Source: Epilithonimonas caeni DSM 17710 (lineage in GTDB: Bacteria > Bacteroidota > Bacteroidia > Flavobacteriales > Weeksellaceae). Taken from it: a DNA stretch of 64,000 nt. A model generated the notes under the pieces. It had not been told where the DNA came from, did not search any database, and worked only from the letters and a program-made list of their open reading frames with translations. Position numbers and translations under genes: made by a program. The stretch covers positions 177,698 to 241,697 of the forward strand of contig NZ_KE384528.1 of assembly GCF_000426465.1 (NCBI RefSeq), given 5' to 3'. This document shows positions 1 to 64,000 of the stretch, piece by piece. Numbering within the stretch: position 1 is the stretch's first letter; each line of letters opens with the position of its first letter.

Positions 1-675
1 TCCGCCAGTATTTAAACCTTTATCTCCGTTCCCTACTTTTTTATAATCTTTTGCAGGGATGAAAGGGAAAATTTTATCTCCGTTGGAAACTGCAATGATC
101 GAAGCTTCGAAACCTTGCAAAAACTCTTCTATAATGACCTGAATACCAGCATCACCGAAGATTCTTTTGATCATAAAGTCGTGAATCGTTCCTTCTGCTT
201 CTTCCAGATCCTCTGCAATTACAACACCTTTTCCACCAGCCAGACCACTTGCTTTGATAACAACAGGGAATTTTTGATTTTGAAGGTATTCCTTAGCATC
301 TGCATAAGAATCAAAGGTTACAGACTCAGCAGTTTTGATTCCGTAAGTTTTCATAAACTTCTTCGAAAATGCCTTACTTCCTTCCAATGACGCTGCTTTT
401 TTTGCAGGACCAAAAACCTTAAGGTCAACTTTTTTGAACTCATCCACGATTCCTTCTACAAGTGGTGCTTCCGGACCAACAATAGTCAAATCCACCTTAT
501 TCTTGATGGCAAAATCCCTAAGTAGGATGATATCTGTCTCGTTGATGTTTTCTCCTAATTTTTCGGTAGTGGCGTTTCCCGGCGCGAAAAACATCTTTGT
601 AATTCTGCCGTCCTCGCTAAGCTTGGTTGCTAAAGCCGAAGCACGACCACCATTTCCTACAATAAGTAATCTCAT
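1..675 (-). CDS. purD: Phosphoribosylamine-glycine ligase (GAR synthetase), 5' part, cut by window edge
   Basis: The first 225 codons of an ATP-grasp ligase that joins 5-phosphoribosylamine to glycine using ATP in purine synthesis; cytoplasmic. The ATG at 675 opens MRLLIVGNGGRASALA, the N-terminal nucleotide-fold start of PurD. VGPEAPLVEGIVDEF (about residues 66-80) and VVIKASGLAGGKGVV (about 138-152) are diagnostic PurD segments, the second being the glycine-rich ATP-grasp loop. The usual start motif is GNGGREHA; here RASA replaces REHA, which is common in flavobacteria. The gene runs off the left edge, so the C-terminal half is unseen. A TAAATTTG -7 box lies about 32 bp upstream. Confidence 0.95.
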   Translation of the reverse strand, partial: MRLLIVGNGGRASALATKLSEDGRITKMFFAPGNATTEKLGENINETDIILLRDFAIKNKVDLTIVGPEAPLVEGIVDEFKKVDLKVFGPAKKAASLEGSKAFSKKFMKTYGIKTAESVTFDSYADAKEYLQNQKFPVVIKASGLAGGKGVVIAEDLEEAEGTIHDFMIKRIFGDAGIQVIIEEFLQGFEASIIAVSNGDKIFPFIPAKDYKKVGNGDKGLNTGG

Positions 676-706
676 ATTATGTTTTCAGTTTAACTTTTTA
701 AAGTGC

Positions 707-714
707 CAAATTTA
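707..714 (-). promoter_or_regulatory. -7 promoter box for purD
   Basis: TAAATTTG on the minus strand matches the Bacteroidota -7 consensus TAnnTTTG, 32 bp upstream of the purD ATG. I see no clear -33 TTG at the preferred spacing. Confidence 0.5.
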
Positions 715-780
715 AGTTTTTTTGAGGACAAATCTTGTACCTAGTCCGATGTATTTTTCTTAAAAATTTATTAAAAAGTA

Positions 781-1497
781 TTATTCTGGCAACACCATTG
801 GAACTTCCATCAATAAAATTTCGGAATTTTCTTCAGCTTCCAAAACGAAACTTTCCGTATCCCAAATCCCGAAACCGTCTCTGTCATTAAGGATTTGGTC
901 GCCAATTTTCGCTTTCCCTTTGATGACAAAAACATAGACTCCGTTTCCTTCTTTTTTTATTTTATATTCTTTTGAAAAATCTTTATCAAATCTTGCCAAA
1001 CTGAACCAAGCATCCTGATGAATCCAAACACCTGCGTCATCTGCTTTTGGAGAAAGAATCTGCTGGAAATCATTTTTCACTGAGTTTTCTTCGATGCTGA
1101 TCTGGTCATATCTTGGCGTAACATCGGTTTTGTTTGGGATAATCCAGATCTGTAGAAATTTCACCGGTTGTTCGGTTGCATTTTCTTCGCTGTGCATAAT
1201 TCCTGTACCAGCAGACATCACTTGGATATCACCTTTTTTGATAATCCCGGAATTACCCATATTATCACCGTGTCTCAATTCGCCTTCCAAAGGAATTGAA
1301 ATGATTTCCATATCTCTATGCGGATGTCTCCCGAATCCCATTCCGCCTTCTACGAAATCATCATTCAAAACTCTAAGAACGCCGAAATGTGTTCTTTCCG
1401 GATTGTGATAATTGGCGAAATTAAAAGTATGATGACTTTTTAACCAACCGTGATTGGCGTAACCTCTGCTGTCGGATTTGTGATATACTGTTTTCAT
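781..1497 (-). CDS. Pirin family protein (YhhW-like bicupin)
   Basis: A 238-residue cytoplasmic bicupin of the pirin/YhhW family; some members act as quercetin 2,3-dioxygenases, but the physiological substrate is usually unknown. The metal site in the N-terminal cupin is intact: His58 and His60 (in GRHPHRDMEI), His102 and Glu104 (in GIMHSEEN). The second cupin (about 130-235) is degenerate, as is usual. Length fits the family (about 230-290). The gene is monocistronic: purD follows 105 bp downstream with its own promoter box, and the ilv operon terminator lies upstream. Confidence 0.9.
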   Translation of the reverse strand: MKTVYHKSDSRGYANHGWLKSHHTFNFANYHNPERTHFGVLRVLNDDFVEGGMGFGRHPHRDMEIISIPLEGELRHGDNMGNSGIIKKGDIQVMSAGTGIMHSEENATEQPVKFLQIWIIPNKTDVTPRYDQISIEENSVKNDFQQILSPKADDAGVWIHQDAWFSLARFDKDFSKEYKIKKEGNGVYVFVIKGKAKIGDQILNDRDGFGIWDTESFVLEAEENSEILLMEVPMVLPE

Positions 1498-1583
1498 AAG
1501 TGATGATCTATAATTGATTTTTTAATTACACAAATTTCCCACTTTGAAAACTCTTACACATTGACGTAGGATAAGAACAAAAA

Positions 1584-1603
1584 ACTCCGATGATTGTCGG
1601 AGT
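1584..1603 (-). terminator. Rho-independent terminator ending the ilv operon
   Basis: Read on the minus strand, ACTCCGA and TCGGAGT arms (7 bp, 6-nt loop) are followed by a run of Ts. It lies 46 bp after the ilvA stop and before pirin, so it closes the leftward ilv transcript. Confidence 0.75.
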
Positions 1604-1649
1604 CAGAAATATATATTTTAAGGCACAAAGATTTTAACTTGGTCAAATT

Positions 1650-2918
1650 TTAAACAAGCATATTCAGCACATCAGGATTATCATTAAGATAAGATTCAAA
1701 ATAACCAAGGTTTTGCATTCTCTGTTTCAAGCCATTAAAATCAGAAATACTGGAAAGTTCGATGCCAACGATTGCCAGCGCAGTTTCTCTTGAATTTTTC
1801 TTGGTATATTCAAAATGGGTGATGTCGTCATTTGAACCAAGGACATTCAGTACAAAATCTTTCAGAGAACCGGGACGCTGCGGAAATTTTACCATAAAAT
1901 AATGTTTCAGACCATTGTAAAGCAAAGCGCGTTCTTTGATTTCCTCCATTCTGGTAATATCATTGTTGCTTCCGCTGACGATGCAGACCACATTTTTACC
2001 TTTAATCTGAGTGCGATATTCTTCTAAAGCTGAAATAGACAACGCTCCGGCAGGTTCCAAAACAATTGCATCTTTGTTATAGAGTTGAAGAATCGTATCA
2101 CAAATCTTCCCTTCATCCACAGGAATGCAATCTGCAAGCGCATTTCTGCAAATCTCAAAAGTCAAATCCCCTACTCTTTTTACCGCTGCTCCATCTACAA
2201 AACCATCAACTTCCTGCAATTCTGTATTGAGATTATTATCGATGGAGGTTTTCATAGAAGGTGCTCCTTTTGGTTCAACTCCAATCAACTGCGTTTCTTT
2301 TGACAATTCTTTAAAAACAGTAGAAATTCCCGAAGCCAAACCACCACCGCCAATCGGAATGAAAACAAAATCTATATTTTCTTTTTGTTGTTCTAAAATT
2401 TCCAGTGCCAAAGTCGCCTGTCCTTCAATAATCTGAACATCATCAAAAGGATGAATAAAAGCTGCTCCCGAAGTTTGCGCAAATTCCAAGGCTGCATTTT
2501 TTGAAGCATCGAAAGTATCGCCGACCAATTTGATTTCGGCAAAGTTTCCGCCGAACATTTCGACTTGTTCCAGCTTTTGTTTCGGAGTTGTCACGGGCAT
2601 AAAAATCGTTCCTTTGATTTGTAGCTGTTTACAGGAAAAAGCCACTCCCTGAGCGTGATTTCCGGCGCTTGCACAGACTATTCCGTCCGAAGTTTTGCCT
2701 TCATTGAAAAGGTTTTTGATTTTATTGTAAGCCCCGCGCAATTTATATGACCTCACAGGTTGCAGGTCTTCTCTTTTGAGAAAAATATTTGCGCTAAATT
2801 TTTCTGACAAGCGGGCATTGTATTGCAATGGTGTGTAATTCACCACATTTTCTATACTTTTTTGGGCTTCTTTTACCGCTTCCAAGGTTGGAAATATCAT
2901 CGTTTCATTCATCTTCAT
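1650..2918 (-). CDS. ilvA: Threonine ammonia-lyase (threonine deaminase), biosynthetic
   Basis: PLP enzyme converting threonine to 2-oxobutyrate, the committed step to isoleucine. PLP lysine is Lys59 in SYKLRGA; SAGNHAQG (84-91) binds the substrate carboxylate and GGGGL (190-194) holds the PLP phosphate. A C-terminal regulatory ACT-like domain occupies about 330-420. At 422 residues it is the short form with one regulatory unit, against about 514 in E. coli. The ATG at 2918 is used; an in-frame ATG two codons later is equally possible. It is the last gene of the ilv operon, 251 bp after the ABC ATPase. Allosteric Ile inhibition is expected from the family, not shown here. Confidence 0.95.
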   Translation of the reverse strand: MKMNETMIFPTLEAVKEAQKSIENVVNYTPLQYNARLSEKFSANIFLKREDLQPVRSYKLRGAYNKIKNLFNEGKTSDGIVCASAGNHAQGVAFSCKQLQIKGTIFMPVTTPKQKLEQVEMFGGNFAEIKLVGDTFDASKNAALEFAQTSGAAFIHPFDDVQIIEGQATLALEILEQQKENIDFVFIPIGGGGLASGISTVFKELSKETQLIGVEPKGAPSMKTSIDNNLNTELQEVDGFVDGAAVKRVGDLTFEICRNALADCIPVDEGKICDTILQLYNKDAIVLEPAGALSISALEEYRTQIKGKNVVCIVSGSNNDITRMEEIKERALLYNGLKHYFMVKFPQRPGSLKDFVLNVLGSNDDITHFEYTKKNSRETALAIVGIELSSISDFNGLKQRMQNLGYFESYLNDNPDVLNMLV

Positions 2919-3030
2919 TTATATTACAGGTGTTTGATTTTTTATAGGTTAACTATTTTTGTTTTTCATTCTTAAATGAAATGCCTTTGTATATCTTTAA
3001 AAAATTATCATTTAAAAGGAAACTTTGTTT

Positions 3031-3112
3031 AACCTTGCGATAAAATTAAACGCAAAGACAGACAAAGAATTGATTTTCTATTCTCCAAAAATTAAGATAA
3101 ACAAAGGCGTTA
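3031..3112. repeat. CACAAAG-family dispersed repeat, degenerate copy
   Basis: AT-rich stretch with spaced CGCAAAG / ACAAAG / ACAAAGGCG words, matching repeats at 4661, 6532, 7309, 17108 and 32128. It sits upstream of ilvA in the 251-bp gap after the ABC ATPase gene; no gene or clear promoter is seen there. Confidence 0.45.
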
Positions 3113-3169
3113 CACTTATTTTCGAAATACAAAATTTTAACTTTGACAAATCAATTTCAATTAATATGA

Positions 3170-4636
3170 TTAATGTTTTAATAATTCAAATGAACTATTA
3201 ATTTTCACTTTTCCGTTTTCCAGAACGAGTTTGTGACTGAGTTTTTTTGGTAATTGAGATTCAAAATGTCCAACGTAAATCAACGATTGTCCCTGGCCTG
3301 CCAAATCATCAATTACCTGATTAAAATATTGTGTCTGTTCATTGTCCATTCCCTGACAAGGCTCATCAAGAATCAAAAGCTTTGGTTTTTTAATCAATGT
3401 CCTTGCGAGTAAAGCCAAACGTTGTTTCCCAAGCGGTAAAGTATTTAACTTCTTATTTTTATCATCTTTCAAATCGAAGAAATGCAGCATCTGCTCCAAT
3501 TGTTGTTGCTGACTAAAACTCAATTTCTGAAACAACGACATCGAATCAAAAAAACCGGAAGCAATGGTTTGTCCGACATTCGCATTCATATCGAAATACC
3601 AATGCAACTCAGGCGAAATCATTCCGATTTTTTCTTTAATGTCCCAGATACTTTCACCGCTTCCCCGCTTTTGCCCGAAAAGATAAATCTCATTGACATA
3701 AGCCTGCGGATGGTCACCATTCAACAAACTGAGCAATGTTGATTTTCCCGAGCCATTGTGACCCTGCAACAGCCATTGCTCACCGGAATTGACTTCCCAA
3801 TCGATATTTCTCAGTACTTGTTTTTCACCATAAGAAATATTGATATTTTCCAGTTTGATGAGACTTTCCTGTTCGTTTTCCTGATTGTCTTGAAGGAAAA
3901 AAGGAAGCGATTTTGGCATTCTTTCTTCGCCTTTGGAAAAGTCTTTTGGAGAGTTTCTGTGAACTAATTTTCCGTTTTCTATTTCTACAAAATACTGAAC
4001 ACTTTCAGGATATTCGACATCGTTATTTATCAAAATCAATGTGACATTTTCCTGAATTAAATTATCAAAAGCCTGATTCAAAAACTGTCTCGATTTGGTA
4101 TCCAACCCTGTGTAAGGCTGGTCGATAATCAGAACCTGAGGTTTTAGCCAAAGTGCTTTCAGTAATTGTAATTTCTTGTGTTCGCCGCTTGACAATTCTA
4201 TCAATTGCTGATTTTTAAAATTTTCAAATCCAAAAGGTTCTAAATAGGATTCCAAAATTCCAAAATCAAGATTTTCTTCTTTTCCAAAATGATTCAGCTC
4301 TGCAAAAACAGTGGGTGTATCATTTTTAGCAAATTGATTATATCGCTGTTGATAATAAAAATTGCGGTCGCCTTCCAGATTAGTGAACTGAAACCAATTG
4401 GAAACGTACAGAACTTTCCTCTTCAAGTTTAAATTTTCATTAAAATTGACCTCAAATTTTCCTTCAAAATTTTTGATTTCTCCGGAAATGATTTTGGCTA
4501 AGGTTGTTTTCCCGCTTCCGCTTAATCCGCCTAACATCCAGCATTCCCCGGAAGATATTTCCCAGTCGAAATGGTTCAGTATGGGTTTATCATACTGGAA
4601 ATTCAGGTTTGAAATGTGGATGATTGGGGTTGACAT
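3170..4636 (-). CDS. Double ATP-binding-cassette protein, ModF/PhrA-like
   Basis: A 488-residue soluble protein with two complete ABC domains and no membrane segment. Domain 1: Walker A GGLSGSGKTT (36-45), signature LSSGEHKKL (from 148), Walker B IIDQP (170-174). Domain 2: Walker A GHNGSGKST (292-300), signature-like LPLGKQRL (from 400), Walker B LILDEP (421-426). The layout resembles E. coli ModF, whose function is poorly defined. Domain 1 has Gln173 where the catalytic Glu is expected, and the signature of domain 2 is not canonical, so the two ATP sites are probably unequal. It lies inside the ilv operon between ilvC and ilvA, 306 and 251 bp from them. A role in amino-acid synthesis is not evident. 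Confidence 0.85.
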   Translation of the reverse strand: MSTPIIHISNLNFQYDKPILNHFDWEISSGECWMLGGLSGSGKTTLAKIISGEIKNFEGKFEVNFNENLNLKRKVLYVSNWFQFTNLEGDRNFYYQQRYNQFAKNDTPTVFAELNHFGKEENLDFGILESYLEPFGFENFKNQQLIELSSGEHKKLQLLKALWLKPQVLIIDQPYTGLDTKSRQFLNQAFDNLIQENVTLILINNDVEYPESVQYFVEIENGKLVHRNSPKDFSKGEERMPKSLPFFLQDNQENEQESLIKLENINISYGEKQVLRNIDWEVNSGEQWLLQGHNGSGKSTLLSLLNGDHPQAYVNEIYLFGQKRGSGESIWDIKEKIGMISPELHWYFDMNANVGQTIASGFFDSMSLFQKLSFSQQQQLEQMLHFFDLKDDKNKKLNTLPLGKQRLALLARTLIKKPKLLILDEPCQGMDNEQTQYFNQVIDDLAGQGQSLIYVGHFESQLPKKLSHKLVLENGKVKINSSFELLKH

Positions 4637-4660
4637 TATTTAAGTTTTTTGAATCAATTT

Positions 4661-4735
4661 TGAACACAAAGTGCACAAAGATTTTTTATTAACTAACTGC
4701 TTTAAGTTCACAAAGCCGCTTCGCTTAGAAAAGGT
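4661..4735. repeat. CACAAAG-family dispersed repeat
   Basis: Contains AACACAAAGTGCACAAAG, a T-rich spacer, then TTAAGTTCACAAAGCCGCT. The same order of words recurs at 6532, 7309 and 17108. It lies directly upstream of the ABC gene start. Confidence 0.6.
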
Positions 4736-4837
4736 TTTGCATATAATTTGTCTTTCCGTAGGAATCTAGACTTAGTATTTTAAAATTATTGCTGAGATTT
4801 CTACGAAATGACAAAAATGCTGTTGGTTTTAAACATC

Positions 4838-4932
4838 GAATTGCTCGCAACCCGACTTGAGCGGAAATCCTTTTTACGCAACGAAGTGGAGTGAAAAGAT
4901 TGGGAGCGGAAGGCGGATTAAGTTGCCCAAAT
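4838..4932 (+). repeat. Dispersed ~100-bp repeat, copy R1
   Basis: Begins GAATTGCTCGCAACCCGACTT and ends GGCGGATTAAGTTGCCCAAA, with ATCCTTTTT and AAAAGAT as inverted inner arms around a short variable loop. Near-identical ends occur in copy R6 (60178-60300). The GGATTAAG end abuts the ilvC stop codon. Confidence 0.75.
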
Positions 4933-4942
4933 CATTATTATT

Positions 4943-6424
4943 TTAAACAGTTTTGATGGACTTCATAGCCGTCATTGCAGAGCGCAGTTTTCTACCGACA
5001 ATTTCTACCGGATGATTTCTCAAAACATCGTTCACATAAACCAATTGAGCGTTGTCAACCGAAGTTTTTTTGCCTTCGTTGAAGTCTTTTCCAACCAAAT
5101 CTGTATCCACCGACTTCATAAAATCTGCCAACAAAGGTTTGCAAGCCTGGTCGAACAGGTAACAGCCGTATTCTGCAGTGTCGGAAATCACACGATTCAT
5201 CTCGAACAGTTTTTTTCGTGCGATGGTATTGGCAATCAAAGGGGTTTCGTGAAGCGATTCGTAATAAGCGGATTCCGGCTTGATTCCGGCTTCAACCATT
5301 GTTTCAAAAGCCAGTTCAACACCCGCTCTGATGAAGGCCGACATCAAAAGATAATTGTCAAAATATTCCTGCTCCTCGATTTTCACATCACCTGCCGGTG
5401 TTTTTTCAAAAGCTGTTTCTCCTGTTTCTGCACGCCATTTCAAAAGGTTGGCATCACCATTTGCCCAGTCTTCCATCATTGTTTTGGAAAATTCGCCGGA
5501 GATGATATCGTCCTGGTGCTTTTGGAAAAGCGGGCGCATAATATCTTTCAGTTTTTCTGACAATTCAAAGGCTTTTAGTTTCGCAGGGTTAGAAAGTCTG
5601 TCCAGCATTCCGCTTACACCGCCGTGTTTCAAGGCTTCTGTAATGACCTCAACACCGTATTGAACCAATTTGGAAGCGTAACCTGCATCAATTCCTTTTT
5701 CGACCATTTTGTCAAACGAAAGAATAGAACCTGTCTGCAAAAGTCCGCACAAAATCGTCTGTTCTCCCATCAAATCGGACTTCACTTCTGCCACGAAAGA
5801 GGATTTCAAAACACCGGCTTTGTGACCGCCTGTTCCTACACAATATGCTTTTGCTTCTGCCCAGCCTTTTCCCTGAGGGTCATTTTCAGGATGAACGGCA
5901 ATCAGCGTCGGAACACCGAAACCTCGCAGATATTCGGCACGAACTTCGGAACCCGGGCATTTTGGAGCGACCATAATTACCGTCAAATCTTTACGAATCT
6001 GCATCCCTTCTTCCACGATATTGAAGCCGTGTGAATAGGACAATGTCGCACCCTGTTTCATCAAAGGCTGAACCGCATTGATTACCGAAGTGTGTTGCTT
6101 GTCAGGCGTTAAATTGATGACCAAATCTGCAGTGGGAATCAGTTCTTCGTAAGTTCCGACTTTGAAATTATTTTCGGTTGCGTTTTTCCACGAATCTCTC
6201 TTTTCGTCGATTGCTTCCTGGCGTAGTGCGTAAGAAACATCTAGTCCGCTGTCTCTGAGATTCAGACCTTGATTCAGCCCCTGAGCGCCGCAGCCAACCA
6301 CTACGATTTTCTTTCCTTTCAATGCAGAAACGCCATCAGAAAACTCTGAACTGTCCATAAATTCCGCCTGTCCTAACTGATGCAACTGGTCTCTGAGTGA
6401 TAAGGTATTGAAATAATTTGCCAT
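4943..6424 (-). CDS. ilvC: Ketol-acid reductoisomerase, class II (long form)
   Basis: NADPH- and Mg-dependent enzyme that rearranges and reduces acetolactate or acetohydroxybutyrate, the second common step of Val/Ile synthesis. The Rossmann fingerprint [10 protein letters not shown] is at 44-53. At 493 residues it is the long class II form, with a duplicated knotted C-terminal domain like the E. coli enzyme, rather than the roughly 330-residue class I form. It is fifth in the operon after ilvN; the 245-bp gap between them carries a heptamer array and a CACAAAG-family repeat. Repeat R1 follows directly after the stop. Confidence 0.97.
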
Positions 6425-6430
6425 ATTTTT

Positions 6431-6465
6431 AAGTAAAAAGTAAAAAGTATCAAGTAAAAAGATTA
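6431..6465 (+). repeat. Five tandem 7-bp units upstream of ilvC
   Basis: AAGTAAA, AAGTAAA, AAGTATC, AAGTAAA and AAGATTA follow each other without gaps just upstream of the ilvC ATG. The exact 7-bp period is shared with arrays at 47320, 53719, 53826 and 63423. Confidence 0.75.
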
Positions 6466-6531
6466 CCGTAACTACTTTTTAGGATTAATATTTTTTTGAT
6501 TTTTAAATTCTATTTTGAATATTTATTGAAA

Positions 6532-6659
6532 ATTAAACACAAAGCGCACAAAGTTTTTTTAACAATTGAATGTTTTTAAGTTCACAAATCGAAGATTCAT
6601 CGATTTCTTTGAATTCAATAAAAACTTTGAGATAAAGGCGCTTAAGCTCAACAAAGTTT
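6532..6659. repeat. CACAAAG-family dispersed repeat, longer copy
   Basis: TTAAACACAAAGCGCACAAAG, spacer, TTAAGTTCACAAA, then GAGATAAAGGCGCTTAAG and CAACAAAGTTTG. It fills the space between the ilvN stop and the heptamer array before ilvC. Confidence 0.6.
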
Positions 6660-6669
6660 GATTGTTTAT

Positions 6670-7260
6670 TTACATTGTGAAAACATCGTCTCTTTTATCG
6701 AGATATTCGTTTTCAATAAGTTCGGGAGATGGTTCTCTTTTTTCAAACTCGAGGACTTTTTCGTGGATTCCTGCGCTGTTTTTGATGATAGCGATTCTTG
6801 CTCCACGCACGAATTCGATGAGTCCGTATTTGTTAAGCTCTTCAGTTAACCGGTCGATTTCTTCCCGATGTCCTGCCGTTTCAAAAACGATGTAATCCTG
6901 ACGAATCACAACTGTAGATGCGCCATACTGACGAAGCAATCGTTCTACATAGACCTTTTCTGTCACCACATTTGCGGGAACTTTGTAAAGTGCCTGTTCC
7001 TGCCAGACAATCTCATCATCTGTATTGAAATAAGCTTTCAGAATGTCGATTTGTTTTTCCAGCTGACGGCAGAGTTTTCTCACGACTTCTTCGGTTTCAT
7101 TAATGAGAATTGTGAATCTGTGAATACCTTCCACCTCGGAAGGAGACGTATTCAAACTCTCAATATTGATTTTTCTTCGTGAAAAAATCCCTGAAATTCT
7201 GCCAATTAATCCAACAGAATTTTCGGTGTATAATGTGATGGTAAATTCTTGTTTTTCCAT
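6670..7260 (-). CDS. ilvN: Acetolactate synthase small (regulatory) subunit
   Basis: Regulatory subunit that binds the IlvB catalytic subunit and confers valine feedback inhibition. The N-terminal ACT domain begins EFTITLYTENSVGLIGRISG; the continuation NIESLNTSPSEVEGIHRFTI is typical of bacteroidete IlvN. Total 196 residues with a C-terminal ACT-like half. The reading frame is open up to 7326, but I choose the ATG at 7260: the family homology starts there, and the extra 22 codons fall partly in a dispersed repeat (7309-7389). It follows ilvB by 187 bp. Confidence 0.93.
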   Translation of the reverse strand: MEKQEFTITLYTENSVGLIGRISGIFSRRKINIESLNTSPSEVEGIHRFTILINETEEVVRKLCRQLEKQIDILKAYFNTDDEIVWQEQALYKVPANVVTEKVYVERLLRQYGASTVVIRQDYIVFETAGHREEIDRLTEELNKYGLIEFVRGARIAIIKNSAGIHEKVLEFEKREPSPELIENEYLDKRDDVFTM

Positions 7261-7308
7261 TTTATGATAAGTTAAAGCTCCAAAAAGTTGGAAATATTTT
7301 GCAGATTT

Positions 7309-7389
7309 TTTAAACGCAAAGTCCACAAAGTTTTTTTATTTAATTCAATGTTTTAAAGTTCGCAAAGGCGTAAAACTTAGCAAAGTTTA
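7309..7389. repeat. CACAAAG-family dispersed repeat between ilvB and ilvN
   Basis: TAAACGCAAAGTCCACAAAG, T/A-rich spacer, AAAGTTCGCAAAGGCG, TAAAACTTAGCAAAG. Same word order as the copy at 17108. It creates a false N-terminal extension of ilvN. Confidence 0.65.
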
Positions 7390-7447
7390 TTAGAACTGAT
7401 AATCTATTTCCTAGTCTCTTTGAATTATTTTATAAATAATTATAAAT

Positions 7448-9190
7448 TTATTTAAGTCTGATTTCTGATACCGAAGTCCCCTGAGCTACCATTGGAAAAA
7501 CGTTATTTTCTTTCCCAACCATTACTTCCAAAAGATAAGCTCCATCGTGATTTATCATTGTTTCCAAAGCTGTTTTGAGGTCTTTTCTTTCTGATATTTT
7601 TTGTCCATCGATGTAATAACCTTTTGCAACGGCTACAAAATCCGGGCTCGTAATATTTACAAAAGAGTAACGCCTGTCGTGGAACAGCTGTTGCCATTGT
7701 CTTACCATTCCGAGGAATTCATTGTTTAGAATCAGGATTTTGACCTTCGCTCCGAACTGCATAATGGTTCCTAATTCCTGCAACGTCATCTGGAATCCGC
7801 CATCTCCAATGATTGCAACCACTGTTTTTTCTGGTGCGCCATACCAAGCGCCGATTGCAGCCGGCAAACCAAATCCCATTGTTCCCAATCCGCCTGAGGT
7901 TACACTGGATTTAGAATTATTGAATTGAGCATATCGACACGCCACCATCTGATGCTGACCAACATCGGTTGTGATTATTGCATCGCCATTTGTTAATTCA
8001 TTCAAAACTTTGATAACCTCTCCCATTGTCATTACATCGGTTGTGGGATTCAGTTCATTTTGAATGACCTCTTTGATTTCTTCTTTTTCCAACTCACGGA
8101 ATTTTTCCAACCAAGCTGAATGGTCGTTTTCTTTGAGAAGCGCTGTCAGCATCGGAAGTGTCTTTTTACAATTTCCCCAAACCGGAACGGTGGTCTTCAC
8201 ATTTTTATCAATTTCAGCCGGGTCAATATCAAGATGAATGATTTTCGCTTGTTTCGCATACTTATCCAAACGACCTGTAACCCTATCATCGAAACGCATT
8301 CCGACCGCAATCAGAACATCGCATTCGTTGGTCATTACATTGGGTGCGTAATTGCCGTGCATTCCCAGCATTCCGACGTGTAGCTTGTGGCTGGTTGGGA
8401 GCGCACTCAATCCCATTACAGTTGCTGCCGCAGGAAGATTGATTTTTTCAATAAATGCTTTGAATTCTTCTTCGGCTTTTCCCAAAATCACCCCTTGTCC
8501 AAACAGAACAAATGGCTTTTTTGCCTGATTAATCAATTCTGCGGCCTGTTCGATATATTCATTTCTGATTTCCGGCTCCGGGCGGTAACTTCTGATATGA
8601 TTGCATTTTTTATACCCCGAATATTCGAATAATTGCAACTGGGCATTTTTGGTAATATCAATCAAAACCGGACCTGGTCGACCCGTACCTGCGATATGAA
8701 AAGCTTTGGCAATTGCTTCCGGGATTTCGGTTGCATCGGTTACCTGATAATTCCATTTGGTAACCGGCGTTGTGATATTGATGACATCGGTTTCCTGGAA
8801 AGCATCCGTTCCTAAAAGCGAGGCAAAAACCTGACCTGTAATACAAACAATCGGATTGCTGTCTATCATTGCATCCGCTAAACCTGTCACCAGATTGGTT
8901 GCTCCCGGACCACTGGTTGCAAATACAACCCCCGTTTTTCCGGAAGTTCTTGCAAATCCCTGTGCAGCGTGAATGGCACCTTGCTCGTGTCGAACCAAAA
9001 TATGTTTCAGTTTTTCGGAATAGTCGTACAAAGCATCATAAATCGGCATAATTGCGCCACCGGGATAACCGAAAACTGTATGTACATTTTCCTGCAACAG
9101 AGCTTCTAAAACGGCTTTGGAACCGGATATTTCTACTGGTTTCGGTTGCTCTAATTCTGTGTTTTCTACTTGTGAAATGGTATTATTCAT
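7448..9190 (-). CDS. ilvB: Acetolactate synthase large (catalytic) subunit
   Basis: ThDP/FAD enzyme condensing pyruvate with pyruvate or 2-oxobutyrate, the first common step for Val and Ile. The activating glutamate is Glu69 in RHEQGAIHAAQGFAR. The ThDP/Mg motif starts with GDGG at 462 and ends with the NN near 489-490, followed by GMVRQWQ. At 580 residues the length is normal and all three domains are present. It lies between ilvD (333 bp upstream) and ilvN. Confidence 0.97.
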   Translation of the reverse strand: MNNTISQVENTELEQPKPVEISGSKAVLEALLQENVHTVFGYPGGAIMPIYDALYDYSEKLKHILVRHEQGAIHAAQGFARTSGKTGVVFATSGPGATNLVTGLADAMIDSNPIVCITGQVFASLLGTDAFQETDVINITTPVTKWNYQVTDATEIPEAIAKAFHIAGTGRPGPVLIDITKNAQLQLFEYSGYKKCNHIRSYRPEPEIRNEYIEQAAELINQAKKPFVLFGQGVILGKAEEEFKAFIEKINLPAAATVMGLSALPTSHKLHVGMLGMHGNYAPNVMTNECDVLIAVGMRFDDRVTGRLDKYAKQAKIIHLDIDPAEIDKNVKTTVPVWGNCKKTLPMLTALLKENDHSAWLEKFRELEKEEIKEVIQNELNPTTDVMTMGEVIKVLNELTNGDAIITTDVGQHQMVACRYAQFNNSKSSVTSGGLGTMGFGLPAAIGAWYGAPEKTVVAIIGDGGFQMTLQELGTIMQFGAKVKILILNNEFLGMVRQWQQLFHDRRYSFVNITSPDFVAVAKGYYIDGQKISERKDLKTALETMINHDGAYLLEVMVGKENNVFPMVAQGTSVSEIRLK

Positions 9191-9215
9191 TTTAATATTT
9201 TTTCCTTAGAAAGTT

Positions 9216-9358
9216 GAACCCTTCGGGTTCTGATTTATTTGGTTTTCTTTCCATAGGTTTCACCTACGGCTACTGATATTGAATCCTTCGGATTCGTTTT
9301 GAGTTTTTTTCCTGTTTTCAAATTTCACCTCTAGATTTATATTAAATCCTTCGGATTC
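9216..9358. repeat. Three small TTCG-loop palindromes between ilvD and ilvB
   Basis: GAACCCTTCGGGTTC (9216-9230), GAATCCTTCGGATTC (9281-9295) and AAATCCTTCGGATTC (9344-9358) are near-identical mini-hairpins spaced about 65 bp apart in the 333-bp ilvD-ilvB gap. None is followed by a strong U tract in the direction of transcription, so they look like processing or stability elements or mobile mini-palindromes rather than terminators. Confidence 0.6.
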
Positions 9359-9383
9359 TAGTTAAAACATTATTTTGGAACGC

Positions 9384-9502
9384 AATACGATTGCAGCCCG
9401 GCTTGAACGGAGCTCTTTTTGCGATGACCAAATAGTTCAACTTATTGCTTCATTTTGTTAGCAAAAAAGCGGGAGTGGAAGACGGAAATAGCTGCCCCAA
9501 AT
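9384..9502 (+). repeat. Dispersed ~100-bp repeat, copy R2
   Basis: ACGATTGCAGCCCGGCTTGAACGG at the left and GGGAGTGGAAGACGG to GCTGCCCCAAAT at the right, around a variable loop. The right end faces the ilvD stop codon. Confidence 0.7.
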
Positions 9503-9523
9503 AATATCTTATTCATCATTATC

Positions 9524-11206
9524 TTACAAATCGGTGACACAACCTTGTGAGGCATCTGCTACAGATTTGGCGTATTTGTACAACACACCGCTTTTCACTT
9601 TGTATTCCGGTTGTTGGAACTCAGCCTTTCTTTTGGCGATTTCATCGTCTGACAGCAATGCGTTGATGGTATTTTTTTCGGCATCCAATTCAATCACATC
9701 TCCATCTTTAATTAAGCCAATCAATCCTCCTGCAAAAGCTTCCGGCGTGATATGACCAACAACGAAACCGTGCGTTCCTCCTGAAAACCTTCCGTCGGTA
9801 ATCAATGCGACATTTTTGCCTAAACCTGAACCCATCAAAGCGGAAGTCGGTTTCAGCATTTCCGGCATTCCGGGTGCGCCTTTTGGACCTTCATTTTTGA
9901 TTACCACGACGTTTCCTTCCTTAATTTTTTTATCTTCGATACCTTTGATGAATTCTTTTTCGCCGTCAAAAACTATTGCTGTACCTTTGAAATAAGCGCC
10001 TTCTTTTCCTGTGATTTTTGCAACAGAACCTTTCTCGGCAAGATTTCCGTACATAATTCTGATGTGTCCGGTTTCTTTGATTGGATTTTTGATATCGTGA
10101 ATGATGTTTTGCTGTCTGTCGATAATTGAAGTAACATGTTCCAGATTTTCCGCAATGGTTTTTCCAGTAACCGTCAAACAATCACCGTGAAGCAAGCCTA
10201 AATCCAATAGATATTTCATCACGGCTGGAACTCCGCCCACTTTGTGAAGGTCTTCCATCAGGTATTTACCACTTGGTTTAAGGTCGGCTAAAAATGGTGT
10301 TTCATCACTGATTTTTTGGAAATCATCTAAAGTCAAATCGTATCCGATGGATTTTGCAATGGCTATAAAATGGAGAACCGCATTGGTACTTCCACCCAGA
10401 ATCATAATCAGCCTCAAAGCATTTTCGAAAGCTTTTGGCGTCATGATATCCGATGGTTTAATGTCTTTTTCTAAAAGAATTTTAATGTAATGCCCGGCAA
10501 ACTGACATTCTTCTTTTTTTTCACGACTGAGAGCCGGATAAGACGAGGAATAAGGCAAACTCATTCCGAGTGCTTCGATTGCGGAAGCCATTGTATTGGC
10601 TGTGTACATTCCGCCACAAGCTCCTGCACTTGGACAGGAATTCTGAATCACGCCCTGGAAATCTTCTTCTGAAATTTTACCTGCGATTTTATTTCCCAAC
10701 GCTTCGAAAGCTGAAACGATATTCAAATCTTCGCCTTTGTAATGTCCCGGCGCAATACTTCCGCCATAAACCATTATAGAAGGACGATCAAGACGAGCCA
10801 TTGCCATCAGAGAACCCGGCATATTTTTGTCACAGCCCGGAACAGTAATCAATCCGTCATAATATTGTCCTGCGCAAACGGCTTCGATGGAATCTGCAAT
10901 GATGTCGCGACTTACAAGGGAATAACGCATTCCGTCGGTTCCGTTGGTCATTCCGTCGCTGATTCCGATGGTGTGGAACATTAATCCAACAAGATTTTGT
11001 TCTTTAACACCTTTTTTTACAATCTCCGCAAGACCATTGAGGTGCATATTACAGGTATTTCCGTCATAACCCATACTTGCAATTCCAATCTGTGCTTTGT
11101 CGAAATCCTCTTTTTGAAATCCAATCCCATAAAACATGGCCTGGGTTGCAGGCTGAGTCGGGTCTTTTGTGAGGGTTTTGGAATATTTGTTTAAATTTTC
11201 TGACAT
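9524..11206 (-). CDS. ilvD: Dihydroxy-acid dehydratase
   Basis: Iron-sulfur dehydratase making 2-oxoisovalerate and 3-methyl-2-oxopentanoate, the third common Val/Ile step. Three conserved cysteines, Cys52 (GNTCN), Cys125 (PGCDKNMPG) and Cys197 ([14 protein letters not shown]), are placed as in the [2Fe-2S] members of the IlvD/Edd family. The 560-residue length fits. It follows ilvE by 93 bp; that gap contains small palindromes, including GATAGGATTTCATCCTATC and GTCCCGTTGGGAC. Repeat R2 lies right after the stop. Confidence 0.97.
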
Positions 11207-11299
11207 ATTTTATTTTTTTGACAGGTAATTTCTGTCGTATTTTTTTGATAGGATTTCATCCTATCCTTTGATAAATTGTCCCGTTGGGACTTTATGATT

Positions 11300-12205
11300 T
11301 TATTCTAAAATTAAATTCTTGCTTTTTAGGTATGAATAATCCTCTTCTAATACAAAATGACGATAAGCTGTCTGAATTTTCGCTGATAAACTGTCTTCCC
11401 AGTTCAGTTTGAAAGGAATGTTATCCAAAGAATCTAATGCTACAATTTCGGCTGCTGTTCCACAGAAAAAGCCCGCATCTGTACCCTGCATTTCTTCCGG
11501 TTTGAAAAATTTTTCTTCGTAAGGGATTCCCAGATTATCACAGATTTCAAAAACTATCGCTCTGGTAATTCCCGGAAGAATACTTCCTTTTGCAGGTGTA
11601 AAAAGTTTTCCGTCTTTCTCAAAGAAGATATTGGCTCCTGAACTTTCAGCTACATTTCCGTCAGCATCCAGGACCAACGCTTCGTCAAACCCTTTATCTT
11701 TAGCTTCCTGACAAGCTAAAATCGAGTTCACATAATGACCGCTTACTTTTGCTTCGACCTTGAAAGCTTTTGGATTCGGGCGTTCAAATGAAGACGTCAT
11801 AATTCTCATTTTGTTGGCGAGATAACCGTTATCCCAATTCCAAACTTCGATTACGAGATAACTTTTTTGACCTTTTGACAAAGACATATTCGGAGAACAA
11901 ATGACAATCGGACGGATATATGCATTACTCAGATTATTAATTTCCAATAATTTGTAAGTTGCTTCTACCATTTCTTTGGTAGAATAATCAAAAGGCATCA
12001 TCATCGTTTCGGCAGATTTTCTAAGTCTGTCGTAATGTTCCTCTGCTTTGAAAATTTTAGTCCCATTAGCTGTTTTGTAAGATTTGATCCCCTCGAAAAC
12101 AGCATATCCGTAGTGTAACGATTGACCGTACAAGTCGGTCTTGGCTTCTTTTGCTTTCACATATTCCCCATCAAAGAAGAGAACACTGTTGTCATTGTAA
12201 TACAT
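11300..12205 (-). CDS. ilvE: Branched-chain amino-acid aminotransferase
   Basis: Fold-type IV PLP transaminase for the last step to Val, Ile and Leu. PLP lysine is Lys153 in EAKVSGHYVNS; AESSGANIFF (about 185-194) and the PGITR phosphate-binding loop (about 209-213) follow. 301 residues, full length. It is the first structural gene of the ilv operon; the attenuator terminator ends about 40 bp upstream of its ATG, so its expression depends on readthrough. Confidence 0.95.
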   Translation of the reverse strand: MYYNDNSVLFFDGEYVKAKEAKTDLYGQSLHYGYAVFEGIKSYKTANGTKIFKAEEHYDRLRKSAETMMMPFDYSTKEMVEATYKLLEINNLSNAYIRPIVICSPNMSLSKGQKSYLVIEVWNWDNGYLANKMRIMTSSFERPNPKAFKVEAKVSGHYVNSILACQEAKDKGFDEALVLDADGNVAESSGANIFFEKDGKLFTPAKGSILPGITRAIVFEICDNLGIPYEEKFFKPEEMQGTDAGFFCGTAAEIVALDSLDNIPFKLNWEDSLSAKIQTAYRHFVLEEDYSYLKSKNLILE

Positions 12206-12244
12206 TTTGTATCGGTTTTTATATTTATTAAATGTTTTGTTTTA

Positions 12245-12276
12245 AATAAAAAAACCATTCTCGTGATGAGAATGGT
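12245..12276 (-). terminator. Attenuator terminator of the ilv operon
   Basis: On the minus strand ACCATTCTC (12276-12268) pairs perfectly with GAGAATGGT (12262-12254) around the loop ATCAC, followed directly by seven Ts. It lies between the Ile/Val leader peptide and ilvE and is the decision point for the operon. Confidence 0.88.
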
Positions 12277-12324
12277 CTGTAGTATTTCAATTTTCAAAAA
12301 TTATCACAAGCCATCGCTCACCAC
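12263..12324 (-). promoter_or_regulatory. Antiterminator of the ilv attenuator
   Basis: Minus-strand GTGGTGAGCGATGG (12324-12311) can pair with CCATTCTCATCAC (12275-12263): 13 bp including two G-U pairs, with one bulged C. The upstream arm covers the last leader codon and the stop codon; the downstream arm removes the 5' arm and loop of the terminator. A ribosome stalled on the Ile codons leaves the upstream arm free; one at the stop codon covers it. The pairing was worked out by hand. Confidence 0.75.
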
Positions 12325-12374
12325 CGGAATCCGATAATGACAGAAATGACAATAATAATTATTGAGTTATTCAT
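12318..12374 (-). CDS. Ile/Val-rich leader peptide of the ilv operon
   Basis: An 18-codon ORF encoding MNNSIIIIVISVIIGFRW, with 7 Ile and 2 Val codons and no Leu. This composition matches the products of the operon it precedes (Ile and Val; no leu genes nearby). ATG at 12374-12372, TGA at 12320-12318. It lies about 20 nt downstream of a -7 box and upstream of mutually exclusive antiterminator and terminator hairpins. By analogy with enterobacterial ilv leaders it would sense charged tRNA-Ile and tRNA-Val through ribosome stalling. It is too short for ordinary gene calling. Expression is inferred, not shown. Confidence 0.87.
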   Translation of the reverse strand: MNNSIIIIVISVIIGFRW

Positions 12375-12393
12375 TTTCTTGTTTTGAACGGTA

Positions 12394-12401
12394 CAAATGT
12401 A
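12394..12401 (-). promoter_or_regulatory. -7 promoter box of the ilv operon
   Basis: TACATTTG matches TAnnTTTG. A start about 6-7 nt downstream would put the leader-peptide ATG within the first roughly 15 nt of the transcript. No convincing -33 TTG at usual spacing. Confidence 0.55.
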
Positions 12402-12504
12402 TAAACTAATTTCAATAAACCTTAATATTTTTGCAAAAAATTCATTTCAACAGTATCAATAATCTACAAAATATTGATTTTTATACGATATTCATCAAAA
12501 CAGA

Positions 12505-12588
12505 AAAACCTCATAAGGTATTGATTTTCAATTTATGAAAGCTTAAAAAATTACGATGTCTAAAATTTTACTTAGAATATGAGGTTTT
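12505..12588. repeat. 11-bp inverted repeat with long spacer
   Basis: AAAACCTCATA (12505-12515) and TATGAGGTTTT (12578-12588) are perfect inverted copies about 62 nt apart, in the AT-rich space between the starch-locus terminator and the ilv promoter. Function unknown; otherwise nothing is seen in 12402-12633. Confidence 0.4.
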
Positions 12589-12633
12589 GGTGCTTAATTT
12601 TAATTTCTGACCTAATTCTTTCCAAGAAAAACG

Positions 12634-12659
12634 AAAAATCCACCGATTGGTGGATTTTT
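12634..12659 (-). terminator. Terminator after the MFS transporter
   Basis: AAAAATCCACC and GGTGGATTTTT form an 11-bp stem with a 4-nt loop and a T-rich tail on either strand. It lies 48 bp after the stop of the last gene of the starch locus. Confidence 0.8.
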
Positions 12660-12669
12660 GTATTTTAGA

Positions 12670-12693
12670 CACTTTGACAAGCTCAGTGTGACA
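12670..12693 (+). repeat. CTCAG/TGACA palindromic-element half copy
   Basis: CACTTTGACAAGCTCAG followed by TGTGACA resembles one arm of the inverted repeat at 31282-31362 and the segment inside menE at 63169-63194. It sits between the MFS stop and its terminator. Confidence 0.6.
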
Positions 12694-12706
12694 ATTCAAT
12701 TTATTA

Positions 12707-14113
12707 TTAAAAATGAACCTGCTGGATTTCTTCTTCGATTTCTTTTGGAGTTTCGTCTTCTGATTTGATGAAAACCATTGTTACGACAGCACCAATCAAC
12801 ATACAGATTCCGCCAACAACAATGTAATCAATTGCCATTTTCCCAAAAATATTGGAGACGATCGGTCCACCGAAAATTCCGTTAATGATTTGAGGAATGA
12901 CAATGAAGAAATTAAAAATCCCCATATAGACGCCCATTTTTCTCTGCGGAATCACTTCTATCAACATTGCATAGGGCATTGCCAAAATACTTGCCCAAGC
13001 AAATCCCAATCCTATCATCGAAACCCAAAGTAATGATGTATCTTTTATAAAATACATCGATATCAATCCCAGACCTCCTGCCAATAAAGCTAAAGCATGA
13101 GTCTGTTTTTTGCCAAGGAATTTAGCAATTGGAGTCAGTAAAAACGCAAACGGAATTGCCCAAAGATTATACATTCCGAATAATTTCCCTGTCAAATCTC
13201 CAGCATTATTGAAAGCTTCTGAATGTGTATCTTCCGGCGATAACCCGAAATGATGCGTTGCCAAGGCACTTGTTGTGAAAACCCACATTGTAAACAGAGC
13301 AAACCAAGAGAAGAACTGAACAATTCCTAGTCTCTTCATCTGAGTCGGAATGTTAGCAAAATCCTTGAATATATCTGAGAATTTAGATGGTTCTGCAACT
13401 TCTTTTCCGTCTTCAAAAGACGCAAATTCCTCCGGAGAATATTCTTTAGTTGTGAAAATTGTGTATAGAATGGTCAGAATCAAAAATCCTGCGCCAACAT
13501 AAAAAGAGAAAATCACATTATCCGCTACAAAGCCTTCCGGAGCAACATTCGAGATTCCTAGTCTGGTTAGCCAATCCGGAAGATAAGAACCGATTACCGC
13601 TCCAATTCCAATCAAAATCGTCTGTACGGAAAACCCAATCGTTCCCTGATGTTTTGGAAGCATATCTCCTACCAACGCACGAAAAGGTTCCATAGCCACA
13701 TTGATAGATGCATCCATCATTGCCAGGAAAATCACTGCCAACAATAATACATTGGCGGCAATAAGATGAGTCACAGAAGCAGCATTTGGAAGGAGAACTA
13801 ATCCGATTGCGCACAGAACTGCACCAATCAAAAAGTAAGGTTTTCTTCTTCCTAACGGACTCCAGGTATTGTCCCCCATATGTCCGATAATTGGCTGAAC
13901 AATCAATCCCGTAACTGGTGCAACCAGCCAGAACCAGGACAGCTCGTGAACATCAGCACCAAGATTCGCCAAAATTCTACTGGCATTCCCGTTCTGTAAA
14001 CCAAACGCCATCTGGATTCCCAAAAATCCCATACTCATATTGATAATCTGAGCAATGGAGAGATTGGGTTTTATTTTTTTTGTAAATATTGTATTACTTT
14101 GTTTTGATATCAT
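12707..14113 (-). CDS. MFS sugar transporter, maltose/maltodextrin type
   Basis: A 468-residue inner-membrane protein with about 12 hydrophobic segments. The motif DNTWSPLGRRKPYFLIG (about residues 81-97) is the MFS loop 2-3 signature of the SLC45/GPH-like sugar porters that accompany starch loci. It is the last gene of the amylase-DinB-NTF2-MFS run; its ATG overlaps the stop of the preceding gene (ATGA), implying translational coupling. Context suggests uptake of maltose, maltotriose or glucose made in the periplasm by the GH13 and GH97 enzymes. Substrate is inferred from neighbours. Confidence 0.85.
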   Translation of the reverse strand: MISKQSNTIFTKKIKPNLSIAQIINMSMGFLGIQMAFGLQNGNASRILANLGADVHELSWFWLVAPVTGLIVQPIIGHMGDNTWSPLGRRKPYFLIGAVLCAIGLVLLPNAASVTHLIAANVLLLAVIFLAMMDASINVAMEPFRALVGDMLPKHQGTIGFSVQTILIGIGAVIGSYLPDWLTRLGISNVAPEGFVADNVIFSFYVGAGFLILTILYTIFTTKEYSPEEFASFEDGKEVAEPSKFSDIFKDFANIPTQMKRLGIVQFFSWFALFTMWVFTTSALATHHFGLSPEDTHSEAFNNAGDLTGKLFGMYNLWAIPFAFLLTPIAKFLGKKQTHALALLAGGLGLISMYFIKDTSLLWVSMIGLGFAWASILAMPYAMLIEVIPQRKMGVYMGIFNFFIVIPQIINGIFGGPIVSNIFGKMAIDYIVVGGICMLIGAVVTMVFIKSEDETPKEIEEEIQQVHF

Positions 14114-14637
14114 TTTGTAATTTTTAATTTATGAATCATTGCATCCTCAATAGGAGTTTTAATTTTTGTCACTTCATCTACGACCTCATTTGGAACAGTT
14201 ACTGATAAAACATATTGTTTCACTTTCCATTTCCCACCGACTTTTTCGAGAACGCCTGAACCTCTGCATATTTTCATTTGTGTGTCCAGAATCTCGTCAA
14301 ACCAAGCAAAATTTCCGTCTTTGCTGAAATAGATATTTCGTTTTAATGATTTGAAGTTCCAGGTTGTTTTTTTATCAAAATAGGGTTTTGCCCAATCTTT
14401 GAATTCCTTCTTGTTCCAGACCTCGGTGGCGTCGGTTCCGATGAAAGTCGATTCTTCTGCAAAGCAATCGAAATATTTATCAAAATCTGCATCAGCTGCA
14501 AATGTATTGAAATCGTCCAGTAATTTATTAATATTCTTTTTCTGAACATTTTCATAAAATCCTTTTTTCTGGGCAAAAACTGAATTCGAAAATATTAAGA
14601 ACGATGACAGTAGAAAGAGTGAAATTATTTTCTTCAT
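14110..14637 (-). CDS. Exported NTF2/SnoaL-like protein
   Basis: 175 residues with an N-terminal signal peptide (MKKIISLFLLSSFLIFSNSVFA, cleavage near residue 22) and no lipobox Cys, so probably periplasmic. The mature part (INKLLDDFNTFAADADFDKYFDCFAEESTFIGTD onward) looks like a SnoaL/DUF4440-type cone fold, with conserved Trp/Phe and Asp in the pocket region. No catalytic assignment is possible. Six bp after the DinB gene and overlapping the MFS gene by 4 nt, so co-translated with it. Its place in a starch operon is unexplained. Confidence 0.7.
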   Translation of the reverse strand: MKKIISLFLLSSFLIFSNSVFAQKKGFYENVQKKNINKLLDDFNTFAADADFDKYFDCFAEESTFIGTDATEVWNKKEFKDWAKPYFDKKTTWNFKSLKRNIYFSKDGNFAWFDEILDTQMKICRGSGVLEKVGGKWKVKQYVLSVTVPNEVVDEVTKIKTPIEDAMIHKLKITK

Positions 14638-14643
14638 TTGATC

Positions 14644-15117
14644 TTATTTTTTAGTTTCTATAATTTTTTTGATTAACACGATCTGACCAAGATGATAATA
14701 ACTATGCTCTATCATACCGTCAAGATTTCTGATGTATGTTCCGTATTTTTCATCGACAAAATCTGCATCGAGTTTTTCTTCAGGTAAATTTTCTATCAAT
14801 TTTGCAAAATCATCAGAATCTTTCCAGAAATCATCAAGAAAACCCTCCCATTGCTCCTGAGATTCTACGGGTGGAAAATCGAAACTGAATTTATCTCTTA
14901 TTTCCAAATCTCCACCAAGCAACACATTTTTAATTCCTTTGATATAATAATGAATATGCTGTGCAAGAATAGCGATCGTATTCAGATTCTGAAACTTGGC
15001 CGTAGCTATTTTATAATCCAAATTTTCCAGATGGTCTTTAAAATTTGTATTCGCAATCCAGGTTCCATTCAGGATAACTTCCCGAAAGCGATTGGCCAAT
15101 TGCAATTGATTTTTCAT
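14644..15117 (-). CDS. DinB-like four-helix metalloprotein
   Basis: 157 residues. Histidines fit a DinB/YfiT-type metal site: two in AQHIHYY near the middle helix and two in EHSYYHLGQ near the C terminus. The open frame extends two codons upstream to a TTG at 15123; I use the ATG at 15117. DinB-superfamily members include thiol transferases, but this one cannot be assigned an activity. It lies 74 bp after the amylase and 6 bp before the NTF2-like gene. Confidence 0.7.
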   Translation of the reverse strand: MKNQLQLANRFREVILNGTWIANTNFKDHLENLDYKIATAKFQNLNTIAILAQHIHYYIKGIKNVLLGGDLEIRDKFSFDFPPVESQEQWEGFLDDFWKDSDDFAKLIENLPEEKLDADFVDEKYGTYIRNLDGMIEHSYYHLGQIVLIKKIIETKK

Positions 15118-15191
15118 AGTCAAAATATCATTAAACGAATGTAAAAATTTGTTCGGAAACTCAATTATATTTTCCCGGTTTTGAATTTCAA

Positions 15192-17039
15192 TTATTTCAA
15201 TTCTAAAATTAATGAAGATTTTGCAGGAACAGACAAATTTGTTTTCAACTCAAAATCTTTGTCGGAAATAATATCCTTTCCTTTTGTGAAATTCTTCAGA
15301 CCTTCAGAAAAACGTTTCAAATCCAGATTCTGGTTTTCTTTATTGTTATTAATTACAACCATTACTCTCTTATTATCTTTGTATCGGAAGTAAACATAAA
15401 CGTTGTTGTTTGGAATGTAATGCAAGGTTTTTCCTGAGTGAATTGCTTCGTTTCCTTTTCTCCAGTTCAGAAGTTTTTTGGTGAAATCGAAATATTCGTT
15501 TTGAGAAGCTGTTCTTCCTGATTTCGTGAATGCGTTATTTGCGTCGCCAGCCCAGCCTCCTGGAAAATCTTTACGAATTTCACCATCGCCGCCATTATTT
15601 TTATCTCCGGCCATTCCAATCTCGGAACCGTAGTACAATTGCGGAATTCCACGAATGGTCAAAATCAAACTCATTGCTAATTTGTAATCTTCGACTTTTG
15701 GAAATATTTGGTTGAATCTATTCGTATCGTGATTCTCAGCAAAGACCAAAATATTATTGATATTTGGATAAAGAAAATCGTTGGCAAAATTGTCATAAAC
15801 TCTCTGCATCCCGGAATCCCAGCCGGAATCTTCTCGAAAAACCTGACCAAGAGCATCATGAAGCGTAAAATCCATTACCGATGGCAAATATGAATTGTAA
15901 CCTTCTATCGCTGCAATCTTGGAATCCTTCTGCCAATAAGACATTTGCGCCTGATCGTGCATCCAGACCTCCCCAACAATATTGAATTTCGGATATTCAT
16001 CCGTGATTCTTTTTGTCCAATCTGCAATTCCTTTTTTATCGTTGTAAGAATAGGTGTCCACACGGAAACCGTCCAGACCGGCATATTCAATCCACCAGAT
16101 CGCATTTTGAGCCATATAATTGACGACCATCGGATTGCTTTGGTTCATATCCGGCATTGTCGTATCAAACCAGCCGTCCATACAAGCAGCTTCGTCAACT
16201 TTCGCAGCGTTCGTATCAAACTGCGTGGTCATTCTGTAATTGCTTCTCTGGAAACCATTTTCCTGCCCGTTCCAGTAATGGATCCAGTCTTTGGAAGGCA
16301 AATCTTTGATAATCCAGCTTTTTGAACCCCAATGATTGGTCACATAATCCATCACGAGTTTCATTTTTCTTTTGTGGAGTTCGTCAGCCAGATTCTTGTA
16401 ATCATCGTTGGTTCCGTAACGCGGGTCTATTTTGTAATAATCGCTTTGTGCATAGCCGTGGTAAGAATAAGAAGGCTCATTATCCTCCAATAAAGGTGTG
16501 TTCCAAATCGTGGTAACGCCTAATTCCTGAAGATAATCCAGATTTTTTACAATTCCTGCAATGTCGCCACCATGACGTCCGCCGTTTTTAGTTCTGTCTG
16601 ATTTTTCGGCTGTATCAGGTGTATTGTCATTTTTTGGATTGCCGTTGGCAAAACGGTCCGGCATTATCAGATACATCACATCTGCGGACGTATAAGAATC
16701 TCTGTTTGCAGAATTCTGTTGTCTTTGCCTGAATTCGTAATCGATGGTTTTAACGGTTTTGTTTCCGTTTTTGAAGTTGAGTTTTGTTTTCCCGGGCTGA
16801 ACACCGTTTGTATCAATCGTTACAAAAAGGTAATTCGGGTTTTCAACTTTTTTGACTTCTTTGATTTTGATTCCGCTTGAGAATTCGGGTTGAAGATCTT
16901 TGATATCTTTTCCGTAAACTAATAATTGAAGTTCAGGATTTTTCATCCCGCTCCACCAGAATGCGGGCTCTACTTTCTGTACCTGGGAATAGAAAATAGA
17001 AGAAAATACTATGGCAGAAATCGTTAATATTTTTTTCAT
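15192..17039 (-). CDS. Periplasmic GH13 alpha-amylase / neopullulanase (SusA-like)
   Basis: 615 residues from the ATG at 17039, which opens a signal peptide (MKKILTISAIVFSSIFYSQ) without lipobox; the frame extends 17 codons further up, but those would hide the signal peptide. An N-terminal beta domain of the cyclomaltodextrinase type (about 22-105) precedes the (beta/alpha)8 barrel. Catalytic residues are visible: nucleophile Asp328 (DGFRVD), acid/base Glu357 (VGEVW), stabiliser Asp438 (ENHD). A C-terminal beta domain ends the protein. It would cut maltodextrins in the periplasm, like Bacteroides SusA. First gene of a run with DinB, NTF2-like and MFS genes. Confidence 0.9.
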   Translation of the reverse strand: MKKILTISAIVFSSIFYSQVQKVEPAFWWSGMKNPELQLLVYGKDIKDLQPEFSSGIKIKEVKKVENPNYLFVTIDTNGVQPGKTKLNFKNGNKTVKTIDYEFRQRQQNSANRDSYTSADVMYLIMPDRFANGNPKNDNTPDTAEKSDRTKNGGRHGGDIAGIVKNLDYLQELGVTTIWNTPLLEDNEPSYSYHGYAQSDYYKIDPRYGTNDDYKNLADELHKRKMKLVMDYVTNHWGSKSWIIKDLPSKDWIHYWNGQENGFQRSNYRMTTQFDTNAAKVDEAACMDGWFDTTMPDMNQSNPMVVNYMAQNAIWWIEYAGLDGFRVDTYSYNDKKGIADWTKRITDEYPKFNIVGEVWMHDQAQMSYWQKDSKIAAIEGYNSYLPSVMDFTLHDALGQVFREDSGWDSGMQRVYDNFANDFLYPNINNILVFAENHDTNRFNQIFPKVEDYKLAMSLILTIRGIPQLYYGSEIGMAGDKNNGGDGEIRKDFPGGWAGDANNAFTKSGRTASQNEYFDFTKKLLNWRKGNEAIHSGKTLHYIPNNNVYVYFRYKDNKRVMVVINNNKENQNLDLKRFSEGLKNFTKGKDIISDKDFELKTNLSVPAKSSLILELK

Positions 17040-17107
17040 AAGGTTAATTTTTAAGGTCAATTTAAAATTAAGATTTATTTTTAGATTCAAGTGAATTTAG
17101 CTGAAAT

Positions 17108-17185
17108 TTGAACATAAAATCCACGAAGATTTCTTGATCAATTGTTTATCTTAAAGTTCATAAAGGTGTAAAACTTATCAAAGTA
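17108..17185. repeat. CACAAAG-family dispersed repeat upstream of the amylase
   Basis: AACATAAAATCCACGAAG, spacer, TTAAAGTTCATAAAGGTG, TAAAACTTATCAAAG: a drifted copy of the repeat at 7309-7389, with the same order and spacing of words. Confidence 0.55.
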
Positions 17186-17204
17186 ACATATTGAGTTGTT
17201 GAAA

Positions 17205-17236
17205 ATTGTTAAACTGCTAGATTGTTAAATTGTTAC
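17205..17236 (+). repeat. Four tandem 8-bp units
   Basis: ATTGTTAA, ACTGCTAG, ATTGTTAA and ATTGTTAC in exact 8-bp register, immediately after the stop codon of the SBF transporter gene. Units match those at 54764-54835. Confidence 0.7.
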
Positions 17237-17237
17237 A

Positions 17238-18224
17238 TTAAATTTCGATTCTTTTTGCGATTTTATTGGCCAACCAACTTACATAGAATAATTGAAAACT
17301 ATGGTAAATCATTACCGGCAACAGAAACAAAACTTTCCGGTCATCCGGAATCCCTAAAACCAATAGGAATAAACTCCCGTGAACTAAGGATTTCTTTGAA
17401 CCACAGAAGGTTGTTGTGATGACATCTTTCGGTTTGAAGTTCAGTTTTTCTGCTATGAATTTCAGGATATAATAGGTTGCAAAAAACAAAAAGATAACAC
17501 TAAAAGCCAACGCAAGAAACACAAATGAGGGTACAGCAACAAAAATATTCTCGATAAAAGCTGTTGAAAAACTTTCGTAAACGATGAGCAAAATAATCAG
17601 TCTGTCAAATTCTGAAATGATATTGGCATATTTTGTCACCCATTTTTTAAATATTGGATTGAGTAAAATTCCTAAAATAATCGGTAATAAAACTTTGAGC
17701 AACAACTGCTGAATGATTTCTGATTGATTGCCAGATTCATCGTTTCCTGTGAGGAAAAAACTCATCCAAAGCGGTGTCATTACAATCCCAATAATTCCGG
17801 AAATTGAAGCGTTGAAAATAGCTGAAGTGATATTCCCTTTTGCAATGGAGACCATTACGACAGATGATGAAACCGTGGAAGGCAAACTCGCTAAAAAAAA
17901 GACCGAAAGCCAAACATTGTAATACGCCGTGTCTTTCAGAAACGGATAAAATATCAATGTCAATAAAGGAAAAATAATAAATGTTCCCGACTGAATCAGC
18001 AAATGCAGTTTCCAGTTGGAGACATCTTTTATAACTTCTTTGAGGTTGAGCTTCAATCCATACAACAGAAAAATCCCTGCAATTCCCCAATCTATGAATC
18101 CCGCTAAATTAAAATATTGGTTGTAAGACTCGTGAAAAGGAATGACTTTCGCCAAGACAACCATCGCAATCAGTAAAAAGAGAAAGGTATTTTGTTTGTT
18201 GAAAATCTTGGAAATCCAATTCAT
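17238..18224 (-). CDS. SBF-like (bile acid:sodium symporter family) transporter
   Basis: 328 residues with about ten hydrophobic segments, starting MNWISKIFNKQNTFLFLLIA. The pattern GIAGIFLLYGLKL (about 48-60) and the C-terminal GSKKSLVHGSLF motif are those of the SBF-like CPA family (YfeH type) rather than true bile-acid symporters. The substrate is unknown. It lies between GH97 and the amylase, with 266 and 198 bp gaps, so it may be transcribed separately from the starch genes. Confidence 0.8.
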   Translation of the reverse strand: MNWISKIFNKQNTFLFLLIAMVVLAKVIPFHESYNQYFNLAGFIDWGIAGIFLLYGLKLNLKEVIKDVSNWKLHLLIQSGTFIIFPLLTLIFYPFLKDTAYYNVWLSVFFLASLPSTVSSSVVMVSIAKGNITSAIFNASISGIIGIVMTPLWMSFFLTGNDESGNQSEIIQQLLLKVLLPIILGILLNPIFKKWVTKYANIISEFDRLIILLIVYESFSTAFIENIFVAVPSFVFLALAFSVIFLFFATYYILKFIAEKLNFKPKDVITTTFCGSKKSLVHGSLFLLVLGIPDDRKVLFLLPVMIYHSFQLFYVSWLANKIAKRIEI

Positions 18225-18249
18225 TCTTTGGAATATTGAAAAATTAAAG

Positions 18250-18286
18250 AAAACTTTGTCAAAGCCTCAAACTCTGACAAAGTTTT
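18250..18286 (-). terminator. Hairpin between the GH97 and SBF genes
   Basis: AAAACTTTGTCA and TGACAAAGTTTT form a perfect 12-bp stem with a 13-nt loop, followed on the minus strand by CTTTAATTTTTC. Likely terminates transcription from the GH97 gene. Confidence 0.6.
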
Positions 18287-18303
18287 GATTGATGTAGAAA
18301 CCC

Positions 18304-18438
18304 ATAGCCCCGATTGCAGTGGAAATCATTTTTTGCGTGGGCTTCGAGAACCTCAGCCTGACAAAACGTGTTGCAAAAAGATTGCCTTCGTCGAACCACT
18401 TCGCTAGGTTTGTAACGGAAAGCGGGATTAAGCTCCTA
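18304..18438 (+). repeat. Dispersed ~100-bp repeat, copy R3, with inserts in its loop
   Basis: Begins TAGCCCCGATTGCAGTGG and ends AAGCGGGATTAAGCTCCT. The loop between the inner arms carries an extra piece at 18340-18366 that resembles the CTCAG/TGACA element in menE (62935-62961; 22 of 27 identical by eye). The GGATTAAGCTCCT end faces the GH97 stop codon. Confidence 0.7.
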
Positions 18439-18490
18439 AAAATTTAACTATCCTGTCTTCCGAACAAGTTCCTTCGAGGAAAGGGAATTT

Positions 18491-20647
18491 TTATTTAACA
18501 GGCTTCACAGAAATAGCGTAACCACCACTTCTTACCAAGTGAACCGGCAATTTTGTTTTGCTGTCAACTGTCTTTTTATAAATGTGATAACTCTGAGGAT
18601 TATTGATATAATCAGCATCTTTTCCATCTTCGTAAATGGTAGCTTCATATTTTCTGCCTTTGTCCAGGAATGAAAAATCTACGGTAAAATCTCTGGCATT
18701 CTCATCGGTGATTCCACCAACAAACCAGTTATCTGTTCCTTTAGCTTTTCTTGCGGTATGGATGTAATCTCCCGGTTCTGCCGAAAGGATTTTTGTATCG
18801 TCCCAATCTGCCGCTACATCTTTGATGAACTGGAAAGCATCCATATGTCTGGCGTAGTTCTCCGGCAAATCCGCAGCCATCTGCAGCGGTTGATACATCA
18901 CGACATAAAGCGCCAGCTGTTTCGCCAAAGTGGTTTTTACAAAACGTTTGTCGCCCGGGAAATAGTAATCCAATTTGGTCTGGAAAATCCCCGGCGTGTA
19001 ATCCATTGGCCCACCCATCCATCTTGTAAACGGCAAAATCGTCTGGTGGTCCGGATTGTTCCCTGCAAATGCTTCGAACTCTGTTCCTCTTGCCGCTTCA
19101 GCTGCGATCCAGTTAGGATAAGTTCTGCTTTCCCCACTTGGACGAACAGATTCGTGGGAGTTCACCATAATCTTGTATTCCGCAGCTTTTTCTATGATTC
19201 TTCTGTAATGGTTAATTGTCCATTGGCTGTAATGATGCTCTCCCCTTGGAATGATGTTTCCTACATAACCTGTTTTTACCGCATCATAGCCGTAATCATT
19301 CATAAGTTTAAATGCTTTATCAGCCCATCTTTCATAATTAGACGCTGAACCGGAGGTCTCGTGATGCATAATTAACTTGATACCTTTGGAATGCGCATAA
19401 TCGTTCAGCATTTTGATATCAAAATCCGGATAAGGCGTGATGAAATCAAAAACAAATTCCTTGGAATGTCCGAACCAGTCTTCCCAACCAATGTTCCAGC
19501 CTTCTATCAAAAGGCCCTGGAAACCATTTGCCGCAGCAAAGTCGATATATTCTTTAACTTTTGTATTGTTGGCAGCATGTTTTCCGTTAGGTGTTAATTT
19601 AGAAAAGTCTGTTTTTCCAATGTGAACGTTGTCTGCCGTAGAATAGGCCCATTGCGATTTTCCGATGATCATTTCCCACCATACACCCATGTATTTTGTC
19701 GGATGGATCCAGGAAGTATCTGCATATCTTGTAGGTTCGTTCAGATTAAACAGCATCTTGGAATCCAAAACCTCTTCTGCTTTTGGCGAAACAATAATGG
19801 TTCTCCAAGGCGTGGTTGCAGGTGTCTGCATATAACCTTTAGCACCTTGGGCATCAGGCGTCAAGTGGGTTTTGAATTTGAAGTTAGTTGCATCCAGTTC
19901 CAAATTAGCAGCCGGATAATCAATCACTGCCGCTTCTGCAATGTTGACATAAAGCGGATTGGAGCCTTCTTTCTTCATCATCAATGGCATCTGAACACCA
20001 TTTTTAACTAGATTCTGAGAGGCATTTCCTTCGTAAGAAGTCGGCCATTTTGCAGGAATTTCGGATAATTTTGAGGTCTGGGTAACATACTCTTCCGTAT
20101 CATAATCTCCGGCGAGCCACCAGGCTTTCATATCTGTAGGAAGGTCGATTTCCGAATCCTCTTCCTTGATAATAAAATAGTTAAGATTTTTCTGCTGAGG
20201 AAACTCGTATCTGAATCCTAAACCATCATTGAACAACCTGAATTTTACAATAATGCTTCTGTCGTTTTCTTTTTGGTTAAGGGTAACCGCTAATTCGTTG
20301 TAATTATTAATATAGTTTTTCTTTTCTCCAAGAACCGGCTGCCAGGTTTCATTTTTTGAATCTCTTTTTTCTGCTGTCTTATCGAATCCGTAATCCAGGT
20401 TTTTACCTTCATTATTTTTATTCTCGATTTCTGAAGCGAACTGGATATCGCCGTCTTTGAGTAATCTTAATCCCAATTTGGAATCCTCTACGACAATGCC
20501 GCCGTTATATTTTAAATTGTAATAAGGAACGCCACTTTTCAACTGGAAATTCATTTCGAATTTTCCGTCCGGCGATTTTAGACTTTGGGCATTGAGCCCC
20601 GTAAACATCAAAGAGAACAATACTGTTCCAATGGTGATTTTTTTCAT
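18491..20647 (-). CDS. susB: GH97 alpha-glucosidase, inverting type (SusB-like)
   Basis: 718 residues with a signal peptide (cleavage near Ala20) and no lipobox, so periplasmic. An N-terminal beta-sandwich (to about 270) precedes the catalytic barrel. Glu430 (MHHE), Glu499 (NSHE) and Glu523 (GTEFE) correspond, with a constant offset of 9, to Bacteroides SusB Glu439, Glu508 and Glu532; Glu185 and Glu517 likewise match Glu194 and Glu526. This is the inverting set, with no retaining-type Asp nucleophile. It releases glucose from maltodextrins with alpha linkages. A terminator (20683-20710) separates it from susF, so it probably has its own promoter or relies on readthrough. Confidence 0.93.
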   Translation of the reverse strand: MKKITIGTVLFSLMFTGLNAQSLKSPDGKFEMNFQLKSGVPYYNLKYNGGIVVEDSKLGLRLLKDGDIQFASEIENKNNEGKNLDYGFDKTAEKRDSKNETWQPVLGEKKNYINNYNELAVTLNQKENDRSIIVKFRLFNDGLGFRYEFPQQKNLNYFIIKEEDSEIDLPTDMKAWWLAGDYDTEEYVTQTSKLSEIPAKWPTSYEGNASQNLVKNGVQMPLMMKKEGSNPLYVNIAEAAVIDYPAANLELDATNFKFKTHLTPDAQGAKGYMQTPATTPWRTIIVSPKAEEVLDSKMLFNLNEPTRYADTSWIHPTKYMGVWWEMIIGKSQWAYSTADNVHIGKTDFSKLTPNGKHAANNTKVKEYIDFAAANGFQGLLIEGWNIGWEDWFGHSKEFVFDFITPYPDFDIKMLNDYAHSKGIKLIMHHETSGSASNYERWADKAFKLMNDYGYDAVKTGYVGNIIPRGEHHYSQWTINHYRRIIEKAAEYKIMVNSHESVRPSGESRTYPNWIAAEAARGTEFEAFAGNNPDHQTILPFTRWMGGPMDYTPGIFQTKLDYYFPGDKRFVKTTLAKQLALYVVMYQPLQMAADLPENYARHMDAFQFIKDVAADWDDTKILSAEPGDYIHTARKAKGTDNWFVGGITDENARDFTVDFSFLDKGRKYEATIYEDGKDADYINNPQSYHIYKKTVDSKTKLPVHLVRSGGYAISVKPVK

Positions 20648-20682
20648 TTTTTCTAAGGTTTATATATGTGTTACAATATAAA

Positions 20683-20710
20683 AAAAGTGTTGCGGTTTCG
20701 CAACACTTTT
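20683..20710 (-). terminator. Terminator after susF
   Basis: AAAAGTGTTGCG and CGCAACACTTTT form a 12-bp stem with a 4-nt loop; on the minus strand it runs into TTTTTTTATAT. It divides susCDEF from the GH97 gene. Confidence 0.85.
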
Positions 20711-20728
20711 CTTGATTGATTTGATGAT

Positions 20729-22168
20729 TTATATCTTAACAATTGTGTAAGTTCCCATTTTAAGATCTACAGTAATTGTATAGAAACTGCCTCCTCCGTC
20801 AAACGTGATATTACTATTATCATCATTGATTCCAAGGAAACCAGAGTTACCTTCATTGTTTTTATGAATATTTCCCCATTCTTTTCCGGTCCAATCTTGC
20901 TGACCTAAGAATTTAAATTGCGCACCATCTGGAAGCTCTCTAATCATTTGAAATTTTCCATTCCCTATAGAATTAAACTCTTCTGCTACATTAGCTTGCC
21001 ATCCTTGGATTGAACCTACTAAATAAAGTTTCGGAATATCCCAAACAGATCCTGTAGGCGTCACAGTAATTGATTTTTTAGAAAAATCTGCATCGATTAC
21101 AATTTTATAAATACCTGCTGCTCCTGTAAATTTCATATTTTCCGCATCACCAAATTCTACATTAGAAGATGTTGTCTTGAAATATCTGTTTGAAGCATTA
21201 GTTCTGGGATCATCAATACTGTAGTTCAATGGGTTCCAATCTGCTTGTCCTAGGAATCTGAAATTATCTGGTTGCAGATAAGTATAAATCTCAGAAATGT
21301 TATCTTTTTTATACAATTTTGGCGCAGCTCCCGGAGTCCATCCAGCTGCTGTTGCCCCTCCGACCAAGAAGAAGTCCGGATAGTCTACCTGATAAGGAGT
21401 CAACTTTGCAGTAACGATTGCAGATTTCAATTCAATTCCTGGTGTAGAGAAATTGGTTTTTGCTGTAATTCTAAAATCCAATTCAGTTTCTACATTCACA
21501 GTTCCTCCCGCAGTTAAAGCTGCAGTATTAAGGTCTTTGTTACTAACCGCAAAAGATTTTGTATTAGTCACTTCTCCTAAAGTTGAGAAAGCCATGGTTC
21601 CTTTTTTCGCTATTTCTATTGTATAAACTACATCAGAGCCATAAGAAGAATAATCGTTCCAAGTAATTGTTGTTGCAATAGCTGACTGATCTGCAGAATT
21701 AAGTGTAATTATACTTCCGTTTGCAGGAGCTGTAATCACTGGTCCGTCCGTAGGATAAACAGTAACACCAAAGCTAATAGTATTTGAAATTTCTGAACCC
21801 TTTTCTATTCTAACATAAACAGTTTTAGATATAAATGGAGAAAAACCTGTTTGTAGCAATTTGGTATTAAGCTCTCCAATAGTTGTTGTAAAAGTAGCTT
21901 CTGTGGATTTGCCCAATTCTGTTTTAGTAGCGAAATCCTCAACTGCAGATAAAACAATTGAATATTCTCCACTCCCTATTGACTCCCAAGTCAAAGTAAA
22001 TGGATTGGCCTTCATCGTTTCATACAAAACATTGTTAGCTCCTAGCGACGTATCATACAACTTGAAACTAGCTGCCGGTGTTGTCCAGTCTCTGTCTGCA
22101 TCATTATCGCAAGCAAATATTACTGTCAAAAGAAAAGACGCTAATAATAATTTGAATATATTTTTCAT
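20729..22168 (-). CDS. SusF-like starch-binding outer-membrane lipoprotein
   Basis: 479 residues, lipobox Cys20 followed by the acidic DNDAD, which suits export to the cell surface in Bacteroidota. An N-terminal SusE-type Ig-like domain (about 25-135) and a second Ig-like region (to about 260) lead to two C-terminal starch-binding modules, each starting near FFLVG or LYLVG and carrying Trp residues (AAGWTPG, IQGWQ) and a FRFLGQ/FKFLGQ-DW strand. Length is close to Bacteroides SusF (485). It would bind starch at the surface without cleaving it. Follows susE by 36 bp. Confidence 0.85.
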   Translation of the reverse strand: MKNIFKLLLASFLLTVIFACDNDADRDWTTPAASFKLYDTSLGANNVLYETMKANPFTLTWESIGSGEYSIVLSAVEDFATKTELGKSTEATFTTTIGELNTKLLQTGFSPFISKTVYVRIEKGSEISNTISFGVTVYPTDGPVITAPANGSIITLNSADQSAIATTITWNDYSSYGSDVVYTIEIAKKGTMAFSTLGEVTNTKSFAVSNKDLNTAALTAGGTVNVETELDFRITAKTNFSTPGIELKSAIVTAKLTPYQVDYPDFFLVGGATAAGWTPGAAPKLYKKDNISEIYTYLQPDNFRFLGQADWNPLNYSIDDPRTNASNRYFKTTSSNVEFGDAENMKFTGAAGIYKIVIDADFSKKSITVTPTGSVWDIPKLYLVGSIQGWQANVAEEFNSIGNGKFQMIRELPDGAQFKFLGQQDWTGKEWGNIHKNNEGNSGFLGINDDNSNITFDGGGSFYTITVDLKMGTYTIVKI

Positions 22169-22204
22169 AAATTTTTTAATTAGTAATTAAAGAATATTTT
22201 AAAA

Positions 22205-23293
22205 TTATTCTGTAGGAATTAAAGTGTAATGTCCGGTCGAATCATTAAAATAAACATCGTAAGTCCATTCTGCCGATACAGGAATATCCGCTCCACCCGC
22301 AGTCCCAACACCAAAGTATTCAGAATTAGTTCCCCAATTCACATCCCAAGAGCTATTAGCTCTGAATTTTACAACTCCAGTTTTCAGACTTACCGCCTGA
22401 GCAGACTTCCATAGGTGTTGATCAAAAGTAGACTTCGTAAGCTGAATATCAACATTGTCTGTAGCCGTACCATATAAAGATATAGCATCATATGTAGTTC
22501 CCGGATTATCAATTTTCACCAAAGTATAAGTAAGATCGGATGTATTCACGGATAATTTGTAATATCCTTCTGTAGCAATGCTAATATCGCCAGAACCACC
22601 ATCAGTACTTAATTGTCCATCAGCAGCTCCTTTTCCAAACTGAGCATCCCAAGAACCTTTCACTTTAATCATTTTGAAGCCTCCTGCTTTGAAAAGACCG
22701 GTAAACTCATAAACAGACGAATTAGAAGTTTTTAACATCGGTAATAAATTCACATTTGTGGCTAAATTATCCCAACCTGCTGCTGTTGCATTTCCAATAA
22801 GATAAAGATCAACATATTCATAAACTGGTCTAGCTAAATATGGTGTGATTGTTAAAGTAGTAACGTTTGAAAACTGTGGTAAGCCATTGTCTCCAATAAA
22901 GGATTTTACCCTGAAATACATTTTTTGAGCTACATCAGGAACAAGTCCTACTTTTTTTGCAGCATTATTCATCTCAAGAGTTGTAAATGTAGTCACATTT
23001 TGAGATTGTGTAGTATTAGCCAAAACTTGTGGATTATCAAAAGCTTCTGTTCCACTCATCTGAAGTTCATACTTCACTTCTACAGGAACTGTATATGTTG
23101 CAGTTGACCAGTTGATTGTTAAAGCAGGATTTGAAGGAAAGTTAGAATCTAAAACCAAATCATGTTTAGAAAGATCTAATATAACTGATGAAGTTTGATT
23201 CTCCACATTTATAATTTCACGATCTTCACACGAAGTAATCCCTAAAAACAACCCCGTAGCAAGAAGAAAATGTTTAAATATATTATTTTTCAT
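22205..23293 (-). CDS. susE: SusE-like starch-binding outer-membrane lipoprotein
   Basis: 362 residues with lipobox Cys22 followed by EDRE. N-terminal SusE domain (NQTSSVILDLSKHDLVLDSN onward), then two starch-binding modules (from YLIGNATAAGWDN and from ISLYGTATDNV). It has one module fewer than its SusF-like neighbour and is similar in size to Bacteroides SusE (387). 19 bp after susD, in the same transcript. Confidence 0.85.
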   Translation of the reverse strand: MKNNIFKHFLLATGLFLGITSCEDREIINVENQTSSVILDLSKHDLVLDSNFPSNPALTINWSTATYTVPVEVKYELQMSGTEAFDNPQVLANTTQSQNVTTFTTLEMNNAAKKVGLVPDVAQKMYFRVKSFIGDNGLPQFSNVTTLTITPYLARPVYEYVDLYLIGNATAAGWDNLATNVNLLPMLKTSNSSVYEFTGLFKAGGFKMIKVKGSWDAQFGKGAADGQLSTDGGSGDISIATEGYYKLSVNTSDLTYTLVKIDNPGTTYDAISLYGTATDNVDIQLTKSTFDQHLWKSAQAVSLKTGVVKFRANSSWDVNWGTNSEYFGVGTAGGADIPVSAEWTYDVYFNDSTGHYTLIPTE

Positions 23294-23312
23294 TGTTGTT
23301 AAAATTAATGGA

Positions 23313-24875
23313 TTAATAACCAGGATTTTGTTTAAGGTTTGGATTTACAGCCAAATCATTGTTAGGGATTGGGAAAAGATTACGATACTCACCTACTGCA
23401 ATACCATCCTTAGCATTACCTTTCCAAGGCCACAGATAAGCAGAAGATGTAAATCTACCATAACGGATAAGGTCAGTTCTTCTAGTCATTTCCCAAGATA
23501 ATTCTCTAGATCTCTCATCAAGGATGAAATCAAGATTAATAACAGAGATTGTTGAAGCATTTGCTCTAGTTCTAAGAGCGTTAACATATCCTACAGCCGT
23601 ACTCATGCTTCCACCACCGCCACGCAAAACAGCTTCAGCATACATCAAGTAGATGTCAGCTAATCTGTACATTGGTAAATCTGTATCTACCCATTGCACA
23701 TCTTGAGCTGCACCACCATTACTTTTTAAATTTTTGTATTTAATAAATGCATAACCATCGTTGAAATTTCCTAAATCATTAATTTCCAAAGTCTGTCCAT
23801 CTTTATAGAAACGTCCCCTCAAATCGCTGGCTTCAAATTTATTTACAAATGCTTTTGTGGTTCTAAGACCACCCCATCCACCATTGACTCCAAACTCTGC
23901 AGGATTCATTGATCCTCCAATTGCTGCATGAACTAAGTAAGTTGTTCCACCATTGGTTTGTGTTCTTACACCATCATAAACAACAGAAAATATATTTTCC
24001 GGATTATTTACATTATTATCTGCCAAGAAAAGGTTCTCATATTTGGGATTTAAGCTATACCCAGCAGCAATAACTTTATCACAATTCTCTATAACGTCTG
24101 TATATCTTTCTGTACCGTTATAAACTTTTGCATTAAGATACAATCTTGCAAGTAAACTCCAAGCTGCGGCTTTGTCCAATCTTCCATACTCATTGGTTTT
24201 AGGAGCTTTTAAACCTGCTTCAGCCTCTTTTAACTGAGTTTCTACATAATTGAAAAGATCTGCTCTCATGATTTGTTTTGGAACTGTTCCTATAGTTGTT
24301 TCATCCACAAAGGGAACATTACCATACATATCCAATAGATGATAATAAGCTTGAGCTCTAAGAAATTTAGCTTCTGCTCTCATCACTCTTGCTTCATCAG
24401 CATTAGCTCCAGAGATACCATTCGTATTTAACATTTCGTCAGTTGTATTTCTGATAAACTCATTACAAAAAGCAATTTCTGTAAATAGTCTGAAGTACAT
24501 AGCATTATTGAACTCGTTAGCAGGTGTCCAAATCATTTTATGAAACTCGTGCAAAGTTCCATCATTCCAGCCAATTACAGCTTCATCTGTTGTAATAACC
24601 TGCATTGTATATAGTAGACGAGTATAGATTGAGAAACCACCATCTATACCTGAAACATCCCCACTACCATCACCAGATGCCTGTCCTCCTACAGCCAAAC
24701 CTCCATAAAGCTTGGCTAACATATTTTTATAATTGCTAAAGTCTTTAAAGACACTTGCAGAGGTCACCCCTACATTAGGCTCTTGTTTTAGATCGTCAAC
24801 ACAAGAACTTACAGAAAGTGTAAGTGCTAAAAAAATTGTTGCAATAGATGTTTTTTTTATTTTAAAATTTTTCAT
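23313..24875 (-). CDS. susD: SusD/RagB family nutrient-binding lipoprotein
   Basis: 520 residues, lipobox Cys25 followed by VDD. The helical TPR-like scaffold is recognisable from RAEAKFLRAQAYYHLLDMYGNVPFVDE and KAAAWSLLARLYLNAKVYNG; the C-terminal RSRELSWEMTRRTDLIRYGRF and LFPIPNNDLAVNPNLKQNPGY are classic SusD end motifs. It forms the hinged lid over the SusC barrel and binds the starch ligand. 12 bp after susC. Confidence 0.95.
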   Translation of the reverse strand: MKNFKIKKTSIATIFLALTLSVSSCVDDLKQEPNVGVTSASVFKDFSNYKNMLAKLYGGLAVGGQASGDGSGDVSGIDGGFSIYTRLLYTMQVITTDEAVIGWNDGTLHEFHKMIWTPANEFNNAMYFRLFTEIAFCNEFIRNTTDEMLNTNGISGANADEARVMRAEAKFLRAQAYYHLLDMYGNVPFVDETTIGTVPKQIMRADLFNYVETQLKEAEAGLKAPKTNEYGRLDKAAAWSLLARLYLNAKVYNGTERYTDVIENCDKVIAAGYSLNPKYENLFLADNNVNNPENIFSVVYDGVRTQTNGGTTYLVHAAIGGSMNPAEFGVNGGWGGLRTTKAFVNKFEASDLRGRFYKDGQTLEINDLGNFNDGYAFIKYKNLKSNGGAAQDVQWVDTDLPMYRLADIYLMYAEAVLRGGGGSMSTAVGYVNALRTRANASTISVINLDFILDERSRELSWEMTRRTDLIRYGRFTSSAYLWPWKGNAKDGIAVGEYRNLFPIPNNDLAVNPNLKQNPGY

Positions 24876-24887
24876 TGTCTTAAATAA

Positions 24888-27653
24888 TTAAAATTGAAAG
24901 TTTAACCCTAATGAATAAATCTTCGGTCTTTGATAAAATCCATTATCTATATTCCCAAAAACTTCTGGATCTACACCTGAGTAATCTGAAATCACAAAGA
25001 CATTCTGAGCCATACCATAAACTCTTAAACTAGTCCCTTTGTTGAAAACATCACCAAAATTATATCCTAAAGTCAAGTTATCCATTCTAATGAAAGATGC
25101 ATCTTCTATGTAGATGTCACTCCATACCTGAGGTGTTTTGAAGCCATAATCTGCTGAAAGATGTGGGATATTTTGCATAAAATCATTGGTCTGAATACTT
25201 TGAACATTGGCCTGTGCAACAAGATTATTATAAACATAATTACCTAAAACCGCTCTAAGAGAAGTGGACAAATCCCAATTTTTATATTTGAATTTTGTAG
25301 AGAATCCGAACGTTGCATCTGGCGTTGTAGATTTGTAGAAGTATTTATCCTCCTTATCAATTTTACCGTCTCCATTTCTATCTGCATAAACGCCTTCTAA
25401 TGGTTTTCCATTTGTATCATAGAGTTGCTGATAAACAAGAAAAGTATTTGGCGTATATCCCACTGCGTGCGCTTGAACATTTTGACCAATACCACCTATA
25501 GCTCCAGTCTCGATAATATAATTTTCAGCAACATCAATAAATTTTGTAACTTTTGGATTATAATGCGCTACATTAAAACTAAAATCCCAAGTGAAATCTT
25601 GTGTTTTAATAGGATTAACATTAATCAAGAATTCAATACCATCAGTAGTCATTTCTCCGATATTCTTGTTATTCATATTACTAACTTCTCCAGCAGGAAC
25701 TTGTACATAAACTAGCAAATCTTTGGTTTTTTTCTTAAACCAATCAAAAGATCCTGTAATTCTATTGTTTAGGAAACCAAAATCCAACCCTGCATTAGTT
25801 GTCTCAGTTGTTTCCCAAGTCAGAATTGGGTTGACTTGCAAGGGTTTCAGCATCGTATAGAATTGCTCAGCAAATCCATAAGACGCTCCTGGTTCTGAGT
25901 AGCTATAAGAAGCAAAAGAGTTATACCAAGTTCCAATTTCTGCTTGTCCCGTTTGTCCCCAACCTGCTCTTAATTTCAAATCAGAAAATACTTTAGAATC
26001 CTTTAAGAAATTTTCATTCTTAATCTTCCATGCTCCAGATGCTGCAGCAAATGTTCCCCACATATTATCAGTTTCATCTGTACCATTATAAAACCTAGAA
26101 GTACCATCTCTTCTGATAGATCCTGTCAAGATATATTTGTCTGCAATGGTAAAAATACCTCTCCCATAAAAACCTACTTGAACAAGATCATCATCTGTTT
26201 GAACTGTTTCGCTTCCCATTGGTGTTACTGTACTACCAAAATAGGTTCTTGTAACTGGTATTTTGTTTGAGAAAGCTTGATAGGAGTATCCAGCCATTAC
26301 ATCAACTTTTGTATTGATTGCAGAAATATCTTTTACATAGTTAAGATAAGACTCAAATAATTTATTTGTTTTCTCTTGTTCATAATCTCTGCGCGAGCTT
26401 AGATTTTGTGATCGGACAACGCCTCCAAAATTTGGATATTCTGTAACTGCACCGGTACCCTTTTGATAATCATATCCTCCATTAACATTGATATGTAAAT
26501 CTGGAAGAAAATGTACTTTATAATCCAATTGCAATCCTGTAATAGCTCTGAACACTGTAGAAACATCTCTTCTTCCATAAAGAGAACCAAGTGGATTTAA
26601 AGTTCCATTAACGTTCATTTTGTCTCCAAAAACACCATTAGAATCTGGGAGATACCATTCCCAATAATTATTTACTTTATCACCTTTAGTAGAATAATCA
26701 TAGATTGGCTGAGTTGGATCCATCTGTTGTGCAGCACCAATAACACCAGCATTGAACCTATTTTCCGTCATCGACCCTTTGATATTAGCATTAACGCTTA
26801 AATGATTATCAAAAAATTTAGGCGTCAAGCTTAAACCTACTGAAGTTCTTCTAAATTCGTTGGTTTTTACAATACCATTTTGTTCCGTGTAACCAATAGA
26901 TAATCTATATGGCAATTTTTTTATCCCTCCAGATAAAGCTATATTATTATCTGTACCAAAAGCCGCTTGATAAATTTGATCCTGCCAATTGGTATTGGCA
27001 GTACCCAACATATTAATATACTTCTGTTGATCAGCATTCTCAGTAACATATTTTCTAAATTCATCGGCCGTTAAAACATCTTGGTTTCCCATTTTAGTAG
27101 AAACTGATGCCGTAGAAGAAAAATTAACTTTTAATTTTCCAGCAGAACCTTTTTTAGTTGTAATCAAAATAACTCCATTAGAAGCTCTGTTACCATAGAT
27201 AGCTGCAGCGGATGCATCCTTCAAAACATCAAAAGATTCGATATCATTAGGATTAATTAATGCCAAAGCATTAGAAGCTCCCGAAACGCCATTGAAATCC
27301 ATTGGAATCCCATCAATAACTATCAAAGGATCGTTTAACGCTGTTAGAGACGCACCTCCTCTAATTCTAATTGTAGAACCTGCTCCAGGGTTACCACCGT
27401 TACCAGTTACAGTAACACCAGGTGCCTTACCTTGAATCAGTTGATCCGCCGATGTAGAACCACCATTAAAATCTTTTGAAGTAATAGAAGCAATAGACCC
27501 CGTAAGGTCTTCTTTCTTCTGCTTACCATAACCAATCAACACAACCTGTTCGATCTCGGTTTCTTTTTTTGCCGTATCGCTTTGTTGTGCATGTAACATT
27601 GATCCGAGCAATAGAAATGCTGGAGCAATTTTTAATACATTATAGTTTCTCAC
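24888..27653 (-). CDS. susC: SusC family TonB-dependent outer-membrane transporter
   Basis: 921 residues: signal peptide (to about 22), TonB-box-like EIEQVVLIGYGKQKK, plug domain with VTVTGNGGNPGAGSTIRIRG and DPLIVIDGIP, then a 22-strand barrel ending in an aromatic residue (LNFQF). It lacks the roughly 80-residue carboxypeptidase-like domain that precedes the plug in most SusC proteins, which makes it shorter than the usual 1000 or so. First gene of susCDEF. The preceding 648 bp are gene-free. Starch as ligand is inferred from the locus. Confidence 0.95.
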   Translation of the reverse strand: MRNYNVLKIAPAFLLLGSMLHAQQSDTAKKETEIEQVVLIGYGKQKKEDLTGSIASITSKDFNGGSTSADQLIQGKAPGVTVTGNGGNPGAGSTIRIRGGASLTALNDPLIVIDGIPMDFNGVSGASNALALINPNDIESFDVLKDASAAAIYGNRASNGVILITTKKGSAGKLKVNFSSTASVSTKMGNQDVLTADEFRKYVTENADQQKYINMLGTANTNWQDQIYQAAFGTDNNIALSGGIKKLPYRLSIGYTEQNGIVKTNEFRRTSVGLSLTPKFFDNHLSVNANIKGSMTENRFNAGVIGAAQQMDPTQPIYDYSTKGDKVNNYWEWYLPDSNGVFGDKMNVNGTLNPLGSLYGRRDVSTVFRAITGLQLDYKVHFLPDLHINVNGGYDYQKGTGAVTEYPNFGGVVRSQNLSSRRDYEQEKTNKLFESYLNYVKDISAINTKVDVMAGYSYQAFSNKIPVTRTYFGSTVTPMGSETVQTDDDLVQVGFYGRGIFTIADKYILTGSIRRDGTSRFYNGTDETDNMWGTFAAASGAWKIKNENFLKDSKVFSDLKLRAGWGQTGQAEIGTWYNSFASYSYSEPGASYGFAEQFYTMLKPLQVNPILTWETTETTNAGLDFGFLNNRITGSFDWFKKKTKDLLVYVQVPAGEVSNMNNKNIGEMTTDGIEFLINVNPIKTQDFTWDFSFNVAHYNPKVTKFIDVAENYIIETGAIGGIGQNVQAHAVGYTPNTFLVYQQLYDTNGKPLEGVYADRNGDGKIDKEDKYFYKSTTPDATFGFSTKFKYKNWDLSTSLRAVLGNYVYNNLVAQANVQSIQTNDFMQNIPHLSADYGFKTPQVWSDIYIEDASFIRMDNLTLGYNFGDVFNKGTSLRVYGMAQNVFVISDYSGVDPEVFGNIDNGFYQRPKIYSLGLNFQF

Positions 27654-28301
27654 AAAAAATAAATTTTTAAGGTTTATATTATTTTCTAAATTATTCAGAA
27701 TTACTCTTTATCGAGTTTCCTAATTTATAAAAAAAACAACATTCTGTTAAAATATTTTTAAAATCAGTTATTTTAGTCCTATATTTTATTATAAAACCAT
27801 TTAAATAAAACAACAACTAACTGATTATCAAAAACATAAATCAATGTTAATTTTTTTAACAAATATCAGTTTCTAGTATTTTTTCAAGATTTTCATGCAC
27901 TTTTTCTTCTTCTAAATTAACCAATATTAATCCTATATTAATCAAAAATGAAACAAATCATAATTTATCGAATGTTTCTTGTCCCCAAAAAAGCCCCAAA
28001 ACCCACAATATTAACAATATTTAAAAATTCCCATTAAAATAGTTTTTTAATTTATTATTTTAATCAAAATCAAACCAATAGATTTATTTTCATCAAACCG
28101 CGAAACAACGAATGTAGGACGAACATAGGATATGAAAAGGACAATGAAAAATTTACACAATTGTTGATTTGTGTTCTTGATAATACTAATCAACTATTCT
28201 AAGGGAAAAGTATCATTTTCTTACCTACACATATATTTAACATCTAGCCTGTTTTTAAAATGAAAAGTCGTAATTTTGCAACTCAAATTTTCAATTAAAA
28301 A
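27654..28301. other. 648-bp divergent intergenic region, susC and metG
   Basis: Very AT-rich and without a plausible gene. It must hold the susC promoter (leftward) and the metG promoter (rightward; -7 box at 28271). I could not find a clear TAnnTTTG box for susC, nor a recognisable operator. Confidence 0.6.
28271..28278 (+). promoter_or_regulatory. -7 promoter box for metG
   Basis: TAATTTTG, continuing CAACTCAAATTTT. The argS promoter at 60340 has the same TTTGCAACTCAA core, about 25-30 nt before its ATG. Confidence 0.6.
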
Positions 28302-30335
28302 ATGTCAAACAAAAAAATGATCACCGCTGCTTTGCCTTATGCAAACGGACCGGTTCATATAGGACATTTGGCGGGCGTTTACATTCCTGCTGATGTCTAT
28401 GCAAGATTCCAGAGAAGAACGGGAAAAGATGTCGCTTTTATTTGCGGTTCGGATGAACACGGGATCCCGATTACCATCAGGGCAAAAAAAGAAGGCGTGA
28501 CCCCACAGGATATCGTGGACAAATACCACGGGATCATCAAACAATCGTTCTCGGATCTGGGAATCTCTTTTGACGAATATTCCAGAACGACATCCAAAAA
28601 ACATTACGATGTAAGCCAGGACTTTTTCAAGACATTATACAATAAAGGAAAATTCACGGAAGAAGTTTCCGAACAATATTTTGATGAGCAGGCCAATGAG
28701 TTCTTGGCAGACAGATACATTGTGGGAACCTGCCCGAATTGCGGCAACGAAAATGCTTACGGTGATCAGTGCGAAAGATGCGGTTCTACTCTTTCTCCAT
28801 CGGAATTGATCAATCCAAAATCGATGCTGAGTGGAAACGTTCCTATTCTCAAGGAAACCAAAAACTGGTATCTTCCTTTGAATGAATATGAAGATTTCTT
28901 GAACGAATGGATCATCGAAGGTCATAAAGACGACTGGAAAACCAACGTTTACGGACAAGTAAAATCCTGGTTGAATGACGGTCTGAAACCTCGTGCGATG
29001 ACCAGAGATTTGAACTGGGGCGTTCCGGTTCCTCTTCCAAATGCAGAAGGAAAAGTTCTTTACGTTTGGTTTGATGCGCCAATCGGTTACATCTCTTTCA
29101 CTCAGGAATGGGCGGAGAAAAACGGAAAAGACTGGAAAGATTACTGGCAAAACGAAAACTCTGATTTGATCCATTTCATCGGAAAAGATAATATCGTTTT
29201 CCATTGTATCATTTTCCCAAGTATGATGAAAGCCCACGGCGATTACATTATGCCGAAGAATGTTCCCGCTTTCGAATTCCTTAATCTTGAAAATGAAAAG
29301 ATATCAACTTCAAGAAACTGGGCAGTGTGGGCACACGAGTATGTGGAAGATTTCCCGGGTCAGCAAGATGTTTTGAGATATGCGCTTCTTTCATCTGCTC
29401 CTGAAACCAAGGACAATAACTTCACTTGGAAAGATTTCCAGACCAAAAATAATTCAGAATTAGTTGGAATTTTTGGAAATTTCATCAACAGGGTTGCGGT
29501 TTTGATTCATAAGTATTACGGCGGAATTGTTCCTGAAGGAAATAATAACGCTGAAGAATTGAACGAAATCAAAAAAGCAGCAACCGAAATCGGATCTTTC
29601 TTGGATAATTTCGAATTCAGAAATGCTTTGTCAGCGCTGATGAACCTGGCAAGATTCGGGAATCAATATCTTCAGACAGAAGAACCTTGGAAAACGATTA
29701 AAGACAATCCTGAAAAAGCAGCAAACTCTTTATTCATTGGAGCACAGATCGCGGTGGCTTTGGCTCAGTTGTCGGAACCATTTATGCCGTTCAGTTCAGA
29801 AAAATTGTTGAATATGTTCAATGTTCAAAAATCAGATTGGAATGATGTTGAAACAAAACCTGTCTTAATTGAAACAGGACATCAAATCAATGAAGCTTCT
29901 CTTCTGTTTTCTAAAATCGAAGATGATGTGATTGAAGCTCAAATCCAAAAATTAGAAAATACCAAACAAAATAACAAGAAAACAAACCCAAACGCCAATC
30001 CTATGAAAGACGAAATTCAATTTGATGATTTTGCTAAGATCGATTTGAGAACCGCCACGATTCTTGAAGCTGAAAAAGTGGAGAAAGCAGACAAACTTTT
30101 GAAGTTCAAAGTAGATACAGGTGTTGATATCAGAACGGTTGTTTCCGGTGTCGCAGAAAGCTTTTCTCCTGAAGAATTGATTGGAAAACAAGTAATGATT
30201 CTATTGAATCTTGCGCCAAGAAAAATCCGCGGAATAGAATCTCAAGGAATGTTTTTATTAACGACAAAACCAGACGGAAAATTATCTTTCGTAACACCGG
30301 ACGAAACGGTGGAAAACGGAATCGAGATTGGGTAA
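28302..30335 (+). CDS. metG: Methionyl-tRNA synthetase with C-terminal tRNA-binding domain
   Basis: 677-residue class Ia synthetase. HIGH motif His19-Ile-Gly-His22; KMSKS-type loop is KISTS at 333-337. A zinc knuckle has Cys144, Cys147, Cys157 and Cys160. The C-terminal Trbp111-like OB domain (about 570-677, KIDLRTATILEAEKVEKADKL) dimerises and binds tRNA. The last roughly 20 codons and the following untranslated stretch are duplicated in degenerate form at 31150-31235. A terminator follows at 30356. Confidence 0.97.
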   Translation: MSNKKMITAALPYANGPVHIGHLAGVYIPADVYARFQRRTGKDVAFICGSDEHGIPITIRAKKEGVTPQDIVDKYHGIIKQSFSDLGISFDEYSRTTSKKHYDVSQDFFKTLYNKGKFTEEVSEQYFDEQANEFLADRYIVGTCPNCGNENAYGDQCERCGSTLSPSELINPKSMLSGNVPILKETKNWYLPLNEYEDFLNEWIIEGHKDDWKTNVYGQVKSWLNDGLKPRAMTRDLNWGVPVPLPNAEGKVLYVWFDAPIGYISFTQEWAEKNGKDWKDYWQNENSDLIHFIGKDNIVFHCIIFPSMMKAHGDYIMPKNVPAFEFLNLENEKISTSRNWAVWAHEYVEDFPGQQDVLRYALLSSAPETKDNNFTWKDFQTKNNSELVGIFGNFINRVAVLIHKYYGGIVPEGNNNAEELNEIKKAATEIGSFLDNFEFRNALSALMNLARFGNQYLQTEEPWKTIKDNPEKAANSLFIGAQIAVALAQLSEPFMPFSSEKLLNMFNVQKSDWNDVETKPVLIETGHQINEASLLFSKIEDDVIEAQIQKLENTKQNNKKTNPNANPMKDEIQFDDFAKIDLRTATILEAEKVEKADKLLKFKVDTGVDIRTVVSGVAESFSPEELIGKQVMILLNLAPRKIRGIESQGMFLLTTKPDGKLSFVTPDETVENGIEIG

Positions 30336-30355
30336 TTTTTAAATTCAAATATACG

Positions 30356-30383
30356 AATGGGCATTTTCTAGTGCCCATTTTTC
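30356..30383 (+). terminator. Terminator after metG
   Basis: AATGGGCA and TGCCCATT (8 bp, 8-nt loop) followed by Ts, 21 bp after the metG stop and just before the next ORF. Confidence 0.75.
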
Positions 30384-30390
30384 TTACACA

Positions 30391-31077
30391 ATGGTTAGCA
30401 GAAACGTTCTAAAAAAGCTCTCAGATAATGAGCTTGAAAAATATCTGAAAGAAGACAACCGTTTTGTTCCCGAAGCAGTTCAAATCGCTTTTGAAATTTT
30501 GGAAGAAAGAGGCAGACAGTTTTCTGATGAATACAAACTCCGTATTCAAGAAATTATCAGGAAGAAAAATGATTCTGAGGAACAGAAAAAAAATAAAGAA
30601 CAAGAAGTCTGGAAAGATTATTTCACAGAAGACCCAAATGCTATACGTCTCTTTCCGAGAGAATTAATTTTGATTATCGCAGTATTTTTAGGAACAATTC
30701 CCGCTAGCATCCTTTTAGGGTTGAATTTCATCAAATTAAAAAAATATCTCCCCGCTTTACTCACTTTTATTTTAGGATTTTCATTCTTATTAATACAAAA
30801 CTTAGTTGTTCAATTTTTGTACGATACGGATTCTAAAAACTTTTATACTTACAGAAAAAGCCCAGAATTTTTTGTTTCCGCACTCGGCGCATTGATTTTA
30901 TTTTTATTCTGGGTCATCTTTACACCAAAAAAACTACCCTACAGATCAGCTTCTTATATAATCCCTATCGTAATTTCTTTAGGAATGATTGCTTTGACAA
31001 TAATTAATCCTAATGGCTGGTTTTCAACCAATTTCATACTCAGTTTCGGAAAAGGTTTGAAGTTCTTATTTTCATAG
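30391..31077 (+). CDS. Hypothetical membrane protein with charged N-terminal domain
   Basis: 228 residues, not recognised. A soluble, highly charged N-terminal part (1-85, helical, KKNDSEEQKKNKEQEVWKDYF) is followed by four likely membrane helices (about 92-112, 118-140, 160-182, 190-212). It starts right after the metG terminator and is followed by a relic of the metG 3' end, so it lies between two copies of that sequence. That arrangement suggests it arrived by duplication or recombination. No function can be proposed. Confidence 0.7.
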   Translation: MVSRNVLKKLSDNELEKYLKEDNRFVPEAVQIAFEILEERGRQFSDEYKLRIQEIIRKKNDSEEQKKNKEQEVWKDYFTEDPNAIRLFPRELILIIAVFLGTIPASILLGLNFIKLKKYLPALLTFILGFSFLLIQNLVVQFLYDTDSKNFYTYRKSPEFFVSALGALILFLFWVIFTPKKLPYRSASYIIPIVISLGMIALTIINPNGWFSTNFILSFGKGLKFLFS

Positions 31078-31149
31078 AATAACGGCTTCTAGACGTTTAT
31101 CTATTTCTTAGTGAGTATTTATTATCAGATAAGAATACAATTGATAAAA

Positions 31150-31235
31150 ACTTGATGGAAAATTATTTTATTAATACCTTACGAAACGGTGGAAAATGGA
31201 ATCAAGATTGGATAATTTTAAATATTTTACATACA
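31150..31235 (+). pseudogene. Degenerate duplicate of the metG 3' end
   Basis: The stretch around ACGAAACGGTGGAAAA and GGAATCAAGATTGG copies metG 30270-30352, which has the same words with a few substitutions and a one-base indel that breaks the frame. The match extends past the stop codon into the AT-rich tail, and both copies are followed by a hairpin. Confidence 0.75.
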
Positions 31236-31236
31236 G

Positions 31237-31266
31237 AATCCACGTGAAATTCATGTGGATTTTTTA
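31237..31266 (+). terminator. Terminator after the metG-end relic
   Basis: AATCCACGTGAA and TTCATGTGGATT pair over 12 bp (one G-U) with a one-nt centre, followed by TTTTT. It closes the transcript of the hypothetical membrane gene. Confidence 0.7.
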
Positions 31267-31281
31267 TTTAATAATTGAAAA

Positions 31282-31362
31282 GATGCTTCGACAGGCTCAG
31301 CATGACACTTATACTATAATCGTTCATTTGTAACGTTGTCATGCTGAGCCTGTCGAAGCATC
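31282..31362. repeat. 26-bp perfect inverted repeat between convergent genes
   Basis: Arms 31282-31307 and 31337-31362 are exact reverse complements over 26 bp (core CTTCGACAGGCTCAGCATGA), with a 29-nt loop. It lies between the rightward membrane gene and the leftward methyltransferase, ending 6 bp from the latter's stop. It can act as a bidirectional terminator. Related half-elements are at 12670, 18340, 62935 and 63169. Confidence 0.9.
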
Positions 31363-31367
31363 CATCT

Positions 31368-32081
31368 CTAATGAATAAATTTCTTCGTTAATCTCGCCAG
31401 ATAAGAATCTTCATCCTGCAGAACTTTTTCAATTTTAAAACCATTATTCTCAGCAGCATTTTTCAAAGTATTGAAATCGAGATACAGCCATTTTATCGGC
31501 TCTTCAGACTCACCTTTGTAATGAACAATGTAATCCAGCTCGCCATAATAACCCTCAGCAGGAATGTAAACACCGCCGTCCTCATCTTCGTCAAACATAT
31601 AAAGAACATCCGTGCTGTCAATCAAGATTTGACCTTTTGAACTCAATAAAGAATGAAGTTTTTTGAGATAAATATCAATAACATTCAGGCTTTGGAAAAT
31701 CCCCGTTCCGTTCATCAATAAAAGAATTGTATCAAAATTGTCATCTGAAAAATGAAGCATATTTTCAGCAACTACATTCTGAATCCCTCTCAGTTTACAG
31801 ATTTCAATAGATTTTGGAGAAATATCCAATGCTGTAACTTCAAGATTCCTTTCATTCTGAAGATAAAGAGAATGCGAACCCGCTCCTGCTCCAATATCCA
31901 AAACTTTTCCGTTGGCCAATTTCAAAGCCTTTTGTTCGATCTTATTCATCTCATCAAAATCCCGGAAAAGATAATCAACAGGAAGTTCATCCAGTTCGGA
32001 GATCGAAGTTTCGGTTTGCAGATCTTCAGGATCATTATTGTGATAATAATCCCAGATTGCTTTTCCCATAAGGTCTTTCAT
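31368..32081 (-). CDS. Class I SAM-dependent methyltransferase
   Basis: 237 residues with motif I VLDIGAGAGSH (60-70), an acidic residue at the end of strand 2 (VTALDIS) and FDTILLLMNG at motif IV. Substrate unknown. The C-terminal part (YLDFNTLKNAAENNGFKIEKVLQDEDSYLARL) resembles small-molecule methyltransferases. An ATG four codons later is an alternative start. Monocistronic, with its own -7 box. Confidence 0.85.
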   Translation of the reverse strand: MKDLMGKAIWDYYHNNDPEDLQTETSISELDELPVDYLFRDFDEMNKIEQKALKLANGKVLDIGAGAGSHSLYLQNERNLEVTALDISPKSIEICKLRGIQNVVAENMLHFSDDNFDTILLLMNGTGIFQSLNVIDIYLKKLHSLLSSKGQILIDSTDVLYMFDEDEDGGVYIPAEGYYGELDYIVHYKGESEEPIKWLYLDFNTLKNAAENNGFKIEKVLQDEDSYLARLTKKFIH

Positions 32082-32098
32082 AGCGGTAATTGTGGATG

Positions 32099-32106
32099 CA
32101 AAGATA
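32099..32106 (-). promoter_or_regulatory. -7 promoter box for the methyltransferase
   Basis: TATCTTTG matches TAnnTTTG, 18 bp upstream of the ATG, giving a very short leader. Confidence 0.5.
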
Positions 32107-32127
32107 GAATTTTACTTTGTAGTTTAA

Positions 32128-32295
32128 AGTTTAAACACAAAGGCAAAAAATATTTTCTTCGATTCGTTTTTTAAGGCACAAAGATATTTTCGCTAAAATT
32201 TATCTGAAAATTTCAATCTTAAGAAAGTTGAAAACTTTTGTGACTTAAAAGATTGTTTTGTGAAATTAAAACCTAGTGCCTTTGTGTTTATCACT
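32128..32295. repeat. CACAAAG-family repeat, inverted pair
   Basis: TTTAAACACAAAGGC near 32130 and GCCTTTGTGTTTATC near 32278 are inverted relative to each other, with AAGGCACAAAGATATTTTCG between. It fills the gap between the divergent methyltransferase and VWA genes. Confidence 0.55.
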
Positions 32296-32375
32296 ATCAT
32301 TACTTTTTTCTATTTCCTTACGGTTCAGATTTTGCTAATAATGCCTAAATTGTATCTCCAATTTGAAATCAACCT

Positions 32376-33518
32376 ATGACAGATAAAAATAAAAACTTCC
32401 AGACGGGATTCACCTTCAGCAAGCATATTCCGGAAGAGGTTTCGCATTTTGACAGAGTATTTGGCATTTTCAAAGACCTGCTCATCCATACTTCCGGAGA
32501 TCTGGATGAGGCTTTTGAATGGCTGGACATGTTGGATAAAGAATACGACATCTTCAATGAAGAATATGGTCTGGACGACTTCATCGAAGACCTGAAAAAA
32601 CGAGGCTACATCAAGGAAGAAGTTGAAACAGAAGATGGCAACACGGGACCTGGAGAAGGTAAAAATATCCTGACGGCAAAACTGGAAGCAGCCTTGCGGG
32701 ATTATGCGCTGGACCAGATTTTTGGAAAGTTGAGAAAAAGTGGTGTTGGAAATCACAGGACCAACAAAAGCGGAGTTGGCGACGAGAAAGATGGAGAAAA
32801 CCGAAGTTTCCAATTTGGCGATGACCTTGCAATGGTCAATCTGACTGAGAGCATCAAGAATGCTCAGATCAACAACGGAATTACTGATCTGAGGCTTACG
32901 GAACATGACCTCATAGTAGAAGAAACCAAACACAAAGCGCAGATGAGCACTGTTCTGATGATCGACATCAGCCACTCGATGATTTTGTATGGCGAAGACC
33001 GGATCACGCCTGCTAAAAAAGTAGCAATGGCCCTGGTGGAACTCATCAAAAGAAAGTATCCGAAGGATTCCATTGACATTATTGTTTTCGGAAATGATGC
33101 GTGGCCGATTCAGATCAAAGATTTGCCATACCTGCAAGTCGGACCTTATCACACCAATACTGTTGCCGGATTGGAACTGGCAATGGACATCCTCCGAAGA
33201 AAAAGAAATACCAACAAGCAGATCTTTATGATCACCGATGGAAAACCAAGTTGTCTGAAACTCCCAACCGGCGAATACTATATGAACAGCGTTGGGTTGG
33301 ATGAAAAGATCGTCTCCGAATGTCTCAACAGAGCGGCACAAGCCAGAAAACTGAAAATCCCCATCACAACCTTTATGATTGCACAAGACCCTTATCTCAG
33401 ACAGTTCGTGAAAGCCTTCACAGCTCAAAACAAGGGAAAAGCGTTCTTAACAGGACTTTCAGGGTTGGGACAAATGATTTTTGAAGATTACGAAAAAAAT
33501 AGAATTAAAAGAATTTAA
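32376..33518 (+). CDS. VWA domain protein (CoxE-like partner of an AAA+ ATPase)
   Basis: 380 residues, soluble. The C-terminal half is a von Willebrand A domain with an intact MIDAS DISHS (Asp197, Ser199, Ser201) and the later TDGKPS. The N-terminal part (1-180) is helical and acidic. It precedes the AAA+ gene by 115 bp in the same direction; such MoxR/VWA pairs act as chaperone-like systems that insert metals or remodel protein complexes. The target here is unknown. A 367-residue open frame on the opposite strand is a shadow. Confidence 0.88.
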   Translation: MTDKNKNFQTGFTFSKHIPEEVSHFDRVFGIFKDLLIHTSGDLDEAFEWLDMLDKEYDIFNEEYGLDDFIEDLKKRGYIKEEVETEDGNTGPGEGKNILTAKLEAALRDYALDQIFGKLRKSGVGNHRTNKSGVGDEKDGENRSFQFGDDLAMVNLTESIKNAQINNGITDLRLTEHDLIVEETKHKAQMSTVLMIDISHSMILYGEDRITPAKKVAMALVELIKRKYPKDSIDIIVFGNDAWPIQIKDLPYLQVGPYHTNTVAGLELAMDILRRKRNTNKQIFMITDGKPSCLKLPTGEYYMNSVGLDEKIVSECLNRAAQARKLKIPITTFMIAQDPYLRQFVKAFTAQNKGKAFLTGLSGLGQMIFEDYEKNRIKRI

Positions 33519-33539
33519 AAGTCAAAATATTTTTCTCGC

Positions 33540-33615
33540 TGATTTACAAATTATGCAGATTTATTTCAAGCTAAATAACTTGCCTAATCACCTAAATCTG
33601 CGAGAGTTAAAAACA
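33540..33615. repeat. CTGATTT/GCAGATT dispersed repeat between VWA and AAA+ genes
   Basis: CTCGCTGATTTACAAATTATGCAGATT and the inverted AAATCTGCGAGAG. Related words occur at 53751-53800 and 60105-60160. Confidence 0.5.
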
Positions 33616-33633
33616 ATATTAATTAGTTAAAAA

Positions 33634-35088
33634 ATGAAGAACGATACGACATTCAAAGAATTAAAACAATCGGGATATACGGATAAAACCATCAATCAGG
33701 AAATCCAGACGAACCTGATTTCAAAAATCAAGGCTAAAGAACCGGTTTTCGAAGGACTTTGGGGTTACGAGGACACCGTGATCCCGCAATTGAAAAAAGC
33801 AATACTGGCCGGGCATCACATCAATCTTTTAGGTTTGCGAGGGCAGGCAAAAACCAGAATTGCCCGAAGTATGGTCAATCTTTTGGATGAATATATGCCC
33901 ATCGTAAAAGGTTCGGAAATCAATGACAGTCCTTTCAATCCGATTTCAAAATTTGCAAGAGATCTGATCGCGGAGTTGGGAGACGAAACGCCGATTTCCT
34001 GGGTTCATCGTTCCGAGAGATTCTTTGAAAAGCTGGCAACTCCTGATGTGAATGTTGCGGATCTGATCGGCGATATCGACCCAATCAAAGCGGCGACTTT
34101 GAAACTGCCTTATTCGGATGAACGTGTTTTACATTACGGAATGATCCCGAGAGCAAACCGTTCGATTTTTGTTTTGAATGAATTGCCGGACCTACAGGCG
34201 AGAATCCAGGTTTCTTTGTTCAATATTTTGCAGGAAGGCGATGTCCAGATCCGAGGTTTCCAATTGAGAATGCCTTTGGACATTCAATTTGTGTTTACTG
34301 CGAATCCTGAAGATTATACCAACAGAGGAAGCATTGTAACACCTTTGAAAGACAGGATCGGTTCCCAGATTTTCACGCATTATCCGAAAACTATCGCATT
34401 GGCAAGACAAATCACAGAACAGGAAGCTCTGATTTCCAAAGACGACAAAGCAAAGATCCAGGTTCCGGATCTGGCAAGAAATCTTTTGGAAGAAGTGGCT
34501 TTTGCAGCCAGAGAAAGTGAATATGTAGATGCGAAAAGCGGCGTGAGCGCAAGATTAACTATCAGCGCAATGGAAAATCTTATTGCCGCTGCAAAATTAA
34601 GATTGCTGGAATCAGATTCTGATAAGACGCAAGTTCGTTTGTTGGATTTTATGTCGATCATTCCTTCTATTACAGGTAAGATCGAATTGGTTTATGAAGG
34701 CGAACAGGAAGGTGCCGATCACGTTGCAAAAATCCTGATCGATGATGCCATCATGGTGCAGTTTGAAAGTCTTTTCCCAAGAATTTCCAAACTCGAGAAA
34801 GAAGGTTTGAAAACGCCATACACCGATATCATCCAATGGTTCAACAACAATCACCTGGAACTGAATTATTCTGATACGGACAAAGAATTCTATAAAAAAC
34901 TGGACAATATAAAACCGTTGACAACTTTGATTGAAGAAAACATTCCGGATTTAGATAAAAATGACAAGAACTTCTGCAAAGAATTAGTTCTCTGGGCTTT
35001 GACCATCAGTAAGAAATTGGACAAGTCTGAGAATGCTTCGGCTTTCAATTTTGAATCTGCCGGGATCGGGCAGTTTTTCAGGAGTTAA
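33634..35088 (+). CDS. AAA+ ATPase, magnesium-chelatase I/MoxR-like
   Basis: 484 residues. Walker A GLRGQAKT (67-74); the Walker B position reads FVLNELPDL, with Asn where Asp is usual but with the following Glu kept, as in close relatives of this family. The insert LFNILQEGDVQIRGFQLRMPLDIQFVFTANPEDYTNRG is the helix-2 insert and sensor 1 of the Mg-chelatase clade. Despite annotations as sigma-54 activator that such proteins sometimes get, no GAFTGA loop is present. It works with the VWA protein upstream. Confidence 0.88.
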   Translation: MKNDTTFKELKQSGYTDKTINQEIQTNLISKIKAKEPVFEGLWGYEDTVIPQLKKAILAGHHINLLGLRGQAKTRIARSMVNLLDEYMPIVKGSEINDSPFNPISKFARDLIAELGDETPISWVHRSERFFEKLATPDVNVADLIGDIDPIKAATLKLPYSDERVLHYGMIPRANRSIFVLNELPDLQARIQVSLFNILQEGDVQIRGFQLRMPLDIQFVFTANPEDYTNRGSIVTPLKDRIGSQIFTHYPKTIALARQITEQEALISKDDKAKIQVPDLARNLLEEVAFAARESEYVDAKSGVSARLTISAMENLIAAAKLRLLESDSDKTQVRLLDFMSIIPSITGKIELVYEGEQEGADHVAKILIDDAIMVQFESLFPRISKLEKEGLKTPYTDIIQWFNNNHLELNYSDTDKEFYKKLDNIKPLTTLIEENIPDLDKNDKNFCKELVLWALTISKKLDKSENASAFNFESAGIGQFFRS

Positions 35089-35110
35089 TACTTAAAGGAT
35101 TATAAATATC

Positions 35111-35158
35111 AAGGAAACATAAATTCTCAATAATTTGAGTAATCTATGTTTCCTTTTT
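35111..35158 (+). terminator. Terminator after the AAA+ gene
   Basis: AAGGAAACATA and TATGTTTCCTT, an 11-bp stem with a 23-nt loop that itself can fold, followed by Ts. Confidence 0.7.
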
Positions 35159-35178
35159 TAATGGATGTCCGGCATTTT

Positions 35179-35212
35179 TTGCATTAAGCTTTTATTCTAA
35201 ATTGTATATTTG
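35179..35212 (+). promoter_or_regulatory. Promoter of the DUF4956 gene
   Basis: TTG at 35179-35181 and TATATTTG at 35205-35212, 23 bp apart, fit the -33/-7 pair of Bacteroidota. Confidence 0.55.
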
Positions 35213-35234
35213 TTATAATTAAAAAAACACAATT

Positions 35235-35792
35235 TTGGAATTACAGGAACTTTTTGAACGCTTATCGATACTTTGCATCTCGATTTTCACGCTTTATTAT
35301 TTTTCAAACAGAAACCGCAACATAAGACTACACCCACTTTTGGGATTGATCAGCATCTGTACATTTTTTATGTGCCTGGTTTTCACAAAAGCAGAATATA
35401 GTTTGGGAGTTGGATTCGGATTGTTTGCCATATTTTCGATTCTGCGTTTCAGGACGGAAACATTTACCATTCAGACGATCGTATTTCTTTTTGTTTCAAT
35501 CACACTTTCCTTATTAAATGGGCTTTTACCTATCGATAATATCAAAATCCTTTTGGGAATCAATCTTACGATTGTGATTATTTATCTAATTCTAAACTAT
35601 TTCGAGAAAAAATCGCCTATCGTTTCTGAGAAAAGTTCGATTGAGGTTATTTCTTCCCTGGAATTTCTTCAGCTCGAGGAAGTAGAACGTAAAAAAGTTT
35701 TGGCTGAAAAAACTAAACTGAAAAACTTCAGTTACAATATCAAAACTATTAATCTGAATGATAACATTGTGATTCTCAAAGTCTCTTATTAA
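35235..35792 (+). CDS. DUF4956 family membrane protein
   Basis: 185 residues starting with TTG (no ATG is available before the first membrane helix). Four hydrophobic helices (about 8-24, 33-50, 55-100 region, 103-122) with GFGLFAIFSILRFRTE between, the DUF4956 hallmark. A soluble C-terminal tail follows. Related proteins occur beside polyphosphate-polymerase-like VTC genes, but none is nearby. It ends 8 bp from the convergent PEP-binding gene. Confidence 0.8.
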   Translation: MELQELFERLSILCISIFTLYYFSNRNRNIRLHPLLGLISICTFFMCLVFTKAEYSLGVGFGLFAIFSILRFRTETFTIQTIVFLFVSITLSLLNGLLPIDNIKILLGINLTIVIIYLILNYFEKKSPIVSEKSSIEVISSLEFLQLEEVERKKVLAEKTKLKNFSYNIKTINLNDNIVILKVSY

Positions 35793-35800
35793 GGTTTTTT

Positions 35801-37684
35801 CTAATCCATATAAGCCCTCGCCTGTTTTATATAAAGCTGTTTTTCATTGCCAAGATATTTGAATTCTATGTCTAAAGGATAAGTTCGTTTTGCCATTTTC
35901 CTTTTCTGCCAAAGATTGTTAAGTTTTCTTTCCAAGATTGGAGACAAATTAAAGAGCTTCTTGATTTCCGTTTCATTGAGAATCGGTTTTCCATTATTAA
36001 GGCTTGAAGTGGAGCAATAATCTACCACAAACGAACCAAATCCGTTGAAATTATGGCAATAAAACTCATCGCAGGTTACATTAGGTTCAGGCTTCACGAC
36101 CGACTCTTCGCCCAATTGGACATTCACAGTAATTCCTGCATATCTGTCACGGTACATATTTCTTGTAACCAAAACCCCGTTTGCTTTCTCATCCGGGAAT
36201 GAGCGGTGAACCAAAACACCCATAGCACAGCTCTCATGATTGATTCCGAACAAATCTCTTTCCTGAAACGCACGGAAATTCCAGAAACTCGACCAAACTT
36301 CCAGAATAGCTTTCTCCACGGTCTTAACTGAATCTCCGATGACTGCAGTTTTAGAATCATAAAGCCCTGCTCCATTGAAGCCTTCCATATCTTCGGCATT
36401 GGTAGAAGAACGGAATCTGAAATTTTTGAAATCACTTTGAGCATTCAGTTTTTCTTCTACTTTCTTTAGAAGTTCGGGATTCACTTTTGAATTTTTGACT
36501 GTTTTTCTAAACGCTTTCAATTCTTTTTCCAAAAGCTTTACAGAATCCTTCGGAATGGCATACATCGCATTGATTTTGTTTTGAAGATCGTTTTCCTTGA
36601 TATGTTCATTAAAATAATAAAACGGAATCGCAAAAGCATATTCGGGAGTTTTGAAAGATCTCATTTCTTTCTGAATCTGTTTTAAAAGGCCGAGATTGGT
36701 CGCTTTTGAACCGATTGAATTAACGATATTTACCGGAGTTTCTGTTTCCAAATCAACCAAATCTGTCACAGAAAAATCCCTCTTCAGGACTATTTCTTTG
36801 ACAGCTTTTTTTGCCGGAATTGGTTTCTGTGAAGCTTTCAGTGAATAAGAACTTTCTTTTGTAATCAATTCCACTTTCTTCCCCAAAAGATTATTTACAG
36901 ATTGTTTGTTCCAAACTTTTGTATCCACATATACCGGAATATTTCTGTTTTTCGCCAATAAGACCAAATGACTCAAAGGCGTTTGAAGCTCAGTAATGAT
37001 AATTCCTCTTACAGTAGGAATGAATTCCGGAGTAGTGTTGATGATAATTATTTCATTAGATTTTGGATTAAAATCTTCCTTTTTCTGCAAATCATATTTT
37101 TTGAGAATTCCAATACTGGAAGCATTTTCAATGGATTGTTCCGTAATTCTTTTGAAAATAAAATCCGAGAGAACAGTTGGGATCTTCAGTTCCTTTTTTG
37201 AATTCAGGAGAATGACGTGAGGCGAATTCAAATAAAACTTCAGTTTATCTTTGAAGTAGACATTCTTGTTAATCTCATTAAAAAAGAAATTGATTAGACC
37301 GGCATTCATCTCATCAGATGCAGCCAACTCCATTACCCAATCATCCGAATTGTCCAGATAATTGACATTGGCGAGAAGATAAGTCCTTTTATTGGTCTCA
37401 TTATATGATTGCTTGTTGAACTCACCTATGTCTCCATTAAAACCTAAAACCTGTGAACAGAAATCATAATGATAAGTATACCTCGTACTATTGAAAAAAT
37501 ATAGCTTTTTCGCAGCATAATCATAGACCACTTTCACCGATTTCATATTGGTAAACTTATCTGTGAGTGGTTTTCCCGAAAGATTCAGAAACTGCTGTTT
37601 TTTTGTAATTGAATTGACATAATTGTCCTGCGAATAACACAGAACAGTCAAGCACAGAAATAAGAATAGTACAATTTTTTTCAT
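35801..37684 (-). CDS. Exported PEP/pyruvate-binding domain protein
   Basis: 627 residues with a clear signal peptide (MKKIVLFLFLCLTVLCYSQ). A middle segment (about 205-260, GIIITELQTPLSHLVLLAKNRNIPVYVD) resembles the phosphohistidine swivel domain, with a His in the right place. The C-terminal third has the PPDK/PEP-synthase ATP-grasp pattern (FRFRSSTNAEDMEGFNGAGLYDS; later DIEFKYLGNEKQLYIKQARAY). Compared with PEP synthase the order swivel-before-ATP-grasp is reversed and the PEP barrel is missing. ATP-grasp chemistry in the envelope would be odd; the activity is unknown. Confidence 0.8.
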   Translation of the reverse strand: MKKIVLFLFLCLTVLCYSQDNYVNSITKKQQFLNLSGKPLTDKFTNMKSVKVVYDYAAKKLYFFNSTRYTYHYDFCSQVLGFNGDIGEFNKQSYNETNKRTYLLANVNYLDNSDDWVMELAASDEMNAGLINFFFNEINKNVYFKDKLKFYLNSPHVILLNSKKELKIPTVLSDFIFKRITEQSIENASSIGILKKYDLQKKEDFNPKSNEIIIINTTPEFIPTVRGIIITELQTPLSHLVLLAKNRNIPVYVDTKVWNKQSVNNLLGKKVELITKESSYSLKASQKPIPAKKAVKEIVLKRDFSVTDLVDLETETPVNIVNSIGSKATNLGLLKQIQKEMRSFKTPEYAFAIPFYYFNEHIKENDLQNKINAMYAIPKDSVKLLEKELKAFRKTVKNSKVNPELLKKVEEKLNAQSDFKNFRFRSSTNAEDMEGFNGAGLYDSKTAVIGDSVKTVEKAILEVWSSFWNFRAFQERDLFGINHESCAMGVLVHRSFPDEKANGVLVTRNMYRDRYAGITVNVQLGEESVVKPEPNVTCDEFYCHNFNGFGSFVVDYCSTSSLNNGKPILNETEIKKLFNLSPILERKLNNLWQKRKMAKRTYPLDIEFKYLGNEKQLYIKQARAYMD

Positions 37685-37704
37685 GATTTGTGAAGATTAC
37701 CTCA

Positions 37705-37736
37705 CAAATGTAACAATCTATCCCGAATGGTGACAA
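37705..37736 (-). promoter_or_regulatory. Promoter of the PEP/pyruvate-binding protein gene
   Basis: Minus-strand TTG (37736-37734) and TACATTTG (37712-37705) with a 21-bp spacer, 20 bp before the ATG. Confidence 0.6.
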
Positions 37737-37744
37737 GTTCCAAA

Positions 37745-37781
37745 ATGAAAACCTCAGAGAAAATTTCTCTGAGGTTTTCAT
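37745..37781 (-). terminator. Long hairpin after repeat R4
   Basis: ATGAAAACCTCAGAGAAA (37745-37762) and its exact inverse (37764-37781) make an 18-bp stem, followed on the minus strand by a T-rich stretch. It ends transcription from the AIM24 gene. Confidence 0.75.
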
Positions 37782-37783
37782 TT

Positions 37784-37876
37784 CTAGCCCCGATAGTAAC
37801 GGCTACCCCACAGCAAGCCTTGGAAATTGCGGCTGCGCGAGGAGTAATAGTGGATAACGGGATCAAGCTCCTGAAT
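37784..37876 (+). repeat. Dispersed ~100-bp repeat, copy R4
   Basis: CTAGCCCCGATAGTAACGGC at the left, ATAGTGGATAACGGGATC then AAGCTCCT at the right. The right end faces the AIM24 stop codon. Closest to copy R5. Confidence 0.75.
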
Positions 37877-37881
37877 ATAAA

Positions 37882-38577
37882 TTACTTACCAGCTACAACA
37901 TAAACTTCTTCATAAGGCTGGATGAGTACCCAACCATTTCCTGAAAATTTCATTTGGAATTCTTCTCCGCTACCTCTGCCAATAAGGCTTTTTAAGGAGA
38001 CATTGGTCTTCAGTTCCGGTGTCAAATTTCCGGACCAGGCAACTGTTGCATTTGGGTCTGTGAAAACCGGTGCGTCTGGCGTTACCAAAAGTGTCAATGG
38101 ATGTCCATGGGTTGTGATCGCGATGTGACCGGTTCCGCTGAGTTTCACTTGGAAAAGTCCACCTGCCATAACCCCAGCGATGCTTTTCAGCATTTTGATA
38201 TCGCTTTTGATGCTTTGGTCGTGGGCAAGAACGTCATTTCCGTTGACGGAGATAGATTCGTTGTTAAGGTGCAGGATTCTTACTTTTTTGCCATTATCAG
38301 CAACATAAAGCCTTCCTGAACCTTCAGCTTTCATCAACTTGGTCCCTTCGCCGGAAATTGCTTTTTTCAGAAGATTCCCGAGTCCGCCGGAAAGCATTCC
38401 CTGTCTTTCAAAATTGATATTTCCGACATAACCGACCATACTGCCAGCCTTTGTCCAAACTGCCTGATTGTTAAGATTGATTTCTAAAAGTTCCGGTTTT
38501 TCCAGTTCGAAATAGTCTTTTTCCTGTGGATTTTCTTTTGTTTCGTTCACAAAAGATTCGATAGAAAACTTGCTCAT
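37882..38577 (-). CDS. AIM24 family protein
   Basis: 231 residues, all-beta (TRAP-like) protein of the AIM24/TIGR00266 family, with GGLGNLLKKAISGEGTKLMKAEGSGRLYVAD and GGLFQVKLSGTGHIAITTHG typical of it. Function is unknown in bacteria. The frame opens eight codons earlier at a TTG; I use the ATG at 38577 (MSKFSIESF), where homology begins. Repeat R4 lies directly after the stop. Confidence 0.85.
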   Translation of the reverse strand: MSKFSIESFVNETKENPQEKDYFELEKPELLEINLNNQAVWTKAGSMVGYVGNINFERQGMLSGGLGNLLKKAISGEGTKLMKAEGSGRLYVADNGKKVRILHLNNESISVNGNDVLAHDQSIKSDIKMLKSIAGVMAGGLFQVKLSGTGHIAITTHGHPLTLLVTPDAPVFTDPNATVAWSGNLTPELKTNVSLKSLIGRGSGEEFQMKFSGNGWVLIQPYEEVYVVAGK

Positions 38578-38644
38578 AGTTTGTATTTTTAACAAGGCCA
38601 AGCTAATGATTTTTTTTGAATTGAATAATAAATTTTCAAATAAA

Positions 38645-38670
38645 AAGCCCCAACAAAATTGCTGGGGTTA
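38645..38670 (-). terminator. Terminator of the RND efflux operon
   Basis: AGCCCCA and TGGGGTT arms, followed on the minus strand by CTTTTTATTTG, 28 bp after the outer-membrane factor stop. Confidence 0.65.
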
Positions 38671-38697
38671 ATAAGTATCGTAAAAAAAATCTAGTGT

Positions 38698-40101
38698 TTA
38701 AAATTGTCCACCACCAAGTGCCCGGTAAAATTCTGTAACAGCCTGTAACTGCTGAAGTTTATCATTTACGCCCGCTAACTTTGCAGCCAACAATGATTGC
38801 TCGGATGTCAGGACATTCACGTAATTTGTATTAGATGAATAGGTTAACAACTCTTTATTATATTCCACTGCTTTTTCCAAAGACTGGATCTGAAGTTGTC
38901 TTGTTGATTCTTTTTCTTTCGCTTTTTGATAAGACAATAGTGAATTGGAAACCTCGGAACCAGCTGTCAACAGGGTTTTTTCGAATGTATAATAGGCCTG
39001 CATTTTACGAGCTTCCATTATTCTGACTTGCGCTTTTCTGCTTCCCATTTGGAAGATATTCTGCGTCAAAGTTCCTGCTGCAGTATAAAACAAAGAATTG
39101 GTAAAGAAATTTTCCAAAGTTCTGGACGACAATCCCAAAGTTCCCGTGATACTCAAGGTAGGGTAAACCTGCGCCATCGCCATATTTTTGTTTTCGAATG
39201 CCTGGCGGAAAGTCAGCTCAGCCGCCTGGACATCGGGACGATTTTTCAATAATGAAAGCGGTACACCAGTTTTAAGGTCAGCATAAATAACCTGAGAATC
39301 AATAGAGTTTCTTTCTATAGACTGTGGATTGTCATTCATCAAAATACTCAAAGCATTCTCTGTCTGCTGAATCTGTAATTCCAGATCCGGAACCGATAAC
39401 TGCGCAGAATAAAGATTGGCTTTGCTTTGCTCCAGATCCGCACCGGTAAGATAGGCCGCATCCATCAATGCTTGCACAGTCTCAACATCCTGCTTACGAA
39501 GTTCAATGGTTTGCTTTGTGATTTCTAATTGCTTATCCAAAGAAATCAACTGATAGTACAAAGTCGCAGCTTGTGCTACAATTTGTGTCTGAACAGCGCG
39601 TTTTGCGGCATCGGTCTGAAGAAATCCTGCGTAAGCCGATCTTTTCAAAGATTTGATTCTTCCCCAGATATCCACTTCCCAACCTGTGGAAAGCCCCAAT
39701 CTGTAAACCAAAAGATCCGGCATTACAAAATTACCGCCTTGCGCCGCAGCACTATTTTTTGTCTCAGTAGCTGAAGCAGCCACATCCAAACTTGGAAGGT
39801 TCTGTAATTCTGATTGTTTGAAAACAGCACTGGCTTCTTGAATTCTTGCAACAGCAACTTTCAAATCAAGATTATTCTGAATGGTTTTATTAATAATATT
39901 TTGAAGCTTATCATCCGTAAAAATCTGATTCCAAGCTACATTGGCAACGGACGTGCTGTCGTTGTTTGTTTTCTGGCGGAAAAGGTTATCCTGCCTGCTT
40001 TGTTCTACCTGCGGGTCCTGATAAGTATCTGTTACTTTACAAGAGTAAAAGAAACCGGCGATGCCAGCCAATAGAACTAAATTTATGATTTTAATTTTCA
40101 T
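38698..40101 (-). CDS. TolC-like outer-membrane efflux lipoprotein (NodT family)
   Basis: 467 residues from the ATG at 40101; the open frame starts two codons earlier at TTG. Lipobox Cys21 (GFFYSC). Two OEP repeats with the long helices typical of TolC (QTIELRKQDVETVQALMDAAYLTGADLEQSKANLYSAQ and a second copy near the C terminus), and the usual ending FYRALGGGQF. It forms the outer-membrane channel of the pump made with the two genes upstream (20 bp after the RND gene). Confidence 0.93.
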   Translation of the reverse strand: MKIKIINLVLLAGIAGFFYSCKVTDTYQDPQVEQSRQDNLFRQKTNNDSTSVANVAWNQIFTDDKLQNIINKTIQNNLDLKVAVARIQEASAVFKQSELQNLPSLDVAASATETKNSAAAQGGNFVMPDLLVYRLGLSTGWEVDIWGRIKSLKRSAYAGFLQTDAAKRAVQTQIVAQAATLYYQLISLDKQLEITKQTIELRKQDVETVQALMDAAYLTGADLEQSKANLYSAQLSVPDLELQIQQTENALSILMNDNPQSIERNSIDSQVIYADLKTGVPLSLLKNRPDVQAAELTFRQAFENKNMAMAQVYPTLSITGTLGLSSRTLENFFTNSLFYTAAGTLTQNIFQMGSRKAQVRIMEARKMQAYYTFEKTLLTAGSEVSNSLLSYQKAKEKESTRQLQIQSLEKAVEYNKELLTYSSNTNYVNVLTSEQSLLAAKLAGVNDKLQQLQAVTEFYRALGGGQF

Positions 40102-40121
40102 CTGCAAGATTTAATTTAGGT

Positions 40122-43100
40122 TTATTCGCTAAGTTCTCCTTCATATTTTTCAAGGTCTTTTTTACCACTCACTTTTTCCTGCAGATACATAAATACCGCA
40201 AATAAGATCGGGATGAAAAACACGCCGAAAATCGTTCCGAATAACATTCCCCCAATTGCACCAATACCAATCGATTGATTACCCACAGCTCCAGCTCCGG
40301 TTGAGATCGCTAACGGAACCAATCCAAAAATGAAAGCAAATGATGTCATCAAAATCGGGCGCAACCTTTGTTTCGCTCCACTGATTGCTGCGTGGGCAAT
40401 AGTATAACCCTTCTTCCTTGCATCCAAGGCAAATTCTACGATCAAAATCGCATTCTTCGCCAAGAGTCCGATCAACATAATGAGTGAGATCTGCGTGTAA
40501 ATATTATTAGAACCACCAATCCACGCACTGAACATCATTACACCAGCCAAACCAACAGGCAATGACAACATTACCGCAAATGGTAAGATGTAGCTCTCGT
40601 ACTGTGCTGCCAAAAGGAAATAAACGAATACACAACATAAAATAAAGATGTAAACCGTTTGTCCTCCGGCAGTAACTTCTTCTCTCGTCAATCCAGAGAA
40701 TTCGTAGCCATAACCTTGTGGTAAGGTTTCTTTCGCCACTCTTTCAACCGTATTAATAGCATCTCCGGAAGAGAAACCAGGATTTGGTGTTCCATTCAGA
40801 GAAATTGCTGTAAATAAGTTGAAACGTCCAATGGCTTGAGGCCCGTACACTCTTTTTGCCGTGATAAACCTATTCAAAGGTGCCATTTCGCCATTAGAAT
40901 TTCTAACCTGAATCATATTGAAACTCTCCAGATTTTCTCTATTCTCAAAAGGTGCTTGGTAAATTACACGGTATTGCTTACCGAACAAATTGACATTCGA
41001 TGAGTAAACCCCACCATAATAGCCTTGCATTGTTCCCAAAATATCTGAGACAGAGAATCCAGCAGCTTTTGCAGCAGGAATATCGATATCAATCATATAT
41101 TGAGGATAATTGGGATTAAAAGAAGTGAATGTTCTCTGGATATCCGGTTGTTGATTCATCTTATCAATGAAATCATTGGTCACTTTGGTCAAATCAGCAA
41201 TGCTTCCACCTTTCTGATCCTGGATCTGCATCTCGAAACCGGCAGCATTACCAAAACCCTGCAAAGTAGGTCTTCCGAAGAAGGTCATCTTTGCATCTTT
41301 GATCCCTGCTGTTTCCTTATACATTTTCGCAACAAAAGATTGCAAATCCTCGCCTTTCTTGGTTCTGTCTTTCCAGTCTTTCAGTTTTACGATAAGCATC
41401 CCGTTATTGGAACCGCTCCCGCTAATCATACCTCTACCAGAAACTTTGAAGATATGAAGAACCTCCGGTTGTTTTTCAACAATTTTTTCAACTTTTGCAA
41501 GAACCTCTCTTGTTCTGTTTTCATTGGAACCGATCGGAAGCGAGATATCCATAAAAATCCCTCCCATATCTTCGCTAGGAACAAAGGATTTTGGTGTTGT
41601 GTTCATCAGCCAAACAAAGATTCCGGCAAATAAAGCCAGACCAGCGAATGCCATCCATTTTTTCCTTAATAAAAATAAAATCCCTCTGGAATATCTCTTT
41701 ACCATCGCATCGAAAATGATGTTGAAATTGGTAAAAAACCTCTGCAAGAAATTCTTTTTCTTTTCTTCGTGAGAATGAGGTTTAAGGAAAATTGCACATA
41801 AAGCGGGACTCAATGTCAATGCATTTACAGCGGATAATATGATCGAAATCGCTAATGTTAAACCAAATTGTTTGTAAAATACACCAGCTGAACCAGAGAT
41901 GAAACTTACAGGAATAAAAACCGCTGCCATTACCAAGGTAATACTGATAATCGCACTACTGATTTCGTCCATCGCATTTACGGAAGCTCTAAGTGGAGAT
42001 TTCTCTCCTTGTTCCAATTTGGTATGGACAGCTTCAACAACAACGATTGCGTCATCGACCACAATCCCCACTGCCAAAATCAATGCAAAAAGCGTCAATA
42101 GATTAATGGTAAATCCGAAAATACTCAGGAAGAAAAATGTACCAACAATCGCCACCGGAACCGAAATCGCCGGAATCATTGTTGAACGCCAATCCTGTAA
42201 GAATAAGAAAACCACGATGAATACAAGAACAAATGCCTCAAACAAAGTATGGATCACTTTCTCGATCGATGCATCCAAAAAGTCATTGGCATTAACCAAC
42301 GCCACATATTTCACACCTTTCGGAAAAGATTCCTGTGCCTTGTCCAGAACTGCAATGGATTGATTAATTACATCCTGCGCATTAGAACCTGCAGTTTGTG
42401 CGACCGCCATACCAATCGATGGATGACCATCTGTGACACTCGTTCCTGTATAATCCTGCGCTCCTAATTCTACCCTGGCAACATCTTTCAGTTTCAACGT
42501 TTGTCCGTTCTCAGTCGCTTTTATAATGATATTATCGAACTCGGGAATTTCTGTTAATCGGCCTTTATATTTTAAAGTATAACGGAAACTTTCGTTACTT
42601 TCATCACCTAAACTTCCCGGCGCAGCTTCGATATTCTGTTCAGCCAAAACGGTGTTGATATCCGAAGGAACCAATCCGTAAGACGCCATTTTATTCGGGT
42701 CCAGCCAAATTCTTATTGAGTAATCTTTCGTACCAAAAACCGTTACATCACCAACTCCGGTCACCCTTTTGATTTGAGGAACGATGTTAATGTTAGTATA
42801 GTTTTGCAGGAAGGTCATATCATAATTGGGATTCTCACTGTAAAGCGAGAATATCAATACGTTTGAACTTTGTCTTTTGGTTGTCGTAACTCCGGCTCTG
42901 GTAACTTCTGCCGGTAAAAGGGGTGTCGCTCTGGAAACCCTGTTTTGCACGTTTACCGCAGCGATATCAGGATTCACACCTTGTTTGAAGTATACGGTCA
43001 CGGAACCGGAACCATCATTGGTCGCAGTAGAGGTCATATAGGTCATCCCTTCTACCCCATTGATTTGCTCTTCTAACGGGACTATAACACTCTTAAGGAT

Positions 43101-43268
43101 CACATCGGCATTAGCACCTTGATAACTTGCGCTTACAACTACTGTTGGCGGGGCAATATCCGGATATTGTGAAATCGGCAAGGTCACGATTCCCAAAACA
43201 CCGAGAATCACGATGATAATGGAAATTACGGTGGACAATACCGGACGTTCTATAAATTTTTTAAACAT
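40122..43268 (-). CDS. RND multidrug efflux pump, inner-membrane subunit (AcrB type)
   Basis: 1048 residues, HAE1 family. The proton-relay residues are visible: adjacent Asp pair in VGIVVDDAIVVVEAVH and the Lys in LLAKNAILIVEF. N terminus MFKKFIERPVLSTVISIIIVILG and the porter-domain segment TSTATNDGSGSVTVYFKQG are standard. It exports hydrophobic or amphipathic compounds, using the proton gradient. Substrates cannot be read from sequence. It lies between the adaptor (99 bp upstream) and the outer-membrane factor. Confidence 0.96.
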   Translation of the reverse strand: MFKKFIERPVLSTVISIIIVILGVLGIVTLPISQYPDIAPPTVVVSASYQGANADVILKSVIVPLEEQINGVEGMTYMTSTATNDGSGSVTVYFKQGVNPDIAAVNVQNRVSRATPLLPAEVTRAGVTTTKRQSSNVLIFSLYSENPNYDMTFLQNYTNINIVPQIKRVTGVGDVTVFGTKDYSIRIWLDPNKMASYGLVPSDINTVLAEQNIEAAPGSLGDESNESFRYTLKYKGRLTEIPEFDNIIIKATENGQTLKLKDVARVELGAQDYTGTSVTDGHPSIGMAVAQTAGSNAQDVINQSIAVLDKAQESFPKGVKYVALVNANDFLDASIEKVIHTLFEAFVLVFIVVFLFLQDWRSTMIPAISVPVAIVGTFFFLSIFGFTINLLTLFALILAVGIVVDDAIVVVEAVHTKLEQGEKSPLRASVNAMDEISSAIISITLVMAAVFIPVSFISGSAGVFYKQFGLTLAISIILSAVNALTLSPALCAIFLKPHSHEEKKKNFLQRFFTNFNIIFDAMVKRYSRGILFLLRKKWMAFAGLALFAGIFVWLMNTTPKSFVPSEDMGGIFMDISLPIGSNENRTREVLAKVEKIVEKQPEVLHIFKVSGRGMISGSGSNNGMLIVKLKDWKDRTKKGEDLQSFVAKMYKETAGIKDAKMTFFGRPTLQGFGNAAGFEMQIQDQKGGSIADLTKVTNDFIDKMNQQPDIQRTFTSFNPNYPQYMIDIDIPAAKAAGFSVSDILGTMQGYYGGVYSSNVNLFGKQYRVIYQAPFENRENLESFNMIQVRNSNGEMAPLNRFITAKRVYGPQAIGRFNLFTAISLNGTPNPGFSSGDAINTVERVAKETLPQGYGYEFSGLTREEVTAGGQTVYIFILCCVFVYFLLAAQYESYILPFAVMLSLPVGLAGVMMFSAWIGGSNNIYTQISLIMLIGLLAKNAILIVEFALDARKKGYTIAHAAISGAKQRLRPILMTSFAFIFGLVPLAISTGAGAVGNQSIGIGAIGGMLFGTIFGVFFIPILFAVFMYLQEKVSGKKDLEKYEGELSE

Positions 43269-43367
43269 ATTTTTTAGACTAAAGGAAAAAAGATGAATGA
43301 TAAAAGACCTCCAAAATCGAAAGCTTTCAAATTCTCACTTTTGACATTAATGAAATAATTTAGAAGA

Positions 43368-44516
43368 CTATTTTCTATCAATTACGTTTTGCAGGGTCGT
43401 TTCTTTTGGAACCACCTGCGTATCGTCTTTCAAAAGCCCGATGCCTTCTACCACAACTTTGTCGCCTTGTTTAAGGCCGGAAGTCACGGCATAAGTCAAT
43501 CCGTCAGGAAGGCTTTCTACCTTTATTTCTGTAGATTTCACTTTGTTATCTGCTCCGATCAGATAAACCAAAACTTTACCCTGCATTTCGTAAGTTGCAG
43601 CTTGAGGAATAATGATGACATCTTCCAAACTATTAGGCATCTGAACTGTTGCGCTGTAACCGCTTCTCAAAAGGCCTTTGCTGTTTGGAAAAGTTGCTCT
43701 CATAGAAAACGAACCCGTGTTTGGGTCAACCAATCCACTGATAGATTCTATTTTTCCTTTTTCATCGTATTTGCTTCCGTCTGACAAAACCAAATCAACC
43801 AAAGGAGAATTCTTAATTTTTTCCTGAATTGTAGCACCAGTTGCATGTTTGAAAAACTCCAGTTGTTGTTTCTCATTAATGGAAAAATAAGCAAATATCT
43901 TTGAAACATTGGAAACGGTCGTCAAAGGTTGTGCCGTACTTGCACTAATATAGCTTCCGGCTTTGTAAGGCAATGTCCCAACAACACCACTTACCGGACT
44001 AAATAATTTTGTGTAACCTTGATTGACCTTTGCATTGGTCAATTGGGCCTGAGTCTCTGCCAAAGCAGCTTTTGCAGACTGGAGTGCCAATTCTGCAGAT
44101 TGTAACTCGTAGGCAGATATGATTTTTTTATCAACCAAAGGTTTGGTTTTGGTCACCTGCATCTGGGCTGTCGCAACTTGCGCCCTTGCACTGTTAACAG
44201 TTGCCTGAGCAGCTAATACAGACTGCTCATATTGTGGATTTCTGATAAGGAACAATAACTGACCTTTCTTTACCTGACTGCCTTCATCTACATAAATTCT
44301 TTCCACGAAACCGTCAATCTTTGGACGGATCTCTACATTTTCTACCCCTTCCAATCTTGCCGGATATTGGGTAAGATTCTCAGCCGGACCACTTTTCGCA
44401 ACGATATATTGATATGGTTGTGGTGGCAACTCTTTTTTGTCATCTTTATTTTCAGACTTCGAACAAGATGTCAAAAGAACTAAAACAACAAAAAAGCTAA
44501 GCGCGATATTCCTCAT
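43368..44516 (-). CDS. RND efflux periplasmic adaptor lipoprotein (AcrA type)
   Basis: 382 residues with lipobox Cys18 (LLTSC). Lipoyl/barrel-sandwich halves (IDGFVERIYVDEGSQVKKGQLLF and FSPVSGVVGTLPYKAGSYI) flank an alpha-helical hairpin rich in Ala/Gln (about 90-150). First gene of the pump operon. Two operator-like palindromes lie upstream, one of them overlapping the promoter, suggesting control by a TetR-type repressor encoded elsewhere. Confidence 0.95.
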   Translation of the reverse strand: MRNIALSFFVVLVLLTSCSKSENKDDKKELPPQPYQYIVAKSGPAENLTQYPARLEGVENVEIRPKIDGFVERIYVDEGSQVKKGQLLFLIRNPQYEQSVLAAQATVNSARAQVATAQMQVTKTKPLVDKKIISAYELQSAELALQSAKAALAETQAQLTNAKVNQGYTKLFSPVSGVVGTLPYKAGSYISASTAQPLTTVSNVSKIFAYFSINEKQQLEFFKHATGATIQEKIKNSPLVDLVLSDGSKYDEKGKIESISGLVDPNTGSFSMRATFPNSKGLLRSGYSATVQMPNSLEDVIIIPQAATYEMQGKVLVYLIGADNKVKSTEIKVESLPDGLTYAVTSGLKQGDKVVVEGIGLLKDDTQVVPKETTLQNVIDRK

Positions 44517-44541
44517 AAATACTTATTTTTTAGATATGTTT

Positions 44542-44562
44542 TCAAACAAACGTTCAAATTTA
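44542..44562 (-). promoter_or_regulatory. Operator-like site over the -7 box of the efflux operon
   Basis: TCAAACAAACGTTCAA (44542-44557) overlaps the -7 box TAAATTTG (minus strand, 44562-44555), 26 bp before the adaptor ATG. Its left arm equals that of the perfect palindrome at 44691. A repressor here would block the promoter. Confidence 0.5.
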
Positions 44563-44690
44563 GAGATTATATACAAATTAGACGTTATGTAAATAATAAT
44601 AAAATCTATCAAAGGTAATTAACAAAAACTATTATTACTGATGTTCAATCTGTTAAAAAATAATTTTAAAGAATATTTAACATAATTTTA

Positions 44691-44706
44691 TCAAACATTT
44701 GTTTGA
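44691..44706. promoter_or_regulatory. Perfect 16-bp palindrome, second operator-like site
   Basis: TCAAACA-TT-TGTTTGA, arms 7 bp with a 2-bp centre, 175 bp upstream of the adaptor gene. Size and symmetry fit TetR-family operators. The rest of 44563-45082 is AT-rich with no gene seen. Confidence 0.5.
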
Positions 44707-45082
44707 ACGAGCAATTAATAATTGATGATGAGTCGGATTTTCGGCAGCTTTTTAATATTGATTTTAATTAGTAGATTTAATAAAACAAAAGCAATTTCTC
44801 TCTATAAAAAAGGTTACCGGAATTACAGAATAACTTTTACCAATTTTACATTTAATAAAAACAAAATTCAGAGTTTTTATTAAATAGATAGAATTATGAA
44901 AATGTAATATTTTTTAATGCAAAATTATCATTAATGAAGATAAACTCATGGAATCAATTAGAATTATTTCTGTACATTAATTTATATTTCTCAAATATGC
45001 AGTCCAGTAAATCAGCTTCTAAAACAATCTGATTTCAAGATATTACATCAAAAAACAATGATGGATAAATCTGTTAAGAATA

Positions 45083-45850
45083 TTAGTTTTTCCTCACAAC
45101 AGGTAAAATTTCATTCTTATTAAGACCAAATCTTTTGATATCAGCCTCAGAGAATTTTTGAGAATAAAAATTGATATCAGCTTCAAAACCAACACTTTTC
45201 AAACGGTCAAAATAATCCATTCCGTACCAGCGAACGTGGTCGTACTGTCCAAAATGCTTCTGGCGTTGTTTCGGGTCTGTGATTGTGAAATCTTCGTAAG
45301 TTTTTTCCAGAGAATTTTTCATAGGAACTTGTAGAATCCCCCAACCTCCGGATTTCATCACGCGGTAAAGTTCGGACATTGCTTTTCTGTCATCCACAAT
45401 ATGCTCCAAAACATGATTGCAGATAATAACATCAAAACTATTATCTTCAAAAGGCAAATCAAGAATATCGGCTTTCACATCCACAATCGGCGAAAACAGA
45501 TCGGCAGAAGTGTAATCCAGGTTCTTCATCTTTTTAAATTTTCTCAGAAATTCCTGCTCCGGAGCGATATGAAGAACTTTTGATTGATCAGTAAAAAAAT
45601 TGGTTTCATTTTGAAGGTAAAGCCACATTTGACGGTGTCTTTCTAATGATAAAGTTCCAGGAGACAACGCATTCGCCCGTTGCTTTCCGTAACCATAAGG
45701 TAGGAATTTACGGTAAGATTTTCCGTCAATCGGATCGGTGAAATTATTTCCTTTGAAAAAAAGAACAATCAGCGGACGCAGAAAAATGCTTAGGTTGATA
45801 AGCATTGGTCTGGGAATCACATTCAGCAGAAGTTTTGCAATTTTTTTCAA
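45083..45850 (-). CDS. Class I SAM-dependent methyltransferase
   Basis: 255 residues. Motif I is the variant VLHIAPEQEF (92-101); motif IV/post region FDVIICNHVLEHIVDDRKAMSELYRVMKSGG is typical of type-11 methyltransferases. The N-terminal hydrophobic stretch (about 8-33) may contact the membrane. Third gene after map and a secreted hypothetical protein, 13 bp from the latter, so one transcript. Substrate unknown. Confidence 0.85.
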   Translation of the reverse strand: MKKIAKLLLNVIPRPMLINLSIFLRPLIVLFFKGNNFTDPIDGKSYRKFLPYGYGKQRANALSPGTLSLERHRQMWLYLQNETNFFTDQSKVLHIAPEQEFLRKFKKMKNLDYTSADLFSPIVDVKADILDLPFEDNSFDVIICNHVLEHIVDDRKAMSELYRVMKSGGWGILQVPMKNSLEKTYEDFTITDPKQRQKHFGQYDHVRWYGMDYFDRLKSVGFEADINFYSQKFSEADIKRFGLNKNEILPVVRKN

Positions 45851-45863
45851 ATCTCAAAATGGT

Positions 45864-46490
45864 TTAGAATCCTAATCTTTTTAATTCGGCTTTGATCTTG
45901 GCTGCTGTATCGAACTTTGCAACAGACCTTCTCCCGGTATCGTTAGTACCATCAAACTCCATCTCAAATCCTTTGATCTGAAGAGGTTTCAGTTTTGAAA
46001 TTTTATCCGTCGTTTTAGGATAATCATAAAAATAAACCTGATAAATTTTTCCGCTGATGCCGTAATGCATACTTTGATCCCAGGAACAAAGAATCCCCAA
46101 CTCTTTTTCCGGATCGCGGTCTGCATTCGCAAAAAAAACAGATTCAACATAAGCTGTTGCGCCTTCTTCCGGATAGGAATCGATGAAGATCTTCTTATAT
46201 CTCTTATTACCCAAAGCAATCAAAAGATAGCTATCAACATAAGAATAATTCAGACCATTTGGCCGACCTTTCTCGAGCCCTTTTTCTGAATATTCGTAGG
46301 CTGCGAAAATAGGATTCGCCAAACTGTTCCATTGTTTGACCTCCAGGACCTCACCTTGGATTTCTGCGTTCTGAACCGGCTTTATTCTTTTTACAAAATC
46401 TTCTTTGGACTCACCAACATTACGCTGAAAGGTCTGTGCTGACAAATAGCCAGTTGAACAAATTAAAAAAAGAACATACAGCGATTTCAT
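45864..46490 (-). CDS. Exported protein of unknown function
   Basis: 208 residues with a signal peptide (MKSLYVLFLICSTGYLSA, cleavage before QTFQR) and no recognised domain. The body has aromatic-rich beta strands and the acidic stretch FFANADRDPEKELGIL, reminiscent of calcium- or FG-GAP-like loops but not a clear match. Lies between map (11 bp) and a methyltransferase (13 bp) in one operon. Confidence 0.65.
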   Translation of the reverse strand: MKSLYVLFLICSTGYLSAQTFQRNVGESKEDFVKRIKPVQNAEIQGEVLEVKQWNSLANPIFAAYEYSEKGLEKGRPNGLNYSYVDSYLLIALGNKRYKKIFIDSYPEEGATAYVESVFFANADRDPEKELGILCSWDQSMHYGISGKIYQVYFYDYPKTTDKISKLKPLQIKGFEMEFDGTNDTGRRSVAKFDTAAKIKAELKRLGF

Positions 46491-46501
46491 AATTCGAAAA
46501 A

Positions 46502-47311
46502 TTAAAAATCAACCTGGAAAGCTTTTTCCTCGTCAGATCTAATTCCTAAGGCTTCATAAATATAATCATAAGTAGAAAGCAAAACTGGTTTGCCATTATA
46601 AACACAAACATCATGTTCAAAATGTGCAGAAGGCTGATTGTCCAGTGTCGTAACCGTCCAGCCATCATTATGGAACTTCACTTTTTCTGTCCCAAGGTTA
46701 ATCATTGGTTCGATAGCCAAACAGATTCCGTCTTTCAGAACTTTTCCGCTCCCAGGTTTTCCGTAGTTTGGAACTTGCGGGTCTTCGTGCATTTGTCGTC
46801 CAACACCGTGCCCAACCAATTCGCGGACAACGCCATAACCTTCTTTCTCACAGTGTTTCTGGATTGCGTTGGAAATATCCCCAACACGCTTTCCCCTCAC
46901 ACATTGCTCAATGCCTTTATACAAAGATTCTTTTGTAACTCTCAATAGTTTTTTGACCTCATCAGAAACTTCCCCTACTTCAAAAGTATAAGCATGGTCG
47001 CCAACAAATCCGTTCCAGAAAACGCCACAATCCACAGAAAGAATAGTCCCTTCTTTAATAGGTTCAGCATTCGGGATTCCGTGAACGACCTGGTCATTCG
47101 GGGAAATACAAAGTGAGGCAGGAAACCCGCCATATCCTAAAAATGCTGGTTCTGCGCCGTGGTCTTTGATAAAATCGTAAGCCAGTTTATCAAGATAAAT
47201 CGTTGTAACGCCCGGCTTAATTTCTTTTGCTAACATCCCCAAGGTCTGGGATACCAATCTTGCACTTTGCTTCATCAATCGAAGCTCCTCTATTGTTTTG
47301 AGTTGAATCAT
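46502..47311 (-). CDS. map: Methionine aminopeptidase type I
   Basis: 269 residues. The five metal ligands are present: Asp94 and Asp105 (VDCGVFWNGFVGD), His168 (GHGVG), Glu201 (EPMI) and Glu232 (FEHD), with His78 in the active site. It removes initiator methionine from new proteins. First gene of a three-gene operon. The 102-bp gap upstream is filled by a 7-bp periodic array. Confidence 0.95.
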   Translation of the reverse strand: MIQLKTIEELRLMKQSARLVSQTLGMLAKEIKPGVTTIYLDKLAYDFIKDHGAEPAFLGYGGFPASLCISPNDQVVHGIPNAEPIKEGTILSVDCGVFWNGFVGDHAYTFEVGEVSDEVKKLLRVTKESLYKGIEQCVRGKRVGDISNAIQKHCEKEGYGVVRELVGHGVGRQMHEDPQVPNYGKPGSGKVLKDGICLAIEPMINLGTEKVKFHNDGWTVTTLDNQPSAHFEHDVCVYNGKPVLLSTYDYIYEALGIRSDEEKAFQVDF

Positions 47312-47319
47312 TATTTTAT

Positions 47320-47404
47320 TTAGATGTTAGAAGTTAGATGTCAGAAGTTAGACGAACACACGAGCACTCTAGAAAATCTAATTTCTAATATCTAACCTCT
47401 AATT
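47320..47404. repeat. Inverted pair of 7-bp periodic arrays between map and HAD genes
   Basis: Five units TTAGATG, TTAGAAG, TTAGATG, TCAGAAG, TTAGACG (47320-47354), then a 22-nt spacer, then TCTAATT, TCTAATA, TCTAACC, TCTAATT (47377-47404). Each block keeps exact 7-bp register and the two blocks are mutually inverted (TTAGA against TCTAA). Confidence 0.8.
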
Positions 47405-47413
47405 TCTATTCTG

Positions 47414-47848
47414 CTACCAGAATAATCCTCTTTTCTTTTCCTTTTTCATTTTGGAGTAAGCATGAACTTCGCCTCCGGCTACTTGGAACTCAATCCTTTC
47501 GTTGATGATCTGATAGATCTCTCCCCAACCCGGGAATCCACCGAGATTTCTGTCATCGATGAAAAGGTCCGCATCGATTTTTCTGGATTGGGTTTCTGAA
47601 TCGAAAACCTCTCCTTCAAAGCTTGAGTTAACGGCGTAAAATTCCAGTCCATTTTTTCTGCAAAATTCTACAGCATCTTCAAGCGATTTGCCGTGACGGT
47701 AAGTCCAAAGAATCAAACGATAACCTTCTCCTTGTAGCTTTTTCAAAGTATCGAAAGCAAAAACTTTTGCCTTCCCAATTCCTGGATATGCATCGTCTAC
47801 GATCGTTCCGTCAAAATCAATTGCTAATTTTTTATTACTTTTTATCAT
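47414..47848 (-). CDS. Small HAD-superfamily hydrolase, BT0820-like
   Basis: 144 residues. Motif I DFDGTI with nucleophile Asp11 and acid/base Asp13, motif II in ILWTYR, acidic DDRN near 118 as motif III/IV. This is a minimal HAD without a cap domain, found widely in Bacteroidota; the substrate is unknown. Own -7 box upstream. Confidence 0.85.
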   Translation of the reverse strand: MIKSNKKLAIDFDGTIVDDAYPGIGKAKVFAFDTLKKLQGEGYRLILWTYRHGKSLEDAVEFCRKNGLEFYAVNSSFEGEVFDSETQSRKIDADLFIDDRNLGGFPGWGEIYQIINERIEFQVAGGEVHAYSKMKKEKKRGLFW

Positions 47849-47883
47849 CTGGTTTTGGCTAAATAGTTATTAAAAATTGGTTG

Positions 47884-47891
47884 CAAATATA
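47884..47891 (-). promoter_or_regulatory. -7 promoter box for the HAD gene
   Basis: TATATTTG on the minus strand, preceded by CG and followed by CAAC, 36 bp before the ATG. Confidence 0.55.
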
Positions 47892-47992
47892 CGAAATATT
47901 AGAATGAGATAACATCCATTGAAATTCATTTTATGCCCTACAATTTAATAAGTTATTTTAAAATTATTCGAAGTTGAATTAACTCAATATAA

Positions 47993-48033
47993 AAATCCTA
48001 TTCAGCAGATTTTTAATCATTTGAATAGGATTT
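47993..48033 (-). terminator. Terminator after the T9SS cargo gene
   Basis: AAATCCTATTCA and TGAATAGGATTT (12 bp, 17-nt loop), followed on the minus strand by a T-rich tail. Confidence 0.75.
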
Positions 48034-48060
48034 AGTTAAACTTAAAAAATGAAGATATTT

Positions 48061-49428
48061 TTACTTTTTAATAACTTTTATTGTTTGTGTCTGCCCATTT
48101 TTCAAAATGATTTTTCCAATATAATTTCCAATGCTCAGATCAGAAACGTTCACTTTGTTATTTTTGATCTCAGAATCCTTTACTAATTGTCCTGCAGCAT
48201 TATAGATTGAAATTCTATTCGCCTCATTTTTAGAAATAATTGTCAACTCATCTTTTACAGGATTTGGATAGAAACGGAAATTATTTTGATCTACATCACT
48301 CACAGCCAAGGAAGATCTTGAGAAGCCAATTGCATCAAAAACGAAATTATATCCTTCATTAGATTCCCAGGTTTCTCCATCATCATAAGATGTAAAGGAA
48401 TCACTGCCAATCCCTGAATGAGAAGTTGCTTCCCAACGAAGATAATCCGTGAACGGAACAGGAGTGGCTTTAACTTCGATAAAATATTTACCGGCAGACA
48501 GCTCAACAGCCTGAGGAAGTTCAAAATTCAAATCTACCGCAACCACGTCCAGAGGATAACCAGGCACCGGCCAATAGCCAAAATAGTTTTCTGTTTTCGG
48601 ACCGATGTTTTCGAAAGAATAAAGAACCTCCCCAGGTGCATCATCAACAGAAGCTCTGACATTGATGGTCGCATTCCTGATATTACCTAATTGCAGCGTT
48701 GAGATCTTAAAGTTTGTGAGCGTGAATTTGATATTATCCGGAACAATGATATCATCTGCCAAAGATCTTCCCGGCATACTGCCACCTGTCTCATGATTGT
48801 TTCCAAGATTCCCTTGGCTTGATGGTGTTCCGTAGTCAGGTTGAGTTTCGCCTGTGGATGAACATGTTCCGGAAACCTGGAAAACATGGTCATAATAAGC
48901 GAAACCACCAAACCAATCTTCAGAGCCAAATTTTGAAAAATCGAATCTACCTACCTTGGTTGTTGCTTCTTTGGTAATTTCCCAGCTTGCAGCGGTTTCA
49001 TCTCCCGGATTTCCTTGCACGGATAGATAGTATTTTCCTTTTGGCAAATCAAATGTTGAAGGTAAGTTCACATCTATCTCATAAGCTGAAATATTTTCAA
49101 GCGTATATTTCAAGGTCTGAGAGGCAGGAACTATATTTTCAAAAGACTTGATCAAACTTCCGGGTTTTCCAGCATTATCTCCATAGAAATAGATATTAAC
49201 ATAGTTAAGATCGGCTGTTCCTTTCAATACGTTAAACTTCACATTGTTCACAGTCAGGATTTTTCCGAACTCCACATCAAAATCCGAAGCCGATGTATAT
49301 TCGTAGGTTCCGCCCGTCGATATATTTTCGCCATTTGCAATGCCATCTGATGCAACGCCATAATTGCAGTTTTGAGAAAAAGACATCACTCCGGACATCA
49401 TCATCAAAAAAATCAAATTTTTCTTCAT
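48061..49428 (-). CDS. Secreted protein with T9SS type A sorting domain
   Basis: 455 residues from the ATG at 49428 (MKKNLIFLMMMSGVMSFSQ signal peptide); an ATG three codons upstream is possible. Two copies of a roughly 170-residue beta-rich module are visible: each has DIKF/NVKF-type strands, GEVLYSFENI or GSLIKSFENI, and LSAGKYFIEVKATP or LPKGKYYLSVQGNP followed by a Trp. The last about 75 residues (RFYPNPVKDELTI to IKVIKK) are a type A sorting domain, so it is exported through the type IX system and probably anchored or released at the surface. Function unknown. Confidence 0.85.
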   Translation of the reverse strand: MKKNLIFLMMMSGVMSFSQNCNYGVASDGIANGENISTGGTYEYTSASDFDVEFGKILTVNNVKFNVLKGTADLNYVNIYFYGDNAGKPGSLIKSFENIVPASQTLKYTLENISAYEIDVNLPSTFDLPKGKYYLSVQGNPGDETAASWEITKEATTKVGRFDFSKFGSEDWFGGFAYYDHVFQVSGTCSSTGETQPDYGTPSSQGNLGNNHETGGSMPGRSLADDIIVPDNIKFTLTNFKISTLQLGNIRNATINVRASVDDAPGEVLYSFENIGPKTENYFGYWPVPGYPLDVVAVDLNFELPQAVELSAGKYFIEVKATPVPFTDYLRWEATSHSGIGSDSFTSYDDGETWESNEGYNFVFDAIGFSRSSLAVSDVDQNNFRFYPNPVKDELTIISKNEANRISIYNAAGQLVKDSEIKNNKVNVSDLSIGNYIGKIILKNGQTQTIKVIKK

Positions 49429-49584
49429 AAAAAACATATTATAATTATGGGATGCTAAACTATGTTACAATATTGGCAAATCCAACTACAACACTTTCGA
49501 AATCCTTGATTTTGAAATAACAACAAACAATTTAAAACACTGTAAATCAATATTTTGAATAGTGTAATTTAGATTTTATTAAGA

Positions 49585-51048
49585 TTAATTTTTAGAAGCC
49601 TCACGAATGAAAACGGAAGGCGAAATTCCTGTGATATTCCGGAAAACGGTCGCAAAAGCACTGTGTGAAGCGAAACCACATTCCTCTGCCAGGTAACTTA
49701 TTTTATAATTCTGATATTCCTTATGATTATAAATTTTCTGGCAGATATAGGCGATTCTCAACTCATTGATATAAGTATTGAAATTCTTGCCTTTGTATTT
49801 ATTAATGACCTCAGAAAGATAACTTGTGTTGGTTTTTAGTTGTAGCGCAAGACTTGCAATCGTCAATTTTGAATTGGTAAATTTTTCCGACTCTTCAAAT
49901 TTTTGAAGCTTTTCCAATAAGTCCTGTTCTACAGAATTAGGAATCTGAACAGGTGAATCTTTTTGAACTTCTATGGCAGGTTCCAATTTATTTTCAGTCG
50001 AAATGATTTTATCAGATTCGAGTTTAGTAATAATATTCTCGAAAACCTTTCTCTCTTTTTTTCTTCGGTAAAGCAAAAAGATAATCGCGCCAGCCAACAC
50101 CAGAACAAAAGCCGTCGAAATAATTACAATATTTTTCTTGGAACTGTCAGCATCGGAAATCGCATCTTTGTAATCTTTCTGTTCAGCATTGATAGCGGAC
50201 GAAATGGCTTTCATCTCACTTTCTCTGATGCTTCTGTTGAGTTTTATAAATTCCTCATTGTAAAAAGAATATTGGGATTGGTCATTCAAAGCTTTATAAT
50301 CCTGTGAAAGATTGTAATAAACATCGGAAAGCAGACGTGTATCCAAATCATTTTTATGTTTCAAGATGATCTTCAAAGTATCAATTGCTCTTTGATATTC
50401 TTTTCTGCCGGCATAAACCTGAGACAATGCATTGTAAATGAAGTAATTAATTTCCTCATTGTAATTACTCTTGATAGCCAAAGCTTTGTTCAGATAGATC
50501 TCCGCCGAATCATTCTTTAGAAAATAATAGGAATTCCCGATGTTGTAAAGCGAACGTCTGTGATGATAAATCGATTGTTCATTGGGATTTTTGACCAATT
50601 CAATTTCGCGGAGAGATTTTTTGTAATATTCGCTGGCCTTTTGATAATTCTCTTCATCAAAATCAATGTTTCCGATTTCCAGATAAGACAAGGTTTTCAA
50701 CACTTTTTTCTTGTCGCCTTCCGGCAATTTGTTGATCTGATTTATGGCGTTATCAAGATAGAATTTGGCCTTATCATTCAGATTCAATTGTATATATTGA
50801 TGAGCGATTGAACCGTTCATTCTGGCAATCAATGCATAATCATCTGTTTTCTCTGCATATTCTTTGGCTTTGAAAAGTAATTCCGTAGATTTCTTAAGAT
50901 CGTTATTTTTAAAATAAGAAACCGCCAAAGAAGCAAGTTCTTCACTTTTCTTTTTATTATGATCATTATCATTGGACAAAATATTCTGCCCAAAAACAAG
51001 GTTAGCAATCAAAAAACAACAGAAAAAAAATCTGCGAAACATATCCAT
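49585..51048 (-). CDS. TPR-sensor membrane protein with AraC-type HTH
   Basis: 487 residues: signal/anchor (to about 20), TPR-like helices (about 30-290), one membrane helix (about 305-327, IVIISTAFVLVLAGAIIFLLY), linker, and a C-terminal AraC/XylS double HTH (about 385-485, ending AEECGFASHSAFATVFRNITGISPSVF). It is a common flavobacterial design, with periplasmic TPRs and cytoplasmic DNA binding, without a kinase. Ligand and targets are unknown; neighbours give no hint. Confidence 0.85.
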   Translation of the reverse strand: MDMFRRFFFCCFLIANLVFGQNILSNDNDHNKKKSEELASLAVSYFKNNDLKKSTELLFKAKEYAEKTDDYALIARMNGSIAHQYIQLNLNDKAKFYLDNAINQINKLPEGDKKKVLKTLSYLEIGNIDFDEENYQKASEYYKKSLREIELVKNPNEQSIYHHRRSLYNIGNSYYFLKNDSAEIYLNKALAIKSNYNEEINYFIYNALSQVYAGRKEYQRAIDTLKIILKHKNDLDTRLLSDVYYNLSQDYKALNDQSQYSFYNEEFIKLNRSIRESEMKAISSAINAEQKDYKDAISDADSSKKNIVIISTAFVLVLAGAIIFLLYRRKKERKVFENIITKLESDKIISTENKLEPAIEVQKDSPVQIPNSVEQDLLEKLQKFEESEKFTNSKLTIASLALQLKTNTSYLSEVINKYKGKNFNTYINELRIAYICQKIYNHKEYQNYKISYLAEECGFASHSAFATVFRNITGISPSVFIREASKN

Positions 51049-51087
51049 TTTATAAATTAACGAATCTAATTTACACCAAATATTAAA

Positions 51088-51110
51088 AAAGTCGGTAAAA
51101 AACCGACTTT
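51088..51110 (-). terminator. Terminator after gpmI
   Basis: AAAGTCGGT and ACCGACTTT (9 bp, A5 loop), followed on the minus strand by TTTAATA, 26 bp after the gpmI stop. Confidence 0.8.
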
Positions 51111-51135
51111 CCTATTTTAATTTTATATTTAAGCT

Positions 51136-52662
51136 TTAGTTGGCAAGAACATTTCCTGTCATTTCTTCAGGAATATCTACGCCCATAACTTTCAGGATTG
51201 TTGGCGCAACATCGCCCAATTTTCCTGGCGTCAAATTCCAAGTGTGATCTTTGTCCATCACGATGAACGGAACCAAATTCGTAGAGTGTTGTGTATTCGG
51301 AGAGCCATCCGGATTTATCATCACATCAGAGTTTCCGTGGTCTGCCAAGATGAAAACCGCATAACCGTGCTCGTAAGCCGTAGTCGCTACTTTCTGGATG
51401 CAGGAATCCACAACTTCCGCCGCTTTTACCGCCGCTGAGAAAACGCCTGTATGCCCCACCATATCTGTGTTCGCAAAATTTAGGCAAATGAAATCTGCTG
51501 ATTCTTTTTCCAATTCCGGAACGATGGCGTTGGTAATATCATAAGCTGACATTTCCGGTTTCAAATCGTAAGTCGGAACATCTTTCGGACTTGGGCAAAG
51601 CAGACGTCTTTCCTGTACAAATTCCGCTTCGCGACCACCTGAGAAGAAGAATGTCACGTGTGGATATTTCTCAGTTTCAGCAATTCTGATTTGAGATTTT
51701 CCAGCGCTTTCTAAAACTTCTCCCATTGTTTTCTGAAGGACATTCTCATCAAAAACAACTTTTACATTCTGGAACGTTTTATCATAATTCGTCAAAGTCA
51801 CATAATACAGATCCAGCTTCTTCATTCCATATTCCGGGAAGTCCTGCTGAGAAAGCACTTCTGTAATCTCACGACCTCTGTCTGTACGGAAATTGAAACA
51901 AATCACCACATCATGGTCTTCGATCTTTGCAATAGGAAAATGATTCTGAACACCAACAATCGGTTTGATGAACTCATCGGTAACATCCTGATCGTATGAC
52001 TCCTGAATAGATTGAACAAAGTCTTTGGTTTCTGTACCAACACCATTTGCCAAAAGGTCATAAGCCAGCTTTACACGTTCCCAACGCTTGTCTCTGTCCA
52101 TCGCATAATAACGACCGATGACAGAAGCCAGTTTTCCGGTTGTAGATTTCATATGATCCAACAAATCCTCAATAAAACCTTTTCCGGATTTTGGGTCGCA
52201 ATCACGCCCGTCTGTGAAAGCGTGAACGAAAACATTGTCTGTAAATCCAAATTCGTGAGCCGCCGTCAATAATCCTTTCAAATGATTGATATGAGAATGT
52301 ACACCACCATCAGACACCAATCCGATGAAATGTACTTTTTTGTTGTTCGCTTTGGCGTATTCGAAAGCTTGCTGAATCACGGGTTCTTTTCCAAGACTTC
52401 CGTTTTCTACAGCCATATTCAGTTTTACAAGGTTTTGATATACCACTCTACCGGCACCAAGATTCATGTGCCCCACTTCTGAGTTACCCATTTGTCCGGC
52501 CGGTAATCCAACCGCCAATCCGCTTGCTTCAAGTGTTGTATTTGGAAAAGTTTTCAAGGCATAATCCATAAAAGGCGTGTTGGCCTGAGCAATGGCGGAA
52601 ACTGCAGGATTTGGTCCTATTCCCCAGCCATCTAATATTGCAAGAATTGCTTTCTTTGACAT
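51136..52662 (-). CDS. gpmI: 2,3-bisphosphoglycerate-independent phosphoglycerate mutase
   Basis: 508 residues, alkaline-phosphatase superfamily, two Mn ions. Asp11 (DGWG) and nucleophile Ser61 (MGNSEVGH) are in place; the C-terminal metal residues lie in NTDMVGHTG and ADHGNSD. Interconverts 3- and 2-phosphoglycerate in glycolysis and gluconeogenesis. Single gene with promoter box at 52685 and terminator at 51088. Confidence 0.97.
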   Translation of the reverse strand: MSKKAILAILDGWGIGPNPAVSAIAQANTPFMDYALKTFPNTTLEASGLAVGLPAGQMGNSEVGHMNLGAGRVVYQNLVKLNMAVENGSLGKEPVIQQAFEYAKANNKKVHFIGLVSDGGVHSHINHLKGLLTAAHEFGFTDNVFVHAFTDGRDCDPKSGKGFIEDLLDHMKSTTGKLASVIGRYYAMDRDKRWERVKLAYDLLANGVGTETKDFVQSIQESYDQDVTDEFIKPIVGVQNHFPIAKIEDHDVVICFNFRTDRGREITEVLSQQDFPEYGMKKLDLYYVTLTNYDKTFQNVKVVFDENVLQKTMGEVLESAGKSQIRIAETEKYPHVTFFFSGGREAEFVQERRLLCPSPKDVPTYDLKPEMSAYDITNAIVPELEKESADFICLNFANTDMVGHTGVFSAAVKAAEVVDSCIQKVATTAYEHGYAVFILADHGNSDVMINPDGSPNTQHSTNLVPFIVMDKDHTWNLTPGKLGDVAPTILKVMGVDIPEEMTGNVLAN

Positions 52663-52684
52663 TTTTAATTTTGTTTTGTTACTA

Positions 52685-52692
52685 CAAATTTA
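52685..52692 (-). promoter_or_regulatory. -7 promoter box for gpmI
   Basis: TAAATTTG on the minus strand, 23 bp upstream of the ATG. Confidence 0.55.
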
Positions 52693-52761
52693 CGAAATGG
52701 AATGGGGATTGGGGAATTTTGGGGTTTGTTTTTTTTAATTCGAGGAAAGTATGTTATAAAA

Positions 52762-53127
52762 TTAATTTGTTCCTTGATGTGGAAAAGCTACATTCAAACT
52801 AAATTTTATTCTACTAGAAGTCTGATTCGAATCTTTATCAGAAGTAGAAGCTCCTAAATTTAAAACTTGAACCTTTATACCTCCCCCAATTTTATTATTA
52901 TTTTCATTTGAAACAGTAACAGCAATATCAAAATCAAGTTTTGTCAATGCCCTACGTCCATCTTGTTTATCTTTTCTCCAAATAGTTGTTTTATAATCAT
53001 AATCATCATCACTTTCTAAAAAAATAGGATTTATAATTGCCCCATTTTTTTCAGCATATTCTGAAGTATCATTTATTGATTTTATAATTGCTTGTATTGT
53101 TTCTGATATAAATTTATCGAGTTCCAT
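52762..53127 (-). CDS. Trypco2-type (trypsin-co-occurring) domain protein, solitary
   Basis: 121 residues forming one domain: an amphipathic N-terminal helix (ISETIQAIIKSINDTSEYAEK), then beta strands with LDFDIAVTVS, GGGIKVQVLNLGAS and the end SRIKFSLNVAFP. This pattern is that of the trypco2 domain, predicted in comparative-genomic work to sit in effector or conflict systems, often beside trypsin-like or other enzymatic modules. No such partner is adjacent. The gene and its surroundings (52680-53370) are markedly AT-rich next to gpmI. Assignment is from memory of the family pattern. Confidence 0.65.
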   Translation of the reverse strand: MELDKFISETIQAIIKSINDTSEYAEKNGAIINPIFLESDDDYDYKTTIWRKDKQDGRRALTKLDFDIAVTVSNENNNKIGGGIKVQVLNLGASTSDKDSNQTSSRIKFSLNVAFPHQGTN

Positions 53128-53380
53128 ATTATTAGATTTATTTTAATGAATTATTGAATATTGTATTATTGAAACAAAATTTTAATATTATTTTTTAGTA
53201 TATCTCTTAGTTGAAATTAAATAATTATTTTAACTCCAACAGCTTTTCAAATATAAAAACATCTTTCAAAATATTTTTATGGTTTTCCATAAAACAAAAA
53301 TCTCCAAAACAATTTCTCAACTTATTTTTTGCCAATCGACAAATATGTTTAACTTTAAGACCCTTTTTTAAATAGATAAA

Positions 53381-53713
53381 ATGGACTTGAGAGACCAACT
53401 AAAAAACCTTTTCCCCGAACACGAAGAACAGGATTTCCAAATGCCAGATGAAGCAAAAGAAAATTTCAAACAGAAAGAACCTTTGGTCTGCAAATTCGAG
53501 AAGAAAGGCAGAAACGGAAAACCAGTTACCCTGATTGAAGGCTGGGAAGGCGATGAGGAAGGTTTGAAAGAGATCTCGAAAAAAATCAAAACCAAATTGG
53601 GAATCGGTGGCTCTGAAAAAGACGGCGTCATTATCATCCAAGGCGACAACCGCGACAAAATAATGGCTATCCTGAAAGATATGGGCTATAAAACAAAACG
53701 TGTCGGAGGATGA
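53381..53713 (+). CDS. SUI1/YciH-family translation factor
   Basis: 110 residues. The SUI1 fold (about 35-108) contains KFEKKGRNGKPVTLIEGWEGDEEGLKEISKKIKTKLG and the C-terminal DGVIIIQGDNRDKIMAILKDMGYK. Bacterial YciH proteins are eIF1-like and may affect start-codon selection; the role in Bacteroidota is not settled. Nucleoside phosphorylase follows 179 bp downstream, beyond heptamer arrays. Confidence 0.85.
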   Translation: MDLRDQLKNLFPEHEEQDFQMPDEAKENFKQKEPLVCKFEKKGRNGKPVTLIEGWEGDEEGLKEISKKIKTKLGIGGSEKDGVIIIQGDNRDKIMAILKDMGYKTKRVGG

Positions 53714-53718
53714 AAATG

Positions 53719-53746
53719 AATGATAAATTATAAATGATGAATGATA
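53719..53746 (+). repeat. Four 7-bp units after the SUI1 gene
   Basis: AATGATA, AATTATA, AATGATG, AATGATA in exact register, starting 5 bp after the SUI1 stop. A CAGATTT-type dispersed repeat follows (53751-53800). Confidence 0.7.
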
Positions 53747-53825
53747 ATTTGCTCGCAGATTTAGCCAATTAAGAAGATTAAGAAAATCTGTGAAATCTGG
53801 AAAATCACCGAGACAAAAATTAAAA

Positions 53826-53861
53826 TCTAATTTCTATTCGTCTATCATCTATTTTCTAAAA
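53826..53861 (+). repeat. 7-bp periodic array, TCTA units
   Basis: TCTAATT, TCTATTCG (one extra base), TCTATCA, TCTATTT, TCTAAAA. Unit type equals that of the right block at 47377-47404. It lies just upstream of the nucleoside phosphorylase gene. Confidence 0.6.
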
Positions 53862-53892
53862 AAAATCTATAAATTAAAAAAATCAATATAAT

Positions 53893-54747
53893 ATGATAAA
53901 CAAACTAGCAGATTCCGAACTGGTTCTTAATGACGACGGAAGTGTGTACCACCTGAATCTTCTTCCGGAAGACCTTGCAGACAAAGTTCTTCTTGTAGGC
54001 GACCCGGACAGAGTTCCGAAAGTGTCCAAATATTTTGATACGATTGATATCAAAAAGAACAAAAGAGAATTCTATACACACACGGGAACTTTGCGTGGCG
54101 AGAGGATCACGGTAATGTCAACAGGAATCGGGACAGAGAATATCGATATCGTGATGAACGAATTGGATGCTTTGGTAAATATCGATTTGAAGGCAAAAGA
54201 ATTCAAAAAAGAACACAAGTCGCTAGAGCTTTTCCGTATGGGAACTTGCGGAAGTGTGAATCCTGATATCGAAGTTAATAATATGCTGGTAACGCAGAAT
54301 GTAGTTGGTCTGGACGGACTTCTTCATTTTTATCAGGATTATCAATTTGAGAATGAATTCAGTAAGAATTTCTTAGAAAAATTCCCTTACGAGAAAATCA
54401 AACCAATGTTGTATTTCTCAGATTGGGCGGAAGATATCGCTGATTATTATGCTGATGCAAAATACAGAGGGAACACGGCGACTTTCCCCGGATTCTATGC
54501 ACCACAAGGCCGTCAATTAAGATTGAAAGCTTTGGATGACAAATTCCTTGAAACATTGAATGACCTTGGTGTTTCCAACTTCGAAATGGAAACTTCGGCA
54601 ATCTATGGTCTATCCAAATTATTAGGACACAAAGCCATCACTGTGAACTGTGTTATCGCCAACAGAAGACGTGGCGAATTTGCAAGCGACCATCACGCAT
54701 CAGAAAAAATGATGATAGAATGGGTTCTTGACAGAATTATTAAGTAG
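53893..54747 (+). CDS. Nucleoside phosphorylase, uridine phosphorylase-like
   Basis: 284 residues, NP-I (PNP/UDP) family. Phosphate-binding VGDPDRVPKVSKYFD (36-50), FRMGTCGSVNPDI (about 115-127), and NFEMETSAIYGLSKLLGHKA with the ribose-binding Glu-Met-Glu. The short loop and sequence style resemble uridine phosphorylase more than PNP; specificity is uncertain. Ends at a convergent terminator made of 8-bp repeats. Confidence 0.85.
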   Translation: MINKLADSELVLNDDGSVYHLNLLPEDLADKVLLVGDPDRVPKVSKYFDTIDIKKNKREFYTHTGTLRGERITVMSTGIGTENIDIVMNELDALVNIDLKAKEFKKEHKSLELFRMGTCGSVNPDIEVNNMLVTQNVVGLDGLLHFYQDYQFENEFSKNFLEKFPYEKIKPMLYFSDWAEDIADYYADAKYRGNTATFPGFYAPQGRQLRLKALDDKFLETLNDLGVSNFEMETSAIYGLSKLLGHKAITVNCVIANRRRGEFASDHHASEKMMIEWVLDRIIK

Positions 54748-54759
54748 ACATAACGTTTT

Positions 54760-54815
54760 AAATGTAACAATTTACCAATCTAACAATTAGTATTCATTGG
54801 TAAATTGTTACATTT
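54760..54815. terminator. Bidirectional terminator between convergent genes
   Basis: Arms 54760-54779 and 54796-54815 are exact inverse copies over 20 bp (core TGTAACAATTTACCAAT) with a 16-nt loop. It separates the phosphorylase from tag. Confidence 0.75.
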
Positions 54816-54835
54816 TTTCATTGTTAAATTGTATT
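54764..54835. repeat. Nine 8-bp units running into the 3' end of tag
   Basis: GTAACAAT, TTACCAAT, CTAACAAT, TAGTATTC, ATTGGTAA, ATTGTTAC, ATTTTTTC, ATTGTTAA, ATTGTATT in unbroken 8-bp register. The first three are inverse forms of the later ATTGTTAC type. The array provides the tag stop codon (54824-54826) and its last codons. Confidence 0.75.
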
Positions 54836-55387
54836 CCGTACAAAACAACTTTCAATATGGTCATCTACGATTCCCGTTGCCTGAAGATGAGAATAGATAA
54901 CTGTTGAACCCAGAAATTTGAATCCTCTTTTCTTTAGATCTTTACTAATCGTATCAGACAATTCTGTTGTAGCTGGTGCTTCTGTATGAACTCTCCAGGT
55001 ATTTACAATTCGGTTTCCGCCTGTGAATGTTGAGATATAATCGTAAAAACTCCCGAACTCTTTCTGCAATTCCATAAACTTCTGTGCATTGGAAATGGCT
55101 GCATTTATCTTTAATCGGTTTCTTACGATTCCGGCATCTTGCATCAATTCTTCGACCTTATCTTCGTCATATTTTGCAATCTTTTTATAATCGAAATTAT
55201 CAAAAGCCTTTCTGAAAGTTTTTCTTTTTCTAAGAATCGTGATCCAACTCAACCCAGCTTGGAAACTTTCGAGAATCAGAAACTCAAACATTGTTGCATC
55301 ATCAGTTACCAATTTTCCCCATTCTTCATCATGGTATTTTTGATAGAGCTCATCTGTTCCGCACCATGCACATCTGATTTTTTCCAT
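54824..55387 (-). CDS. tag: DNA-3-methyladenine glycosylase I
   Basis: 187 residues from the ATG at 55387 (MEKIRCAWCG), where family homology starts; the frame opens 11 codons earlier. The zinc-snap residues Cys6, His19, His177 and Cys181 match E. coli Tag Cys4, His17, His175 and Cys179 with a constant offset of 2. It excises 3-methyladenine from alkylated DNA. The C-terminal tail (RNTI) is encoded by the 8-bp repeat array. Confidence 0.95.
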   Translation of the reverse strand: MEKIRCAWCGTDELYQKYHDEEWGKLVTDDATMFEFLILESFQAGLSWITILRKRKTFRKAFDNFDYKKIAKYDEDKVEELMQDAGIVRNRLKINAAISNAQKFMELQKEFGSFYDYISTFTGGNRIVNTWRVHTEAPATTELSDTISKDLKKRGFKFLGSTVIYSHLQATGIVDDHIESCFVRNTI

Positions 55388-55534
55388 TAATTTTGATTTT
55401 GATGTCAATTTAGGAAACATTATAAATTCAAAACAAAACTTTAACGTTCGTTAAGATTTCTCGGCATTCTAATTGGATATACTGATAACATCAAATCAAA
55501 TTTTTTCAATATTAATCACTAAAAACAAAATATT

Positions 55535-55873
55535 ATGAGTACGCACGACGAAAAATACAATGACGCAGAAAGAGCTGTTAACAGAACAGAAAATTCTTTG
55601 GAAAACGCAGCGGAGAATGCTAAAAACAAAGTAAACGAGTATGCAGACAGAGCCCGCTCATATATCGATGAGCAAAAAAGAAAAAATGAGGAGCCAACGA
55701 GAGACGGTTTCTTCGAAAATCTAAAAGCCAATGCTGCAGAAGCTTGGGAAGACACAAAGGACTTTGCGGATAAAGCTTGGGAAAGCACAAAAGATACAGC
55801 GTCTGACGCTTGGGAAAAAACCAAGGATGCTGCTGAAGATGTAAAAGCAGAAGTCAGAAAAGCAACGAATTAG
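55535..55873 (+). CDS. LEA/YtxH-like repetitive stress protein
   Basis: 112 residues, very hydrophilic, rich in Ala, Lys, Glu and Asp, no Cys. A helical 11-residue motif recurs in the C-terminal half: AWEDTKDFADK, AWESTKDTASD, AWEKTKDAAED. This resembles group 3 LEA proteins or YtxH-type proteins that protect against desiccation or envelope stress. No membrane segment or signal peptide. Monocistronic, with a terminator at 55901. Confidence 0.7.
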   Translation: MSTHDEKYNDAERAVNRTENSLENAAENAKNKVNEYADRARSYIDEQKRKNEEPTRDGFFENLKANAAEAWEDTKDFADKAWESTKDTASDAWEKTKDAAEDVKAEVRKATN

Positions 55874-55900
55874 TTTTTAAGTTAGTAATAGTTTTTCACG

Positions 55901-55936
55901 AAAAGGAGAAGGCATTTAAAAAGTCTTCTCCTTTTT
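55901..55936 (+). terminator. Terminator after the LEA-like gene
   Basis: AAAAGGAGAAG and CTTCTCCTTTT (11 bp, 13-nt loop) followed by Ts. Confidence 0.8.
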
Positions 55937-55939
55937 AAT

Positions 55940-55947
55940 TATATTTG
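55940..55947 (+). promoter_or_regulatory. -7 promoter box for the M28 peptidase
   Basis: TATATTTG, 14 bp before the ATG and directly behind the preceding terminator. Confidence 0.5.
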
Positions 55948-55961
55948 CAAAATTATTATCG

Positions 55962-57128
55962 ATGAAGATGAAAAACTTATTATTTTCGGTCTTATTTTTA
56001 GGATTTTTTGCAAATTCCCAAACATTCAATCACGATTACGCGAATGTCAGCAATCTGGTTTCACAAACCAATATCAACACATACTTACAGGAATTCGAAG
56101 CCTTAGGTGTGAAAACCACAGGCTCTACAGCCAATAATAATGCTTACACCTGGCTGAAAAACAAATATCTTTCTTTCGGATATTCGGAAGCTGAAATCAC
56201 AAAAGACACCTTCACTTATAACGGACAATCAACTTCCAACATCATTGTTACGAAAACGGGAACCAAATATCCCAACACATATGTTATTGTCTGCGGACAT
56301 TACGACACAATTACCGGACCAGGAACCAACGACAACGGAAGCGGTGTTTCCGTAATTCTGGAATTGGCAAGACTTCTAAAAAACGTTCCTACAGAATATT
56401 CTATAAAATTCATCAATTTCTCTGGAGAAGAACAAGGCTTACTTGGTTCTCAGCATTATGTGAATAGTGTCGTTAATGCAACTTCTCCGAAAATGAGCAT
56501 CCGCCTGGTCCTTAATATTGATGAAGTTGGCGGAATCAAAGGTCAGACCAACGATACGATCACTTGTGAAAGAGATGAAAATACTAATCCAAGTTCTAAT
56601 AATTCGGCATCCAATACGTTCACCCAGCAATTGATAAGTTGTGTTACGCTTTATTCTCCTTTGAAAACAAATCTCAGCTATGCTTATGCATCAGATTATA
56701 TGCCGTTTCAAGCGAATGGAGAAATCATCACAGGTTTGTTCGAGTACAATGAAACACCTTATGCACATACAGTTAACGACAAATATTCCAACCTAGACCC
56801 TGTTTATATTTACAATATTGCGAAAGCTACGACTGGAGCTGTTCAACATTTTGCAATTGCAAGTCAAATGTTAAGCACAGACACAGCAAAAGAAACTTTG
56901 GCGGGTTTCACAGTTTCCCCAAACCCTGCGAAAGATTATCTGCAATTGGAAATTCCTAACAACAAAAATCAGAAATTTAGCTTCACGATTACAAGCCCGG
57001 AAGGAAAAACCGTTAGTCAAACCGAGAATCAAATAAGGATTGATATTTCCAACCTCCCGAAAGGCGTCTATCTTGGAACTTTCAAAATCGAAGACCAACA
57101 GATCACAAAGAAAATTATAGTTGATTAA
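55962..57128 (+). CDS. Secreted M28 zinc aminopeptidase with T9SS sorting domain
   Basis: 388 residues: signal peptide (to about 20), M28 catalytic domain (about 85-300), type A sorting domain (about 315-388, AGFTVSPNPAKDYLQLEIP to KKIIVD). Zinc-site residues are visible: His113 (GHYD), bridging Asp124 (TNDNGSG), catalytic Glu156 and ligand Glu157 (SGEEQG), Asp187 (NIDEVGG) and His269 (YAHT). It would digest peptides outside the cell after type IX secretion. The second ATG, two codons on, is an alternative start. Repeat R5 follows. Confidence 0.93.
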   Translation: MKMKNLLFSVLFLGFFANSQTFNHDYANVSNLVSQTNINTYLQEFEALGVKTTGSTANNNAYTWLKNKYLSFGYSEAEITKDTFTYNGQSTSNIIVTKTGTKYPNTYVIVCGHYDTITGPGTNDNGSGVSVILELARLLKNVPTEYSIKFINFSGEEQGLLGSQHYVNSVVNATSPKMSIRLVLNIDEVGGIKGQTNDTITCERDENTNPSSNNSASNTFTQQLISCVTLYSPLKTNLSYAYASDYMPFQANGEIITGLFEYNETPYAHTVNDKYSNLDPVYIYNIAKATTGAVQHFAIASQMLSTDTAKETLAGFTVSPNPAKDYLQLEIPNNKNQKFSFTITSPEGKTVSQTENQIRIDISNLPKGVYLGTFKIEDQQITKKIIVD

Positions 57129-57180
57129 TGTAAAATAGATTTTCAATTTCTTAATTTTTTAAGATTTGAATATTATTTTG

Positions 57181-57295
57181 ACAATCCCCTCGCATTAGCA
57201 ACAGCCTGGGTCGCGCTATCCACTATTATCTTTTGTTTTGGCCTTGCGAAATCCAATAAAAACAAAAGGATAGCCGTTTCTATCGCTATTGCACC
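57181..57295 (-). repeat. Dispersed ~100-bp repeat, copy R5
   Basis: Read on the minus strand: ATAGCGATAGAAACGGCTATCC, TTTTG, a loop, AAAAGATAATAGTGGATAGCG. The inner arms GGATAGCC/ATCCTTTTG and CAAAAGAT are inverted. The AGTGGATAGCG end faces the peptidase stop codon. Confidence 0.7.
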
Positions 57296-57394
57296 ACAGA
57301 TTCGAAAAAAAAGCGGCAGACAATTTGCTATGAAGATTTTCAAATTTTGAAATAATCAATCGTAATTAATTCGTTTTACGAAATCTAAAATCAC

Positions 57395-57402
57395 TATATT
57401 TG
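57395..57402 (+). promoter_or_regulatory. -7 box abutting the NtrC-type gene
   Basis: TATATTTG ends 5 bp before the ATG at 57408. Usual spacing puts the transcription start at or next to the ATG, so the mRNA may be leaderless. Confidence 0.55.
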
Positions 57403-57407
57403 CCACT

Positions 57408-58592
57408 ATGCAAAAAATCTTAATAGTAGAAGACGAAAAAGCAATATCCGGAGTTCTACACAGCATTTTATCAGACGAACTACCTGATTACCAATTCGAA
57501 ATAGCCGAAGATGGTTTTGAGGGATTTAAATTAATAGAGAAAGAAGACTTTGCTCTGGTGATCTCTGATATCAAAATGCCAAAAATTTCCGGAACCGAAC
57601 TTCTGAAACAAAGCCTTCAACTGAAACCCGACACCACATTTGTGATGATTTCCGGTCACGCAGATATTGACACAGCCGTCAGCTGTTTGAAAGAAGGTGC
57701 ATACGATTTTATTTCCAAGCCTATCGACATCAACCGATTGATAACAAGTGTGAAAAATGCGCTTGACAAAGGCAATCTTCAAAAAGTTAATTCTCATCTT
57801 AAGCAGGAAAACTCTCAGCTTAAGAAAAAAGTGAATAAAAAATATCAGATGATCGGACAATCGCCAGCACTTAAAAGAATCCAGGAGATCATCGACAAAG
57901 TTGCACCTTCCGATGCAAGAGTGATGATTACCGGGCCAAACGGAGCTGGTAAAGAATTGGTGGCACACGCTATCCATTCTCAAAGTGAGCGTTCCCGTGG
58001 ACCAATGGTAGAAGTGAACTGCGCGGCGATTCCTTCAGAATTGATTGAAAGCGAATTATTTGGTCACGTAAAAGGTTCTTTTACCGGAGCAATCAAAGAT
58101 AAATCAGGAAAATTCGAGCAGGCAACCGGCGGAACTATTTTTTTGGATGAGATTGGCGATATGAGCCTTGTTGCTCAGGCAAAAGTGTTGAGAGCTTTGC
58201 AGGAAAGCAAAGTTTCCCCTGTCGGAAGTGACAAGGAAATCAAAGTGGACGTCCGCGTCATTGCTGCAACAAACAAGAATCTGACTAAAGAAATCGAAGC
58301 CGGAAAATTCAGGGAAGATCTGTTCCACAGGCTTTCTGTGATTGAGATCAATGTTCCGTCTTTGAATGACAGGGTTGAAGACATTCCTTTGCTGGTAGAA
58401 TATTTCACGCAGTTAATAGCTTCTGAAAATGGATCTGCTCCAAAGAAATTTGATGATAAGTCTATCAAAGCTCTGCAACAATATGACTGGACAGGAAACA
58501 TCAGAGAACTTAGAAACGTTGTAGAAAGATTGATCATCTTGGGTGCAGACCCTGTGACTGCTGACGACGTCTCGAATTTTGTAAAGAAGTAA
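57408..58592 (+). CDS. NtrC-family sigma-54 response regulator without DNA-binding domain
   Basis: 394 residues: receiver domain (1-118) with phospho-acceptor Asp54 (VISDIKMP) and KPID near 104, then an AAA+ sigma-54 activator domain (about 148-385). Walker A GPNGAGKE (176-183), sigma-54 loop GSFTGA (223-228) instead of GAFTGA, Walker B TIFLDE (243-248), R-finger region FREDLFHRL. It stops after the ADDVSNFVKK helix, with no Fis-type HTH, so it probably activates from solution, like FlhG-type or FleT-type exceptions, or through another protein. No histidine kinase is adjacent. Confidence 0.9.
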   Translation: MQKILIVEDEKAISGVLHSILSDELPDYQFEIAEDGFEGFKLIEKEDFALVISDIKMPKISGTELLKQSLQLKPDTTFVMISGHADIDTAVSCLKEGAYDFISKPIDINRLITSVKNALDKGNLQKVNSHLKQENSQLKKKVNKKYQMIGQSPALKRIQEIIDKVAPSDARVMITGPNGAGKELVAHAIHSQSERSRGPMVEVNCAAIPSELIESELFGHVKGSFTGAIKDKSGKFEQATGGTIFLDEIGDMSLVAQAKVLRALQESKVSPVGSDKEIKVDVRVIAATNKNLTKEIEAGKFREDLFHRLSVIEINVPSLNDRVEDIPLLVEYFTQLIASENGSAPKKFDDKSIKALQQYDWTGNIRELRNVVERLIILGADPVTADDVSNFVKK

Positions 58593-58613
58593 ACTTAATT
58601 AAATATTATATTT

Positions 58614-58643
58614 AACCGCAGTTTCTTCTGCGGTTTTTTTTTG
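58614..58643 (+). terminator. Terminator after the NtrC-type gene
   Basis: AACCGCAG and CTGCGGTT (8 bp, 6-nt loop) followed by eight or more Ts. Confidence 0.85.
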
Positions 58644-58702
58644 AATAAAATTGAAGATTTGTCAATTATGATTTTTCTTTTAATAAAAAATAAACATTAG
58701 AA

Positions 58703-60085
58703 ATGCAATTTTTAAATAAACAATATACACAGGAAGGACTGAAACTAGCACTTCCTGTAATGCTGACACAAGTCGGGCAGGTGTCTGTAAATTTATTCGA
58801 CAACATTATCGTCGGGAAACTTTTGGGAGCTCAGGCTTTGGCTTCGGTTTCTCTTGGTAATGCTTTATTTTTCTCGATTTTCGTATTGGCTTTGGGATTT
58901 TCTTTTGCGATTCCGCCTTTGGTTTCCGAAGCTCATTCTCAAGAAAAACACGACAGAATCAATTCGGTTTTCAGACACGGATTTGTGATTAATTTGGGAA
59001 TCGGGTTTTTGCTGATGATAATTTTGTTAGCTGCACTTCCATTGATTTATCATCTTGACCAGCCAAGAGAAATTATCCCGAATACAATTAGTTTCTTGAG
59101 CATCATGGCATTTACGATGATTCCATTTATGATGTTCCAGACTTTGAGAGAAGTTTCGGAAGGATTGTCATTTACAATTGGAGTAACGAAAGCTACAATC
59201 ATTGCAAACATCATTAACATTGCTTTGAATTATGTTTTCATCAAGGGACTTTTTGGATTACCGGCAATGGGTGTTCAAGGTTCCGCTTTAGCCACTTTGA
59301 TTGCCAGAATCTTTATGGTTGTTTTCTTATATTTTGTTTTGGTAAAAGAACCAAAAACGAGACGATATATCAAAGAATTCTCTCTTAAAATTTCGGAATT
59401 CAGTAAAGAGATGTTTTCCAAAATGATAAAACTAGGATTTCCAACTGCAATGCAAATGTTCTTTGAAGTTACAGCTTTTGCGGCAGCGGCTTTTATCTGC
59501 GGATTAATCAGTTCAACCGACATTGCATCACACCAGATTGCACTTTCTATGGCTTCGTTTACCTTCAATCTTTGTATTGGTTTCAGTGTGGCTTCTACAG
59601 TGATGATTGGGAACAAAATGGGTATTGGAGATTATGCAGGTCTGAGAAAGATCGGGATCAACAACTTTAAACTGACCTTGATCTATATGGGATTCTGTGG
59701 TTTGATGTTCATTCTTTTCAGAAATGTTCTGCCCCATTTTTTCACGAAAGAAAGTGATGTTCTGGTTATCAATTTAGCTTCTAAATTAATGATTATTGCT
59801 GCACTTTTCCAGTTATCAGACGGAATCCAAGTAACTGCTTTAGGTTGTCTGAGAGGAATCCAAGATGTGAAAATCCCTAGTATTATTACTTTTATTGCTT
59901 ATTGGGTTTTCACGATTCCGGTTGGATTTTTCCTTTGTGTGACGATGAAAATGGGTGCTTTCGGGATGTGGATCGCGCTGGGGATTGGATTGACGATTTC
60001 TGCGGTTCTTTTGGTGATCAGGTTTTTGAGGCTGAGCAAGAGGAAAGCTTTGTTAATTAACAATGAAGAATTAATAGTTAATTAA
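58703..60085 (+). CDS. MATE family efflux transporter
   Basis: 460 residues with 12 hydrophobic helices in two halves; VNLFDNIIVGKLLGAQALASVSLGNALFF is the usual MATE helix 1-2 segment. It is of the NorM/DinF type and exports cationic drugs or metabolites using Na or H gradients. No regulator beside it. Followed by a CAGATTT repeat and R6. Confidence 0.9.
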   Translation: MQFLNKQYTQEGLKLALPVMLTQVGQVSVNLFDNIIVGKLLGAQALASVSLGNALFFSIFVLALGFSFAIPPLVSEAHSQEKHDRINSVFRHGFVINLGIGFLLMIILLAALPLIYHLDQPREIIPNTISFLSIMAFTMIPFMMFQTLREVSEGLSFTIGVTKATIIANIINIALNYVFIKGLFGLPAMGVQGSALATLIARIFMVVFLYFVLVKEPKTRRYIKEFSLKISEFSKEMFSKMIKLGFPTAMQMFFEVTAFAAAAFICGLISSTDIASHQIALSMASFTFNLCIGFSVASTVMIGNKMGIGDYAGLRKIGINNFKLTLIYMGFCGLMFILFRNVLPHFFTKESDVLVINLASKLMIIAALFQLSDGIQVTALGCLRGIQDVKIPSIITFIAYWVFTIPVGFFLCVTMKMGAFGMWIALGIGLTISAVLLVIRFLRLSKRKALLINNEELIVN

Positions 60086-60177
60086 TACTTTAAAGTCTCT
60101 CGGAAATTATGCTGATTTTGCAGATTTAAGAATTTGAACTAAACTAAATCTGTAATATGAAAACATAATTTTGAAAC

Positions 60178-60300
60178 AGCGAATTGCTCGCAGCCCGACT
60201 TGAACGGAAATCCTTTTTTGTGTAGACTTCAAGTTCTATTTAAACCAAAAACGTCTGCAAAAAAGATTGGGAGTGGAAGGCGGATTAAGCTGCCCAAATT
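60178..60300 (+). repeat. Dispersed ~100-bp repeat, copy R6
   Basis: GAATTGCTCGCAGCCCGACTT at the left and AGATTGGGAGTGGAAGGCGG then ATTAAGCTGCCCAAAT at the right, nearly identical to R1 outside the loop. Here the ATTAAGC end points away from the upstream MATE gene, toward argS: the one exception to the orientation rule. Confidence 0.75.
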
Positions 60301-60339
60301 ATAATTGTGACTTTGCGTGAAAAACCTATTTTAAATTTT

Positions 60340-60347
60340 TAAATTTG
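60340..60347 (+). promoter_or_regulatory. -7 promoter box for argS
   Basis: TAAATTTG followed by CAACTCAATATTTT; the same TTTGCAACTCAA core as at metG. Confidence 0.6.
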
Positions 60348-60364
60348 CAACTCAATATTTTACA

Positions 60365-62128
60365 ATGACTATCAAACAACATATACAATCTAAAATATCG
60401 GAAATCGTTTCCAAATTATACGGCATCGAGAATGTGACGCTGGAAGTCCAGAAAAATAAAACGGAGTTTGAAGGCGATTTTACAATCGTGATTTTTCCGT
60501 TGGTAAAACTGGCAAAAAAAAGCCCGGATGTTCTTGGAAATGAACTTGGTGAAGAAATCAAAAACCAAATCGATTTCATAGAAAACTTCGGAATCGTGAA
60601 AGGCTTTCTTAATTTGAAAGTTAAAGATTCTGCTTTCTTACAAGAGTTTTCTGAGACGGAAAAGAACTTCGATTCCACACCTTCCAAAAACGAAACGGTC
60701 ATGGTAGAATATTCTTCGCCAAACACCAACAAACCGCTCCATTTGGGGCACATCAGAAATAATCTTCTCGGTTTTTCTGTGGCTGAAATTCTGAAAGCAG
60801 ATGGTTATAATGTTATCAAAACGCAAATCATCAACGACCGTGGAATCCACATCTGCAAATCGATGTTGGCATGGGAAAAATTCGGGAACGGAGAAACGCC
60901 GGAATCTACAGGTTTGAAGGGCGATAAATTGGTCGGAAACTACTATGTGGAATTCGATAAATTATATAAATCCGAAATCAAAGCACAAGTTGCTGACGGA
61001 ATAGATGAGGAAACAGCGAAAAAGCAAGCGCCTTCTATCATCGAAGCGCAGGAAATGCTTTTGAAATGGGAACAAAATGATGCTGACGTTCGCAAACTTT
61101 GGGAAATGATGAATTCTTGGGTCTATGCCGGATTTAATCAGACCTATGCGAGATTGGGTGTTAATTTTGACCAGGTTCAGTACGAGAGCAATACTTATCT
61201 TTTGGGAAAAGATTTGATTCAGCAAGGTTTGGACAATGGTGTTCTTTACAAAAAAGAAGACGGTTCTGTTTGGTGCGACCTGACAGACGAAGGTCTTGAC
61301 CAAAAACTCTTGTTGCGTTCTGACGGAACTTCGGTTTATATGACTCAGGATTTGGGAACTGCTGTGGAGCGTTTCAAGGATAACGACATCCAAAGATTGA
61401 TTTATACCGTTGGAAACGAGCAGGATTATCATTTCCAAGTTCTATTTAAAATTTTGAAAAAATTGGGTTATAATTGGGCAGACCATCTTTATCATTTGTC
61501 TTACGGAATGGTTGAATTGCCAGAAGGAAAAATGAAATCCCGTGAAGGAACTGTGGTTGACGCCGATGACCTTGTTCAGGAAATGTATCTGACCGCAAAA
61601 GAAAAATCTCAAGAACTTGGTAAGTTGGAGAGTTTGAGTAATGAGGAGAAAGAGCGTTCTTATGAAACGGTTGGATTAGGCGCTTTGAAATATTTCATCT
61701 TGAAAGTTGACCCGAAAAAGAAAATGCTTTTCAATCCAGCAGAAAGTATCGATTTTAATGGAAATACAGGTCCATTTATTCAATATACTTATGCGCGAAT
61801 TCAGTCACTTTTGGATAAGGCGAATTATTCTGCAAAAGGACTTTCTGATGCTTATCTTCCGAATGTTGGTGAGAAGGATTTGATAATGCTTCTTTCGGAA
61901 TTCAAAGATGTGATCGCAAAGGCTTCGGAATCTCTGAGTCCGGCTCTGGTTGCCAATTATGTTTATGAATTGGTGAAATCTTACAACTCTTTCTATCAAA
62001 ACAATCCAATCTTGAATCAGGATGATGAAAATGCGAAACAATTCCGTCTTCAGATTTCTGATCTGGCTGGGAAAACAATTAAGAAAGGGCTTTCACTGCT
62101 TGGAATTAATGTAGTGAACAGAATGTAG
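60365..62128 (+). CDS. argS: Arginyl-tRNA synthetase
   Basis: 587-residue class I synthetase. N-terminal Add1 domain (1-85), HIGH-type motif His126-Leu-Gly-His129 (SPNTNKPLHLGHIRNN), KMSKS-like loop KMKSR (389-393), and the C-terminal DALR anticodon-binding domain (about 465-587, ending SLLGINVVNRM). Single gene, terminator at 62151. Confidence 0.97.
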   Translation: MTIKQHIQSKISEIVSKLYGIENVTLEVQKNKTEFEGDFTIVIFPLVKLAKKSPDVLGNELGEEIKNQIDFIENFGIVKGFLNLKVKDSAFLQEFSETEKNFDSTPSKNETVMVEYSSPNTNKPLHLGHIRNNLLGFSVAEILKADGYNVIKTQIINDRGIHICKSMLAWEKFGNGETPESTGLKGDKLVGNYYVEFDKLYKSEIKAQVADGIDEETAKKQAPSIIEAQEMLLKWEQNDADVRKLWEMMNSWVYAGFNQTYARLGVNFDQVQYESNTYLLGKDLIQQGLDNGVLYKKEDGSVWCDLTDEGLDQKLLLRSDGTSVYMTQDLGTAVERFKDNDIQRLIYTVGNEQDYHFQVLFKILKKLGYNWADHLYHLSYGMVELPEGKMKSREGTVVDADDLVQEMYLTAKEKSQELGKLESLSNEEKERSYETVGLGALKYFILKVDPKKKMLFNPAESIDFNGNTGPFIQYTYARIQSLLDKANYSAKGLSDAYLPNVGEKDLIMLLSEFKDVIAKASESLSPALVANYVYELVKSYNSFYQNNPILNQDDENAKQFRLQISDLAGKTIKKGLSLLGINVVNRM

Positions 62129-62150
62129 AATCATTCGAAATATAAATTAA

Positions 62151-62176
62151 AACTCTGCTTTTAGCAGAGTTTTTTG
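62151..62176 (+). terminator. Terminator after argS
   Basis: AACTCTGCT and AGCAGAGTT (9 bp, 3-nt loop) followed by Ts. Confidence 0.85.
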
Positions 62177-62220
62177 TTTTTTGGAATTATAAAAAAATTG
62201 TAATAAAGAAATAGACGTGA

Positions 62221-62251
62221 ACAAAAAAACGCTCTGAAAATTCAGAGCGTT
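62221..62251 (-). terminator. Terminator after tRNA-Gln
   Basis: AACGCTCTGAA and TTCAGAGCGTT (11 bp, 2-nt centre), followed on the minus strand by a run of Ts, 15 bp after the tRNA 3' end. Confidence 0.85.
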
Positions 62252-62265
62252 TAAACTAAACTTTG

Positions 62266-62336
62266 TAGACCCACAGGGATTCGAACCCCGACAGGCGGTA
62301 CCAAAAACCGAAGTGCTACCGTTACACCATGGGTCT
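62266..62336 (-). tRNA. tRNA-Gln (anticodon TTG)
   Basis: 71 nt, cloverleaf drawn by hand: acceptor AGACCCA/TGGGTCT, D-arm GTGT/GCAC, anticodon loop TTTTGGT with anticodon TTG, T-arm CGGGG/CCCTG with loop TTCGAAT. Discriminator base A; CCA is not encoded. One T-C mismatch at the top of the anticodon stem. Own terminator downstream. Confidence 0.92.
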
Positions 62337-62436
62337 GTCGTTTATTGTGGTGCAAATTTAGGGCTTTTTTTTTAACTTCCAAATTATTTGTGAAAAAAAA
62401 TGCATAATTTTATAAAATAATTTTTCGCTCAACCTA

Positions 62437-63564
62437 ATGTTAATCGACCTTTCCAAAGCATTACCTATCAGCCAAACCTCGTCTAACAAATTTGAAACCA
62501 AAGTTTTAGACTTCATAAAAGAATGGTTTTCGGGGTCCAAAACTGTGAAAATTCAGAGTTCTGGCTCAACCGGAATTCCGAAAGTTTTTGATATCGAAAA
62601 ATCAAAAATGTTGAATTCGGCGGAAATGACCTGTGATTTTTTAGGCTTGAAAGAAGGAAATCTGGCTCTACTCTGTCTTCCGATTGAATATATCTCGGGA
62701 AAAATGATGGTCGTAAGAAGTATTTCAAGAAAATTAAAACTTAAAATTGCGCCAACTTCTCTCAATCCTTTAGAAAAAATCAATGAAGAAATTGATTTCT
62801 GTGCAATGACACCTTTGCAGGTTGAAAATTCTCTGGACAAAATTTATTTAATAAAAAATCTCATTATCGGAGGTGCATCAGTTTCTGAAACTTTAAAAAG
62901 AAAGATTCAAGAATCTTTAAATAAAAAAGAAAAAGGCATCGAGAGCATCAGTCTGACAAATAATCCTCAAACTAAAATATTCGAGACTTACGGAATGAGC
63001 GAAACGCTTTCTCACATTGCATTGAAACAGATTTTCCCGAATCCGGAAGATTGGTTTACGGTTTTTGATGGTGTTGATGTTTCTCTGGATGAGAGAGGTT
63101 GTTTGAAAATATTGGCTCCAAAACTTAATTCAGACATTCTACAGACAAATGATCTGGTTGAAATCAATCACTTCGACTCCACTCAGTGTGACAGTAAAAA
63201 ACAATTCAGGTTTCTGGGAAGAATCGATAATGTAATTAATTCCGGTGGTGCAAAGATTTTCCCCGAAGAATTAGAAAAATTAGTCAAACAAAACATTCCG
63301 AATGAAGTTGTTTTCCTTGGAATTGAAGATGAAAAACTGGGACAAAAATTAATTTTGGTGATTGAAGATGCAAGATTCGAGACGCAAGGTTCAGCGAATG
63401 CTGATTTAAATCCCGAGTTACAAAATCTTAAATCTCAAATCTCAAATCTTAACTTCGAAAGGTCATTTCATAAACCAAAAGAAATTATTTTTGTTGAACA
63501 AATCCCAAGAACTCCGAACGGAAAAGTGAATCGTATGGAATTAAAGAAATTGACCAAAAACTAA
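62437..63564 (+). CDS. menE: o-Succinylbenzoate-CoA ligase-like AMP-binding enzyme, with repeat-derived inserts
   Basis: 375-residue adenylate-forming enzyme, probably the menaquinone-pathway OSB-CoA ligase. P-loop SSGSTGIPK (41-49), ETYGMSETLSHIA (about 186-198), hinge FLGRIDNVINSGG and catalytic lysine in PRTPNGKVNR. The 375-residue size matches short bacteroidete MenE. Three segments look inserted: near 62935-62961 (encoding KGIESISLTN), 63169-63194 (HFDSTQCDS) and 63379-63455 (RFETQGS to ISNLNFE). The first two resemble the CTCAG/TGACA palindromic element, and the third contains a 7-bp tandem repeat. All keep the frame. ArfB starts 1 bp after the stop. Confidence 0.85.
   Translation: MLIDLSKALPISQTSSNKFETKVLDFIKEWFSGSKTVKIQSSGSTGIPKVFDIEKSKMLNSAEMTCDFLGLKEGNLALLCLPIEYISGKMMVVRSISRKLKLKIAPTSLNPLEKINEEIDFCAMTPLQVENSLDKIYLIKNLIIGGASVSETLKRKIQESLNKKEKGIESISLTNNPQTKIFETYGMSETLSHIALKQIFPNPEDWFTVFDGVDVSLDERGCLKILAPKLNSDILQTNDLVEINHFDSTQCDSKKQFRFLGRIDNVINSGGAKIFPEELEKLVKQNIPNEVVFLGIEDEKLGQKLILVIEDARFETQGSANADLNPELQNLKSQISNLNFERSFHKPKEIIFVEQIPRTPNGKVNRMELKKLTKN
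62935..62961 (+). repeat. CTCAG/TGACA-like element inside menE
   Basis: GCATCGAGAGCATCAGTCTG then ACAAAT; by eye 22 of 27 bases agree with 18340-18366 and about 17 of 23 with the 31282 arm. It encodes an extra loop between the ETLKRKIQESL and KIFETYG segments. Confidence 0.5.
63169..63194 (+). repeat. CTCAG/TGACA-like element inside menE, second copy
   Basis: CACTTCGACTCCACTCAG then TGTGACAG; ends are the same as the intergenic copy at 12670-12693, with a small central difference. It encodes HFDSTQCDS before the conserved FLGRIDN motif. Confidence 0.6.
63423..63450 (+). repeat. Four 7-bp tandem units inside menE
   Basis: AAATCTT, AAATCTC, AAATCTC, AAATCTT. Because 7 is not a multiple of 3, gain or loss of one unit would shift the reading frame ahead of the catalytic lysine. 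Confidence 0.7.
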
Positions 63565-63565
63565 A

Positions 63566-63958
63566 ATGAAAGATTTTTCTACCGAAATCAGTTACAAAAC
63601 GTCCCGCTCCTCCGGAGCTGGCGGACAAAACGTGAATAAGGTGGAAACGGCTGTGACGGGAATTTGGAATGTAATGGAAAGCCAATTTTTCTCTTTTGAT
63701 GAAAAGCTGAGAATCTCGGAAAAACTGAAAAACAGAATCAATTCTGAAGGTCTTCTTCAAATGACTTCATCTGAGAGCAGAACTCAGCTTCAAAACAAAA
63801 AAATCGTGACTGAGAAAATGCTGGTACTGGTTGAAAAATCACTATTTGTTCCAAAGAAACGACTTGCTACAAAACCCTCAAAAGGTCAAATCCAAAAACG
63901 TATCGACAACAAAAAGAAATTGTCCGAGAAGAAAGAGAATCGAAAATTCAGGTTTTAA
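63566..63958 (+). CDS. arfB: ArfB-like peptidyl-tRNA hydrolase (ribosome rescue)
   Basis: 130 residues. GGQ at 19-21 in SSGAGGQNVNKVET, then a basic C-terminal tail (KKRLATKPSKGQIQKRIDNKKKLSEKKENRKFRF) that enters the empty mRNA channel. It releases peptides from ribosomes stalled without a stop codon. Starts 1 bp after menE, so the two are co-translated. Confidence 0.93.
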   Translation: MKDFSTEISYKTSRSSGAGGQNVNKVETAVTGIWNVMESQFFSFDEKLRISEKLKNRINSEGLLQMTSSESRTQLQNKKIVTEKMLVLVEKSLFVPKKRLATKPSKGQIQKRIDNKKKLSEKKENRKFRF

Positions 63959-64000
63959 AATCCGAAAGATTTTCTATTTCCTGATTGATTTTCTGAGTAT

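Follow-up and report, generated by a model that had tools for sequence, protein, structure and literature searches.

The ilv locus and its leader

The window, as the whole stretch of DNA analysed here is called, comprises 64,000 nucleotides of the Epilithonimonas caeni DSM 17710 genome (contig NZ_KE384528.1, positions 177,698 to 241,697), and its minus strand carries an operon in the order ilvE-ilvD-ilvB-ilvN-ilvC-ABC ATPase-ilvA (Table 1). The names ilvE, ilvB, ilvN, ilvC and ilvA are presumed. The ABC-type ATPase ORF is present in one relative (L202) and gave no match in two others (L203 and L204). The 333-nt gap between ilvD and ilvB (9191-9523) contains elements resembling CCGAAGG..TTCAA, with one at 9214-9227 and another at 9279-9292; their count in the window is unremarkable, 6 of 100 shuffles reaching 2. 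The leuA gene lies on another contig, clustered with ORFs called leuC, leuD and leuB from their order and length.

All elements of the putative attenuator lie on the minus strand upstream of the ilvE start at 12205. The box TACATTTG fits TAnnTTTG, the Bacteroidota -7 consensus; by eye, no clear -33 box was seen upstream of it. Measured from the box, the leader ORF begins at 20 nt and the U tract finishes at 146 nt, which makes the interval of 14 to 160 nt given by the first-pass annotation approximate only. The leader is compact, spanning 127 nt from the ATG through the U tract. The 18-codon ORF with nine Ile or Val codons that the same annotation had described is borne out on the minus strand, the run occupying codons 5-14 (12362-12333), and so is the 13-bp antiterminator with the stop codon of the ORF in its upstream arm (12324-12311 with 12275-12263), which contains one bulged C. 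The 3' arm of the antiterminator constitutes most of the terminator 5' arm together with the terminator loop; the two hairpins are therefore mutually exclusive, as had been claimed. The overlapping terminator and its U tract were also correctly recognised, but the hairpin, previously given as 9 bp, has 10 bp when a G-U pair is counted with the nine Watson-Crick pairs, and it scored -13.4 kcal/mol (12277-12248). A third helix, absent from the earlier description, was seen beside the terminator in the minimum free energy (MFE) fold: a 1:2 hairpin, or anti-antiterminator, whose 10-bp core (12318-12340) sequesters 7 of the 14 nt of the antiterminator 5' arm and the stop codon. Three helices that exclude each other in turn (1:2, 2:3 and 3:4) can thus be drawn, strand 1 holding the Ile/Val codons and strand 2 the stop codon, with the U tract following 3:4.

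The first-pass annotation also saw the lack of Leu codons as consistent with an operon that contains no leu genes. This argument was rejected, because the leader of a relative, G087 (L077, MNSTIIILVILVIIGFRW), has two Leu codons and precedes the same gene order, ilvE-D-B-N-C-ABC-ilvA, and a tblastn search of the leu genes of the source genome against 12.9 kb of the G087 ilv region returned no match; the absence of Leu codons is therefore not diagnostic.

Table 1. Location of the features described in the text; positions refer to the window unless a locus is named
Feature	Position	Strand	Basis
ilvA, threonine dehydratase	1650..2918	-	ORF; same order in relatives; name presumed
ABC-type ATPase ORF between ilvC and ilvA	3170..4636	-	ORF; name by eye
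ilvC, ketol-acid reductoisomerase	4943..6424	-	ORF; same order in relatives; name presumed
ilvN, acetolactate synthase small subunit	6670..7326	-	ORF; same order in relatives; name presumed
ilvB, acetolactate synthase large subunit	7448..9190	-	ORF; same order in L202, L203, L204; name presumed
ilvD, dihydroxy-acid dehydratase	9524..11206	-	PF00920 match, E 2.3e-131
ilvE, branched-chain aminotransferase, first gene controlled (predicted)	11300..12205	-	ORF; homologue searches; name presumed
Terminator U tract, T7	12248..12254	-	Sequence
Intrinsic terminator hairpin, 10 bp	12253..12277	-	Fold; alignment
Antiterminator 3' arm, CCAUUCUCAUCAC	12263..12275	-	Sequence; alignment; swap tests
1:2 (anti-antiterminator) hairpin, overlapping the Ile/Val codons	12294..12365	-	MFE fold; alignment
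Antiterminator 5' arm, GUGGUGAG(C)GAUGG, holding the leader stop codon	12311..12324	-	Sequence; alignment
Leader ORF, MNNSIIIIVISVIIGFRW, 18 codons and TGA, ATG at 12374	12318..12374	-	Sequence; relatives
-7-like promoter box, TACATTTG	12394..12401	-	Sequence
Candidate His leader, MTTQFMHHHHHFLAQTGRS, then terminator, before hisG	L119 1778-1837	+	Leader scan
Candidate Trp leader, MNNNNWWWLSNSLSGLEGLSVF, then terminator, before the first trp-cluster gene	L121 2064-2132	+	Leader scan
Candidate Thr leader, MNFTTTTTISITTTISSCRKVCL, then terminator, before thrA	L122 from 1939 (minus-strand count)	-	Leader scan
Double Ile/Val arrays in relatives	L087-L094, L096, L097, L098, L101, L103, L104, L106, L125, L134		
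Double Ile/Val arrays in relatives (continued)	L172-L183, L185-L195, L197, L198, L200, L201		

Chance expectation and detection of units

The fold of the region has a z score of -5.0, none of 200 shuffles being equally stable. For comparative work a unit was detected as a leader ORF with a run of Ile, Val or Leu codons, a downstream terminator and, in the majority of scans, pairing of the stop-codon region with the terminator 5' arm; a strict unit had eight of nine Ile/Val/Leu codons, an ATG start and pairing of -12 kcal/mol or better. Among 2000 dinucleotide shuffles of the 295-nt region, a terminator appeared in 41, an ORF with six of nine such codons in 512 and with eight of nine in 13, any complete unit in 2 and a strict unit in none. 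Applied to 113.5 kb of the source genome (the window and five further stretches; 227,008 bases counting both strands), the detector, which was designed after examples had been seen and whose thresholds vary slightly between scans, fired nine times, and only at the ilv site did the antiterminator z score, computed from mononucleotide shuffles, fall below -1.1, namely to -3.9. The usual pairing threshold of -7 kcal/mol is lenient, in that shuffled arms often reach it, and the tally of units and the swap test presented below were therefore repeated without a pairing threshold.

Conservation in close relatives

Scanning of genome contigs for ilvE gave 63 loci. From 148 genomes of the family that were searched came 30 loci, to which 13 retrieved by position were added. 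Of the 77 unique ilvE upstream regions in the contig scan and the first 30 family loci, 67 carry an Ile/Val leader with a terminator behind it. In the 78 unique upstream regions with a unit, TAnnTTTG lies at most 45 nt from the first leader start in 70, against a mean of 1.6 after shuffling.

The window was aligned with 31 relatives having an ilvE identity of at least 75%, all of which passed the leader-plus-terminator detector, so that the choice of rows is biased in favour of the terminator; L025, L026 and L029, with more than 75% ilvE identity, were excluded because they failed the detector at that stage. In these 32 sequences the antiterminator is paired in 95.6% of 410 cells, the terminator in 99.4% of 320 cells and the 1:2 hairpin in 90.7% of 889 cells (98.1% in its core), against 31 to 67% for slid controls. 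Conservation across relatives, the check that the first-pass annotation had set for itself by alignment, thus did not refute it: the leader and the hairpins are kept, with helices 91-99% paired. In one relative (L002) the leader stop codon is lost (TGA to TGG) and the ORF reads 26 codons.

Covariation in this close alignment is modest. Two terminator pairs are changed on both sides (9 of 500 shuffles have as many), with seven such cells (1 of 500), and a single antiterminator pair is so changed, its both-side pairs and pair types being not above shuffles (as high in 400 and 399 of 500, respectively); weak covariation is expected for the antiterminator because its strands serve two helices.

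That L025, L026 and L029 have lost the attenuator was considered and rejected, as a unit is present in all three, some 390-440 nt farther upstream for L025 and L026 and with a GTG start for L029. By eye, in these three loci, in L171 and in L169, whose unit stands at the distance seen in L026, the attenuator is followed by an apparent truncated copy of the beginning of ilvE, with some hundreds of nucleotides of additional sequence before the intact gene.

Antiterminator arms across distant lineages

Across lineages both arms of the antiterminator are rewritten, yet they still match each other. In 34 hand-picked representative units, which had passed the lenient pairing threshold, the own arm pairs with a mean of -14.5 kcal/mol and foreign arms with -9.3 kcal/mol, none of 10000 permutations being as good; the same loci taken without the threshold again gave -14.5 versus -9.3. 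When the test was extended to 87 units with distinct terminator arms and no pairing filter, the means were -14.2 for own and -9.4 kcal/mol for foreign arms, again with 0 of 10000 permutations. The worst case for a single unit was unit 1 of L106, where 8 of 33 foreign arms beat the own arm. Over the 161 units scored without a pairing filter the antiterminator z has a median of -3.6; it is -2 or lower in 147 of them and -1 or lower in 158. Pairing is weak, with z about -1.2 to -1.5, in unit 2 of L094, L182, L187, L189 and L193 and in unit 1 of L197. The ends of the peptides vary by lineage (GFRW, IPLRL, SHQYGG, SSPP) and the Ile/Val run is kept.

These comparisons bear on two other explanations of the site. 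Devices in which the RNA itself senses tRNA or a metabolite, such as a T-box or a branched-chain amino-acid riboswitch, share the logic of terminator and antiterminator, and Ile/Leu/Val T-boxes are common in Firmicutes; were such an RNA to control the terminator here, the ORF would be incidental, and there would be no need for an Ile/Val run that is kept while the flanking arms are rewritten. At the curated Rfam cut-offs the whole window gave three matches, none of them at 12200-12460, and with relaxed filters the best matches at the site were unrelated, with E 0.21 or worse; on this ground the presence of a T-box, a riboswitch or any other RNA of Rfam was rejected, and direct sensing by RNA appears highly improbable. 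It is just as improbable that the ORF encodes a small hydrophobic peptide that has a function of its own, with a terminator that merely ends its transcript and ilv genes read from another promoter. The residues of the peptide do form a hydrophobic run, and short peptides of membranes are known, but its end differs between lineages whereas the Ile/Val run is kept, and changes in the terminator are accompanied by changes in the arms that flank the stop codon.

The anatomy, the gene context and the comparative evidence support instead what the first-pass annotation had proposed, a device based on ribosome stalling at Ile and Val codons: the site is almost certainly a classical ribosome-mediated transcription attenuator of ilvEDBNC-ABC-ilvA that senses the supply of Ile- and Val-tRNA. 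Transcription would begin a short distance past the box at 12394, with a ribosome then entering the leader ORF. When Ile-tRNA or Val-tRNA is short, the ribosome is expected to stall at codons 5-14 and cover strand 1, leaving strand 2 free to pair with strand 3 as the 13-bp antiterminator; RNA polymerase would then read into ilvE-D-B-N-C-ABC-ilvA. With ample supply the ribosome would reach the UGA and cover strand 2, strands 3 and 4 would pair, and transcription would stop at the U tract. If there is no translation, the 1:2 hairpin may form, and termination would be permitted in this case too.

Other candidate leaders in the source genome and wider spread

The leader scan indicates that the source genome may use the same leader-peptide device for His, Trp and Thr, the candidates each consisting of a leader and a terminator (Table 1); the gene here called thrA is an 814-aa ORF with a homoserine dehydrogenase domain. 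The scan found no leader upstream of leuA or of the prephenate dehydratase gene in this genome. The cognate His, Trp and Thr leaders, along with the third helix and the position of the stop codon at the ilv site, are left unexplained if the terminator is a constitutive, partial one with hairpins unresponsive to translation; such a reading is scarcely credible. Two Flavo-1 RNA matches (RF01705) occur in the window, at 57205-57294 (minus strand) and 18302-18433 (plus strand), and an S15-Flavobacteria ribosomal protein leader (RF03161) is found in the source genome at L122 3538-3586 (minus strand).

The wider spread was sampled through 40 regions upstream of ilvD from the order and the phylum, taken as one or few per genus among the listed matches and not at random. 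By eye, 20 of the 40 have credible Ile/Val units, 3 have spurious matches only and 16 have nothing; one more, L141, has a putative Leu-rich leader. Several of the 20 have weak antiterminators, with z of -1.3 or higher in L126, L131 and L135.

Putative serial attenuators in relatives

An order-wide search covered 393 genomes, 70 of which have this type of ilvE, and 38 of the 39 new ones were fetched, G592 being left out as its ilvE match is broken by a stop. The 38 newly fetched loci have two units in 28 cases, one in 9 and none in 1. After pooling, 143 loci gave 124 unique ilvE upstream regions, a tally that omits L028 and L058 (too short) and L108 (weak ilvE match), and an Ile/Val leader with a terminator is present in 114 of the 124: one unit in 71, two in 42 and three in 1. 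Without the pairing threshold the same regions have one unit in 70, two in 44, three in 1 and none in 9, and three of the units added by dropping it (L007, L070 and L053) look spurious, with z of -0.7 or higher. The ten regions in which no unit was scored are L030, L031, L051, L053, L055, L057, L059, L062, L095 and L171; among them, L053, L055 and L057 have shorter Ile leaders, L051 has a visible but unscored Val/Ile leader, and the upstream region of L171 is incomplete as fetched. In L099, L100, L102 and L184, which were scored as single, a first leader is visible by eye.

The pooled set and two loci of the ilvD sample, L125 and L134, provide 45 arrays. These are not independent, because 31 of the 45 come from one genus-level group (g20); the remainder belong to other genera of the family or to f3. 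The triple array, L196, consists of MKNLAIIPSIIIVNVMITSAEGML (with a TTG start), MKTNSNIIIISIIIRSFE and a near copy of MKTNSNIIIISIIIRSFE, each with its own terminator, at 421, 281 and 137 nt upstream of ilvE, and the near identity of its last two units suggests a recent duplication of the whole unit. Within the 60 nt preceding the unit, a promoter box is present for the first unit of 38 of the 45 arrays and for 63 of 71 single units, and for only 3 of 46 later units; the units of an array thus most likely share one transcript, judging by these box positions. In 25 arrays (L088 and 24 similar ones) the box ends 4 nt before the ATG of the first leader, a spacing that suggests a leaderless message for this leader. 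First-unit leaders of arrays have on average 6.0 Ile, 2.7 Val and 0.4 Leu residues, and second-unit leaders 6.2 Ile, 1.9 Val and 2.7 Leu.

It is therefore probable that the ilv operon of many Flavobacteriales is guarded by two, and once three, complete gates in series on one transcript, all responding to the same signal, while the source window carries the one-gate form. Each gate would have its own leader ORF, antiterminator and terminator, and RNA polymerase would have to pass every one of them, so that leakage would multiply and the response to Ile/Val shortage would be steeper than with one gate.

Relation to known attenuators and significance

The enterobacterial ilvGMEDA, ilvBN, his, thr and trp operons are governed by ribosome-mediated attenuators. 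The leader in the window resembles these in its peptide rich in regulatory codons, the 1:2, 2:3 and 3:4 helices, the stop codon in strand 2, the U tract and the cognate operon, and differs in having no match to an Rfam leader family, an operon that starts with ilvE, a Bacteroidota-type -7 box and a compact length. Comparative prediction of leader-peptide attenuators, some of them in Bacteroidetes/Chlorobi, was reportedly made by Vitreschak et al. in 2004, a study not known to include arrays of units.

The earlier view that attenuation of this kind has little experimental support in Bacteroidota agrees with the literature found, yet transcriptome work on another flavobacterium, Flavobacterium psychrophilum, has given strong clues that amino-acid operons there are preceded by leader-peptide attenuators (PMC9723704); ilv has no occurrence in the main text of that source, and its passages on the mechanism give no leader sequences. 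In Bacteroides thetaiotaomicron, short ORFs reminiscent of such leader peptides are mentioned in PMC7366714. The Bacteroid-trp motif RF01692 appears in a list in PMC2864571 as a cis-regulatory motif in Bacteroidetes, its name implying trp, and has no match in the window or in the his, trp and thr stretches of the source genome. Passages of PMC6429828, PMC4833913 and PMC8305728 hold nothing specific to Bacteroidota leaders, the last of these, on histidine genes, having a single attenuation passage that is only general. The one-unit ilv attenuator may accordingly be regarded as of a known kind, leader-peptide attenuation having already been inferred in F. psychrophilum (PMC9723704, as far as its main text goes).

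For the arrays, the closest case found is the Salmonella mgtCBR leader, in which, according to PMC3641672, two attenuators with short ORFs stand in series and respond to ATP and proline. Those are two different signals, whereas in the ilv arrays of the relatives a single signal, Ile/Val, recurs ahead of a biosynthetic operon, once three times. No description of same-signal attenuator arrays before an amino-acid operon was recognised in searches of open-licence papers, and, as far as could be searched, the serial Ile/Val arrays are undescribed.

The proposed mechanism requires a ribosome that closely follows RNA polymerase. To our knowledge, the coupling of transcription and translation has been little tested in Bacteroidota, where Shine-Dalgarno signals are weak, and the genome of E. 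caeni would offer four natural test cases, for Ile/Val, His, Trp and Thr. The double and triple arrays, in turn, would allow a direct test of whether serial gates multiply, and of why one gate is kept in some lineages and two in others.
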